Positions 1 through 34,896 of a DNA stretch of 34,896 nucleotides are shown piece by piece. The DNA comes from a virus: IMG/VR virus record IMGVR_UViG_3300008267_000169, positions 1 to 34,896 of that record; one strand, written 5' to 3'. The position numbers and the translations under genes are program-made. The notes beneath the pieces are model-generated. The model saw only the letters and a program-made list of their open reading frames with translations, did no database searches and had not been told where the DNA came from. Each line of letters starts with the position of its first letter. Position 1 is the stretch's first letter.

Positions 1-1531
1 CCGTTTCAATGTCTGGCAATCCAATTTGAATATCTTCCTTCTTTCCGTTTACAATTCTTTCTGCTCTGAATGTGCCATTAGAAGATTGCTGGACGGAATA
101 CCTTGTATCTCCATAGTAAGCAACTCCAGACATTTCAAGTTCATCTTTAAATTCTTGGCTTACTACTGGCTCAACTGGCGCGGCCTCTGCGATGGTTGGT
201 GCAACCTCTACTGGTGGCGTGACTACTTGTTCTACTGGTGCGGCTACGGGCGTTACAGCTTCTGCTACGGGCGCGGCTTGTGCAGGAGGAACTGGTAATG
301 GCCCCGTTGGGGCAGGTTCTTCTACTATCGCCTTGGCTAACTCGGCTTGCTGACGATTGGCTTCCGCTACTGGGTTTGTAGATTCCACGATGCTATCTAC
401 TTGGCCTTGCGCTTTCGCTAAGATCGCTTCTTTCTCTTTGAGTTCTAACTTCAGCTTCTGTGCTACTGGATCAGTTGATTCGATGACTGACAGCACTTGC
501 TTGGTATCCGCGATTTCTTGTTCTAACTTCTGTTTGTTAGCCAGCACTGCTTTACCCTGTGGATTATCGTTACCGATAAAAAGATTCTCAGCTTCTTTGT
601 TTGCACTCTCAGTAATCTTAGCTTCTGCGATTTGCTCTGGTGTAAATGGGGCAGCGATAGTAGTAGCTGCCGCGCCTGCCGCGCCACCAATCAATGCTTC
701 ACCGATAGCTTGTTTAGGACTGACTTGTATTCCTTTTTGAGTCTCTACAGTTTCACCGACTTGTTGAACAAATGATTGCAATCCTTCTGGAATGCCTTCA
801 CCAAGGAATGAAGATGCTAGCTTTTTAGAAAAAGAACCAACCGCCTTCTCACCACCGGGAAGATACTTTGCACCAAACGCATTCAGCGCACCAGAACCAG
901 CAGCGGTTACTGCGGCATATGCAATATCTTCATTGGTTGGCTCCTCGTAGCCATTGTTCCTTGCGCGTTCTTTTGCTACTGGGCCGATGATTTGCGCGGC
1001 TTCTGTAAGTGCAGGGCCAAGGAAGGCTCCAGTAACTACACCCGCTGGGCCAAGCGGAATTCCTGCCGCTGCACCTACCGCCCTAGAACCAATGCTCATT
1101 AGAATCTGACCAGTCTGTTCAGCAATAGCTCTTGGTGCATACTGAGGGGCAAAGCCTGCAATCTGGAACTCACCTTCTTGTGGCTCCATGAATCTTTGAC
1201 CAGCGGTAACATAACCTTCTGGTTCTTTAATCGCACCTTTCAACGCTGCACCTACTGCGGGGAATCCAACTACCTCGGCAGTCTCACCCATAGACTCAAG
1301 CGGTTGACCGAAAGATTGTTTTAGTGCCGCTGGTATCTGTGAGATTTCTTCAGTAAAAGAAGTGCCTACTGTCTTTTGACTTGAAAAGAATGTGGCTACT
1401 TCATCAAGTGAATAGCCTTCTGATTTAGCTGAATTAAATCTATCATCAGATGAACTTACGTAACCCCAGATTTCTTCATCAGAGTATCCAGAATCCCGCG
1501 CCTCTTTAAGTTTATCTGCCGTGAAGATCAT
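1..1531 (-). CDS. Large internal virion / polyvalent-type protein, N-terminal part (cut by window edge)
   Basis: An uninterrupted minus-strand frame of about 510 codons runs off the left edge; it starts at an ATG that overlaps the stop of the upstream gene by four bases (ATGA). The N-terminus has two copies of a short helical motif (DSGYSDEEIWGYV and SEGYSLDEVATFF). It is followed by Gly/Ala-rich, amphipathic segments (about residues 145-300), including an EGIPEGLQSF motif of a kind seen in large phage proteins delivered with DNA. Next come a charged coiled coil and a long Pro/Ala/Val/Glu-rich linker (about residues 400-460). Position at the end of the virion operon and composition suggest a large ejected internal virion protein. 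The catalytic part, if any, lies outside the window. A copy of the TTATCG palindrome lies in its linker. Function is inferred from position and composition only. Confidence 0.6.
   Translation of the reverse strand, partial: MIFTADKLKEARDSGYSDEEIWGYVSSSDDRFNSAKSEGYSLDEVATFFSSQKTVGTSFTEEISQIPAALKQSFGQPLESMGETAEVVGFPAVGAALKGAIKEPEGYVTAGQRFMEPQEGEFQIAGFAPQYAPRAIAEQTGQILMSIGSRAVGAAAGIPLGPAGVVTGAFLGPALTEAAQIIGPVAKERARNNGYEEPTNEDIAYAAVTAAGSGALNAFGAKYLPGGEKAVGSFSKKLASSFLGEGIPEGLQSFVQQVGETVETQKGIQVSPKQAIGEALIGGAAGAAATTIAAPFTPEQIAEAKITESANKEAENLFIGNDNPQGKAVLANKQKLEQEIADTKQVLSVIESTDPVAQKLKLELKEKEAILAKAQGQVDSIVESTNPVAEANRQQAELAKAIVEEPAPTGPLPVPPAQAAPVAEAVTPVAAPVEQVVTPPVEVAPTIAEAAPVEPVVSQEFKDELEMSGVAYYGDTRYSVQQSSNGTFRAERIVNGKKEDIQIGLPDIET
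564..579. repeat. Palindrome copy 1, TTATCGTTACCGATAA
   Basis: Perfect six-base arms around four bases. On the transcribed (minus) strand the loop is GTAA. It lies in the linker of the large virion protein and is translated as Phe-Ile-Gly-Asn-Asp. Confidence 0.9.
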
Positions 1532-2871
1532 TTGTTGCCAAATATATCAGTCATCGGTCTGCGTTGTCCAGATTTTTGAGCGGGAACTTGTTTTGTTTTA
1601 GGTTGCCTCATTGTCAGGAACTTAGCGTCATGCGTTCTAGCTGCCGCCGTTTGAGCTTGAAGCATATTAACTTGCTTGGCTATTTCTTCTGGAACTTGAA
1701 TCATTGTGTCAGGTTTATCCTTTACTTGGATTCCAATCATTCGTTCTTCGTCTTCAGTCCTATCAATAACATCAACATTGAGCGCATCATTACCAGCCAT
1801 GTTAAATACACTTCTAACATCTGGATTTGAATTTAATCTAACAGAAGCATTCTGCCAATCGTTAAGCCAGTTGATTGCCGCCAAGGCTTCCTTGTCATTC
1901 TCAACTTCTCTGTTGATTCTCGCGCTAACATTTCCGCTTCTATCAACTGAATATCCGCTTTCAACATATTTCGCTACTTTATCTGGAAGCTCTACGCCAA
2001 TAACACCCGGAACTCCAAGACTTGCAAATTCAGAAAGCTCCACCTTTTTCCTACCTTGTTTTGGAGTATATGATTCAGCGGATTTCTGATCTCCGAAGAT
2101 AATGGATGTCTTTTGTCTTTCCATTTTCTGCTCACTAATTGGCATTTTAGAAAGCGCATCTTCAGTTGTAATGAATTTTTCTAGGATATTTTTTGGAGGA
2201 GCTTCGCGCTTTACTGGGCCTTGAGCCATTGTTGGTTCTTTTGTTGGCAATGGCCCTTCAATAAATTCAGCATCAGTAGAAGCCTGCATTGCTTGTTGTT
2301 CTGGAGTTCCCTGCAATGATTGAGATACAGCAGGAATACCACTAGGCATACCAGTTTGTGCTGCTGCTGTTCTAGCCTGCAATGCTGCTGGAACTGCCGC
2401 TGGAGCCTGTTGCTCATCTGAAAAGGTAACTGTCATGTCTTCGCCGCCGCCTTGGTTTAGATTGCTTACAAAATCTCCTGTTGTATCAATTCCGCTACCA
2501 CCACCACTATAGCGATCCCTGTATGCTTCTGCTCGGATGTTCCTCGCGTAGTTCTCCGCTGCAAATTGTATCCCCTTTTCAAATGCAGGAATAACATTCT
2601 TCATATACGGATTATTCACAACCGCTGGATCAGCCAAGAATGGCATCAGCTTGGAATAAGCCAATCCAGCATCGCCCTCGTTAGCATAAGTCATAGCTTC
2701 CTGCATACTCTGCTGGAACATGGGTAGCATCTCTTGAGCTTGCTTCTGTTGCTCACGATCAGCTAATACTTTCCCTACATTCTGACCAAGTTTAGCCAAA
2801 GAATCTCCAACCCATGCGGTAGATTCCGATGCGCGATTGGTTCCCTGCATTATGAGTTCTGCGATAGACAT
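1528..2871 (-). CDS. Putative internal virion protein (447 aa)
   Basis: A 447-residue soluble protein, rich in Gln, Ala and Met in its first half. No catalytic motif is recognised. The N-terminus (MSIAELIMQGTNRASESTAW) leads into helices, then a GGGSG spacer near residue 125, a Gln/Ala/Pro-rich low-complexity stretch (about 165-220) and a more ordered C-terminal half. It follows the preceding virion gene after a six-base gap and is coupled to the next by an ATGA overlap. The place in the operon, after the tail-tube-like genes, matches internal core proteins of podoviruses. The assignment is inference from order and composition. Confidence 0.5.
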   Translation of the reverse strand: MSIAELIMQGTNRASESTAWVGDSLAKLGQNVGKVLADREQQKQAQEMLPMFQQSMQEAMTYANEGDAGLAYSKLMPFLADPAVVNNPYMKNVIPAFEKGIQFAAENYARNIRAEAYRDRYSGGGSGIDTTGDFVSNLNQGGGEDMTVTFSDEQQAPAAVPAALQARTAAAQTGMPSGIPAVSQSLQGTPEQQAMQASTDAEFIEGPLPTKEPTMAQGPVKREAPPKNILEKFITTEDALSKMPISEQKMERQKTSIIFGDQKSAESYTPKQGRKKVELSEFASLGVPGVIGVELPDKVAKYVESGYSVDRSGNVSARINREVENDKEALAAINWLNDWQNASVRLNSNPDVRSVFNMAGNDALNVDVIDRTEDEERMIGIQVKDKPDTMIQVPEEIAKQVNMLQAQTAAARTHDAKFLTMRQPKTKQVPAQKSGQRRPMTDIFGNK

Positions 2872-2877
2872 AGCGTT

Positions 2878-4092
2878 TTAATATGGGTATTGAGATTTCG
2901 GTAATGCAACTGGCCTGTCACTTATGCTTGGCATATTTCCAGAACTATATTGTTGGCTAATCTGCGATCCTGCATAGATTGGTTGATTAGAAAGTGATCC
3001 GTAATATGGGTTGTATGAACTTCCTCCCCCACCACCACCTATACCACCCATGCCGCCCATTCCGCTACCTGCACCACTCACTCCCATCAAAGCACCAGAG
3101 GTAGCCTTACCAATGTCAGAGACACCTTGGCCGACTGCTTGCTGGGCGGCGTAGCTTGCGGCGATGTTTTCTTTATTCGCTCCGTAGATTTGAGTAGCCA
3201 ATCCAGATTGAGCATTATAGAGATTTCCATACATATCAGATGTCATCTGTGCTTTCTTTAATCCGACCTCTGCTTGGGCAGTCTGGTAGCCAAGTTGTAG
3301 TCTTCCTACATCCAATGGACTTGCTGCTTCAACTTTTGATGTAAATGCAGCAGCCAATTGTTGCCAGTTCTGTGCTGTTCCTTGAACGGATGGCATTGCT
3401 GCCAATCCTCGGCCTTGAATATCAAGTGAAGTCAGTCCAAGGTTACGTGCCATCTGACCTTGTGCCGCTTGGAATCCTCCAGTCCTTCCTGCTGTTGCTG
3501 GGTTGAATCCCGCTCCTGCACTCTCGGCAACATTCCGTGTGATCTGATCTTTGACATCTTGGGGGATATCTCCACGAAGGTAACTGGAAACAACATCCAT
3601 TGCTTGCCCGATTTGAGTTTGCGCTTGTTGGCGTTGTTGTGCCGCTCCGGGCTGGAATTGCTCAAGTTGTTGGCGATAGTAATCTGAAATCTTTTGCCCT
3701 TGCTGAAGGTTGTAATCAGTAATCTTGCCAGCTTGACTAATCATGCCGGGTTGTTTGGTAACAACTTTCCTTCTTTTTTTACCTTTACCAACCCATCTAA
3801 CTATTTCTTTATCTTCTAAATTATATTCTGGTGCTTTAACTCCAGAAATCATCTCGCCTACACCAGCAAGGTTTCCTTCATATGTAGATGTTGCTTCCTT
3901 TATGCCTTTTTGAAATCTTGCTGATGCTGCACCTTGAGCCTTCTTCGCCCTATCCGCTGCTGACATGGAGATAGCCGCTGATCCAGCCGCTGCTCCTACA
4001 GCAACTACACCAGCAGCAATAGCGAATCCGCTGGAGTGAAACATCTGTGGATGTTTGTTGTTGCCTAGCTGGTCTGGTAAAAGGAATCTCAT
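2878..4092 (-). CDS. Putative internal virion protein with hydrophobic N-terminus and Gly-rich C-terminus (404 aa)
   Basis: The chosen ATG at 4092 overlaps the upstream stop as ATGA, the rule in this operon; a GTG at 4122 would add ten residues and has an AAGGG upstream. Residues about 20-45 are Ala/Val/Gly-rich and hydrophobic (AIAAGVVAVGAAAGSAA), a possible membrane-inserting helix. The middle is Gln/Ala-rich helix. The tail near residue 335 is Gly/Met-rich, then Tyr/Ser-rich (YNPYYGSLSN). This pattern resembles small ejection proteins of podoviruses that enter the cell envelope, but no family is recognised with certainty. Confidence 0.5.
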   Translation of the reverse strand: MRFLLPDQLGNNKHPQMFHSSGFAIAAGVVAVGAAAGSAAISMSAADRAKKAQGAASARFQKGIKEATSTYEGNLAGVGEMISGVKAPEYNLEDKEIVRWVGKGKKRRKVVTKQPGMISQAGKITDYNLQQGQKISDYYRQQLEQFQPGAAQQRQQAQTQIGQAMDVVSSYLRGDIPQDVKDQITRNVAESAGAGFNPATAGRTGGFQAAQGQMARNLGLTSLDIQGRGLAAMPSVQGTAQNWQQLAAAFTSKVEAASPLDVGRLQLGYQTAQAEVGLKKAQMTSDMYGNLYNAQSGLATQIYGANKENIAASYAAQQAVGQGVSDIGKATSGALMGVSGAGSGMGGMGGIGGGGGGSSYNPYYGSLSNQPIYAGSQISQQYSSGNMPSISDRPVALPKSQYPY

Positions 4093-4577
4093 TTGATTAA
4101 GTCGGTTCGGTTGTGCCGCCACTTCTGCACCCTTGGGTCTTCCTTGGCGATGTGGGGATTAAAGTCTCTAGAAGTGATCGTGTCAATAATTTCGTCTGGA
4201 TCAGTTAAGTCTGTGACATGGCAGGTTACCCAGATTGTGTCTTTGTGAGTAGCAAGCAAACGCCTCGTTCCTGCTTCTGTGATCCCGCTGTATCCTGTTT
4301 TGTAGCGGTGGGCAGGGATGCCATGATACCAGACAGTCACATCACCTTTCATTACGAAGAAGGGATGAGTAGTCAGATGGAGAAGAGTAGTAAGGATCGT
4401 ATCCTTCGGCATATAGATTTCCCGAATATACATTCCCGGAGTGAACTTGTGAACCAGCGGACATTCCCGTGGAGGGAGTTTCAGAATCTCCAAGTCCATT
4501 AGATTAAGCTCGTAGTCTGGATCACCATATCCAACGACATTCCTTGCATCAATCTTATCTGGGATTGTCAGCGTCAT
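4089..4577 (-). CDS. Cupin-like small protein, function unknown
   Basis: A 162-residue protein without signal peptide or membrane segment. The middle part (PGMYIREIYMPKDTIL, then PFFVMKGDVTVW and TEAGTRRLLATHKDTIWVT) reads as the strand pattern of a single cupin barrel, with a G-D turn and a late H residue. The full metal-binding set of a classic cupin is not obvious. It sits between the tail-tube-A-like gene and the internal virion genes, with ATGA overlaps at both ends, so it is co-translated with virion proteins. The cupin call is from pattern; the role is unknown. Confidence 0.5.
   Translation of the reverse strand: MTLTIPDKIDARNVVGYGDPDYELNLMDLEILKLPPRECPLVHKFTPGMYIREIYMPKDTILTTLLHLTTHPFFVMKGDVTVWYHGIPAHRYKTGYSGITEAGTRRLLATHKDTIWVTCHVTDLTDPDEIIDTITSRDFNPHIAKEDPRVQKWRHNRTDLIK
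4158..4186 (-). promoter_or_regulatory. Candidate internal promoter in the cupin-like gene
   Basis: Minus strand TTGACA (4186-4181), 17 bases, TTTAAT (4163-4158). It could boost expression of the internal virion genes below. It lies wholly inside coding sequence and is the weakest of the set. Confidence 0.25.
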
Positions 4578-5536
4578 CTTGAAAGGAAGTAGTCGTTTGG
4601 TGAGGGAGACAGTAGATCAGACCCGATTAGGTTGTCTGCTCGACTATAGTTAGCGAAGCGGATTGGAGCGGCGGTTGGTATCTCTACATTTGACATTTCC
4701 TTCTCTTGCTCTTGCACAGCAAGGGATAGGTTACTCAAGAACTCCTGCGCCTTGCGATTCTCCCGCGAGTTCAATGCCAGAACAGCATAGATCATCGCAT
4801 CAGGAATGAACTCAACTAACTCTTTCGGGTCGGCCAAATCAAAGTATTTCTTAGATGCGTAAAGCGTAATACACTCGCAGGTCTTGGGTGCTTTGAACCT
4901 ACGGAAGGTTGGGTTAGCATCGTTCGGTTGATAGATTGCTATCAGCGTCTTTGCTTCCAATGCAGTATCGTAGGCATACACGCGAATCCTACCTTTGGTA
5001 ATTGGCTTGGTTACTGCCCGAATTCCTTTCACAAGGAGATCGGACTTAGCCAGCGTTGGAGGATTGGCGGTAGCTACCTTAACCTTGTGGTAGGTGTCAT
5101 ACTGGTCTTGCGCTTCAAACATCAACTCTACGCCGATGTCTTCAACTTCCTCGGCCATTACTCCGATTTGGTATGGATGGGTAGTATAGTCACGGAAGAG
5201 GACATGGAGTCCTCCTACCTCTACGATTCCTCTATGGCATGAGTGATCCGCATGGAGAGCAAAAGCGTTGGTAGCATTGAACCATTCGTCTGCTAGAGAC
5301 GCAGATTCATTCCCGATCCAAGCTAGTTTGATTTGCTCATATCGGGCTGGCAGTGTGAAGCAATCGTTCACACAGCAGATTTGGACATACTCTTCTTGAG
5401 AAGTCCATGCTCGCTTATTCCATAGCAGTCGCCTTGCTTGGTTTACGGCTTTAACTCCGCGCTCGTATGAACAAGTGCCAGAGTCGCCGACAAAACCCTT
5501 CACAAGCTCTACCATCTCTTCGAGGGTATCAGCCAT
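4574..5536 (-). CDS. Putative tail tubular protein A / head-tail adaptor-like protein (320 aa)
   Basis: A soluble protein starting MADTLEEMVELVKGF. The N-terminal helical part has ARRLLWNKRAWTSQEEY near residue 33, like the helix and W-containing segment of podovirus tail tubular A (gatekeeper) proteins. A beta-rich middle and a C-terminal helical segment follow (AVLALNSRENRKAQEFLSNL). It is longer than T7 gp11 (about 196 residues). The gene follows a 54-codon gene and one palindrome copy, and is coupled by ATGA to the cupin-like gene. Its place next to the large tail protein supports a tail-tube or adaptor role; sequence identity to a named family could not be tested. Confidence 0.5.
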   Translation of the reverse strand: MADTLEEMVELVKGFVGDSGTCSYERGVKAVNQARRLLWNKRAWTSQEEYVQICCVNDCFTLPARYEQIKLAWIGNESASLADEWFNATNAFALHADHSCHRGIVEVGGLHVLFRDYTTHPYQIGVMAEEVEDIGVELMFEAQDQYDTYHKVKVATANPPTLAKSDLLVKGIRAVTKPITKGRIRVYAYDTALEAKTLIAIYQPNDANPTFRRFKAPKTCECITLYASKKYFDLADPKELVEFIPDAMIYAVLALNSRENRKAQEFLSNLSLAVQEQEKEMSNVEIPTAAPIRFANYSRADNLIGSDLLSPSPNDYFLSR

Positions 5537-5541
5537 AGGGA

Positions 5542-5557
5542 TTATCGTTTCCGATAA
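5542..5557. repeat. Palindrome copy 2, TTATCGTTTCCGATAA
   Basis: On the minus strand it reads TTATCGGAAACGATAA and begins at the base right after the TAA stop of the 54-aa gene. The tail-tube-A-like ATG (5536) follows five bases on. Confidence 0.95.
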
Positions 5558-5722
5558 TTATTTCTGTCCAACGGGCTTTCCAGACTTGGGAAGCGGTGCG
5601 CTGGAGTATGGGTTCTTCCCAGTGTTGGGAGGATTCATATTGCCCATACCTTCACGGATCATGCCGCGAGTTGGTGCGCCGCCGCTGACGAGTTTAGGAT
5701 CAGTTCCTTTTAGTGTTGTCAT
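5558..5722 (-). CDS. Small Gly/Pro/Lys-rich protein (54 aa), unknown
   Basis: ATG at 5722, TAA at 5558-5560. The product starts MTTLKGTDPKLVSGGAPTRG and ends KSGKPVGQK; it is basic and low in hydrophobic residues, likely disordered. It fills the gap between the fibre gene and the tail-tube-A-like gene on the same strand. Its stop codon directly abuts a TTATCGGAAACGATAA palindrome (read on the coding strand). Codon use and tight packing support a real gene. No function is recognised. Confidence 0.6.
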   Translation of the reverse strand: MTTLKGTDPKLVSGGAPTRGMIREGMGNMNPPNTGKNPYSSAPLPKSGKPVGQK

Positions 5723-5749
5723 ATATTTAGTTTTCTTATGGCTTGTTTA

Positions 5750-6256
5750 TTACGAAGTATGAACTGCCATCCATTCAATACTCGTTATTTGAGAAATGTT
5801 GTTTTCAACACGGATTGTAAAACCCGCTGTTGTTTTGCTTCCGGAATTCAAAGAAAATAATGGAGTAGCTGATGTTGAAATACTTGATCCGCAGATTGGA
5901 GTAATTGATACTGCATAATTTGCATCTGGAAGAAGATTGGAAGCAAAAGAAGCAGTTTGAATTGAGTCATCTGTAGGAACTCCAGTTATCACGCCCGTTC
6001 TTACTTTTACCGCTGGTTCCAATGCATCGACTCGCGTATCAAGTGCGCTAATCTGATTCTGTTGGTTAGCCAACTCTTGGTTGATTTGAGCAACTTGCGC
6101 TGGAGTTACATCGCCCAATCCCGGAACATTGATCGTTCCGTTAGTCAGAACTTCATCAATGAATACTTGGAAAACATTCTGCCAGTTACCAGTTGGACAA
6201 AAATCATCTGGGACATTTGGAAACGTAAGTGCTGGCGATGAAGACTGATTGTCCAT
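5750..6256 (-). CDS. Small tail fibre / spike-type protein (168 aa)
   Basis: The N-terminus has PNVPDDFCPTGNWQNVFQ, then a short heptad-like helix (QINQELANQQNQISALDTRV, about 55-85) that would trimerise. A beta-rich C-terminal half of about 80 residues follows (VRTGVITGVPTDDSIQT, then GFTIRVENNISQITSIEW), as in phage fibre tip domains. It lies three bases from the large tail protein gene. This is most likely a trimeric appendage, with the N-terminal part docking to the tail and the C-terminal part exposed. No enzyme motif is visible. Confidence 0.55.
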   Translation of the reverse strand: MDNQSSSPALTFPNVPDDFCPTGNWQNVFQVFIDEVLTNGTINVPGLGDVTPAQVAQINQELANQQNQISALDTRVDALEPAVKVRTGVITGVPTDDSIQTASFASNLLPDANYAVSITPICGSSISTSATPLFSLNSGSKTTAGFTIRVENNISQITSIEWMAVHTS

Positions 6257-6259
6257 AAA

Positions 6260-8278
6260 TTAGTTCACGATATTGTAGTTCCAGTATTTCTCTTGGCAAC
6301 ACAAAAATGGTTCACACTCTTGATTTTCTTCTGGGCAGTCACCAACTGGAGAGTCATCGTTGTTCTTGATGTTTGCCATCAATCTTACTCGATCAACTGT
6401 AGCTGCTCCGGTTAGGTTTACTTTGATCTGGAATTCTGATCCTTCTACTGATGGGATGCCTGCCAAGTCATTGCATTCACTTGGGTCTGGTGTGTTAAAC
6501 TTGTAGCGTTTGTAGCGATTACCGCCCCGTTGTGGGAAGCATTCAGTTACTACTGGTGAACACGGATCGCACCCAAATGTCGTAGGCACTTTCAGTTGTG
6601 ACCAGCAAGGATTAGAGTCTGCGCGGAAATCGACATAGCTATCTACTTCTCCTTTAATCTCACTCATCCACATTTCTCCACCAGTAATCTTTTTACGGAG
6701 GAACTTGTTTGTAGCCCCGCTTCGGTTGAAGTCATACCTACCAGTTGTGAAGAAGGATTCGATCTGTCTAGTTCCGTTAGGGCCGTAGTCATCGCCTTGT
6801 GTTGTGGTGAACTCGTAGAGGCGGTTCTTGTTGTCTTTGTCGAATGAGAATCCGAATCCCCGCTTTTCACCTTGGATCAGTGCAGTTAGAAGTTGAGTTG
6901 GTCTGATGCCTGTCCATACTCCATTCCAACGGAATGATAGTTGTGCGTCCGGTGCAGGCGTTGAGGATTGGTCGAGGTCGAGAACAACCATGCCCCTATG
7001 AAACCTGTTCAGTCCCTCTACGCCTTCTGCGCGATAGGTCTGTGGTGAGACAGTATTGATGAGGTAGTTGTCGAAAAAGATAGTCGAAGCGAATTGCTTC
7101 ATCCACGGGGTATCATTTGATACCCACTTGTTCACATCCCTTGATAGTTTACGAAGTGAGAAGTATCTATTGAACTCGGATTGAGTATTGGAATAGAACG
7201 CCCAGCCATCGTGTGATCTGAACCAGAGTTCGGAGTTAACTAGAGCAAGATTAGGGCTAGTGCATCCGCGCCCAAGGAGTGAGATACGCTGGATGTTTGA
7301 TGTGTTCCATTGTGACCTTGGTAGAGAGACATCCATTGAGAATGCCCCGGCTCCTGTAAGGAATACAAGCTGACCTTGGCCGCGAAGGTTGTATCCAAGC
7401 TCTGGCATGACCTTCATGCCTGTAATATTCCCCATCATGGCTGGTGTCGAGAACGCCCCACCTTCTGCCCAGTATCCAATCTCCGTGAAGTTCTCTGTAT
7501 TCTTAGTATCAGTAAATCCACCACCATAGATGATGTCAGAAGCGTAGATTTGGTTGAACCTATCAGAAACGAAGACTCGACCAAAAGCATACTCCATGAT
7601 CGTCCCAATTGGCATCTTTGCCAAGTATGGATTCAGTCGGTAGGCAGGTAGCTTGACTGTGCCTGTTCCTGTTCCCCTTTGAGTGTCTGTAATAACTGCT
7701 GTGAACTTGACTCCAACTGTATTGGATGGCGCACCGATCAGCGTGAAGTTGGTATTGGTAACCCCATCTCCAAGCGAAATAATCTCGCAGAAGTCTCCGT
7801 TTTGGATTTCGCTTGCGGTCAGTGTTCCTAATACTCCATCCCATGCGATTGCATTCTGGTATCCATTTTGGATGTATGCCCTATCTTCAGCTTGCACGAA
7901 GAATGTGTGCATCATGCCCGGATCGTTACCTTCGATGACCTTGTAGGCAAACGCTCGGTTGTTTACCATCTTCAGAAAGTAGATGATCCCAGATACCGAT
8001 AGCAAGATACCATCGCTCGTTCTCAAGTTAGTTGCACGATATGGATACGCCCCTTGAAAACTACCTGTAAGAATATCGTTAACGATAGCCTGATCTTGAC
8101 CTGCTCCAGCCATAATCGGAATGTTCCGAATGCTTGGCCTTGTTCGGTTGATGCCGCCTCGGAATGTCCTATTAACCGACTCCGATACTACAGACTCTGG
8201 TAAATACGATGGATGAGTATCCGCGTCTTGCGCGATGATACTTGTGAATCCATCAAAGACTGATCCTTCTGCTGGCAT
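6260..8278 (-). CDS. Putative tail tubular protein B / nozzle-like tail protein (672 aa)
   Basis: A 672-residue, almost entirely beta-strand protein with many short blades (for example ENITGMKVMPELG-like turns), consistent with the propeller-type nozzle of short-tailed phages (T7 gp12, P22 gp10). The N-terminus has SYLPESVVSESVNRTFRGG. The last 120 residues are Cys-rich (about ten Cys, for example GCDPC and EPFLCC), which is unusual for a phage tail protein. The start ATG overlaps the previous stop by one base (TAATG). It carries a palindrome copy near its start, encoding Ile-Val-Asn-Asp. Role inferred from length, fold pattern and neighbours. Confidence 0.55.
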   Translation of the reverse strand: MPAEGSVFDGFTSIIAQDADTHPSYLPESVVSESVNRTFRGGINRTRPSIRNIPIMAGAGQDQAIVNDILTGSFQGAYPYRATNLRTSDGILLSVSGIIYFLKMVNNRAFAYKVIEGNDPGMMHTFFVQAEDRAYIQNGYQNAIAWDGVLGTLTASEIQNGDFCEIISLGDGVTNTNFTLIGAPSNTVGVKFTAVITDTQRGTGTGTVKLPAYRLNPYLAKMPIGTIMEYAFGRVFVSDRFNQIYASDIIYGGGFTDTKNTENFTEIGYWAEGGAFSTPAMMGNITGMKVMPELGYNLRGQGQLVFLTGAGAFSMDVSLPRSQWNTSNIQRISLLGRGCTSPNLALVNSELWFRSHDGWAFYSNTQSEFNRYFSLRKLSRDVNKWVSNDTPWMKQFASTIFFDNYLINTVSPQTYRAEGVEGLNRFHRGMVVLDLDQSSTPAPDAQLSFRWNGVWTGIRPTQLLTALIQGEKRGFGFSFDKDNKNRLYEFTTTQGDDYGPNGTRQIESFFTTGRYDFNRSGATNKFLRKKITGGEMWMSEIKGEVDSYVDFRADSNPCWSQLKVPTTFGCDPCSPVVTECFPQRGGNRYKRYKFNTPDPSECNDLAGIPSVEGSEFQIKVNLTGAATVDRVRLMANIKNNDDSPVGDCPEENQECEPFLCCQEKYWNYNIVN
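8074..8087. repeat. Palindrome copy 3, core TATCGTTAACGATA
   Basis: A perfect 14-base palindrome; the outer T/A pair is not conserved. It lies inside the start region of the nozzle-like tail gene (Ile-Val-Asn-Asp). Confidence 0.9.
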
Positions 8279-9033
8279 TATACAACAATACGAAGTTCAC
8301 CAGTTGCAGTTTTATAAACATCGTCAGCAACCAAGCCACCAGTAATAGCAGCAGCATTGTCGGCATAAACTGGAAGACCCTGCAAACGAACTGTTCCGTT
8401 TACATGGAGTGTTTTTGCTGGAAAGATTGTTCCAATTCCAAAATTTCCAGACCCATCAATCAATGCTTTTATTCCAGTGCTTGAACCAATCCTTAAATTA
8501 GGTGTAGCTGTAACACCATAACAATCAATATACCATCCAGTAGCATTATCTAATGACCTTTTAAGCGTTACTTGTCCACCTTCATTAATTGAATCAAGTC
8601 GATTGATTGCAATTTCTCCTGTGGTTGTAACTATTCCAGTAGTAGTTACGCTTGTTGCGTTAACCGCTCCAGTAGTGGTTACGCTTGCTGCACTGATTGC
8701 TCCAGAACTTATTGCTCCCGTAGTAGTCAATGGTTGGCTACCAAGATCAACTGGGCCAGATTGAAGGACACTATTGAGCGTAGCAAACTCAACTTTACCA
8801 GTAGAGTCTTTTCCAAGAATTGTGCTGTTAGCTCCGTTTGTCCAAGTCAAATTACCAGCACCATCAGTCTTCAAGACTTGCTGGGAAGCTGGAGTCTGAA
8901 TCGTCTTCTGACAAGCAGCAGAGTCTTCTACTACCAATCGTTTTCCATTGGCAGTTGTTTCGAGTGGTTCACACAACAATGGGAAGTTCGTGTCGCATGG
9001 TGGGCATGGTGTGCAGTAACTCATAATTTCCAT
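8278..9033 (-). CDS. Tail fibre protein with Cys-rich N-terminus (251 aa)
   Basis: The N-terminus MEIMSYCTPCPPCDTNFPLLC is Cys/Pro-rich. It is followed by a segment with LGKDSTGKVEFATLN and a run of threonine repeats (TTTGAV, VTTTG) forming a beta shaft. The C-terminal part (GNFGIGTIFPAKTLHVNGTV) is the pattern common in phage fibres and S74-bearing adhesins, though no chaperone domain is present here. The DNA coding for the TTTG repeats carries short direct repeats (about 8635-8695). A second ATG three codons in (9024) is an alternative start. Likely a receptor-binding appendage. Confidence 0.6.
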   Translation of the reverse strand: MEIMSYCTPCPPCDTNFPLLCEPLETTANGKRLVVEDSAACQKTIQTPASQQVLKTDGAGNLTWTNGANSTILGKDSTGKVEFATLNSVLQSGPVDLGSQPLTTTGAISSGAISAASVTTTGAVNATSVTTTGIVTTTGEIAINRLDSINEGGQVTLKRSLDNATGWYIDCYGVTATPNLRIGSSTGIKALIDGSGNFGIGTIFPAKTLHVNGTVRLQGLPVYADNAAAITGGLVADDVYKTATGELRIVV

Positions 9034-9046
9034 TTTATTTTAAAAT

Positions 9047-10738
9047 TTACCAATTATCAAGAAGTCTTTTTACTGCTCCGGGTTTTGTTCCGCCATCTGT
9101 AACAAGTTTACCATACACAGTATTGAATGATATGTCATAATAATCTGACACTACAGAAGCACTTAATACAATTGCTATTGTTGCAGATGGGTTTGTAAGC
9201 GTTATTGCATTTGATTTTATAGCTGCATATTGAACATCAGAACTCAACCATATTCCAGTTACATTTGCTCCTGTATTTATTTGATTATTTGTTACATCAA
9301 TGTTTTGTAGTCCGTTTTCTAATCTAATTGCATCAGCTTGATTTTGATAAATATTATTATTTGAAATAGTTAAATCTGTTCCAACTCCTTGCCCTTGTGA
9401 TCGTATTCCATAATTTGTTGAATTTATTACATTTCCTATAAAATTACTATTTGTTGAATCAAGAATATCAATAGCGCAAAAATACGCATTTGCACCTCCA
9501 TCAATTTTATTTCCACTACATACTACATTAGATGAAATATAGATACCAATTCCAATTCTTGTCCCAGTTGATGAATATGGAAGATACAACGCATTATTAG
9601 AAACAACCATGCTACCACACTGCACTAACATTATGTCAACTGTTGAAGTGAATGGGGTTCCATTGTAATTTGGTGATCCAGTTCTGTAAATAACATTGTT
9701 TGAAATTACTCCATTTGGATTCCACGTATTTGTTCTTCCGTCATATCTAATTGCGTGTCTTTTGCAATTGAAAAATGAATTATTTGTAACTGAAAAATTT
9801 TCCGGCCCTTCTCTTCCCGCAGTGCTAAACCATCCAAGATTTACACCCAAATCGCAACTGTCAATTTCATTACTATCAATTTGCAATGTGTTATTATATG
9901 ATGTATCGGTAGGAAATCCTTCTGGCCCACATCCAACTCCAAGACTACATTTGTAAATGTAATTATCAGATATTATTCCCCTTGCTCCATTGTTAAATGC
10001 AATTCCACCATCTCCTCCATTACGGATTTGATTATTAGTAACAATATTTATTCCACCATTGAAATTTAAAACATCTCCACCACATTGATCTGAAAAATTG
10101 TTAGAAACAATACAATCAACATTATTAAATCCAATAGCATGATAATCGGGTGATGTTAATGGTATGTTAATAAATCTATTATTTAAAATTTTAACATTAG
10201 TAAAATATCCTGTTCCAACTCTTACATATATTGCACATGACCTTAAACCAAAATCAATTGGATTTAAAGGCACATCACTTAATGCAACGCAGTCAAAAAT
10301 AAAATTTTGAATTGTGATGTTTTCAAGTCCAACAAGTCTGAAAATAAAATTCTGACCAGTTTTACCTTTTAATGTTGTTCCGTTGCCTTCAATAATAATA
10401 TTGCTTCCAACAGTTATTGCTTCAGTAATATAAATTCCATCAGAGAAATATAATGTTCCTCCAATTGGATTGGCTGACACCGCATTTACAGCAGCTTGAA
10501 TCGCAGTCGTATCGTCCGTAACACCATCACCAACTGCTCCGAAGTCTTTTACATTCACCACATCAGCAAATCGGTTTGCCAATGTCCTTACTGTAGTCGA
10601 TCCAGCAGTAATAGCAGTAGCACTCGATGCATTGCCAAGGATTGTGGTAAATGTTTTGGTTCCAGTTACTGTTTGTGCTGTGTCTGTAGTTACAATGTTA
10701 GGAGTAATTACACTTTGACTTGCTTTAGTTACTGGCAT
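9047..10738 (-). CDS. Right-handed beta-helix tailspike (pectate-lyase-like fold)
   Basis: A 563-residue protein. The N-terminus MPVTKASQSVITP is like that of the next gene upstream (MPLTKATTNVV), a probable shared docking segment. Near residue 65 is VNVKDFGAVGDGVTDDTTAI, the entry motif of the pectate lyase superfamily used by phage tailspikes. The rest is a long ladder of Asn-rich rungs (ISNNVIYR, VTNNQINTG, ISNNNIYQN) typical of a parallel beta-helix. Such spikes bind and often cut surface polysaccharide. Specific catalytic residues cannot be assigned by eye. The DNA is clearly AT-richer than the capsid genes. Confidence 0.85.
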   Translation of the reverse strand: MPVTKASQSVITPNIVTTDTAQTVTGTKTFTTILGNASSATAITAGSTTVRTLANRFADVVNVKDFGAVGDGVTDDTTAIQAAVNAVSANPIGGTLYFSDGIYITEAITVGSNIIIEGNGTTLKGKTGQNFIFRLVGLENITIQNFIFDCVALSDVPLNPIDFGLRSCAIYVRVGTGYFTNVKILNNRFINIPLTSPDYHAIGFNNVDCIVSNNFSDQCGGDVLNFNGGINIVTNNQIRNGGDGGIAFNNGARGIISDNYIYKCSLGVGCGPEGFPTDTSYNNTLQIDSNEIDSCDLGVNLGWFSTAGREGPENFSVTNNSFFNCKRHAIRYDGRTNTWNPNGVISNNVIYRTGSPNYNGTPFTSTVDIMLVQCGSMVVSNNALYLPYSSTGTRIGIGIYISSNVVCSGNKIDGGANAYFCAIDILDSTNSNFIGNVINSTNYGIRSQGQGVGTDLTISNNNIYQNQADAIRLENGLQNIDVTNNQINTGANVTGIWLSSDVQYAAIKSNAITLTNPSATIAIVLSASVVSDYYDISFNTVYGKLVTDGGTKPGAVKRLLDNW

Positions 10739-10761
10739 ATTATTATTTTCTGATTGTTAGA

Positions 10762-11760
10762 TTATTTATTTTCAAGTATATCAACTTTAGCAGATAGCTC
10801 TTGAATTGCCTTGATAAGAGGAGCGATAAACTCAACATAACCAATAGATACAACGTCATCTCCACCTTTTACAGAGTGATCTTGGAAGCCACCAAAATCA
10901 ATTCCTTTAGAATCGAGAACTGCTTTCACTTCTTGAGCAATCAAACCATGATGGAAACGATTGCGTTTCTTGCTGCCATTGTGAGTGATGTTAGCAAGTT
11001 TCACGTCTTCTAGCCATTTTGCTTTTGCTGTCTGGTAAGCTGCTTTTTCTTCTTGGCTTGCATCTTGGTCAGGAACTTGTGGTGCTTCTGGCCGATAGTC
11101 CTCACGCATATCCCATCTGAAATCAACTGGACGAAGCGCATTTACAAACCCAAGACCAAGAGCAGTATCACGGACATCAGCTTTATCTCTAATATCAGAA
11201 CGATCTTGAACTGCACCATATGCGTAAGTTGTAGTTGCGGAATCTCCAAGTTGAACTTGATTTGAACCAGTTACTTGAGCATTGTTTCCAAGTCCAGTTG
11301 AATTTGTTATTGCCACTCCAGAAGAGAAAAGTGCTGCGCTTCCTATTCCAGTATTTGAAGACCCTGTTGTTTGAGTTTGCAAGGCTCTTTCTCCGAATGC
11401 TGTGTTTTGTGTTCCAGTCGTGTTATTTTCAAGTGCGCCCCATCCGCTAGATGTGTTATTGTTTCCGGTTGTGTTGAGTCGGAGTGCTGCCATACCAACT
11501 GCTGTATTGTTGCTTCCACCTATGTTTTGACGAAGTGCGGTTACACCAACTGCTGTGTTATAATTTCCAGTTGTGTTACTTTCAAGGCAAGCATTTCCAA
11601 CTGAAGTATTATAAAATCCAGTTGTGTTATTAAGCATATTTTCCCTTCCAACACTTGTGTTTGAAGTTTGATTCCCGGAACCTTTCCCAACACGAACTTC
11701 GTTGATAACTGTATCTTGATCGAGGTTGACTACATTAGTTGTTGCTTTAGTTAATGGCAT
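10762..11760 (-). CDS. Fibre/adhesin with repeated NTAVG beta-roll and C-terminal peptidase S74 intramolecular chaperone
   Basis: 332 residues. Residues about 30-165 hold tandem repeats of about 23 residues (NTTG-x-NTAVG-x-x-AL), as in YadA-head-like trimeric adhesins. The C-terminal part is an S74 self-cleaving chaperone: Ser188 in SDIRDK with Lys193 five residues on forms the known Ser-Lys dyad spacing. It continues with LRPVDFRWD, GLIAQEVKAVLD and IAPLIKAIQELSAKVDILE. Known family behaviour is assembly of the trimer and then autocleavage, so the mature fibre would end near residue 187. The gene directly precedes the tailspike in the transcript and shares its N-terminal style. Confidence 0.85.
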   Translation of the reverse strand: MPLTKATTNVVNLDQDTVINEVRVGKGSGNQTSNTSVGRENMLNNTTGFYNTSVGNACLESNTTGNYNTAVGVTALRQNIGGSNNTAVGMAALRLNTTGNNNTSSGWGALENNTTGTQNTAFGERALQTQTTGSSNTGIGSAALFSSGVAITNSTGLGNNAQVTGSNQVQLGDSATTTYAYGAVQDRSDIRDKADVRDTALGLGFVNALRPVDFRWDMREDYRPEAPQVPDQDASQEEKAAYQTAKAKWLEDVKLANITHNGSKKRNRFHHGLIAQEVKAVLDSKGIDFGGFQDHSVKGGDDVVSIGYVEFIAPLIKAIQELSAKVDILENK

Positions 11761-11783
11761 ATTATTATTTTTTTGTTGTTAAA

Positions 11784-12899
11784 TTATTTTGCAATCCATC
11801 CAGTGTTTCCAGAACCAGATTCTTTCACATACAAAGTAGAAAGTGATCCTCCAGTCAAATTAGTATAAACACTACCAGTTGGTGCTGTTACAACTCCATT
11901 CGGAGAACCAAATCCAGTAATCCAATTTGCAAGTCCAGCAGTCAATGATGTAATTACAATCACCGATCCATTAGGAACAGTTGAAATTGTCAATGTATAT
12001 GGACTTCCAGCAGTGATTATGTAATTTGCACTATCTTGAGTAATTCCATCAACTGTTACCAAATATGCTGTAGCTAATGTTGTAGATGCTCCAGTAATGT
12101 TAAAAACTGTTTGCGTTCCGTTTCCAGTATAAGCCCAACGCAATCCTCCTGATGGAAATGCAGGCCCAACTGCTCCAGTAGCTCCAGTAGCTCCTCCGGG
12201 TGTTCCCTGTATCCCTGTAGCTCCTTGAATACCATTTAGAGAAACAATAACGATCCCAACTCCAGCAGAAGGAGCGGTGCTTAATGTAATCGAGTATGGA
12301 GAACCAGCAGCAATTGTATAATTATTGGGGTCTTGAGTAACCCCATCGTATGTTACAAGATATGCTGTGTTTAAAGTAGAGAATGCTCCCGGCAAAGCAT
12401 ATAATGTATTTGATCCATCACTTGTAAATGCCCATCTAATCCCGCCAGCTGGAGATGTCGGGCCGGTAGCTCCAGTCGGCCCTCCCGATGGGCCAATTGG
12501 CCCAACTGGCCCAGTGGCTCCAGTTATGCCTTTAATTGATACTATTACAATTTCTGATCCAGCGGGAACTGGAACTGACATAGTAAGAGTGTATGGGTTC
12601 GATGGATGGGTTTGTTGGACTGTATAGTTATCTGGGTCTTGAAGAACGCCATCAATACCTACGATGTAGGATGCTGAGATTGTTGTTCCTGCTCCGGGAA
12701 TATCAAAAATAGTTTGAATGCCATCTCCAATATATGCCCAACGCCGATTTCCCTCTTCTTGTAATTGGAAGCAAGCAGAGTTAGCCGCTTCAACTGCGAT
12801 ACGAGCGTAGTAAGCTGCGCGATCCGCAATAGAATTTACTGCGGACTCACTTGGGCCGCACGGATTGCATTTAGAACTTCTGGAATTTCCGCAACTCAT
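11784..12899 (-). CDS. Collagen-like tail fibre with three tandem beta repeats (371 aa)
   Basis: The ATG at 12899 gives MSCGNSRSSKCNPCGPSES, Cys-rich like the fibre at 8278-9033. A TTG at 12935 would overlap the upstream stop as TTGA and add 12 residues, but would translate a palindrome. After a helix (AVNSIADRAAYYARIAVEAA) come three copies of an approximately 85-residue module (RWAYIGDG, RWAFTSDG, RWAYTGNG; each with YLV-x-x-DG-x-QD-x-x-NY). Gly-X-Y collagen-like linkers separate them (GATGPVGPIGPSGG). A short C-terminal tip ends WIAK. A trimeric fibre with an extended, flexible shaft is the likely structure. Confidence 0.75.
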   Translation of the reverse strand: MSCGNSRSSKCNPCGPSESAVNSIADRAAYYARIAVEAANSACFQLQEEGNRRWAYIGDGIQTIFDIPGAGTTISASYIVGIDGVLQDPDNYTVQQTHPSNPYTLTMSVPVPAGSEIVIVSIKGITGATGPVGPIGPSGGPTGATGPTSPAGGIRWAFTSDGSNTLYALPGAFSTLNTAYLVTYDGVTQDPNNYTIAAGSPYSITLSTAPSAGVGIVIVSLNGIQGATGIQGTPGGATGATGAVGPAFPSGGLRWAYTGNGTQTVFNITGASTTLATAYLVTVDGITQDSANYIITAGSPYTLTISTVPNGSVIVITSLTAGLANWITGFGSPNGVVTAPTGSVYTNLTGGSLSTLYVKESGSGNTGWIAK

Positions 12900-12905
12900 A
12901 GTTTT

Positions 12906-12919
12906 TATCGTTAACGATA
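12906..12919. repeat. Palindrome copy 4, core TATCGTTAACGATA
   Basis: It sits in the 32-base gap between the YkuD-like gene and the ATG of the collagen-like fibre, six bases upstream of that ATG. Confidence 0.9.
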
Positions 12920-12931
12920 GTTTAGTTTTAG

Positions 12932-13474
12932 TCAAGCGTTTTCCACAAGTAAATATGGAATCGTCTTTTGGTTGTATCTACTCATCTCTGAGTAGACTAG
13001 ATTTATGAACCCGTCCCACTGCGCTGGATAGATCGTCTGACATCCTTCGCTACTGGTAGTGCGGTATCCTCCTTTATGGATGTTTATCGCAATCCCCATC
13101 GAATCACCTTCACCATCTCGCGTAACAGGGAGTTCTTCTTTTGCGTTAGCAGGTCGTAACGCTGGGTAGCCGCCTCCGGGTTTAGAGATGCCATGATTAC
13201 CTTTACGATAGCGATGCACACCCGTTTTAAGCACCGCAATACCTTTCTTGAAAACTGATGGATCAGTATTAGCGTTAAACGTAGCATGAACGCTTGGTGA
13301 TAGAAGAATGATCGCATCGTCGTAGATACCTCTGTCGTTCTTTCCTTTTGCTCCCATTGAATCGAGGTAGTATCCACGAATCCCGACCAAGCAAACCAAG
13401 TCTTCGATACCCGCTTTGATTACCATTGCGAGTGTCTTTTCCTTGGCCTGCTGTGGTCTGGAGTGGGGAATCAT
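12932..13474 (-). CDS. YkuD / L,D-transpeptidase-like protein, endolysin candidate (180 aa)
   Basis: The ATG at 13474 overlaps the holin-like stop as ATGA; a longer upstream frame (to 13597) lies over that gene and is rejected. The C-terminal half has INIHKGG (His133) and SSEGCQTIY (Cys145), the His and Cys arrangement of L,D-transpeptidase (YkuD)-type cell-wall enzymes. WDGFINLV follows. There is no signal peptide. It is the last gene of a compact lysis block (holin-like proteins, small lipoprotein). A role in cutting or remodelling peptidoglycan at lysis is inferred; no other endolysin is visible in the window. Confidence 0.55.
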   Translation of the reverse strand: MIPHSRPQQAKEKTLAMVIKAGIEDLVCLVGIRGYYLDSMGAKGKNDRGIYDDAIILLSPSVHATFNANTDPSVFKKGIAVLKTGVHRYRKGNHGISKPGGGYPALRPANAKEELPVTRDGEGDSMGIAINIHKGGYRTTSSEGCQTIYPAQWDGFINLVYSEMSRYNQKTIPYLLVENA

Positions 13475-13644
13475 TTTCCTTTGCGGATAACGTTGATGAG
13501 TCCTACGAGTCCTAGCCCCGCGACGATGATGGACTCTTGAAGTTCTGGTTCCAGCTTCACTCCTACCGCCGTAGCGATTAGGATGATGCCGCGCCATGTG
13601 CTGTTCTCTGACAGACGTTCTAATAGTATATTTACGATTTTCAT
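13471..13644 (-). CDS. Holin-like small membrane protein (57 aa)
   Basis: ATG at 13644, overlapping the previous stop as ATGA. Residues about 18-30 (RGIILIATAVGVK) and 37-53 (SIIVAGLGLVGLINVI) are hydrophobic and separated by LEPELQ; the C-terminus is RKGK. This matches small two-segment phage holins with a basic tail. It sits directly before the YkuD-like gene. Likely function: an inner-membrane pore that releases or activates the wall enzyme. The call rests on size, topology and context. Confidence 0.65.
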   Translation of the reverse strand: MKIVNILLERLSENSTWRGIILIATAVGVKLEPELQESIIVAGLGLVGLINVIRKGK

Positions 13645-13799
13645 TTTTTTGTTCCTATTGGTTCTGGCAGCTCGTATGTGAACCGACCATATTGTGTTTC
13701 TAGGGAGATTCCAAGCGTAGTGCATCCAGTCAATAATGCCAACGCTAGAAATGCAAAAGATATTACGATTACTCCAAGTGCGATTTGTTTGGCATTCAT
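13641..13799 (-). CDS. Small lipoprotein, possible outer-membrane spanin (Rz1-like) (52 aa)
   Basis: ATG at 13799 (ATGA overlap with the previous gene). It has a hydrophobic signal peptide (residues about 5-22) ending in the lipobox LLTGC (lipidated Cys26), then a short 26-residue mature part with LPEPIG near the end. Phage lysis blocks of Gram-negative hosts often code for such short lipoproteins as o-spanins; a matching i-spanin is not clear here. The signal and lipobox are directly visible; the spanin role is inferred. Its presence hints at a diderm host. Confidence 0.6.
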   Translation of the reverse strand: MNAKQIALGVIVISFAFLALALLTGCTTLGISLETQYGRFTYELPEPIGTKK

Positions 13800-13993
13800 T
13801 TGTCTTTGTCTTTCTTTAATTTTGAAATCATAACATAGATTGAAACCCATGCTGCGATAATTGCGCTGATTGATGCTAAAATCCTAAACCATGTGTCTAG
13901 TTCTGGCAACATAGAAACTACTACTGCAAACATACTAAAGATCGTCCCAGTAAATCCTGTTCCATAAGATGGTGTGCTTGAGTCAATATTCAT
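13796..13993 (-). CDS. Two-TM small membrane protein, second holin-like candidate (65 aa)
   Basis: Two predicted membrane helices at about residues 15-31 (TGTIFSMFAVVVSMLP) and 37-57 (FRILASISAIIAAWVSIYVM), followed by a strongly basic/acidic tail (SKLKKDKDK). Start and stop are both ATGA-coupled to neighbours. With the other small membrane protein it brackets the lipoprotein, so one may be the holin and the other an antiholin or an i-spanin-like anchor. Which is which cannot be said from the sequence. Confidence 0.55.
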   Translation of the reverse strand: MNIDSSTPSYGTGFTGTIFSMFAVVVSMLPELDTWFRILASISAIIAAWVSIYVMISKLKKDKDK

Positions 13994-14307
13994 AATTCTT
14001 CTTCTGTTTGTGGTAATAATAAAATAGCATCACTCATTGGAATTACTTGCACAAGAGAAAATAGCTCTACTGGAAGATGCGCGAATCCGCTGGAGTAAAG
14101 CCCGCCGGGGCCGACTTCGGTCAGCAAATCCGCACAGAGCATTTTGCGGCCATCGACAAGATCGACGGGGCTGGCGACATGGCGCGGGTTGCCATGCTCG
14201 GCTTGGACGGCGGCGAGTTGCGCGGCGAGGGCAGGCGAAAAGACGAGCGCGAGGTCTTTTGCGGCGTCGTAGCTAATAGGCTGGGTGATGAGGTCGGCGA
14301 GTGTCAT
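13990..14307 (-). CDS. Unknown 105-aa protein in a GC-rich patch
   Basis: A soluble protein starting MTLADLITQPISYDAAKDLA, with Ala/Leu-rich helix and a C-terminal LFSLVQVIPMSDAILLLP. The first about 75 codons are markedly richer in G and C than all neighbours; composition drops back sharply at the 3' end near 14080. ATGA overlaps on both sides place it between the lectin-like adhesin and the lysis block. No family is recognised. The base composition suggests recent acquisition together with the end of the upstream gene. Confidence 0.55.
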   Translation of the reverse strand: MTLADLITQPISYDAAKDLALVFSPALAAQLAAVQAEHGNPRHVASPVDLVDGRKMLCADLLTEVGPGGLYSSGFAHLPVELFSLVQVIPMSDAILLLPQTEEEL

Positions 14308-15092
14308 ATAGCGGCGGCGAGGGCGGTCATGAGCGTGGACACGCGGGTGTCGAGGGCGGCAAGGTCGAGATTTTGCCCGATTGAGTAAAATGAAAATCGG
14401 CCATTAGATACACTGGCGGATCCGGTTGAATCTCTTGAGTAAATCGAAAAGACACCTACAGGGTTTGCCGTAGAATTATTGGTAACAGAAGTTGTCGCGC
14501 CTGCGTATCGGTAGAGGAAACTTGTTGAGACTGCTCTACTTGCGCCCCAAAAACCGGTAGTCGTTAATATGTCCGAGACTCCTGCCGTTGCGGAGCTTGA
14601 GTTAATTCTTGAAAACCTTTGAATTGTGCTGGTGTAAAGATTACACTGAGTTGATCCCCCCCCATTTGAGATTGCGTATCTTGTCGTATCTCTTGTGGGG
14701 TGTTCCGACATATAGCAAGCGATATGCTTTGAGTTTTGCGGATCGGAATTGCCTGCGCGATTGCTGCTAAGATATTTTGAGGTTCCTCCTTTTAAGCCTG
14801 TCTTGCGGCTGTAATCTCCGCTAACAAAGTTAAAATTCGTTGGGGCAGTGCCAACAAGAGGAACAAGCGCACCGGAAAGCGTGCGAGCGCCTGCGAGAAG
14901 GCAGGAGGCTTTGATGGCGGTCCAGATGCCATCAGATTTGCAGCCGGTGATGAAAGATTCGACCGCTGTGATGACGCCCGACTCCAATTGTTGCCCGTCA
15001 GCAGCTTCTACAGCTAAGATATAAGACACAACGTTGGCATCATTTGAGATAAATCTTGGTGGAGAAAATCTATATGGATTTATCAGTAACAT
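14304..15092 (-). CDS. Lectin-like (concanavalin/LamG-type) adhesin, 262 aa
   Basis: The ATG at 15092 overlaps the previous stop by one base (TAATG), so MLLINPYRFSPPRF is taken as the start rather than an ATG 24 bases upstream. The N-terminal NPYRF motif is common in phage fibre proteins. The middle region (GLKGGTSKYLSSNRAGNSDP, then HIACYMSEHP) and the C-terminal FSFYSIGQNLDLAALDTRV fit a jelly-roll carbohydrate-binding domain. The last about 35 codons are GC-rich like the next gene. Likely host-surface binding; exact fold unproven. Confidence 0.55.
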   Translation of the reverse strand: MLLINPYRFSPPRFISNDANVVSYILAVEAADGQQLESGVITAVESFITGCKSDGIWTAIKASCLLAGARTLSGALVPLVGTAPTNFNFVSGDYSRKTGLKGGTSKYLSSNRAGNSDPQNSKHIACYMSEHPTRDTTRYAISNGGGSTQCNLYTSTIQRFSRINSSSATAGVSDILTTTGFWGASRAVSTSFLYRYAGATTSVTNNSTANPVGVFSIYSRDSTGSASVSNGRFSFYSIGQNLDLAALDTRVSTLMTALAAAI

Positions 15093-15790
15093 TACGAGCG
15101 AGTTCCGATTAGCCAAACCTTTAGTCCAGCACCTGCTGTAGTGCTTCCAACTTGGTCAATGTCGATTGTGATTTCTGCATCGTCCGCAATAGAAGAATCA
15201 GAGATGACTGCTGCCGTGACTGCGGTTGTTGATGTTTTCTCCGAAGCGTCGATTGAAAGTTTAGTGGAAAGAATAGATGTTGCATTTTCGTTGATGTCTA
15301 CGATGATCGTAGAGCCAACTGGAGCAGTTGTTACACTCGCACGAACTGCTGTAAGTGTCATAGCGCATGGGGCGCGGAATGTGACCTTTGCCGTTCCTGT
15401 GGTTAAAGCCGTAGTTTCATCAGATGCTGCCAGACCAATTTCAATAGGAACACTGTTAAGTAGTGCAACTGTTCCAGTCTTGTCTGGAAAGGTGATTGTT
15501 CTGGCTATCGTTGACGATAACGCAAGGGTTGTCGATACGGCTCCATCAGTAATGATTACTGATCCATTATTCTGCAATTCCAAGTCAGCAGTAGAATCAA
15601 CGCTGATTAACTGGTCATGCGAATGTGCAGTAAGACTGCCGATTTCTTGCACCGTTCCCGAAATTGGGTGGCGAGCGTAAAGTTTTTTATCTGCGTGATT
15701 GATTGCAATCTCGCCAAGAGCAAGGTCAGAAGTTGTTGGAACTTTAGAACTGACTGTGCTTTTCTTTGGGACAATTATTGGGTTAGCCAT
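15092..15790 (-). CDS. Fibre protein with MANPII N-terminal module (232 aa)
   Basis: The N-terminus MANPIIVPKKSTVSSKVP continues to LALGEIAINHADKKLYAR. This pattern (basic segment, G-E-I/L-A-I-x, K-L-Y) is that of phage fibre docking domains such as the Mtd N-terminal type. The neighbour at 15846-16763 starts in the same way (MANPIIKIKRGSG). The middle is a beta shaft with TITFPDKTGTVALL, and the C-terminal domain is Thr/Ala-rich beta. A palindrome copy lies inside, coding for Leu-Ser-Ser-Thr-Ile. Likely an alternative receptor-binding fibre. Confidence 0.65.
   Translation of the reverse strand: MANPIIVPKKSTVSSKVPTTSDLALGEIAINHADKKLYARHPISGTVQEIGSLTAHSHDQLISVDSTADLELQNNGSVIITDGAVSTTLALSSTIARTITFPDKTGTVALLNSVPIEIGLAASDETTALTTGTAKVTFRAPCAMTLTAVRASVTTAPVGSTIIVDINENATSILSTKLSIDASEKTSTTAVTAAVISDSSIADDAEITIDIDQVGSTTAGAGLKVWLIGTRS
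15506..15519. repeat. Palindrome copy 5, core TATCGTTGACGATA
   Basis: Inside a fibre gene; the minus-strand loop is TCAA. Translated as Leu-Ser-Ser-Thr-Ile, a different frame from copies 1 and 9. Confidence 0.9.
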
Positions 15791-15806
15791 TATAGAATGG
15801 TTGCCC

Positions 15807-15826
15807 CCGTGGGTTTTACCCCACGG
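15807..15826 (-). other. Intergenic hairpin between two fibre genes
   Basis: CCGTGGG (15807-15813) and CCCACGG (15820-15826), seven pairs, six-base loop; no T run on the minus strand. Located in the gap between the coiled-coil fibre and the next fibre. Possibly a processing or stability element. Confidence 0.6.
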
Positions 15827-15845
15827 AGGACTTGGTTATTGTTTA

Positions 15846-16763
15846 TTAGTAGGTTCCGCCGTCAATGGTGGTTTCGAGTGCGGTGATGCGGGTTTCGTGA
15901 TCAGCAACGTCTGCCTCTACGTCATCCAAGCGGGAATCCGCGCTGGCGCTTTCGAGGGCGTCGATACGATTGCTAAGGCTAGTGTCCGCAGTAGCGCGGG
16001 TGCTGGCCTCGGCGTCGATGTTGTCTTGCAGGGTATCGTCAGCAGCTTCCAGAGTGGAAACAGCAGATTCACGAGCGGTTTGCTCGGCAGACACGGCGGC
16101 GATGCGAGCGGTCTCTTCAGCAAGGATGTCAGACTCAGCCGTGGTTACACGGGAGGTCAGTACAGAAAGATCGCTCGAAACGGTGTCGATATTACCTTGA
16201 AGGGTCGTATCAGCAGATTGACGAGCCGAAGTCTCAGCGGCGAGAGCGGCATTGTTCGATGTAACGTAGCCAGCGAAAGCCGTATCATTCTCGGTATCAA
16301 CACTGTTGATAAGAGAGACGATTTCGGCGAAGCTGTCCTTGTCGGCATCAGCGGCGGCAAGGATCGCGTCAATACGACCTTTCTCCGTGTTGATGTTCGA
16401 TTGGAGCGTGGTATCGGCAGCGATACGAGCAGACTCTTCAGCGGAAACAGCCGCGATACGGGCTGTCTCCTCGGCAGAGATGTCGTCAGCGAGATCGCTT
16501 TCGGCACCTTGAGCGCGAGAAATTTCCGCATTGAGGTTGTTGGTGATGGTGGTGTCAGCTGCTTCACGGGCAGATTGCTCGGTCGAAACCGCGCTATCGA
16601 CATAGGTTTTTTTAGCGAAAACGTGTTCGCCACCGATGGCGAGGACGCCTTCAGCTGTGCCGATGAAGAGGCTTTTGTTTAGTGTATCGATTGCAAGCTC
16701 ACCTGTCTGCAAGGAGACGGGTGCGCCTGAACCGCGCTTGATTTTGATAATTGGATTAGCCAT
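15846..16763 (-). CDS. Long coiled-coil fibre with MANPII N-terminal module (305 aa)
   Basis: The N-terminus MANPIIKIKRGSGAPVSLQ, then TGELAIDTLNKSLFIG, is the same docking module as in the next gene. From about residue 60 on it is a long run of Ala/Glu/Ser/Thr heptad-like repeats (SAREAADTT, EETARIAAVSAEE, AEQTARESAVS), a trimeric coiled-coil shaft; it ends ALETTIDGGTY with no separate tip domain. It is the structural arm of the fibre set. Coding bias makes a long open frame on the opposite strand, judged a shadow. Confidence 0.7.
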   Translation of the reverse strand: MANPIIKIKRGSGAPVSLQTGELAIDTLNKSLFIGTAEGVLAIGGEHVFAKKTYVDSAVSTEQSAREAADTTITNNLNAEISRAQGAESDLADDISAEETARIAAVSAEESARIAADTTLQSNINTEKGRIDAILAAADADKDSFAEIVSLINSVDTENDTAFAGYVTSNNAALAAETSARQSADTTLQGNIDTVSSDLSVLTSRVTTAESDILAEETARIAAVSAEQTARESAVSTLEAADDTLQDNIDAEASTRATADTSLSNRIDALESASADSRLDDVEADVADHETRITALETTIDGGTY

Positions 16764-16799
16764 ATTATTTTATATTGTTTGTTGTTGTTGTTTTTGTTT

Positions 16800-16982
16800 T
16801 TAAGGAGTAAACTCTCCTCCATCAATTAATTCGACATTCTGCAATTCACCGTTTTGAACTTGAGCTATTTGCCCACCTTCTGGAACGGTAATTTGCATAT
16901 CGTTAATTGCGGAAAGAATTGCATATAACTGACCATCAATAGTCATGCTTCTAAAACATTCAATATTTATTTGGTCTGCCAT
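16800..16982 (-). CDS. Short CF-module protein (60 aa)
   Basis: MADQINIECFRSMTIDGQLY is one copy of a roughly 20-residue module (CF-x3-T-x-D/N-x-Q-L/Y-W/Y) found at the N-termini of the next upstream genes. It is followed by a short tail ITVPEGGQIAQVQNGELQNV. Only the module and a stub are present, so it may be a plug, an adaptor, or the remnant of a fibre that lost its tip. A/T-rich leader (AAAATAATAATATG type). Confidence 0.55.
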   Translation of the reverse strand: MADQINIECFRSMTIDGQLYAILSAINDMQITVPEGGQIAQVQNGELQNVELIDGGEFTP

Positions 16983-17002
16983 ATTATTATTTTTGTTAAA
17001 GT

Positions 17003-17557
17003 TTAAGAAATTTGATGAACATTTACTACAACGCTAGGCGTCTCTGGAATGCTAGGAGAAACTTGGGCTGGAAATTCTGCAAGAGATAATTGTGTGCTAT
17101 TTGCATTCCAGTAAATCTCAACATAATCACCAGCATTTTGTGCCGCGCCAGTAAGTTCAAAGTTTGCTACAAGATATGCTGGTAAGCTAGAATTCTTGCG
17201 TTGTTGCATATCAAACCTTGTAGTGCTGTTCGGGAAATTGTTCCCATTGTATTTTAGCCAGCAATCAAACGAATGCACGGCATTGTCTGGGTTGATTACT
17301 TGAAGAGAAAATGACAGAGAATATATCCCTGTTTTTGCGAATGTTATCTTTGTCCCATTAACAATGCTTATTCCGTTTGCAATACGCTGCGAGTTGATAC
17401 TGACAGGTTGTGGGGTTCCAAGAGTCAAGAATGGTTGATCCGTTGTATCAAAGAATGACCCATAGCTTCTCCCATACGGCACAGACAATTCAATCGCTTT
17501 AAGAATTTCCCAAAGCTGATTGTTAATTGTTAAATCTGTGAAGCAGTCTTTTTCCAT
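17003..17557 (-). CDS. CF-module adhesin with C1q/TNF-like jelly-roll tip (184 aa)
   Basis: The N-terminus MEKDCFTDLTINNQLWEIL is a CF module. From about residue 30 the strand pattern (YGSFFDTTDQPF, GTKITFAKTGIYSLSFSLQV, YVEIYWNANSTQLSL) is that of a C1q-like trimeric jelly roll, ending in VVVNVHQIS. Such domains act as trimeric ligand-binding tips in phage and bacterial proteins. It lies two bases from the upstream CF gene. Binding target unknown. Confidence 0.65.
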   Translation of the reverse strand: MEKDCFTDLTINNQLWEILKAIELSVPYGRSYGSFFDTTDQPFLTLGTPQPVSINSQRIANGISIVNGTKITFAKTGIYSLSFSLQVINPDNAVHSFDCWLKYNGNNFPNSTTRFDMQQRKNSSLPAYLVANFELTGAAQNAGDYVEIYWNANSTQLSLAEFPAQVSPSIPETPSVVVNVHQIS

Positions 17558-17558
17558 T

Positions 17559-18467
17559 TTAAATAATTGGCGGAGAGTTCTTGTATGGGTGTCCTGCCGG
17601 AAGATTTGCTACAAGTCCCCACTTCCAAGCTAAATATCCTTCTACTACTGTCTGCTGTGAATTATCAGCAAATGCTACAACCTCGGCGAGGTATCCTTCA
17701 ATGCTACTAGATTCTGCTTCATTCGCACCTAAATTTATAGATGAAAAACTAGTTGTTCCAATGTTTCCAGAGTTTAACAGTGTTCCATTCAATCTGAGTT
17801 GTGAATTTGCAGCGTTCCATTTAGTAACAAGAATGAAATCCAAATTATCAGGCACTGTTCCATTTGCTGTTCCTATAGTAGAAGTTCCAAGCATTTGCAA
17901 GGCATATGATGTAGTTTTCCTAATAGCCAAACGGACTCCTGTATTTTCGGTTCCAGAAAAGAAAAAATCTTGTGTAGCTACAGTTTCTACATCAGTTCTA
18001 AAAATCATTGCGATATTTAGAGGTGTTGCAGATTGATTGTATGTAAATGAATTATTTTCTAAAACTTGGTTGTTTGGGTCTGGCAATGCATACTCAAACA
18101 CATTTAATCCATTGAGCTTGCGCGTTCCAATTGTTGGGCCAATCTTTCCGACAGTTGTTACATTCAGTGTGCGGCTATTCCCGCTTTTGTCTGTAACTTG
18201 AGTTACCGTTAATCCGCTAGTTGTGATTGTCGTGGCGTCACTTGGATCATACCAAAATACTGTCGGTATTTGCTGTGGAGTCCACAATGCACCGCCACTT
18301 ATTGCGGAGTAGATTTGCCATAGCTGTCCATCAACAGTTAATCCATTAAAGCAATTCCTAGATATTAATTCTGGAACATAGAACTTTTGGCTTAATGATA
18401 CGAGGACATCATACAACTGGTTGTCAGTTGTTTTAGCAATAAAGCAATCTCTTTCATCTTCGGCCAT
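17559..18467 (-). CDS. CF-module adhesin with LamG/ConA-like lectin domain (302 aa)
   Basis: It carries two CF modules (DCFIAKTTDNQLYDVL and NCFNGLTVDGQLWQIY) in the first 60 residues. The lectin-like domain then runs from WYDPSDATTITTSGLTVTQV to VEGYLAWKWGL and NLPAGHPYKN; the last two are typical C-terminal signatures of phage LamG-type proteins. It is likely a sugar-binding receptor protein. The doubled module suggests module-level recombination. It follows a palindrome that abuts the previous gene's stop. Confidence 0.7.
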   Translation of the reverse strand: MAEDERDCFIAKTTDNQLYDVLVSLSQKFYVPELISRNCFNGLTVDGQLWQIYSAISGGALWTPQQIPTVFWYDPSDATTITTSGLTVTQVTDKSGNSRTLNVTTVGKIGPTIGTRKLNGLNVFEYALPDPNNQVLENNSFTYNQSATPLNIAMIFRTDVETVATQDFFFSGTENTGVRLAIRKTTSYALQMLGTSTIGTANGTVPDNLDFILVTKWNAANSQLRLNGTLLNSGNIGTTSFSSINLGANEAESSSIEGYLAEVVAFADNSQQTVVEGYLAWKWGLVANLPAGHPYKNSPPII

Positions 18468-18503
18468 TACTGTTTTATTCTAGTCGCAGATGGTTCAAAA
18501 TAT

Positions 18504-18519
18504 TTATCGTTTACGATAA
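18504..18519. repeat. Palindrome copy 6, TTATCGTTTACGATAA
   Basis: On the minus strand it begins immediately after the TAA stop (18520-18522) of the 88-aa CF gene, and precedes the ATG of the lectin-type gene by 36 bases. Loop TAAA. Confidence 0.95.
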
Positions 18520-18786
18520 TTAGGTAACAGGATTGAGGGCAGCAGACAGAGCTTCGTTAGTAAGATAGTATTGCTGGTCTTCAGTTTTTTGCACAAAGCA
18601 ATTTTCAGTAACTGGGGTGAGGCCACCAATGGTTGCGAGTCCAACATAGAATTGGTAGAGTTTAGCGGCATCGCTAGATGCATCATAGCAACCATAAGAG
18701 ACTGGAGTAATACCAGCGGCATCAGCAATTGTTTGAACGAAAGGATATGATTTATTGCGGTAATCGAGAGCGGTAAAGCAAGCCAT
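18520..18786 (-). CDS. Short CF-module-related protein (88 aa)
   Basis: MACFTALDYRNKSYPFVQTI at the start and ENCFVQKTEDQQYYLTNEAL near residue 60 are variants of the CF module, the first degenerate. The middle has ATIGGLTPVT. There is no adhesin tip, and the TAA stop at 18520-18522 is followed at once by a palindrome copy. Function is unknown; probably a minor capsid- or tail-bound protein related to the other CF genes. Confidence 0.5.
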   Translation of the reverse strand: MACFTALDYRNKSYPFVQTIADAAGITPVSYGCYDASSDAAKLYQFYVGLATIGGLTPVTENCFVQKTEDQQYYLTNEALSAALNPVT

Positions 18787-18802
18787 AGTTTTAAAAGGGT
18801 AA

Positions 18803-18831
18803 GGGTGAGGGAGAATGTAACTCCCCCACCC
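18803..18831 (-). other. G-rich hairpin between the decoration gene and the CF gene
   Basis: Arms of 11 (GGGTGAGGGAG and CTCCCCCACCC, one mismatch), seven-base loop. It has the same style as the hairpin after the capsid gene and again no T run, consistent with a stepwise drop in expression along the operon. Confidence 0.65.
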
Positions 18832-18842
18832 AAGGTTGAGGT

Positions 18843-19457
18843 TTAGTAGTAGATACCAACAACGTAGGCATTCACGTAGAGTGCGCCAACACGTCCAGCG
18901 GTATCCGCGCCCGAAGCGACATCAGCACCAGCGTTTGCGTAGGTGAAGGTAGTCGAGTTAACGACAGTAACTTCAGCCTGCACATCATTGAACGAGGTGT
19001 CGGTCATGCTGGCAATCGTGATGACATCGCCCGTGGCAAAGCCATGAGCAGCACCAGTAACGATGGTAGCAACGCCCGAAGTGCGAGCGCGGGTAGCGGT
19101 AGCTTGACCAGCACCCACAGTGGATTTCACCAAGCGGAGTTTGCCGGGGCCAGTGATAACGTAAGGATTAGCAACAAACGCAAGAGGATTGTAGCGGCCT
19201 TGGTTGTCAAGAGCGTCGGTGATGGTCAACGAGGAAGTAAGGTTTTCGCTAGAGGTTCCGTTGTCAACGACTACAATTGGGTCGGTGGCAGTGGTTCCGC
19301 GAGCGTAAGCTGTTTCCAGAACGATGCTTGTTGGAAAGAACTTAGTGTCTTGGTCGTTAAGAACCAAGAGGTCAGCGTCTCCAGCAGCGAGGAGGTTAAC
19401 GGCAATCGGGCCAAACAGGTTGACACGATCATAAGCGAGTGGTCGAGAATTAGACAT
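18843..19457 (-). CDS. Putative capsid decoration / minor head protein (204 aa)
   Basis: A soluble beta-rich protein that follows the major capsid gene. The N-terminus MSNSRPLAYDRVNLFGPI leads to an immunoglobulin- or beta-sandwich-like segment with TGAAHGFATGDVITIASMTD, a motif seen in many phage structural proteins. GC content and codon use resemble the capsid gene more than the fibres. The order capsid then decoration protein is common in podoviruses. The role is inferred. Confidence 0.5.
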   Translation of the reverse strand: MSNSRPLAYDRVNLFGPIAVNLLAAGDADLLVLNDQDTKFFPTSIVLETAYARGTTATDPIVVVDNGTSSENLTSSLTITDALDNQGRYNPLAFVANPYVITGPGKLRLVKSTVGAGQATATRARTSGVATIVTGAAHGFATGDVITIASMTDTSFNDVQAEVTVVNSTTFTYANAGADVASGADTAGRVGALYVNAYVVGIYY

Positions 19458-19481
19458 ATATTTTATTTTGTTTAAGGTTAT

Positions 19482-19508
19482 GGGGAGAGGCTTTAATAGC
19501 CCCTCCCC
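19482..19508 (-). other. G-rich hairpin between capsid gene and next gene
   Basis: Arms of 11 (GGGGAGAGGCT and AGCCCCTCCCC, one mismatch), loop of five. There is no T run after it on the minus strand, so it is not a classic terminator; more likely a partial terminator or RNA stability element that sets capsid protein over downstream gene levels. Confidence 0.7.
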
Positions 19509-19518
19509 TTATTTAACT

Positions 19519-20931
19519 TTAGGAAGGCACAACGATGTCGCCCACGCCAGCGCAGCTATAGCAGTCCTGATTGTTCTCAGGGACGATATAGTTCTGCACT
19601 TCGCAGCAGGAACCATAGAGGTTTTTGCTCTTAGGCATACGATGCAAGAAGGTGTGCATGATGGTTGGGTCTTTGACCTGTGCGGCCAGACGGAACTGGG
19701 CTTGATAGAAGCCCGTTTTGCGCCAGCGGTTGCACTCCCAATCTGGGTTCTTCCACTCCCAATCGCCAGCGTAGTTCTGGGTCATTTGTTGGGCTTGGCC
19801 GTAACCAGTCGAGGAAGGCATCGTCCACTTGCACATGGCTTTATTGACCATAGCAACCGAGATACCGAAGTCGGCATTGCGGTAGGCTTTGTTCGGGATA
19901 TAAGCACATCCGTTTTCAAGGACAGTCTTGATGTAGCGAGGAACGCGAACCAGACGCGCCCAAGTAGCAGGATCAGCTTCGTTGAACGGAGCGAGACCAG
20001 CGTTGAAGGCGGTGTCAGAGTTGAAGCGAGCGGAGTTGATGTCGTAACCGAAGGCGTAGTCGCCGATGATACGATTGATGCCGAGCTTCAGACGGGTAAG
20101 ACGCTCATCGAAGTCCGTGTTAGCATCCCAGTAACCATTGTTGCGCTTGGCTTGGAAGTAAAGCGCACGGCCAACTTGAGGATCAGGGATAACGATGTCG
20201 AGCAAAGGCTGACCAGTCGCGTCTTGGAGATCAAGGCGGAAAGCGTCATCTTCGTCTTGGAGGTCAACGAGTGCGTCATCAAGCATATCAAGCGAGAGGT
20301 AAGCAATCTTGTTGAGGTCAGCAGGAGCGAGCTTAACGCGAATGGCGCAAAGGTCGTAACCAGCTTCGTTGTTGACAGTATGTTCGGGAACGAACCATGC
20401 TTGGTCATCGACCAGTCCGCAGTAGGTTCCGTCATCCGTAGTGATACCCATCCATTTGTGTCCAGCACCACCGATGTAGTTGCTACGAAGGAACTCTTCG
20501 TGAACGTTCTTGGTGATACGGGCATTGGACTCCTCAAACTGAAGAATCTCTTCAGCAGGGAAAAGGCGGTAGAGAAGGCTCTCAACGCAAATCCAGTCAG
20601 TGGTCATCTCTTTACGGAGAAGCTCAAAGGTGTAGGACTCAGTGCCGGGGCGTTGAATCACTTCTGGTTTGCTATCGCAAGAATCAGTCTCGCAGTAGGT
20701 GTCGTTGATCGCACGGAAAGGGGTGCAAGGATCGTGGAATCCACGGCCAAAGCGGAACGCTTTCTGTTCGGTTGTGTGGTTCAAGGGCCAAGATTGCTCC
20801 TCGAAACGGGTGAAGTATGCAGAGTTAGTGACGAGCTTCTTCACATAGAGGTCGTTGAAATATTCGCGGCCCTCGCGGAAGAAACTGTCAATCTCAGCAC
20901 ATGAATTGAAATATAGCTGATCTGATGCCAT
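19519..20931 (-). CDS. Putative major capsid protein (470 aa)
   Basis: The protein is encoded downstream of portal and putative scaffold, has its own strong promoter and structured leader, and is the right length for an HK97-type capsid subunit of a podovirus. The N-terminal arm has FREGREYFNDLYVKKLVTNS. The middle is rich in Asp/Glu and aromatic residues. The C-terminal region has CCEVQNYIVPENNQDCYSCAG, with four Cys. About a dozen Cys in total is unusual for a capsid protein and may allow disulfide or metal links. GC is higher than in the fibre genes. No sequence-family match could be tested. Confidence 0.65.
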   Translation of the reverse strand: MASDQLYFNSCAEIDSFFREGREYFNDLYVKKLVTNSAYFTRFEEQSWPLNHTTEQKAFRFGRGFHDPCTPFRAINDTYCETDSCDSKPEVIQRPGTESYTFELLRKEMTTDWICVESLLYRLFPAEEILQFEESNARITKNVHEEFLRSNYIGGAGHKWMGITTDDGTYCGLVDDQAWFVPEHTVNNEAGYDLCAIRVKLAPADLNKIAYLSLDMLDDALVDLQDEDDAFRLDLQDATGQPLLDIVIPDPQVGRALYFQAKRNNGYWDANTDFDERLTRLKLGINRIIGDYAFGYDINSARFNSDTAFNAGLAPFNEADPATWARLVRVPRYIKTVLENGCAYIPNKAYRNADFGISVAMVNKAMCKWTMPSSTGYGQAQQMTQNYAGDWEWKNPDWECNRWRKTGFYQAQFRLAAQVKDPTIMHTFLHRMPKSKNLYGSCCEVQNYIVPENNQDCYSCAGVGDIVVPS

Positions 20932-21159
20932 AATATTTATTTTGTTAGAGTTTGATTTTTGTTTGATTTAGTTTAGTTCGCAAACGCAAAAGGCCCGAAA
21001 GCCCCAAGCGAATGCTTGTTGGTTTCGAGCCGGAATTCAACCCTCGGTGTCTTTTGCAAGACCAGTCCGGAATAGTTTTTTATTGGAGAACTATAACTCC
21101 AAGGCCGGGTTCGCCCACGCACTAATTTTATCGTTTCCGATAATTTCGTCTATCCCGTT
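20932..21159 (-). other. Structured 5' leader of the capsid transcript
   Basis: About 228 bases between the predicted start point and the capsid ATG, no gene. Minus-strand stems in order: the TTATCG palindrome (GAAA loop), TTGGAG/CTCCAA (21102-21083, eight-base loop), GTCTT-GCAA-AAGAC (21062-21049, GNRA-type loop) and CAAGC-ATTC-GCTTG (21018-21005). The last 40 bases before the ATG are A/T-rich and unstructured. Confidence 0.55.
21128..21143. repeat. Palindrome copy 7, TTATCGTTTCCGATAA
   Basis: In the capsid leader about 16-30 bases downstream of the predicted start point of the capsid promoter, where an operator or an RNA hairpin would act on the nascent transcript. Minus-strand loop GAAA. 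Confidence 0.95.
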
Positions 21160-21165
21160 GCGACG

Positions 21166-21193
21166 AAAATATGGATTATAGAATATATGTCAA
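21166..21193 (-). promoter_or_regulatory. Promoter of capsid operon (late class)
   Basis: Minus strand: CTCTTGACATAT with -35 TTGACA (21193-21188), 16-base spacer, -10 TATTTT (21171-21166), then TATTTTC continuing as GTCGCAACGG, like CGTGCAAAGG in the portal promoter. Predicted start about 21159. The HNH stop codon (21192-21190) is inside the -35 box. Confidence 0.75.
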
Positions 21194-21810
21194 GAGTTTT
21201 TTTCTGACCAAACAAAAATTTTCTTGTTATGCTTTTTGCGATTAACTGATCTTGGTATTACTTGCAAGTTACTTGGGGCATGAATTCCTCCAAGTGAGAT
21301 TGGATTTATATGATCTACTTCAAATGGAATTCCAAGTGTTTTAGATAATCTTTGAGCTTGTTCAAAAAGCGATGTGATTATCATTTTTGATTCTTTGGAT
21401 AATTCTGGTGTTTGAGATGTTTTTTTAGTTCTGTATTTTGCAAGCAATCCACTCATTCTTGCCCAATTTTTTTGTCTCCATTTTTTATTCGCTAAAGCAA
21501 TTTTGTCTTTATGGTTTTTATGGTAATTCCTAAAATATTCCCTTATCTTTTCTTTGTTTCTTTCCCTTCCAGTTTTAGCAACTAACAGATATTGTTCTCT
21601 ATTATTTTTTCTTCGTTCTTTTCTTTGAACGCTTCTCTTCTCTTTATTTTCTTCGTAGTTCTTTTTTGTGGCATCTTGTCTTTTCTTGTAAAGATCATTG
21701 AATTTTTCTGGAGTTACCCAGTATTCATTGTTTGGGTAGCATTTCCCATAAGCCCAAAATACCATCCCATCAGAATTTATTGATCCTTTTTTAAATTTTG
21801 CCGCTTGCAT
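21190..21810 (-). CDS. Free-standing HNH homing-type endonuclease (206 aa)
   Basis: Lys/Arg-rich repeats (residues about 45-120: EENKEKRSVQRKERRKN, NYHKNHKDKIALANKKWRQK) form a DNA-binding region. The C-terminal HNH motif VDHINPISLGGIHAPSNLQV carries Asp166, His167, His177 and Asn181. The gene lies between the terminator after the putative scaffold and the capsid promoter; its TGA stop is embedded in that promoter's TTGACA. The AT-rich base composition differs from the adjacent capsid gene. Likely an inserted selfish endonuclease of the HNH type common in phages. Confidence 0.8.
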   Translation of the reverse strand: MQAAKFKKGSINSDGMVFWAYGKCYPNNEYWVTPEKFNDLYKKRQDATKKNYEENKEKRSVQRKERRKNNREQYLLVAKTGRERNKEKIREYFRNYHKNHKDKIALANKKWRQKNWARMSGLLAKYRTKKTSQTPELSKESKMIITSLFEQAQRLSKTLGIPFEVDHINPISLGGIHAPSNLQVIPRSVNRKKHNKKIFVWSEKNS

Positions 21811-21857
21811 GAAGCATATTTAAAATGAGCGACAATTTATAATCAAGCAATATTTTT

Positions 21858-21898
21858 AAAAAAAGTTTGGGGGAGGTAGACCATGAACTACCTCCCCC
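21858..21898 (-). terminator. Rho-independent terminator after the scaffold gene
   Basis: On the minus strand a perfect 11-base-pair stem (arms 21898-21888 and 21879-21869, GGGGGAGGTAG/CTACCTCCCCC) with an eight-base loop is followed, after AAAC, by a run of seven T (21864-21858). It separates the portal-scaffold unit from the HNH gene and the capsid unit. Confidence 0.9.
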
Positions 21899-21927
21899 TT
21901 GTTCAAACCAGAACTAGGAATGATGGG

Positions 21928-23214
21928 CTATGCAGTTACTCGATTTTGCGGCGAGAATCTTGCGATCTTCGCGGCCAGTCCCTCCGTCATACTCATTCTT
22001 GGCTTCTGGGAATCCGTTGAACTTGGAGATGAAGAGATGCGTGACGATCCTTTCAGTTGTGAAATATAATCGTCTTTCTCTTTAACCATCTCTTGGTATG
22101 CTTTGAGTTGAGCTTGTAGCTTCTGATATGCGCGGCCTTGGTTGATAAGGCGGTTCATGTCTTCTACCGATGCTTGCTCATTACTCTGCTGAGTAGCTGC
22201 TAATGCGATAGCCTCATCGCGGGACAAGTCATACTTGATTCCCTTTTCTTTCATGTAGTCAGCAACCGCATCTGGGATCGCAGTAGCGTTATCAATTTCC
22301 TGCTGGGTATTCTTATACCCTTCTTTCCATTGATTCAGATACTTGTTGCGCCCGTCTTGCTCGCGTTGCTTTGATGTTTGAAGGATGTTTTGTTTAGTTT
22401 CCTCGAAGTTAACGAGGGCAGAATGGTGGTTGTTAGTTGCTTTGATGAAGCTGTTGACTTGCTCCGCGAACTGGTATTGCTTGAATTGCGAGAGCGAGTT
22501 CGTGATTTCTTCAAACGCTTGGTCTCGGTCAATCTCTGCTGCCCGACGATCTTCTTCGGATGCCGCATTGAAGATGGAGGCGTTTGCATTGACAGCACGG
22601 GAGAATGTTGAAAGAAGCGTTGGATCATTCGCCAGCAAATGCCTCGCACCATCATAAGTATTCTTGATGGGATCGAGGTAATTCTTTTTAAAGTCAGGAT
22701 TGCTTGTGATATCGTGGAAATCCAGTTTTCCTCGTAGGTCTTTGATCTGCTCGGATAGTTGTTGCTCAACTTCCAGCTTCTCTTGATTGGCTTTGTTGAG
22801 TTGTTCTTGGTAGTGGTTGGCTTCTTTAGTCGATGTTGACTCGGACACCATTCGCTCAAGTTCTTGGATTTTTGTTTCAAACTTGGGGACTTCTTCTTTC
22901 CTGTATTTCTCCAGTTCTTCTTTGAGCTTTCGGTTCTCTTCGATTTGTCGTTCAACGAATCCTTTTTTCTTCCCTGTTCGGTCAGACGTGATTTCAGCTT
23001 CGGTGACTCCAGTTGGTTCTTCGGGCGGTTCTTCTTCATTGTATTTAGGTATTCCAAGATTCGGGTCTCCGACATTGGTAGCACTAGGCTTGCCATCGTC
23101 AGCTTGTTGTTTGCTGAACTTCTTGAGGAAGTCAGATGTATTGCCCTTAATCGGAACTTGAGGTTTAGCCTTCAGTTCCTTGATTACTTCTGCTGTGTCG
23201 TTTGTGTCTGCCAT
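21928..23214 (-). CDS. Putative scaffolding protein (428 aa)
   Basis: Position between the portal and capsid genes. The product is highly charged and helical, with a long coiled coil from about residues 75 to 175 (NRKLKEELEKYRKEEVPKFE, QLSEQIKDLRGKL). The N-terminal part is polar and disordered; the C-terminal end (SRISSSPSSTDSQKPR) is Ser-rich and then basic (KIARFSPQNRV). These features suit a podovirus assembly scaffold that leaves or is cleaved from the procapsid. The start ATG is three bases after the previous stop. It is followed by a strong terminator hairpin. Confidence 0.65.
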   Translation of the reverse strand: MADTNDTAEVIKELKAKPQVPIKGNTSDFLKKFSKQQADDGKPSATNVGDPNLGIPKYNEEEPPEEPTGVTEAEITSDRTGKKKGFVERQIEENRKLKEELEKYRKEEVPKFETKIQELERMVSESTSTKEANHYQEQLNKANQEKLEVEQQLSEQIKDLRGKLDFHDITSNPDFKKNYLDPIKNTYDGARHLLANDPTLLSTFSRAVNANASIFNAASEEDRRAAEIDRDQAFEEITNSLSQFKQYQFAEQVNSFIKATNNHHSALVNFEETKQNILQTSKQREQDGRNKYLNQWKEGYKNTQQEIDNATAIPDAVADYMKEKGIKYDLSRDEAIALAATQQSNEQASVEDMNRLINQGRAYQKLQAQLKAYQEMVKEKDDYISQLKGSSRISSSPSSTDSQKPRMSMTEGLAAKIARFSPQNRVTA

Positions 23215-23217
23215 AAA

Positions 23218-23463
23218 TTAGATTTCGTCGAGGTCTGGGTCAATCGTGCCGTCTTTAGGTTCTTTATTTCTTGAAGAAGACTTGGTTTTTTTGAATTCTC
23301 CTTGTTCTTCTGTTCCAATAGCATCAATAGTTTTGATTGCATGGATAAGCGTGGTTACTCCTTCTGGTGGGTTTACGTTAAGCAACAAGTAAGCCTGTAG
23401 CTTGTTCCAATCTTCGTGTGTTGTTATTGCCGCGCATAGGGATTTTACTTTTTCGGTTGTCAT
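23218..23463 (-). CDS. Small polar protein between portal and scaffold (81 aa)
   Basis: MTTEKVKSLCAAITTHEDWN starts it; the C-terminal half is charged (KKTKSSSRNKEPKDG, DPDLDEI). ATGA overlap with the portal stop and a three-base gap to the scaffold gene make it part of the packaging-assembly operon. It has no recognised domain. Possibly an assembly helper; this is inferred only from position. Confidence 0.55.
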   Translation of the reverse strand: MTTEKVKSLCAAITTHEDWNKLQAYLLLNVNPPEGVTTLIHAIKTIDAIGTEEQGEFKKTKSSSRNKEPKDGTIDPDLDEI

Positions 23464-25943
23464 TGTGGTTGCATTGGTGTCGGTGTGGTTTCCATCTCAA
23501 CTACTTCTGTTGCCTCTGGAGTCTCTACCTCTTCGGTTTCTATCTCCTCTGGCTCTTCCATCTCTACCTCTTCCTCCATTGGTTGCTCTGCCGCCATCTT
23601 GCCTTTTGCCTTCTGAATCTCGGCGCGAGCCTTGGCTTTCTGGAGTGCGAGTTGAGTGATACCTTGTTCCTTGCGCTGCTCGGTGCGTTGAGCGTGGCTG
23701 ATGGATGCCTTGCCAATCGAAATGTCGGCGAGCTTCTTCTTGGTGTCGATTTCGATACCAGACTTGGCGGCGAGGTATTGAAGCTTGATGTCTTCCTCGG
23801 AGTTTGGTTGACCACCTTTTTGAGCTTCGGCTTGTGCCATCTCCACGTATACAGACTGAAGTTCGTCGGCGATCTTTTGCGCCTCGTTCATTCCCTGCAT
23901 GAATTGCTTCAAGAAGTCCTGCTTGCCTTGGTCTTTCGCAATATACTCCACGTGCGCCATGATGTGACCACCCTTGAACTTGATGGAGCGAACGGCCAGA
24001 GATAGATCAGCCATGTCTGGTTGACCTTGCTGGATAGACTGCATATTCATCTGCAACTGCATCGCCATGTCTTGGAAGTGACCTTGAGCGTGTTCGATGT
24101 GTGGATCGGTTGGCAGCACAGGGAAGTTGGCTGGGTTAACGAACGCATCAGTCATACCAGCATTCTCAAATCCGATAACGCGAGTCGTATCATCAATCTT
24201 GCTGATCTTGGTATTCCGGTAGCGAGCTACATTGTCTCGCCCAGAGAGTGCTGCGATTGCGTCTTTAACTGCGTTCTCTTGGCCTTCGTTCGCTGGGGTG
24301 ATTGCTGTGATCTGCAATAGCTTCTCAGCGGTGATGAGTTTGAACGATGGGCTACCTGCACCATTGATCAAGTTAGAACGGATGCTGGTGATGTTCTTCC
24401 ATTGCGCGGCTTCCCTTGGAGTTTTAAGTTCCTCAAGAATCTCGTAGAACTTCTTCACATACTCATATCCATCATCGCTGGACTTGGCGTTTACGAAGCG
24501 TTTGTAGAGTTGTTTGAAGTAAAGAGTCTGGCACTCATTGAATCGGCGAATCTGAGTTCCAGAGAGTTTAGCGGATTCAGCCGCATCTAACTCTGCTTCG
24601 CCTTTCGTGCGTTGCTTTCCTCCAGCAGTTGGAGCGTTGATGCGATACTGACCCATTCCCCTATACATATCTCCCATGAAGAACTGCATGAATCCCATGC
24701 TCTCTGCTACTGGGAGTTGGAAGCGGTTCTGGATGAACTTCGCCCCGTCTGGCATGACGCTGATTGGCAACCACTCCATCTGCTTCAACATCTTGGTTGA
24801 GTCTGGGCCTTGTCCTTCGATCATCAACATTGAATTGAGTCGCACTGCATCCACCAGCGAGTTCATTGTGAAGTCATACTGACGGCAGGCTACGAACGCC
24901 GATTCTGCTTGGCTCTTGATGTCTTGGAAGAGTCCGCTACCAACCGAGTCGGTCAGCATATACATGATCTCATCCCAAGAATCGAAGAGTCCAATCTTCA
25001 GCATCATAAACCCATGCTGGGTTCTGATATCATCATCGCTGATCTTTCCTGCTCCCTTTACATTGGAGTTAATGTAGTCAGCAATCGGTTGGTAGTCTTG
25101 AAGGATGATCGCCTTACTGATCTTGCCGTCGAACTCCCTCCAGTATACTTCGTAGAGGTCGATCTTCTGGTTCACAGAGAGTGACCAGTTGAATCCCGCT
25201 TCGCTGATCGTGCGGAAGAAATCCTCGCGGGTCTTGCGGTGGTTTGTAAATGCGCGGTGGAATCGGATAGCATCAATAGCCGCATCGACATTCCAGCCCA
25301 TCGCTTCTGCCGCCGCACGATTCTCAATCTTCTTGTAGAGTTCGTATGGGGTTAGACGGACACGGCGGACAAACTCCTCAAGGTTGCAGAAGTCGATCCT
25401 AATGTCGTCTGGAAAGAGAAGGTCAGAGAGGAAGACGTGTTCTGGCATCCATCCAAGTGGGCTATCCCACATTCCGATTCCCTTTCCATACAGAAGCATC
25501 TCTTCAAGGTCTTGCTCTGTGTTGTAGAGGTATCCGGGCCATTCGCGGATTGCTTGGTCAAAGGCGATTCCGATATTCTCTGAGTTAACGAGTCGTTCTT
25601 TTTCATTGCCGAATTTACTTTTAATTGTGCAACACGCCTGCCGTTCTGTAATGACATCGTAGTAGCTGGACTTCTGGTTGTCTACGATAAACCCAAGTTG
25701 TCCATAGTTAACATCAGATTGCCAAGGAAGTCGTTTCTCCGCGAGCTTGCTGTATCCTGTCGGCGGGAACATTTTGTAAGCCTTATAGATACGGATACGT
25801 TTATTCTCGCGCCCGATGTTTGCAAGGCGCAGATTATTTGCGATGTTCCAAGCGTGAGACGCATTGGAGATTCGTGTTTCTGGTGGCTTGCCGTCTTGGT
25901 CTAAAGTAGCAAGGGAAAAGTTGTCTTGGCCGATGGAGAGCAT
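23460..25943 (-). CDS. Portal protein (827 aa)
   Basis: Large, mostly helical protein downstream of a small gene and upstream of scaffold and capsid. Early region: PWQSDVNYGQLGFIVDNQKS and LLYGKGIGMWDS, the kind of N-terminal motifs seen in long podovirus portals. Mid region: a Gly-rich GGKQRTKGEAELDAAESAKL stretch (wing/stem area). The C-terminal about 190 residues become a helix (LAAKSGIEIDTKKKLADI, RAEIQKAKGKMAAE) ending in a very acidic Glu/Met/Thr tail. Length is beyond T7 (536) and near P22 or N4-type portals. Portal function: dodecameric DNA gate. Confident by size, composition and order. Confidence 0.75.
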   Translation of the reverse strand: MLSIGQDNFSLATLDQDGKPPETRISNASHAWNIANNLRLANIGRENKRIRIYKAYKMFPPTGYSKLAEKRLPWQSDVNYGQLGFIVDNQKSSYYDVITERQACCTIKSKFGNEKERLVNSENIGIAFDQAIREWPGYLYNTEQDLEEMLLYGKGIGMWDSPLGWMPEHVFLSDLLFPDDIRIDFCNLEEFVRRVRLTPYELYKKIENRAAAEAMGWNVDAAIDAIRFHRAFTNHRKTREDFFRTISEAGFNWSLSVNQKIDLYEVYWREFDGKISKAIILQDYQPIADYINSNVKGAGKISDDDIRTQHGFMMLKIGLFDSWDEIMYMLTDSVGSGLFQDIKSQAESAFVACRQYDFTMNSLVDAVRLNSMLMIEGQGPDSTKMLKQMEWLPISVMPDGAKFIQNRFQLPVAESMGFMQFFMGDMYRGMGQYRINAPTAGGKQRTKGEAELDAAESAKLSGTQIRRFNECQTLYFKQLYKRFVNAKSSDDGYEYVKKFYEILEELKTPREAAQWKNITSIRSNLINGAGSPSFKLITAEKLLQITAITPANEGQENAVKDAIAALSGRDNVARYRNTKISKIDDTTRVIGFENAGMTDAFVNPANFPVLPTDPHIEHAQGHFQDMAMQLQMNMQSIQQGQPDMADLSLAVRSIKFKGGHIMAHVEYIAKDQGKQDFLKQFMQGMNEAQKIADELQSVYVEMAQAEAQKGGQPNSEEDIKLQYLAAKSGIEIDTKKKLADISIGKASISHAQRTEQRKEQGITQLALQKAKARAEIQKAKGKMAAEQPMEEEVEMEEPEEIETEEVETPEATEVVEMETTPTPMQPQ

Positions 25944-25955
25944 ATGATTATACTT

Positions 25956-25971
25956 TTATCGTTTACGATAA
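25956..25971. repeat. Palindrome copy 8, TTATCGTTTACGATAA
   Basis: It contains the TAA stop of the small Cys-motif gene on the minus strand (Leu-Ser-stop) and ends 12 bases before the portal ATG. Loop TAAA. Confidence 0.95.
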
Positions 25972-26340
25972 TGAATTCAAGGCATTTCTTCGTTTGTTAC
26001 ATGAACTACATCCGCGAGCTTTATGCTCTAGTTTAGTTCCTAAAACCTTGTCTGCGGTTGCAGCCACAGTATGGATAGCCTGCGCGATCTTGTCTCCGAG
26101 ACCATCGCTATACCAGCAACGATCACTTGGTTGACGCTGGCAGGTTTGATCTTCGACCATCTGCTCAATATTGGCAGGAACTTCGATTCCATTCGATGTA
26201 TAGTCCTTGCGGATGTTTTGAATCAAGCTATTGAATGTGCTTCCGTAGACAATGGCTGGGAACGTGAGCTTATCACGCTTGATCTCATACTTCCAATACC
26301 AGCCCCCGACAGGTGCTAGATTTTTGTTTTTCAGTTTCAT
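25963..26340 (-). CDS. Small Cys-motif protein next to terminase (125 aa)
   Basis: The N-terminal MKLKNKNLAPVGGWYWKYEI and the C-terminal RGCSSCNKRRNALNSL (C-x-x-C, then basic) are typical of small conserved proteins found beside phage terminases, perhaps zinc-binding. Its TAA stop lies inside a palindrome copy (codons Leu-Ser-stop). A strong promoter sits just upstream (short leader of about eight bases), so this is the first gene of the portal operon. Function unknown. Confidence 0.6.
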   Translation of the reverse strand: MKLKNKNLAPVGGWYWKYEIKRDKLTFPAIVYGSTFNSLIQNIRKDYTSNGIEVPANIEQMVEDQTCQRQPSDRCWYSDGLGDKIAQAIHTVAATADKVLGTKLEHKARGCSSCNKRRNALNSLS

Positions 26341-26355
26341 CTTGCCTTTGCACGG

Positions 26356-26383
26356 AAAATATATTTTCTTATTGATATGTCAA
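26356..26383 (-). promoter_or_regulatory. Promoter of portal operon (late class)
   Basis: Minus strand: -35 TTGACA (26383-26378), 16-base spacer, -10 TATTTT (26361-26356), predicted start about 26349, eight bases before the ATG at 26340. An A-rich stretch and CTCTTGACATAT are shared with the capsid promoter. The -35 overlaps the terminase ATG on the other strand. Confidence 0.7.
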
Positions 26384-28230
26384 GAGCTTTTTCTTCAAAC
26401 AAAGGTATTCGTCGCTACGGGATTCAATTCCCAGAACACATGGATGACCTTGGTATTGAATTATATTGTTACTCTATTAGCCGTGGTGAATATGGCAAAG
26501 AGTATTGTGTTAAACATAATATCAATATCTCTGACTTTAAATTACTCTCGCCGCACGAACACTTCATCAATGCCGTTAAACTCCAATGGCCTACTGAAGT
26601 TTCTATCTACAATCGTGGCTACACCAATACTCAATTATTGAGGACACTTGAGGAGCTTTGTAATAATACAGATATTTGTTTGGCTGGCGCGGCTTCTATG
26701 GGAAAGTCGTTTCCTGTTGGTCTTTGGGTTTATCTTGATTGGTGTTCTGCCCCGCATTGCACTTCGTCTTGGGTTGCTACTACCACTCTCGGTGCTTCCG
26801 AAGATCGTATCTGGGGTATCATCTCCAAGCTATGGAAGTGTGCCGCAGTTCAGTTTGGTAAGCTCATTGACTATCGCCACATGATTGTTTGGGGTGGAGC
26901 ATCCAATGATGAGGATAAAGACTATCGAAATGCTATCAAGGCTCTAGCTTTCCAGTCTGGTAACGAGGGTCAGAAGGCTATTGATACAACCCGTGGTCGT
27001 AAGAATGACAGGGTTAGGTTAGCCTTGGATGAGTTGCCAGAAATGGAACTGGGCGCGATTACCGCCAAGGTTAACTTATCTGCTAACAATGATGTGACGT
27101 TCATTGGTATTGGGAACCCATCTGCTGGTGATAATCCTCACACCCGCTGGGCCATGCCTAGTGGCGCATCTAACTTCGATTCGGTTAGTCCAGACATGGA
27201 CAAGTGGGAGACTGGAACTGGCGTTTGCTTGTTCTACAATGGTATGCGTTCTCCTAACTTCGCCGCGCCTGCGAGCGAGCCATCTCCATTCCCTTTCCTC
27301 ATGGATCGGAAGAAGCAGGAGATCATGCTTAAACAATGTTATGGAGACGAGAATGCTATCGACTATGTTCGTAACGCTATTGGTTGGTGGCCGAAGTCTG
27401 GATTCGCTCAAACGATTCTTACCGCCGATCTGATCCGTAATGCTGATACAAACGAAGAACCCCTTTGGGATTCTGAAGGTTTTACCAAGGTAGCCGGGTT
27501 CGATACCGCTTTCACAATTGGGGGAGATCGATGCGTTCTGACTATCGCCAAGCTAGGCTTTGTTCGCGGGACTCGCAATCGTGTCATGTGGTTGGAGAGC
27601 CAGAAGGTCATTCAGTTATCCGCGAATGCCGCCGCTGAGTTTGAAATCCAACTCGCTACTGAAGTTGTAACTCTATGCCGTGCGGCTGGTGTCCAACCTT
27701 CTAAATTCGGTATGGACGTTTCCGGTGATGGTGGACGAGTTGGACAAGCTATCATTCGTGAGTGGCTGCGCTTTGAGTCTTCTGGTGCGTCTATCGCTCT
27801 TATCTCCTCTATGGGTAAACCTACTGATCGACTCGCCGCTGAAGTCGATAAACGCCCGTGTAAGGATGTTTACGATAGGTTGGTATCTGAATACTACTAC
27901 TCTTGCTATCACGCCTTCAAGAGCCGTGTTCTCTTTGGCGTTGATCCTGCATCTGATCTGGCTAGGGAACTTTGTCTTCGTAGATACACGATCAAAAACA
28001 AGAAGATTGCCATTGAGACTAAAGACGAGTTAAAGGGAAGAACAGGTTACTCTCCCGACTTGAGTGATAGTTTGATCTACGCACTCGAAATGGCTAGGCG
28101 CAATGGACTAGTATTTATCGGAAACGATAAAGCTGTCCCAACTAACCGATTCTGGGCGCGGGATGAAAAGCCAGTCGAATCTTTCTCTGATGATGATTCT
28201 TACTCATCAGATGATAATGGGGATTGGTAA
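26377..28230 (+). CDS. terL: Large terminase subunit (ATPase-nuclease), 617 aa
   Basis: DNA-packaging motor. ATPase part: Walker A-like GAASMGKS (residues 104-111) and Walker B with catalytic acid LALDELPEM (Asp218-Glu219). RNase H-like nuclease part: Asp376 in GFDTAF, Asp447 in GMDVSG and Asp561/Asp564 in PDLSDSL. Length is normal for the family. A palindrome copy lies near codon 580, after the last catalytic residues. The plus-strand gene is divergent from the portal operon: its ATG lies over the -35 box of that operon's promoter. Small terminase was not identified with certainty. Confidence 0.9.
   Translation: MSRAFSSNKGIRRYGIQFPEHMDDLGIELYCYSISRGEYGKEYCVKHNINISDFKLLSPHEHFINAVKLQWPTEVSIYNRGYTNTQLLRTLEELCNNTDICLAGAASMGKSFPVGLWVYLDWCSAPHCTSSWVATTTLGASEDRIWGIISKLWKCAAVQFGKLIDYRHMIVWGGASNDEDKDYRNAIKALAFQSGNEGQKAIDTTRGRKNDRVRLALDELPEMELGAITAKVNLSANNDVTFIGIGNPSAGDNPHTRWAMPSGASNFDSVSPDMDKWETGTGVCLFYNGMRSPNFAAPASEPSPFPFLMDRKKQEIMLKQCYGDENAIDYVRNAIGWWPKSGFAQTILTADLIRNADTNEEPLWDSEGFTKVAGFDTAFTIGGDRCVLTIAKLGFVRGTRNRVMWLESQKVIQLSANAAAEFEIQLATEVVTLCRAAGVQPSKFGMDVSGDGGRVGQAIIREWLRFESSGASIALISSMGKPTDRLAAEVDKRPCKDVYDRLVSEYYYSCYHAFKSRVLFGVDPASDLARELCLRRYTIKNKKIAIETKDELKGRTGYSPDLSDSLIYALEMARRNGLVFIGNDKAVPTNRFWARDEKPVESFSDDDSYSSDDNGDW
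28115..28130. repeat. Palindrome copy 9, TTATCGGAAACGATAA
   Basis: Inside the terminase gene near codons 580-584 (Phe-Ile-Gly-Asn-Asp), after the last nuclease residues. Reads with a GAAA loop on the coding strand. Confidence 0.95.
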
Positions 28231-28376
28231 CGCAGGAACGAGTATGCATCCCCTTTTCAAGTGGGGGTTACCAAACTTATGAACGACCCAGCGTTCCCCC
28301 AGTTCGATGTGGCGGGTCGAAGCCAAGCTCCACTGCCGCTCATCCGGTAATTTTTACACCTGCCTGCGAAATTGTT
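28224..28376. other. Structured convergent gap after terminase
   Basis: No gene between 28231 and 28376. Contains TTGGTAAC (28224-28231) pairing with GTTACCAA (28267-28274), an inner CCCC/GGGG pairing, and a CGACCC/GGGTCG pair further on. It lies between convergent units, so it may end both transcripts; a T run near 28351 is weak. A longer-range CGCAGG (28231) / CCTGCG (28363) pairing is also possible. Confidence 0.45.
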
Positions 28377-28604
28377 TTAATCCATGATTCCTTCAAGTTC
28401 CAAGGTATTTGCTACCTCTTCTGGAACTACGATGCGAATCATTTTTTCTCCGTAAAGGTTTCCTAGAGTCTCCTTGAGTCGGATGTCCTTCTTCGGAACC
28501 CAGCACTGATTGAACTTTTGCTGGAAAAGAATCTTATACTGATTCTCGCTTACTTCAGTTCCCTCGCAGATAACGCGAGGCTCAAACGTATTATTTGTAG
28601 TCAT
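28377..28604 (-). CDS. Small unknown protein (75 aa)
   Basis: MTTNNTFEPRVICEGTEVSE, then KFNQCWVPKKDIRLKE and a C-terminal RIVVPEEVANTLELEG. WVPKKDI-type motifs occur in short phage proteins of unknown role. It overlaps the HNH gene start region by 14 bases on the same strand and ends just past the convergent terminase region. Presumably co-transcribed with the XRE regulator. No function recognised. Confidence 0.55.
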   Translation of the reverse strand: MTTNNTFEPRVICEGTEVSENQYKILFQQKFNQCWVPKKDIRLKETLGNLYGEKMIRIVVPEEVANTLELEGIMD

Positions 28605-28905
28605 AAATTATGTAACCATTCTCTCTTGCCCACCCTACTTCGTGGTGGCATTTGTTGTGGCACGGACGGCAAAGAGCCATGAAAGTGGACTTCTCGCACA
28701 GGAACTTCCCTCTACCTTTTTTGTGGTGCAAGTCGCTGGCGGCTTGGTTGCATATTTCACACTGGTAGTTTTTTTCTTCAAAGTATTCTGCTTTGGCTTT
28801 TTCATATTCAGCATTCTTTACTCTCCGAGTGGTTGAGACTGATCTAAGTTTTCCACTTCGCTTTTTGAATCCTGTTTTTTGTAGGGGCGTTTTTCTTTGT
28901 AGCAT
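28591..28905 (-). CDS. HNH nuclease-like protein (104 aa)
   Basis: The N-terminus MLQRKTPLQKTGFKKRSGKL is basic and typical of short phage HNH proteins. Zinc ligands: CEIC (Cys49, Cys52) and CRPCHNKCHH (Cys79, Cys82 and following His), with the SDLHHKKGRGK core (His60-His61) between. HNH proteins next to terminases can be part of packaging, cutting DNA with the terminase. Its start lies 88 bases inside the XRE gene, an unusually long same-strand overlap, and the basic N-terminus supports that start. Confidence 0.75.
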   Translation of the reverse strand: MLQRKTPLQKTGFKKRSGKLRSVSTTRRVKNAEYEKAKAEYFEEKNYQCEICNQAASDLHHKKGRGKFLCEKSTFMALCRPCHNKCHHEVGWARENGYIIYDYK

Positions 28906-29147
28906 AATCCAATTACTTTATCTACCTGTTCTTTCTTTAAAATACTTTTCGAGTTTACTTCAATCTGGTTGATCAGTGAGCCAGTCACTCCAATCCTTTC
29001 TCCCAGTTCCCTGACAGTCATGCTCAGTTTCTTTCGAGTCTCGCGTAACTGCTGGGCGAAAGTCCTCCGTCCAATAGAACGAACAGTGCGTGATTGCTCG
29101 TAAGCCATCATGCAGCTATCGTATGCTTCTTCTAATGGATGTTTCAT
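28818..29147 (-). CDS. XRE/Cro-CI-type transcription regulator (109 aa)
   Basis: The helix-turn-helix lies at about residues 32-66: QLRETRKKLSMTVRELGERI, then VTGSLINQIE. The C-terminal third is charged and lacks a recognisable multimerisation or protease domain. The gene is divergent from the first early gene, with overlapping promoters; the minus promoter (TTGACT-N17-TAATTT) places the start point next to the ATG, suggesting a leaderless mRNA. Likely a repressor of early transcription. Whether it binds the TTATCG palindromes or the TTGACAAGTCAA site is open; the latter is closer. Confidence 0.8.
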   Translation of the reverse strand: MKHPLEEAYDSCMMAYEQSRTVRSIGRRTFAQQLRETRKKLSMTVRELGERIGVTGSLINQIEVNSKSILKKEQVDKVIGLCYKEKRPYKKQDSKSEVENLDQSQPLGE

Positions 29148-29154
29148 TTGAATA

Positions 29155-29183
29155 AAATTAAACCAAGACTATTGACAAGTCAA
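29155..29183 (-). promoter_or_regulatory. Divergent promoter of the XRE regulator
   Basis: Minus strand TTGACT (29183-29178), 17 bases, TAATTT (29160-29155). The start point would be about 29148, next to the ATG at 29147. It shares the central palindrome with early promoter 1, so RNA polymerase cannot occupy both at once. Confidence 0.6.
29172..29183. promoter_or_regulatory. Palindrome TTGACAAGTCAA, candidate operator
   Basis: Arms TTGAC and GTCAA around AA. It contains both -35 boxes of the divergent promoters of the XRE gene and the first early gene, so a bound dimer would block both. The best candidate operator for the XRE protein, by position. Confidence 0.5.
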
Positions 29184-29200
29184 CACATTTCTGATAGCCT
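29172..29200 (+). promoter_or_regulatory. Early promoter 1 (first early gene)
   Basis: TTGACA (29172-29177), 17 bases, TAGCCT (29195-29200). The start point would be about 29207, so the ATG at 29209 is nearly at the 5' end. The -35 lies in the palindrome TTGACAAGTCAA (29172-29183). Confidence 0.65.
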
Positions 29201-29208
29201 TATAAATT

Positions 29209-29577
29209 ATGGATAACACTAACAACGATAATACATTTGCAGAAGACCTTCTGGCTACTGTCAGAAAGACTGTCCTTGTCACAAATATGTCTTTAGCCGC
29301 CGCGCTAGAGAAGCCTTTCATTGCTACCTACGAAAATGATGAAGGCATTCTGATGATGGCACTCAAGCCAAACAATACCTGTATCATTGTCGCTTGCGGC
29401 CATGACTCCAATACTGTCATCAAGTGTGATTTCATTATCGCTGGTGAAGGTGTCGGAGAACGCCGCTCGATCTTCAAATGCAAAAACAAAAGTGATGCCG
29501 ATGACATCTGGGAGGTTCTGACCGACAAGCTAGAGGACTGGTCTGCTGGTGGGATCGCAACAATTGACATGGAGTAA
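29209..29577 (+). CDS. First early gene, unknown (122 aa)
   Basis: An acidic, soluble protein: MDNTNNDNTFAEDLLATVRK, LEKPFIATYENDEGILMMAL, then SIFKCKNKSDADDIWEVLTD. No family recognised. It is transcribed divergently from the XRE regulator through a promoter whose start point is at most a few bases ahead of the ATG. The TAA stop directly abuts a palindrome copy. Position suggests an early regulator or host takeover factor; this is inference. Confidence 0.6.
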   Translation: MDNTNNDNTFAEDLLATVRKTVLVTNMSLAAALEKPFIATYENDEGILMMALKPNNTCIIVACGHDSNTVIKCDFIIAGEGVGERRSIFKCKNKSDADDIWEVLTDKLEDWSAGGIATIDME

Positions 29578-29593
29578 TTATCGGTTCCGATAA
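29578..29593. repeat. Palindrome copy 10, TTATCGGTTCCGATAA
   Basis: It begins right after the TAA stop of the first early gene; the arms can extend to seven bases with a two-base centre. It is the only copy whose loop (GTTC) does not follow the NNAA pattern on the coding strand. Followed by A6 and a promoter. Confidence 0.95.
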
Positions 29594-29602
29594 AAAAGAT
29601 GC

Positions 29603-29631
29603 TTGACACTGAATACAACATCTAGTAGTTT
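29603..29631 (+). promoter_or_regulatory. Early promoter 2 (replication operon)
   Basis: TTGACA (29603-29608), 17 bases, TAGTTT (29626-29631), A6 upstream. The start point is about 29638, so the transcript would begin with the first leader hairpin. Confidence 0.65.
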
Positions 29632-29637
29632 CTTTTG

Positions 29638-29786
29638 CGTGTGAGAAATCACACCTTCGGGGTAGGAGCCGAAGTGAATGAAAAGTCAGTAAATTAACAT
29701 AACAATATATGATCCCTTGTGGCACTGCCACTCCTTCGCGTCTGTTGCCGCACTTTTCCAGTGTCACAAGGGGTCGCCTTTTTAAA
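29638..29786 (+). ncRNA. Three-hairpin leader RNA or small RNA of the replication operon
   Basis: The predicted transcript starts at a hairpin: GTGTGA-GAAA-TCACAC (29639-29654). It is followed with no gap by CTTCGG/CCGAAG (29655-29674, loop GGTAGGAG), then a spacer and a 17-base-pair stem (29711-29727 with 29759-29775) having two G-U wobbles that pair only in plus-strand RNA. TTTTT follows 6 bases later, then the ATG at 29787. No known riboswitch family is recognised. Confidence 0.55.
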
Positions 29787-30059
29787 ATGATTATTAAACG
29801 TAATACATTCACCTTAGTAGAAACACGCCACTTAGATAACATTAAATTATCCGTATGCGGAATTGGTTTATTAACTCACATCACAAGATGGACGGAAGAT
29901 AACCATAATGTAGAGGGAATATTGGATCGCATATATGATATGAGTCATCATGATCCAAGTGCAGCGGTGGGATACATGGAACTTTTAGAAGAAGAAATAA
30001 TTGAGAATTTCTTTTCTGAACAGGAATTACAATCAATTCAAGCCTTAGCTGAATTATGA
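29787..30059 (+). CDS. Unknown early protein (90 aa), preceded by structured leader RNA
   Basis: The ATG at 29787 is chosen; a longer frame from 29709 would translate a 17-base-pair RNA stem and is rejected. MIIKRNTFTLVETRHLDNIK, RWTEDNHNVEGILDRIYDM, then LLEEEIIENFFSEQELQSIQ: acidic, helical. No family recognised. It ends in an ATGA overlap with the winged-helix gene, so it is part of the replication operon. Confidence 0.6.
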   Translation: MIIKRNTFTLVETRHLDNIKLSVCGIGLLTHITRWTEDNHNVEGILDRIYDMSHHDPSAAVGYMELLEEEIIENFFSEQELQSIQALAEL

Positions 30060-30874
30060 AACCTAAAAAACTTGGCAGGATGGTTTTGAAAGAGGAATTC
30101 TTCATCATTACAAAATGCCTTGAGGAAGCCATGATACTGAATCAAATGTGTTATTGGTCTGAAAGGATGAAGGACATTGATAAGTTTCTTGAAGAGGAAT
30201 ACACAATGTTAGTCGATCATGTCCCTGTTTTGTCTCACGGATGGATTTACAAATCAGCTTCTGAATTAGTTGAAGAAATGTTTGGAGCGATAAGCGAGAA
30301 AACAATGAATCGAGTTTTAGATCGCTTAGTAAAAAAGAATTTTTTACGTCGAAGGATGAATCCAAATCCAAGGTATAAATTCGATAAGACATACCATTAC
30401 AGGGTAAATTTTGTTGAAATCATAACTCAATTGACATCAAAAAATATGCCGTTAAGCGGGTATGCCATCATCGAAGAGTGCGCTGAAAGAATCAGTCAAG
30501 GTGTCGCACCGAAGCGTCATTTTGACGGATCGGAGGATCATTCTGACGGAGCAATAACAGAGACTATAACAGAAACTACTGACAAAGAAATAAACCCTAT
30601 AATCCCTTCAAAACCTAAACTCACAAAAGTTGGCGTTCAAAAACCTATTGCTGTCAGCGAGCAAGTCTGGGATGACTTCATCGCCCTCCGTAAAGCTAAA
30701 CGCGCTCCGCTATCGCAAACTGCGTTAGCTGGGATTTTGAATGAAGCAGACAAGGCTTTGATGACTTTGGAAGATGCCTTGACCGAATGCATCACCCGTG
30801 GATGGCAGAGCTTCAAGGCTGAATGGATGAAACCAAAAACAACTACCAAACCAGAACGATTCTCCAACATTTAA
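30056..30874 (+). CDS. Winged-helix replication initiator / helicase-loader-like protein (272 aa)
   Basis: Residues about 5-115 hold a winged-helix region (ASELVEEMFGAISEKTMNRV, DRLVKKNFLRRRMNPNPRYK). After a Ser/Thr/Pro-rich linker, the C-terminal domain (SEQVWDDFIALRKAKRAPLS, ALTECITRGWQSFKAEWM) resembles DnaT/lambda O-type C-terminal segments that load the helicase. The next gene, four bases on, is a DnaB-type helicase, which supports the role. Binding origin unknown. Confidence 0.65.
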   Translation: MKPKKLGRMVLKEEFFIITKCLEEAMILNQMCYWSERMKDIDKFLEEEYTMLVDHVPVLSHGWIYKSASELVEEMFGAISEKTMNRVLDRLVKKNFLRRRMNPNPRYKFDKTYHYRVNFVEIITQLTSKNMPLSGYAIIEECAERISQGVAPKRHFDGSEDHSDGAITETITETTDKEINPIIPSKPKLTKVGVQKPIAVSEQVWDDFIALRKAKRAPLSQTALAGILNEADKALMTLEDALTECITRGWQSFKAEWMKPKTTTKPERFSNI

Positions 30875-30878
30875 CCTC

Positions 30879-32111
30879 ATGAAAAAAGTCCCAATAGCAC
30901 ACAAGAGCGAAGCGGCAGCATTGTCGCTGATAGCAACAGACCGAAATATCCTTTCCCAACAAACATGGGATGCCGATTATTTCGCGCTACCTGCCCACAG
31001 AATCGTTTTTAACGCACTCCAAGGGGTTCACCAGCGGACAGGCACTTGCTGTCAATTCTCGGCGATTGCTGAACTAGAATCCACGGGGCAACTAGAATCG
31101 GCTGGTGGTGAGAACGAAGTCCATGACATCCTAGCTACGATGAAGATCGCATCTGGTAAGGTCTGCCAAGACATGGCTGATGACTACCGAAAGAATCTTC
31201 ACAAGATGAAGGGCTACCGAGATGCCATCTCTATCATTGAGAAAACAGAGCATGACCTGCGCGGTGGAAGGGCTGACCTACGCTCGTTATCGGAAACGAT
31301 AATGAAGTGCGCCGAAGATCGGACAACAAAAGTCAAACCAGTCAAAGACCTGATCATTGAGATCATTGATGAGATGGAAGGTAAAGCAGTAAACGAATGC
31401 TTTACCACTGGAATGATAAAAGTAGATCGTGCGCTCAAGGGTGGGATGCACAAAGGAGAGATGATGACAGTAGCTTCTGAAACAGGAGGAGGTAAATCCA
31501 TCTACCTAGTCCAAGCGGCCCTAGCAAATCTATTGGAAGGAAAGCCAGTGTTATTCTTTTCCCTAGAGATGAAGGCTAAAGACATCCTAACCCGCATGGC
31601 TTGTAACATGGCAGGCTACCCGATCCGCGAACCAGAGGATTACAAGAATGCAAACCAAGGAGAACTGAAAGCGATCAGCGCGGCACTCCTCAGATTGCAC
31701 AAGTTACCCATCGAAATCGTGGATGGAGTGTCCGAAATCACCGAGATTGAGGCCAATATCGCCCGATATACAGGGGAAAAACGGGCAGATGTGATTGTGG
31801 TAGATTACCTCCAAATCATCTCATATGATGGTTCAGACAGCCGAGAAGGGCAGATTTCCGAGATAGCAAGGCGGTTAAAGGTATCTGCCATCAAGAATAA
31901 TTCGATTATGCTGACTGCTTCCCAGTTAAACGACGAGGGAAGACTGCGCGAATCACGGGCAATCGGGATGCACTCTGACCAAGTAGTGTATGTCGAACAC
32001 TTCAAGACTAAGAGTATGTTAACGATCAAGAAGAACCGCCGTGGCGCGAGGAACTACACAACGGAAATCATCATGCGTGGTGACATTTCCAAACTAGAGG
32101 AGGTATACTGA
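30879..32111 (+). CDS. Replicative DNA helicase, DnaB type (410 aa)
   Basis: The N-terminal DnaB-like domain (about 1-105: ALSLIATDRNILSQQTWD) and a linker are followed by the RecA-type motor domain. Walker A ASETGGGKS (199-207), catalytic-acid motif FSLEM (Glu230), Walker B VIVVDYLQ (Asp309), LTASQLN (346-351, Gln349) and a basic C-terminal KKNRRGAR. A palindrome copy lies in the linker (codons 138-143, Leu-Ser-Glu-Thr-Ile). No primase domain; a separate primase may lie outside the window. Ends with a TGATG overlap to the next gene, preceded by a strong GAGGAGG. Confidence 0.9.
   Translation: MKKVPIAHKSEAAALSLIATDRNILSQQTWDADYFALPAHRIVFNALQGVHQRTGTCCQFSAIAELESTGQLESAGGENEVHDILATMKIASGKVCQDMADDYRKNLHKMKGYRDAISIIEKTEHDLRGGRADLRSLSETIMKCAEDRTTKVKPVKDLIIEIIDEMEGKAVNECFTTGMIKVDRALKGGMHKGEMMTVASETGGGKSIYLVQAALANLLEGKPVLFFSLEMKAKDILTRMACNMAGYPIREPEDYKNANQGELKAISAALLRLHKLPIEIVDGVSEITEIEANIARYTGEKRADVIVVDYLQIISYDGSDSREGQISEIARRLKVSAIKNNSIMLTASQLNDEGRLRESRAIGMHSDQVVYVEHFKTKSMLTIKKNRRGARNYTTEIIMRGDISKLEEVY
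31287..31302. repeat. Palindrome copy 11, TTATCGGAAACGATAA
   Basis: Inside the helicase linker (Leu-Ser-Glu-Thr-Ile), plus-strand orientation, GAAA loop. Confidence 0.95.
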
Positions 32112-32305
32112 TGACAACTGACCAAGCATTCGCAAAATCATCTAGGCTCATGGACGCTGCTCTGACGATCTGGGAGTCTTTTGACAAAGAAAGGTATTCT
32201 ATCGCAGATAATTACTGGAATGAAGGAATGAAGATATACCATGAATACTTCTCTGAAACAAAAGTATTGACAGAACTACAAGATGTAGATAGCTTGCTGC
32301 CATGA
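32111..32305 (+). CDS. Small protein (64 aa), unknown
   Basis: MTTDQAFAKSSRLMDAALTI, then NYWNEGMKIYHEYFSETKVL; helical and acidic. It has the clearest Shine-Dalgarno site of the window (GAGGAGG about 8 bases before the ATG, inside the helicase end). A candidate promoter (TTGACA-N17-TAGCTT) lies in its last codons. Overlaps the following gene by four bases (ATGA). Function unknown. Confidence 0.55.
   Translation: MTTDQAFAKSSRLMDAALTIWESFDKERYSIADNYWNEGMKIYHEYFSETKVLTELQDVDSLLP
32267..32295 (+). promoter_or_regulatory. Candidate internal early promoter
   Basis: TTGACA (32267-32272), 17 bases, TAGCTT (32290-32295) inside the 64-aa gene; the predicted start point falls on or next to the ATG at 32302. 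It matches the two other early promoters in all but the Y positions. Being inside a coding region, it could be coincidence. Confidence 0.4.
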
Positions 32306-32526
32306 GTGACACACCAGAGACGGACAAGAATACTTGGTCTGATTCATCTGAAGGAATCTTGTATAAAGTTGTTACTTCGGATTTCGCTAGGAAACTGGAA
32401 CGTGAGCGCGACGAGGCGCGGGAGAAACTTGAAGAAGAAATGAAATGGCATAATCGAACTCATCAAGAGTTAGTTGAGGCTCAATGTAAATTGTTAGATA
32501 TTGAACATGATAAACTCAAGAGCTAA
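32302..32526 (+). CDS. Small coiled-coil protein (74 aa)
   Basis: MSDTPETDKNTWSDSSEG, then DFARKLERERDEAREKLEEE, a pattern common in short phage proteins of unknown role (acidic start, FARKLERERDEAR helix). ATGA overlap with the preceding gene. The candidate promoter just upstream would put the start point at or next to the ATG. The 3' end overlaps the resolvase gene start. Confidence 0.6.
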   Translation: MSDTPETDKNTWSDSSEGILYKVVTSDFARKLERERDEAREKLEEEMKWHNRTHQELVEAQCKLLDIEHDKLKS

Positions 32527-32836
32527 AGGAGCTAGAGCAGAACGCCAGTGGCGGGATGAACTCCGCGCCCAAGGGTTCAATGCTAAACGAGGACAGCAAT
32601 TCGCAGGTGGTCAAGACTCACCAGATGTCATCTGCGAAGAACTGAAAGGTAAGCTCCACTTTGAGGTAAAGCACGTTCAGAACTTAAATTTAGATAAGGC
32701 TTGTGAGCAGGCCGAGCGGGATGCTAAAGGCATTGCTTGGGCGGTTGCCCACAAAAAGAATAATAAGAACTGGAAGGTTACAATCCCTGCTGACCTGTTC
32801 TTCAAACTATTAAGGGATGGAATGGAAGGACTATGA
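32507..32836 (+). CDS. Holliday-junction-resolvase-like PD-(D/E)XK nuclease (109 aa)
   Basis: The ATG at 32507 is used (a TTG at 32501 is also possible). MINSRAKGARAERQWRDELR (Glu12), then RGQQFAGGQDSPDVI (Asp40), LHFEVKHVQN (Glu53-x-Lys55): the order and spacing of archaeal Hjc-like resolvases. Likely resolves branched replication or packaging intermediates. It lies in the replication operon, overlapping neighbours on both sides. Confidence 0.75.
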   Translation: MINSRAKGARAERQWRDELRAQGFNAKRGQQFAGGQDSPDVICEELKGKLHFEVKHVQNLNLDKACEQAERDAKGIAWAVAHKKNNKNWKVTIPADLFFKLLRDGMEGL

Positions 32837-33015
32837 AACCAACAACTAAAGCAGGTAAGGCCGCGAAAGTGGCAAAAACAATGGGTGAATACAAGCGTGG
32901 AACTCTCAAGGCTGGAGTTAACCCTAAAGGCCCGAAGAAAGCACCTATGGCTAAGAGCCGCAAACAAGCAGTGGCAATTGCAATGAGCCAAGCAGGAATG
33001 AAAAAGAAAAAGTAA
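32833..33015 (+). CDS. Lys-rich small protein, DUF6496-like (60 aa)
   Basis: MKPTTKAGKAAKVAKTMGEY, then KSRKQAVAIAMSQAGMKKKK. The KQAVAIAMSQAG segment is the signature of DUF6496-type small basic proteins in phage and bacterial genomes. Very high Lys content suggests nucleic-acid binding; function unproven. Overlaps the resolvase gene by four bases with ATGA; an AAGGA-like site lies upstream. Confidence 0.65.
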   Translation: MKPTTKAGKAAKVAKTMGEYKRGTLKAGVNPKGPKKAPMAKSRKQAVAIAMSQAGMKKKK

Positions 33016-33017
33016 TT

Positions 33018-33164
33018 ATGAAAACTGGACTCTACGCTAACATCAACGCTAAGAAAAAACGCATCGCCGCTGGTAGTGGTGAGAAGATGAGGAAGGTTGG
33101 CTCAAAAGGCGCACCTACCGCTAAAGCATTTATTCAATCCAAGAAAACCGCAAAGAAGAAATAG
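33018..33164 (+). CDS. Lys-rich micro-protein (48 aa)
   Basis: ATG at 33018 with TAG at 33162-33164, too short for usual gene calling. MKTGLYANINAKKKRIAAGS, then KMRKVGSKGAPTAKAF and a KKTAKKK tail: a widespread small basic phage protein type. Two-base gap after the preceding gene. Likely DNA- or RNA-binding by charge; no known function. Confidence 0.65.
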   Translation: MKTGLYANINAKKKRIAAGSGEKMRKVGSKGAPTAKAFIQSKKTAKKK

Positions 33165-33201
33165 TGGGTTATACGATAAACTCGCTAAACTTTGTATAAC
33201 T

Positions 33202-33444
33202 ATGGAAAAGAGATTCACAAAGGTAGTCAAGAACGCCAAGACTGGTAGGACAAAGACTGTGAAGTATGGTCAAGCTGGTAAGGCTAAAGATGGTGGAGAT
33301 CGCATTCGCCCCGGAACATCCAAGGGTGACGCCTACTGCGCCCGTTCCGCTAAGATTAAGGGTGACTGGAAGAGTGATCCTAACTCCCCTAACAACCTAT
33401 CTCGTAAGAAGTGGCGTTGCCGTGGTAGCAAGTCAATGAAATGA
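33202..33444 (+). CDS. Small basic phage protein with KGDAYCARS motif (80 aa)
   Basis: The ATG at 33202 is chosen; a longer frame from 33097 runs through the previous gene. MEKRFTKVVKNAKTGRTKTV, RIRPGTSKGDAYCARSAKIK, then LSRKKWRCRGSKSMK. The conserved KGDAYCARS and NLSRKKWRC signatures recur in phage small proteins of unknown function. ATGA overlap with the next gene. Confidence 0.65.
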   Translation: MEKRFTKVVKNAKTGRTKTVKYGQAGKAKDGGDRIRPGTSKGDAYCARSAKIKGDWKSDPNSPNNLSRKKWRCRGSKSMK

Positions 33445-33608
33445 AGATCAACAAGAAGTTGCACGTAGACAACTTGTCCAATGATGATGGAAGGGTAGGG
33501 TGGAAATACCCACTTAAATCCAAAGAAATCATCAAAGCCTGTGAGAAGTTCTTTGAAAAACGCGGAATGAAGAAACCTACTTTCATGCCTACTTTTGATA
33601 AAAAATGA
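33441..33608 (+). CDS. Small basic protein (55 aa)
   Basis: ATG at 33441, TGA at 33606-33608; ATGA overlaps on both sides. MKINKKLHVDNLSNDDGRVG, then KACEKFFEKRGMKKPTFMPT. Basic and helical with no known domain. Position in a run of tiny ATGA-linked genes supports that it is real. Confidence 0.6.
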   Translation: MKINKKLHVDNLSNDDGRVGWKYPLKSKEIIKACEKFFEKRGMKKPTFMPTFDKK

Positions 33609-33844
33609 CCTGTCCCGAATGCGGTAAAATAACATCAGTAGTTAATAGTAGGAAGGTTGATAACACAGTAATGCGGAGGAGGGTTTGTGAGTGTGGATTC
33701 AGATTCACAACCAACGAGGTAATTATTGTCCTATCCAACCGGAACTACCTAAAGAAAAAGAAAACAGAACCAAATGTTGTCTGGACTGGATCAGTCACAG
33801 AAGACACCCCAGATTGGGCAAAGAAAATACTAAACAACCTATGA
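33605..33844 (+). CDS. NrdR-like zinc-ribbon protein (79 aa)
   Basis: MTCPECGKITSVVNSRKV, then RRRVCECGFRFTTNE, matches the N-terminal zinc ribbon of the ribonucleotide-reductase regulator NrdR (CPxC, SR, RRR, C-rich turn, RFTT-x-E). The second ligand pair is C-x-C rather than C-x-x-C, and the ATP-cone domain of NrdR is absent. It may bind DNA or copy the zinc ribbon to affect host nucleotide supply; the family role is inferred. It is ATGA-coupled to the glycosyltransferase gene. Confidence 0.7.
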   Translation: MTCPECGKITSVVNSRKVDNTVMRRRVCECGFRFTTNEVIIVLSNRNYLKKKKTEPNVVWTGSVTEDTPDWAKKILNNL

Positions 33845-34896
33845 GTATCGGAAACGATAAATTCAGATTCCATTGCCTTGGGCTTCCACATACAGTTAGT
33901 TCCAAGGAGTTTAACGCCTGTGCTTACACCCAGAAGGTAGTTAAGTTTGGGAAGATGATGACCGAGCGCGGCCATGAAGTAATCCACTACGGGCATGAGG
34001 ATAGTCAACTCCCATGCACGGAACACGTCACAGTATTAACGAACGATGACTTCAAGAAGAGTTATGGTTCCCATGACTGGAGGAAGACATTCTTCAAGTT
34101 CAACACGAATGACCATGCCTACCAGACGTTCTACAAGAATGCTATCGAAGAAGTAGGTAAGAGGAAGCTCAAGCATGACTTCATCCTACCTTTCTGGGGT
34201 AGCGGAGTAAGACCGATCTGTGACGCCCACCCAGACCTAATCACAGTAGAGCCGGGGATTGGGTATGCTGGTGGACATTGGGCAAGGTGGAAGGTATTTG
34301 AATCCTACGCAATCTACCATGCTTATTGCGGAATGCAGGCAGTAGGGAATTGCCGCCAAGACAACTATGAGGTAGTCATCCCAAACTACTTCGACAAAGA
34401 AGACTTCGACTTCTGTGATAAGAAAGAAGATTACTTTCTCTATCTAGGTAGGGTTTACTCTGGAAAAGGTGTAGATATAGCCATAGATGCAACTAAACGG
34501 GCAGGAGTTAAACTAGTAATCGCAGGCCAAAAAGAGGAAGGTTACAAACTACCAGACCATGTTGAGTATGTAGGATACGCTGACGTCCCTACTAGGAAGA
34601 GGCTCATGTCGAAAGCCAAAGCATCCTTCGTCCCTAGCCAGTATGTAGAACCATTCGGTGGAGTTCAGATAGAAAACCTACTATCTGGGACTCCAACGAT
34701 TACCTCTGACTGGGGATCATTCACCGAGAACAACCTGCATGGGATAACAGGATTCCGATGCCGCACGATGGGGGACTACGTAGAAGCGATCAACAGCATT
34801 GAGAGTATCGAACCCTATGATTGCTGGGAGTTCGGAAAGAACTTCACCCTAGAGAAGGTAGCACCAATGTATGAGAAGTATTTCGCGGATGTGATG
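33841..34896 (+). CDS. Glycosyltransferase, GT-B / GT4-like (right end cut by window)
   Basis: An open frame of 352 codons with no stop. After MSIGNDKFRFHCLGLPHT (the first codons hold a palindrome copy), there is a GT-B nucleotide-sugar part: YFLYLGRVYSGKGVDIAIDA, VIAGQKEEGY, then the acceptor/donor loop EPFGGVQIENLLSGTPTITS (Glu-x7-Glu) and HGITGFRC. This is a GT4-style retaining glycosyltransferase. In phages such enzymes modify DNA, host surface sugars or virion parts. Its place among early genes fits DNA or host modification; the target is unknown. Confidence 0.85.
   Translation, partial: MSIGNDKFRFHCLGLPHTVSSKEFNACAYTQKVVKFGKMMTERGHEVIHYGHEDSQLPCTEHVTVLTNDDFKKSYGSHDWRKTFFKFNTNDHAYQTFYKNAIEEVGKRKLKHDFILPFWGSGVRPICDAHPDLITVEPGIGYAGGHWARWKVFESYAIYHAYCGMQAVGNCRQDNYEVVIPNYFDKEDFDFCDKKEDYFLYLGRVYSGKGVDIAIDATKRAGVKLVIAGQKEEGYKLPDHVEYVGYADVPTRKRLMSKAKASFVPSQYVEPFGGVQIENLLSGTPTITSDWGSFTENNLHGITGFRCRTMGDYVEAINSIESIEPYDCWEFGKNFTLEKVAPMYEKYFADVM
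33846..33859. repeat. Palindrome copy 12, core TATCGGAAACGATA
   Basis: In codons 2-7 of the glycosyltransferase gene (Ile-Gly-Asn-Asp), plus-strand orientation, GAAA loop; the outer first base is G instead of T. Confidence 0.9.

Follow-up and report, generated by a model that had tools for sequence, protein, structure and literature searches.

The leader and its genomic setting

The window, i.e. the whole stretch of DNA analysed here, is the phage record IMGVR_UViG_3300008267_000169 of IMG/VR (34,896 bases, positions 1 to 34,896). Its replication operon on the plus strand includes a first gene of 90 amino acids with no family match (29787–30059), a replication initiator of the O-like / DnaD-like type (30056–30874; phrog_678, E 9e-30) and a DnaB-like replicative helicase recognized by its family matches (30879–32111). 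Ahead of these genes lies a promoter on the same strand, TTGACA-N17-TAGTTT (29603–29631), in which TTGACA (29603–29608) is separated by 17 nt from TAGTTT (29626–29631). It is followed, in this order, by a hairpin P1, a second hairpin P2 that abuts P1, an A/T-rich stretch of 36 nt, a long stem P3, the trinucleotide GCC, the spacer TTTTTAAA and the ATG at 29787. In folding, this leader scores better than 200 of 200 dinucleotide shuffles (z −4.1).

Most genes of the window have no Shine-Dalgarno sequence and are preceded by A/T-rich stretches, for example AATAATAAT-ATG; the first operon gene (29787) likewise has none ahead of its start codon. Among the phage matches listed for the helicase, the best E-value belongs to Akkermansia phages, at about 29% identity, and in these phages no recognisable copy of the leader was found (best E 4.4). 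A host of the Verrucomicrobiota type would be our guess. A protein of 617 amino acids (26377–28230, plus strand) weakly matches the terminase large subunit (phrog_2, E 9e-7). Because this putative terminase has no tblastn match among annotated phages, the phage appears to be distant from cultured ones.

Using the initiator as query, viral contigs were retrieved whose DNA resembles the window as far as roughly the end of the leader, beyond which it is often divergent. Pattern scans enlarged this set to ~100 distinct loci on metagenomic phage contigs. Two alignments are referred to in the following: a block alignment of 88 distinct sequences, and a MAFFT alignment of 44 sequences that was built without structure information. 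Four further lineages (L264, L266, L269 and L273) were found by a pattern blind to P1, P2 and the two pseudoknot helices, PK1 and P5, described below. In those loci that were searched with a covariance model, the leader RNA occurs once per locus. For many relatives the DNA likeness to the window ends a few bases from the start codon, at about 29790, and for this reason the leader may be a recombination joint for swapping replication genes.

Promoter, start codon and downstream genes

The promoter is present as proposed in an earlier sequence-only reading of this DNA; in our promoter scan it falls below the cutoff of 9 of 12 positions. All 91 elements with a promoter assignment have a TTGACN-like/TANNNT promoter (spacing 16–18 nt) that ends 5–9 nt before P1, where the form was itself required by the search and the informative part is the constant distance to P1. 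This distance is kept across 28 different promoter/discriminator sequences. In the window, P1 starts 7 nt past TAGTTT, and transcription would start at about 29638, with P1 as the 5′ end of the RNA.

The other end of the element is positioned with similar regularity. The GCC that follows P3 (29776–29778) is invariant in the 44-row alignment, and the spacer between it and the start codon (TTTTTAAA, 29779–29786) measures 8–10 nt in 95 of 98 relatives, despite 34 different spacer sequences. The base of P3 hence lies 11–13 nt ahead of the ATG (95/98). By blastp, the genes behind this ATG in the relatives form six clusters, and several kinds of initiator-like protein are found in the largest. Judged by such comparison, they would represent no fewer than six groups with distant or no relationship to one another, mostly initiator-like. 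Since the position of the RNA is fixed while the downstream genes differ in this way, the RNA is linked in cis to the beginning of the replication operon, and not to one protein.

A palindromic operator, TATCGGTTCCGATA, is located just upstream of the leader promoter (29579–29592), and 73 of 87 relatives have an operator of this type no more than 130 nt 5′ of P1. The palindrome TATCGNNNNCGATA occurs in thirteen copies in the window, compared with 0.055 expected in shuffles (at 565, 5543, 8074, 12906, 15506, 16412, 18505, 21129, 25957, 28116, 29579, 31288 and 33846), and the relatives carry 347 copies in 761 kb, compared with 0.7 expected. The palindromes look like a set of dispersed operators, similar in kind to the stoperators found in Cluster A mycobacteriophages. 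A helix-turn-helix (HTH) protein encoded next to the leader region (28818–29147, minus strand) is a candidate repressor for them.

A fold with two pseudoknots

P1 is a hairpin of the form GTGTGA-GAAA-TCACAC with a GAAA loop (29639–29654). Over the family, 97.7% of its alignment cells are paired, and all six pairs display changes on both sides in the 44-sequence alignment. P2 (CTTCGG-GGTAGGAG-CCGAAG, 29655–29674) follows directly. The strands of P3 (29711–29727 and 29759–29775) form a stem of 17 bp with two G-U pairs; the outer 16 pairs were counted over the family, and C29759-G29727 is the 17th in the window. Thus, the P1 hairpin, the abutting P2 and the 17-bp stem are all found where the earlier reading had placed them. 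That reading treated them as three independent stems and took the loop of P2 for an exposed sequence of the Shine-Dalgarno type. Neither view holds: the P2 loop (GGTAGGAG, 29661–29668) is the 5′ strand of a pseudoknot helix, PK1, and covaries with the stretch corresponding to 29731–29737, and the helices PK1, P4 and P5, the last two of which had been missed, join the stems into one double-pseudoknot fold. P2 loops such as GTGAAGAA occur in the family and equally speak against a Shine-Dalgarno role.

In PK1, GTAGGAG (29662–29668) pairs with CTCCTTC (29731–29737) in the 5′ part of the P3 loop. The window forms 6 of 7 pairs, with one U-U mismatch that is common to other members carrying CTCCTTC; over the family, 99.4% of cells are paired and 5 of 7 pairs display changes on both sides. 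The partner strands vary together, namely GGTGAGAG with CTCTCAT, GGTGAAGG with CCTTCAT, GGTAGGAG with CTCCTAT, CGTGAAGAA with TTCTTCAC, and, in L107, CGTAGGAA with TTCCTAC. The second pseudoknot helix, P5, pairs GAAAAGT in the stretch after P2 (29680–29686) with ACTTTTC after P4, inside the P3 loop (29752–29758), and its partner sets include GGATAAAA with TTTTATCC, GAAGAAGT with ACTTCTTC and AGCATAAA with TTTATGCT. P5 and P3 are connected by an A/T-rich linker (29687–29710) with the conserved TAAATTAAC / TAAATTGAA in invariant or near-invariant columns; its length varies from 16 to 31 nt over the family.

P4 is a small hairpin (GCG-TCTGTTGC-CGC, 29738–29751) with a conserved apical loop of the family consensus TCAGTT(C)GC. 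In the 44-sequence alignment all of its cells (100%) are paired, with GC/CG swaps, and the loop columns are invariant. Variants of its 3-bp stem include GCG/CGC, CTG/CAG, CCG/CGG and CGG/CCG, the last in L269 and L273. Because the loop (29741–29748 in the window) is nearly invariant over the family although unpaired in the model, it is likely a site for a ligand, a protein or a tertiary contact. As the loop of P3 contains a strand of PK1, the whole of P4 and a strand of P5, the RNA is a double pseudoknot; a single drawing can hold PK1, P5 and P3 with no base used twice, except for the contested base 29759 in the window.

Covariation and strand

In the 44-sequence alignment, 91.2% of the cells of P1, P2, PK1, P3 and P4 are paired, compared with 37–50% when the strands are slid, and 30 of 38 pairs display changes on both sides. 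None of 500 shuffles matched the observed pairing or the covariation score. A stricter, home-made test compared all column pairs with a tree-based null and returned 14 significant pairs, 10 of which belong to the model (six in P5, two in PK1, one each in P1 and P4); of the other four, two are neighbours within PK1 and two lie in P1 columns. Six of the eight P5 pairs and the strongest PK1 pairs are thus significant, and the pairs of P2 and P3 singly stay below significance in this test.

The block alignment placed the 5′ strand of P5 by best complement, which is circular, and strands swapped between elements serve as the control. With their own strands, 51 of 88 elements pair at 8/8 and 86 of 88 at no fewer than seven positions; with swapped strands these shares are 4% and 34%. 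The four lineages found by the blind pattern display PK1 again (6–8 pairs) and P4 again, and P5 at 8/8 in three of them and at 6/8 in L269. In L269 the P2 loop is one base short, and so is the partner strand of PK1.

Compensatory changes occur in all helices, which answers the earlier call for a covariation check in relatives and bears out the proposal that a structured RNA of regulatory type heads the replication operon. Summed over the helices, there are 408 G-U pairs and 11 A-C pairs; the RNA is therefore read in the plus direction, and an RNA from the minus strand is rejected. Comparison of the relatives shows how the RNA folds, which strand encodes it, that its place between promoter and start codon is fixed and that it is linked in cis to replication genes. 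That a conserved, pseudoknotted family of leader RNAs exists is well supported, and we hold it to be nearly certain.

Searches for known families and copies

The search against Rfam that had been suggested at the outset was run, and no family matched the leader. In Rfam 15 nothing was found at the leader of the window, either at the gathering threshold or at E 10, the best sub-threshold matches being microRNA models (E 0.7–6). At the leader of 13 related loci there was again no match, and the sole match elsewhere was abiF. This abiF RNA (RF03085) exceeds the gathering score in the related phage contig L266 (6613–6649, minus strand). Known ribozyme families likewise have no Rfam match at the leader of related loci.

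A pattern of the P1/P2 sequence of one subtype had no match in 84,980 species genomes; as the pattern covers this one subtype only, it does not prove the absence of the RNA from genomes. In annotated phages, blastn with the window region and with the leader of a relative returned no match. The matches listed by a scan of 14-mers were mostly due to chance, and a further pattern scan yielded just five GC-rich chance matches. The open literature contained no description of such an element, most subscription papers lying outside this search. The family is new relative to Rfam 15 and the searchable open literature, and its general kind, the structured leader RNA, is known.

Two other identities were rejected. 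A tRNA or tmRNA is contradicted by the lack of any ARAGORN match in the window, and a leader peptide by the ATG at 29709 at the base of P3, which occurs in type A only, type B having ATATATCACC at this place.

Possible mechanism

We hypothesize that the leader acts in cis on the initiation of translation of the first replication gene. This is the likeliest of the mechanisms considered, although we would give it somewhat less than an even chance; it is favoured because the distance to the start codon is fixed whatever gene follows, and because Shine-Dalgarno sequences are scarce in the phage. The leader would form the 5′ part of the replication-operon mRNA, transcribed from the first base of P1, and would fold into P1, P2, P3 and P4, joined by PK1 and P5. 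The closing base of P3 would thereby be placed 11–13 nt ahead of the AUG, whichever replication gene comes next, so that the folded body would border the ribosome landing site on its upstream side, in a phage most of whose genes do without Shine-Dalgarno sequences. Folding itself, or a host factor or ligand that binds the conserved P4 loop, may then set the expression level of the operon. The start of the transcript, the action on translation and any ligand or host factor are presumed in this account. On the other side, the start codon lies outside the fold, no Shine-Dalgarno sequence is sequestered and a mode of gating is not visible; the tree-based test of all column pairs gave no alternative (switch) helix with covariation. 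The fixed distance to the ATG might also result from tight packing beyond the footprint of the ribosome.

A bolder form of the hypothesis would see here a new structural class of phage RNA, beginning at +1 and taking the place of the Shine-Dalgarno sequence as ribosome landing element. The double-pseudoknot body, 11–13 nt from the AUG, would recruit or gate ribosomes in a host with few Shine-Dalgarno-led genes, and the phages would keep the RNA while exchanging the replication gene behind it. We consider this form rather unlikely.

The other explanations are taken up in descending order of the weight we assign to them, and the last groups may overlap with control of translation. The nascent leader might bind the RNA polymerase that transcribes it and enable this polymerase to pass terminators along the replication operon, in the manner of the put RNAs of phage HK022. 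It begins at the presumed +1 of an early-type operon, is present once per locus, has an intricate conserved fold, and no phage protein has been identified as needed. However, put does not require a set distance to a start codon, putR being located ~270 nt past its start site. The leader RNA, in contrast, is fixed 11–13 nt from the ATG, and its double-pseudoknot fold of ~140 nt differs. Such antitermination appears possible but unlikely. Attenuation, as suggested by the earlier reading, would require P3 and the following U-run to form an intrinsic terminator that competes with the pseudoknots; indeed, in 74 of 87 members, including the window, a P3 stem of 14–16 bp is followed by GCC and 4–8 U. 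However, U residues directly after GCC are absent in 9 of 87 members and number just 2–3 in 4 more, and L269 (GCCCCTCC), L273 (GACCCCTCC), L264 (GCCCTCAA) and L266 (GCCCTCTAA), inspected by eye, have no U-run and keep the fold. A universal terminator is rejected because 13 of 87 members and these held-out lineages lack a run of at least 4 U directly after GCC. The conserved GCC moreover separates stem and U-run, and, apart from 29759 in the window, P3 shares no base with PK1 or P5. We regard attenuation as a rather weak candidate.

Less probable again is a riboswitch, in which the conserved core (P4 loop, linker and GCC) would sense the state of the infected cell by binding a small molecule or an ion. 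A conserved pseudoknotted core in a 5′ leader is indeed found; it is aptamer-like, has a nearly invariant apical loop and is linked in cis to genes that form a coherent class. Set against this are the lack of a match to any Rfam class, of an obvious ligand from gene content and of a visible switch helix. Finally, the 5′-terminal P1 and the knotted body might shield the mRNA from decay, or the RNA might be released as a small RNA by cleavage or self-cleavage. P1 lies directly at the presumed 5′ end and is conserved as a hairpin and not as a sequence, but protection or processing would leave the invariant P4 loop and the fixed distance to the ATG unexplained, and no known ribozyme family matches; we think it improbable.

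The leader RNA is probably a switch or an aid for turning replication on. The same RNA is kept while unrelated initiators are swapped behind it, and its job would therefore be a general one. The family is well supported, with two covarying pseudoknots, and it stands on the operon that decides when the phage replicates; ~90 natural variants are at hand for structure probing and reporter tests. It also offers a way to ask how phages of hosts with few Shine-Dalgarno genes control translation.

Comparison with known systems

The immunity RNAs P4 CI and P1 c4 (Rfam C4 and related) are trans-acting antisense RNAs. The leader resembles them as a case in which RNA exerts control through short loop complementarities, in the leader of an operon for phage replication or an antirepressor. 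In contrast, its complementarity is intramolecular, it is present in one copy per locus, and it has no Rfam match. With attenuators based on intrinsic terminators it shares, in most members, a long stem followed by a U-run; it differs in that the U-run is dispensable, GCC intervenes as a spacer, and the loop of the stem carries two pseudoknot strands and P4.

Orphan riboswitch candidates and other structured leader RNAs have been found by comparative genomics (e.g. PMC2864571). Like the orphan candidates, the leader RNA is a covarying, pseudoknotted 5′ leader with no assigned ligand; it differs in being tied to several phage replication families and in lying flush with both promoter and start codon.

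The put element of phage HK022 is an RNA of ~70 nt in the early transcript with two stem-loops, putL being located just downstream of PL (PMC9378689). Both are structured RNAs that head an early operon of a phage and act, or would act, in cis with no known phage protein involved (PMC9378689). However, put, with ~70 nt and two stem-loops, is not tied to a start codon, whereas the leader RNA is a double pseudoknot of ~140 nt that is locked to the ATG, counted for this comparison as five helices including two pseudoknots. The two are set apart here by described structure and placement, their sequences having been compared via Rfam only. With fold and placement different, HK022 put may nevertheless be the best functional analogue of the leader as a cis-acting RNA of an early operon.
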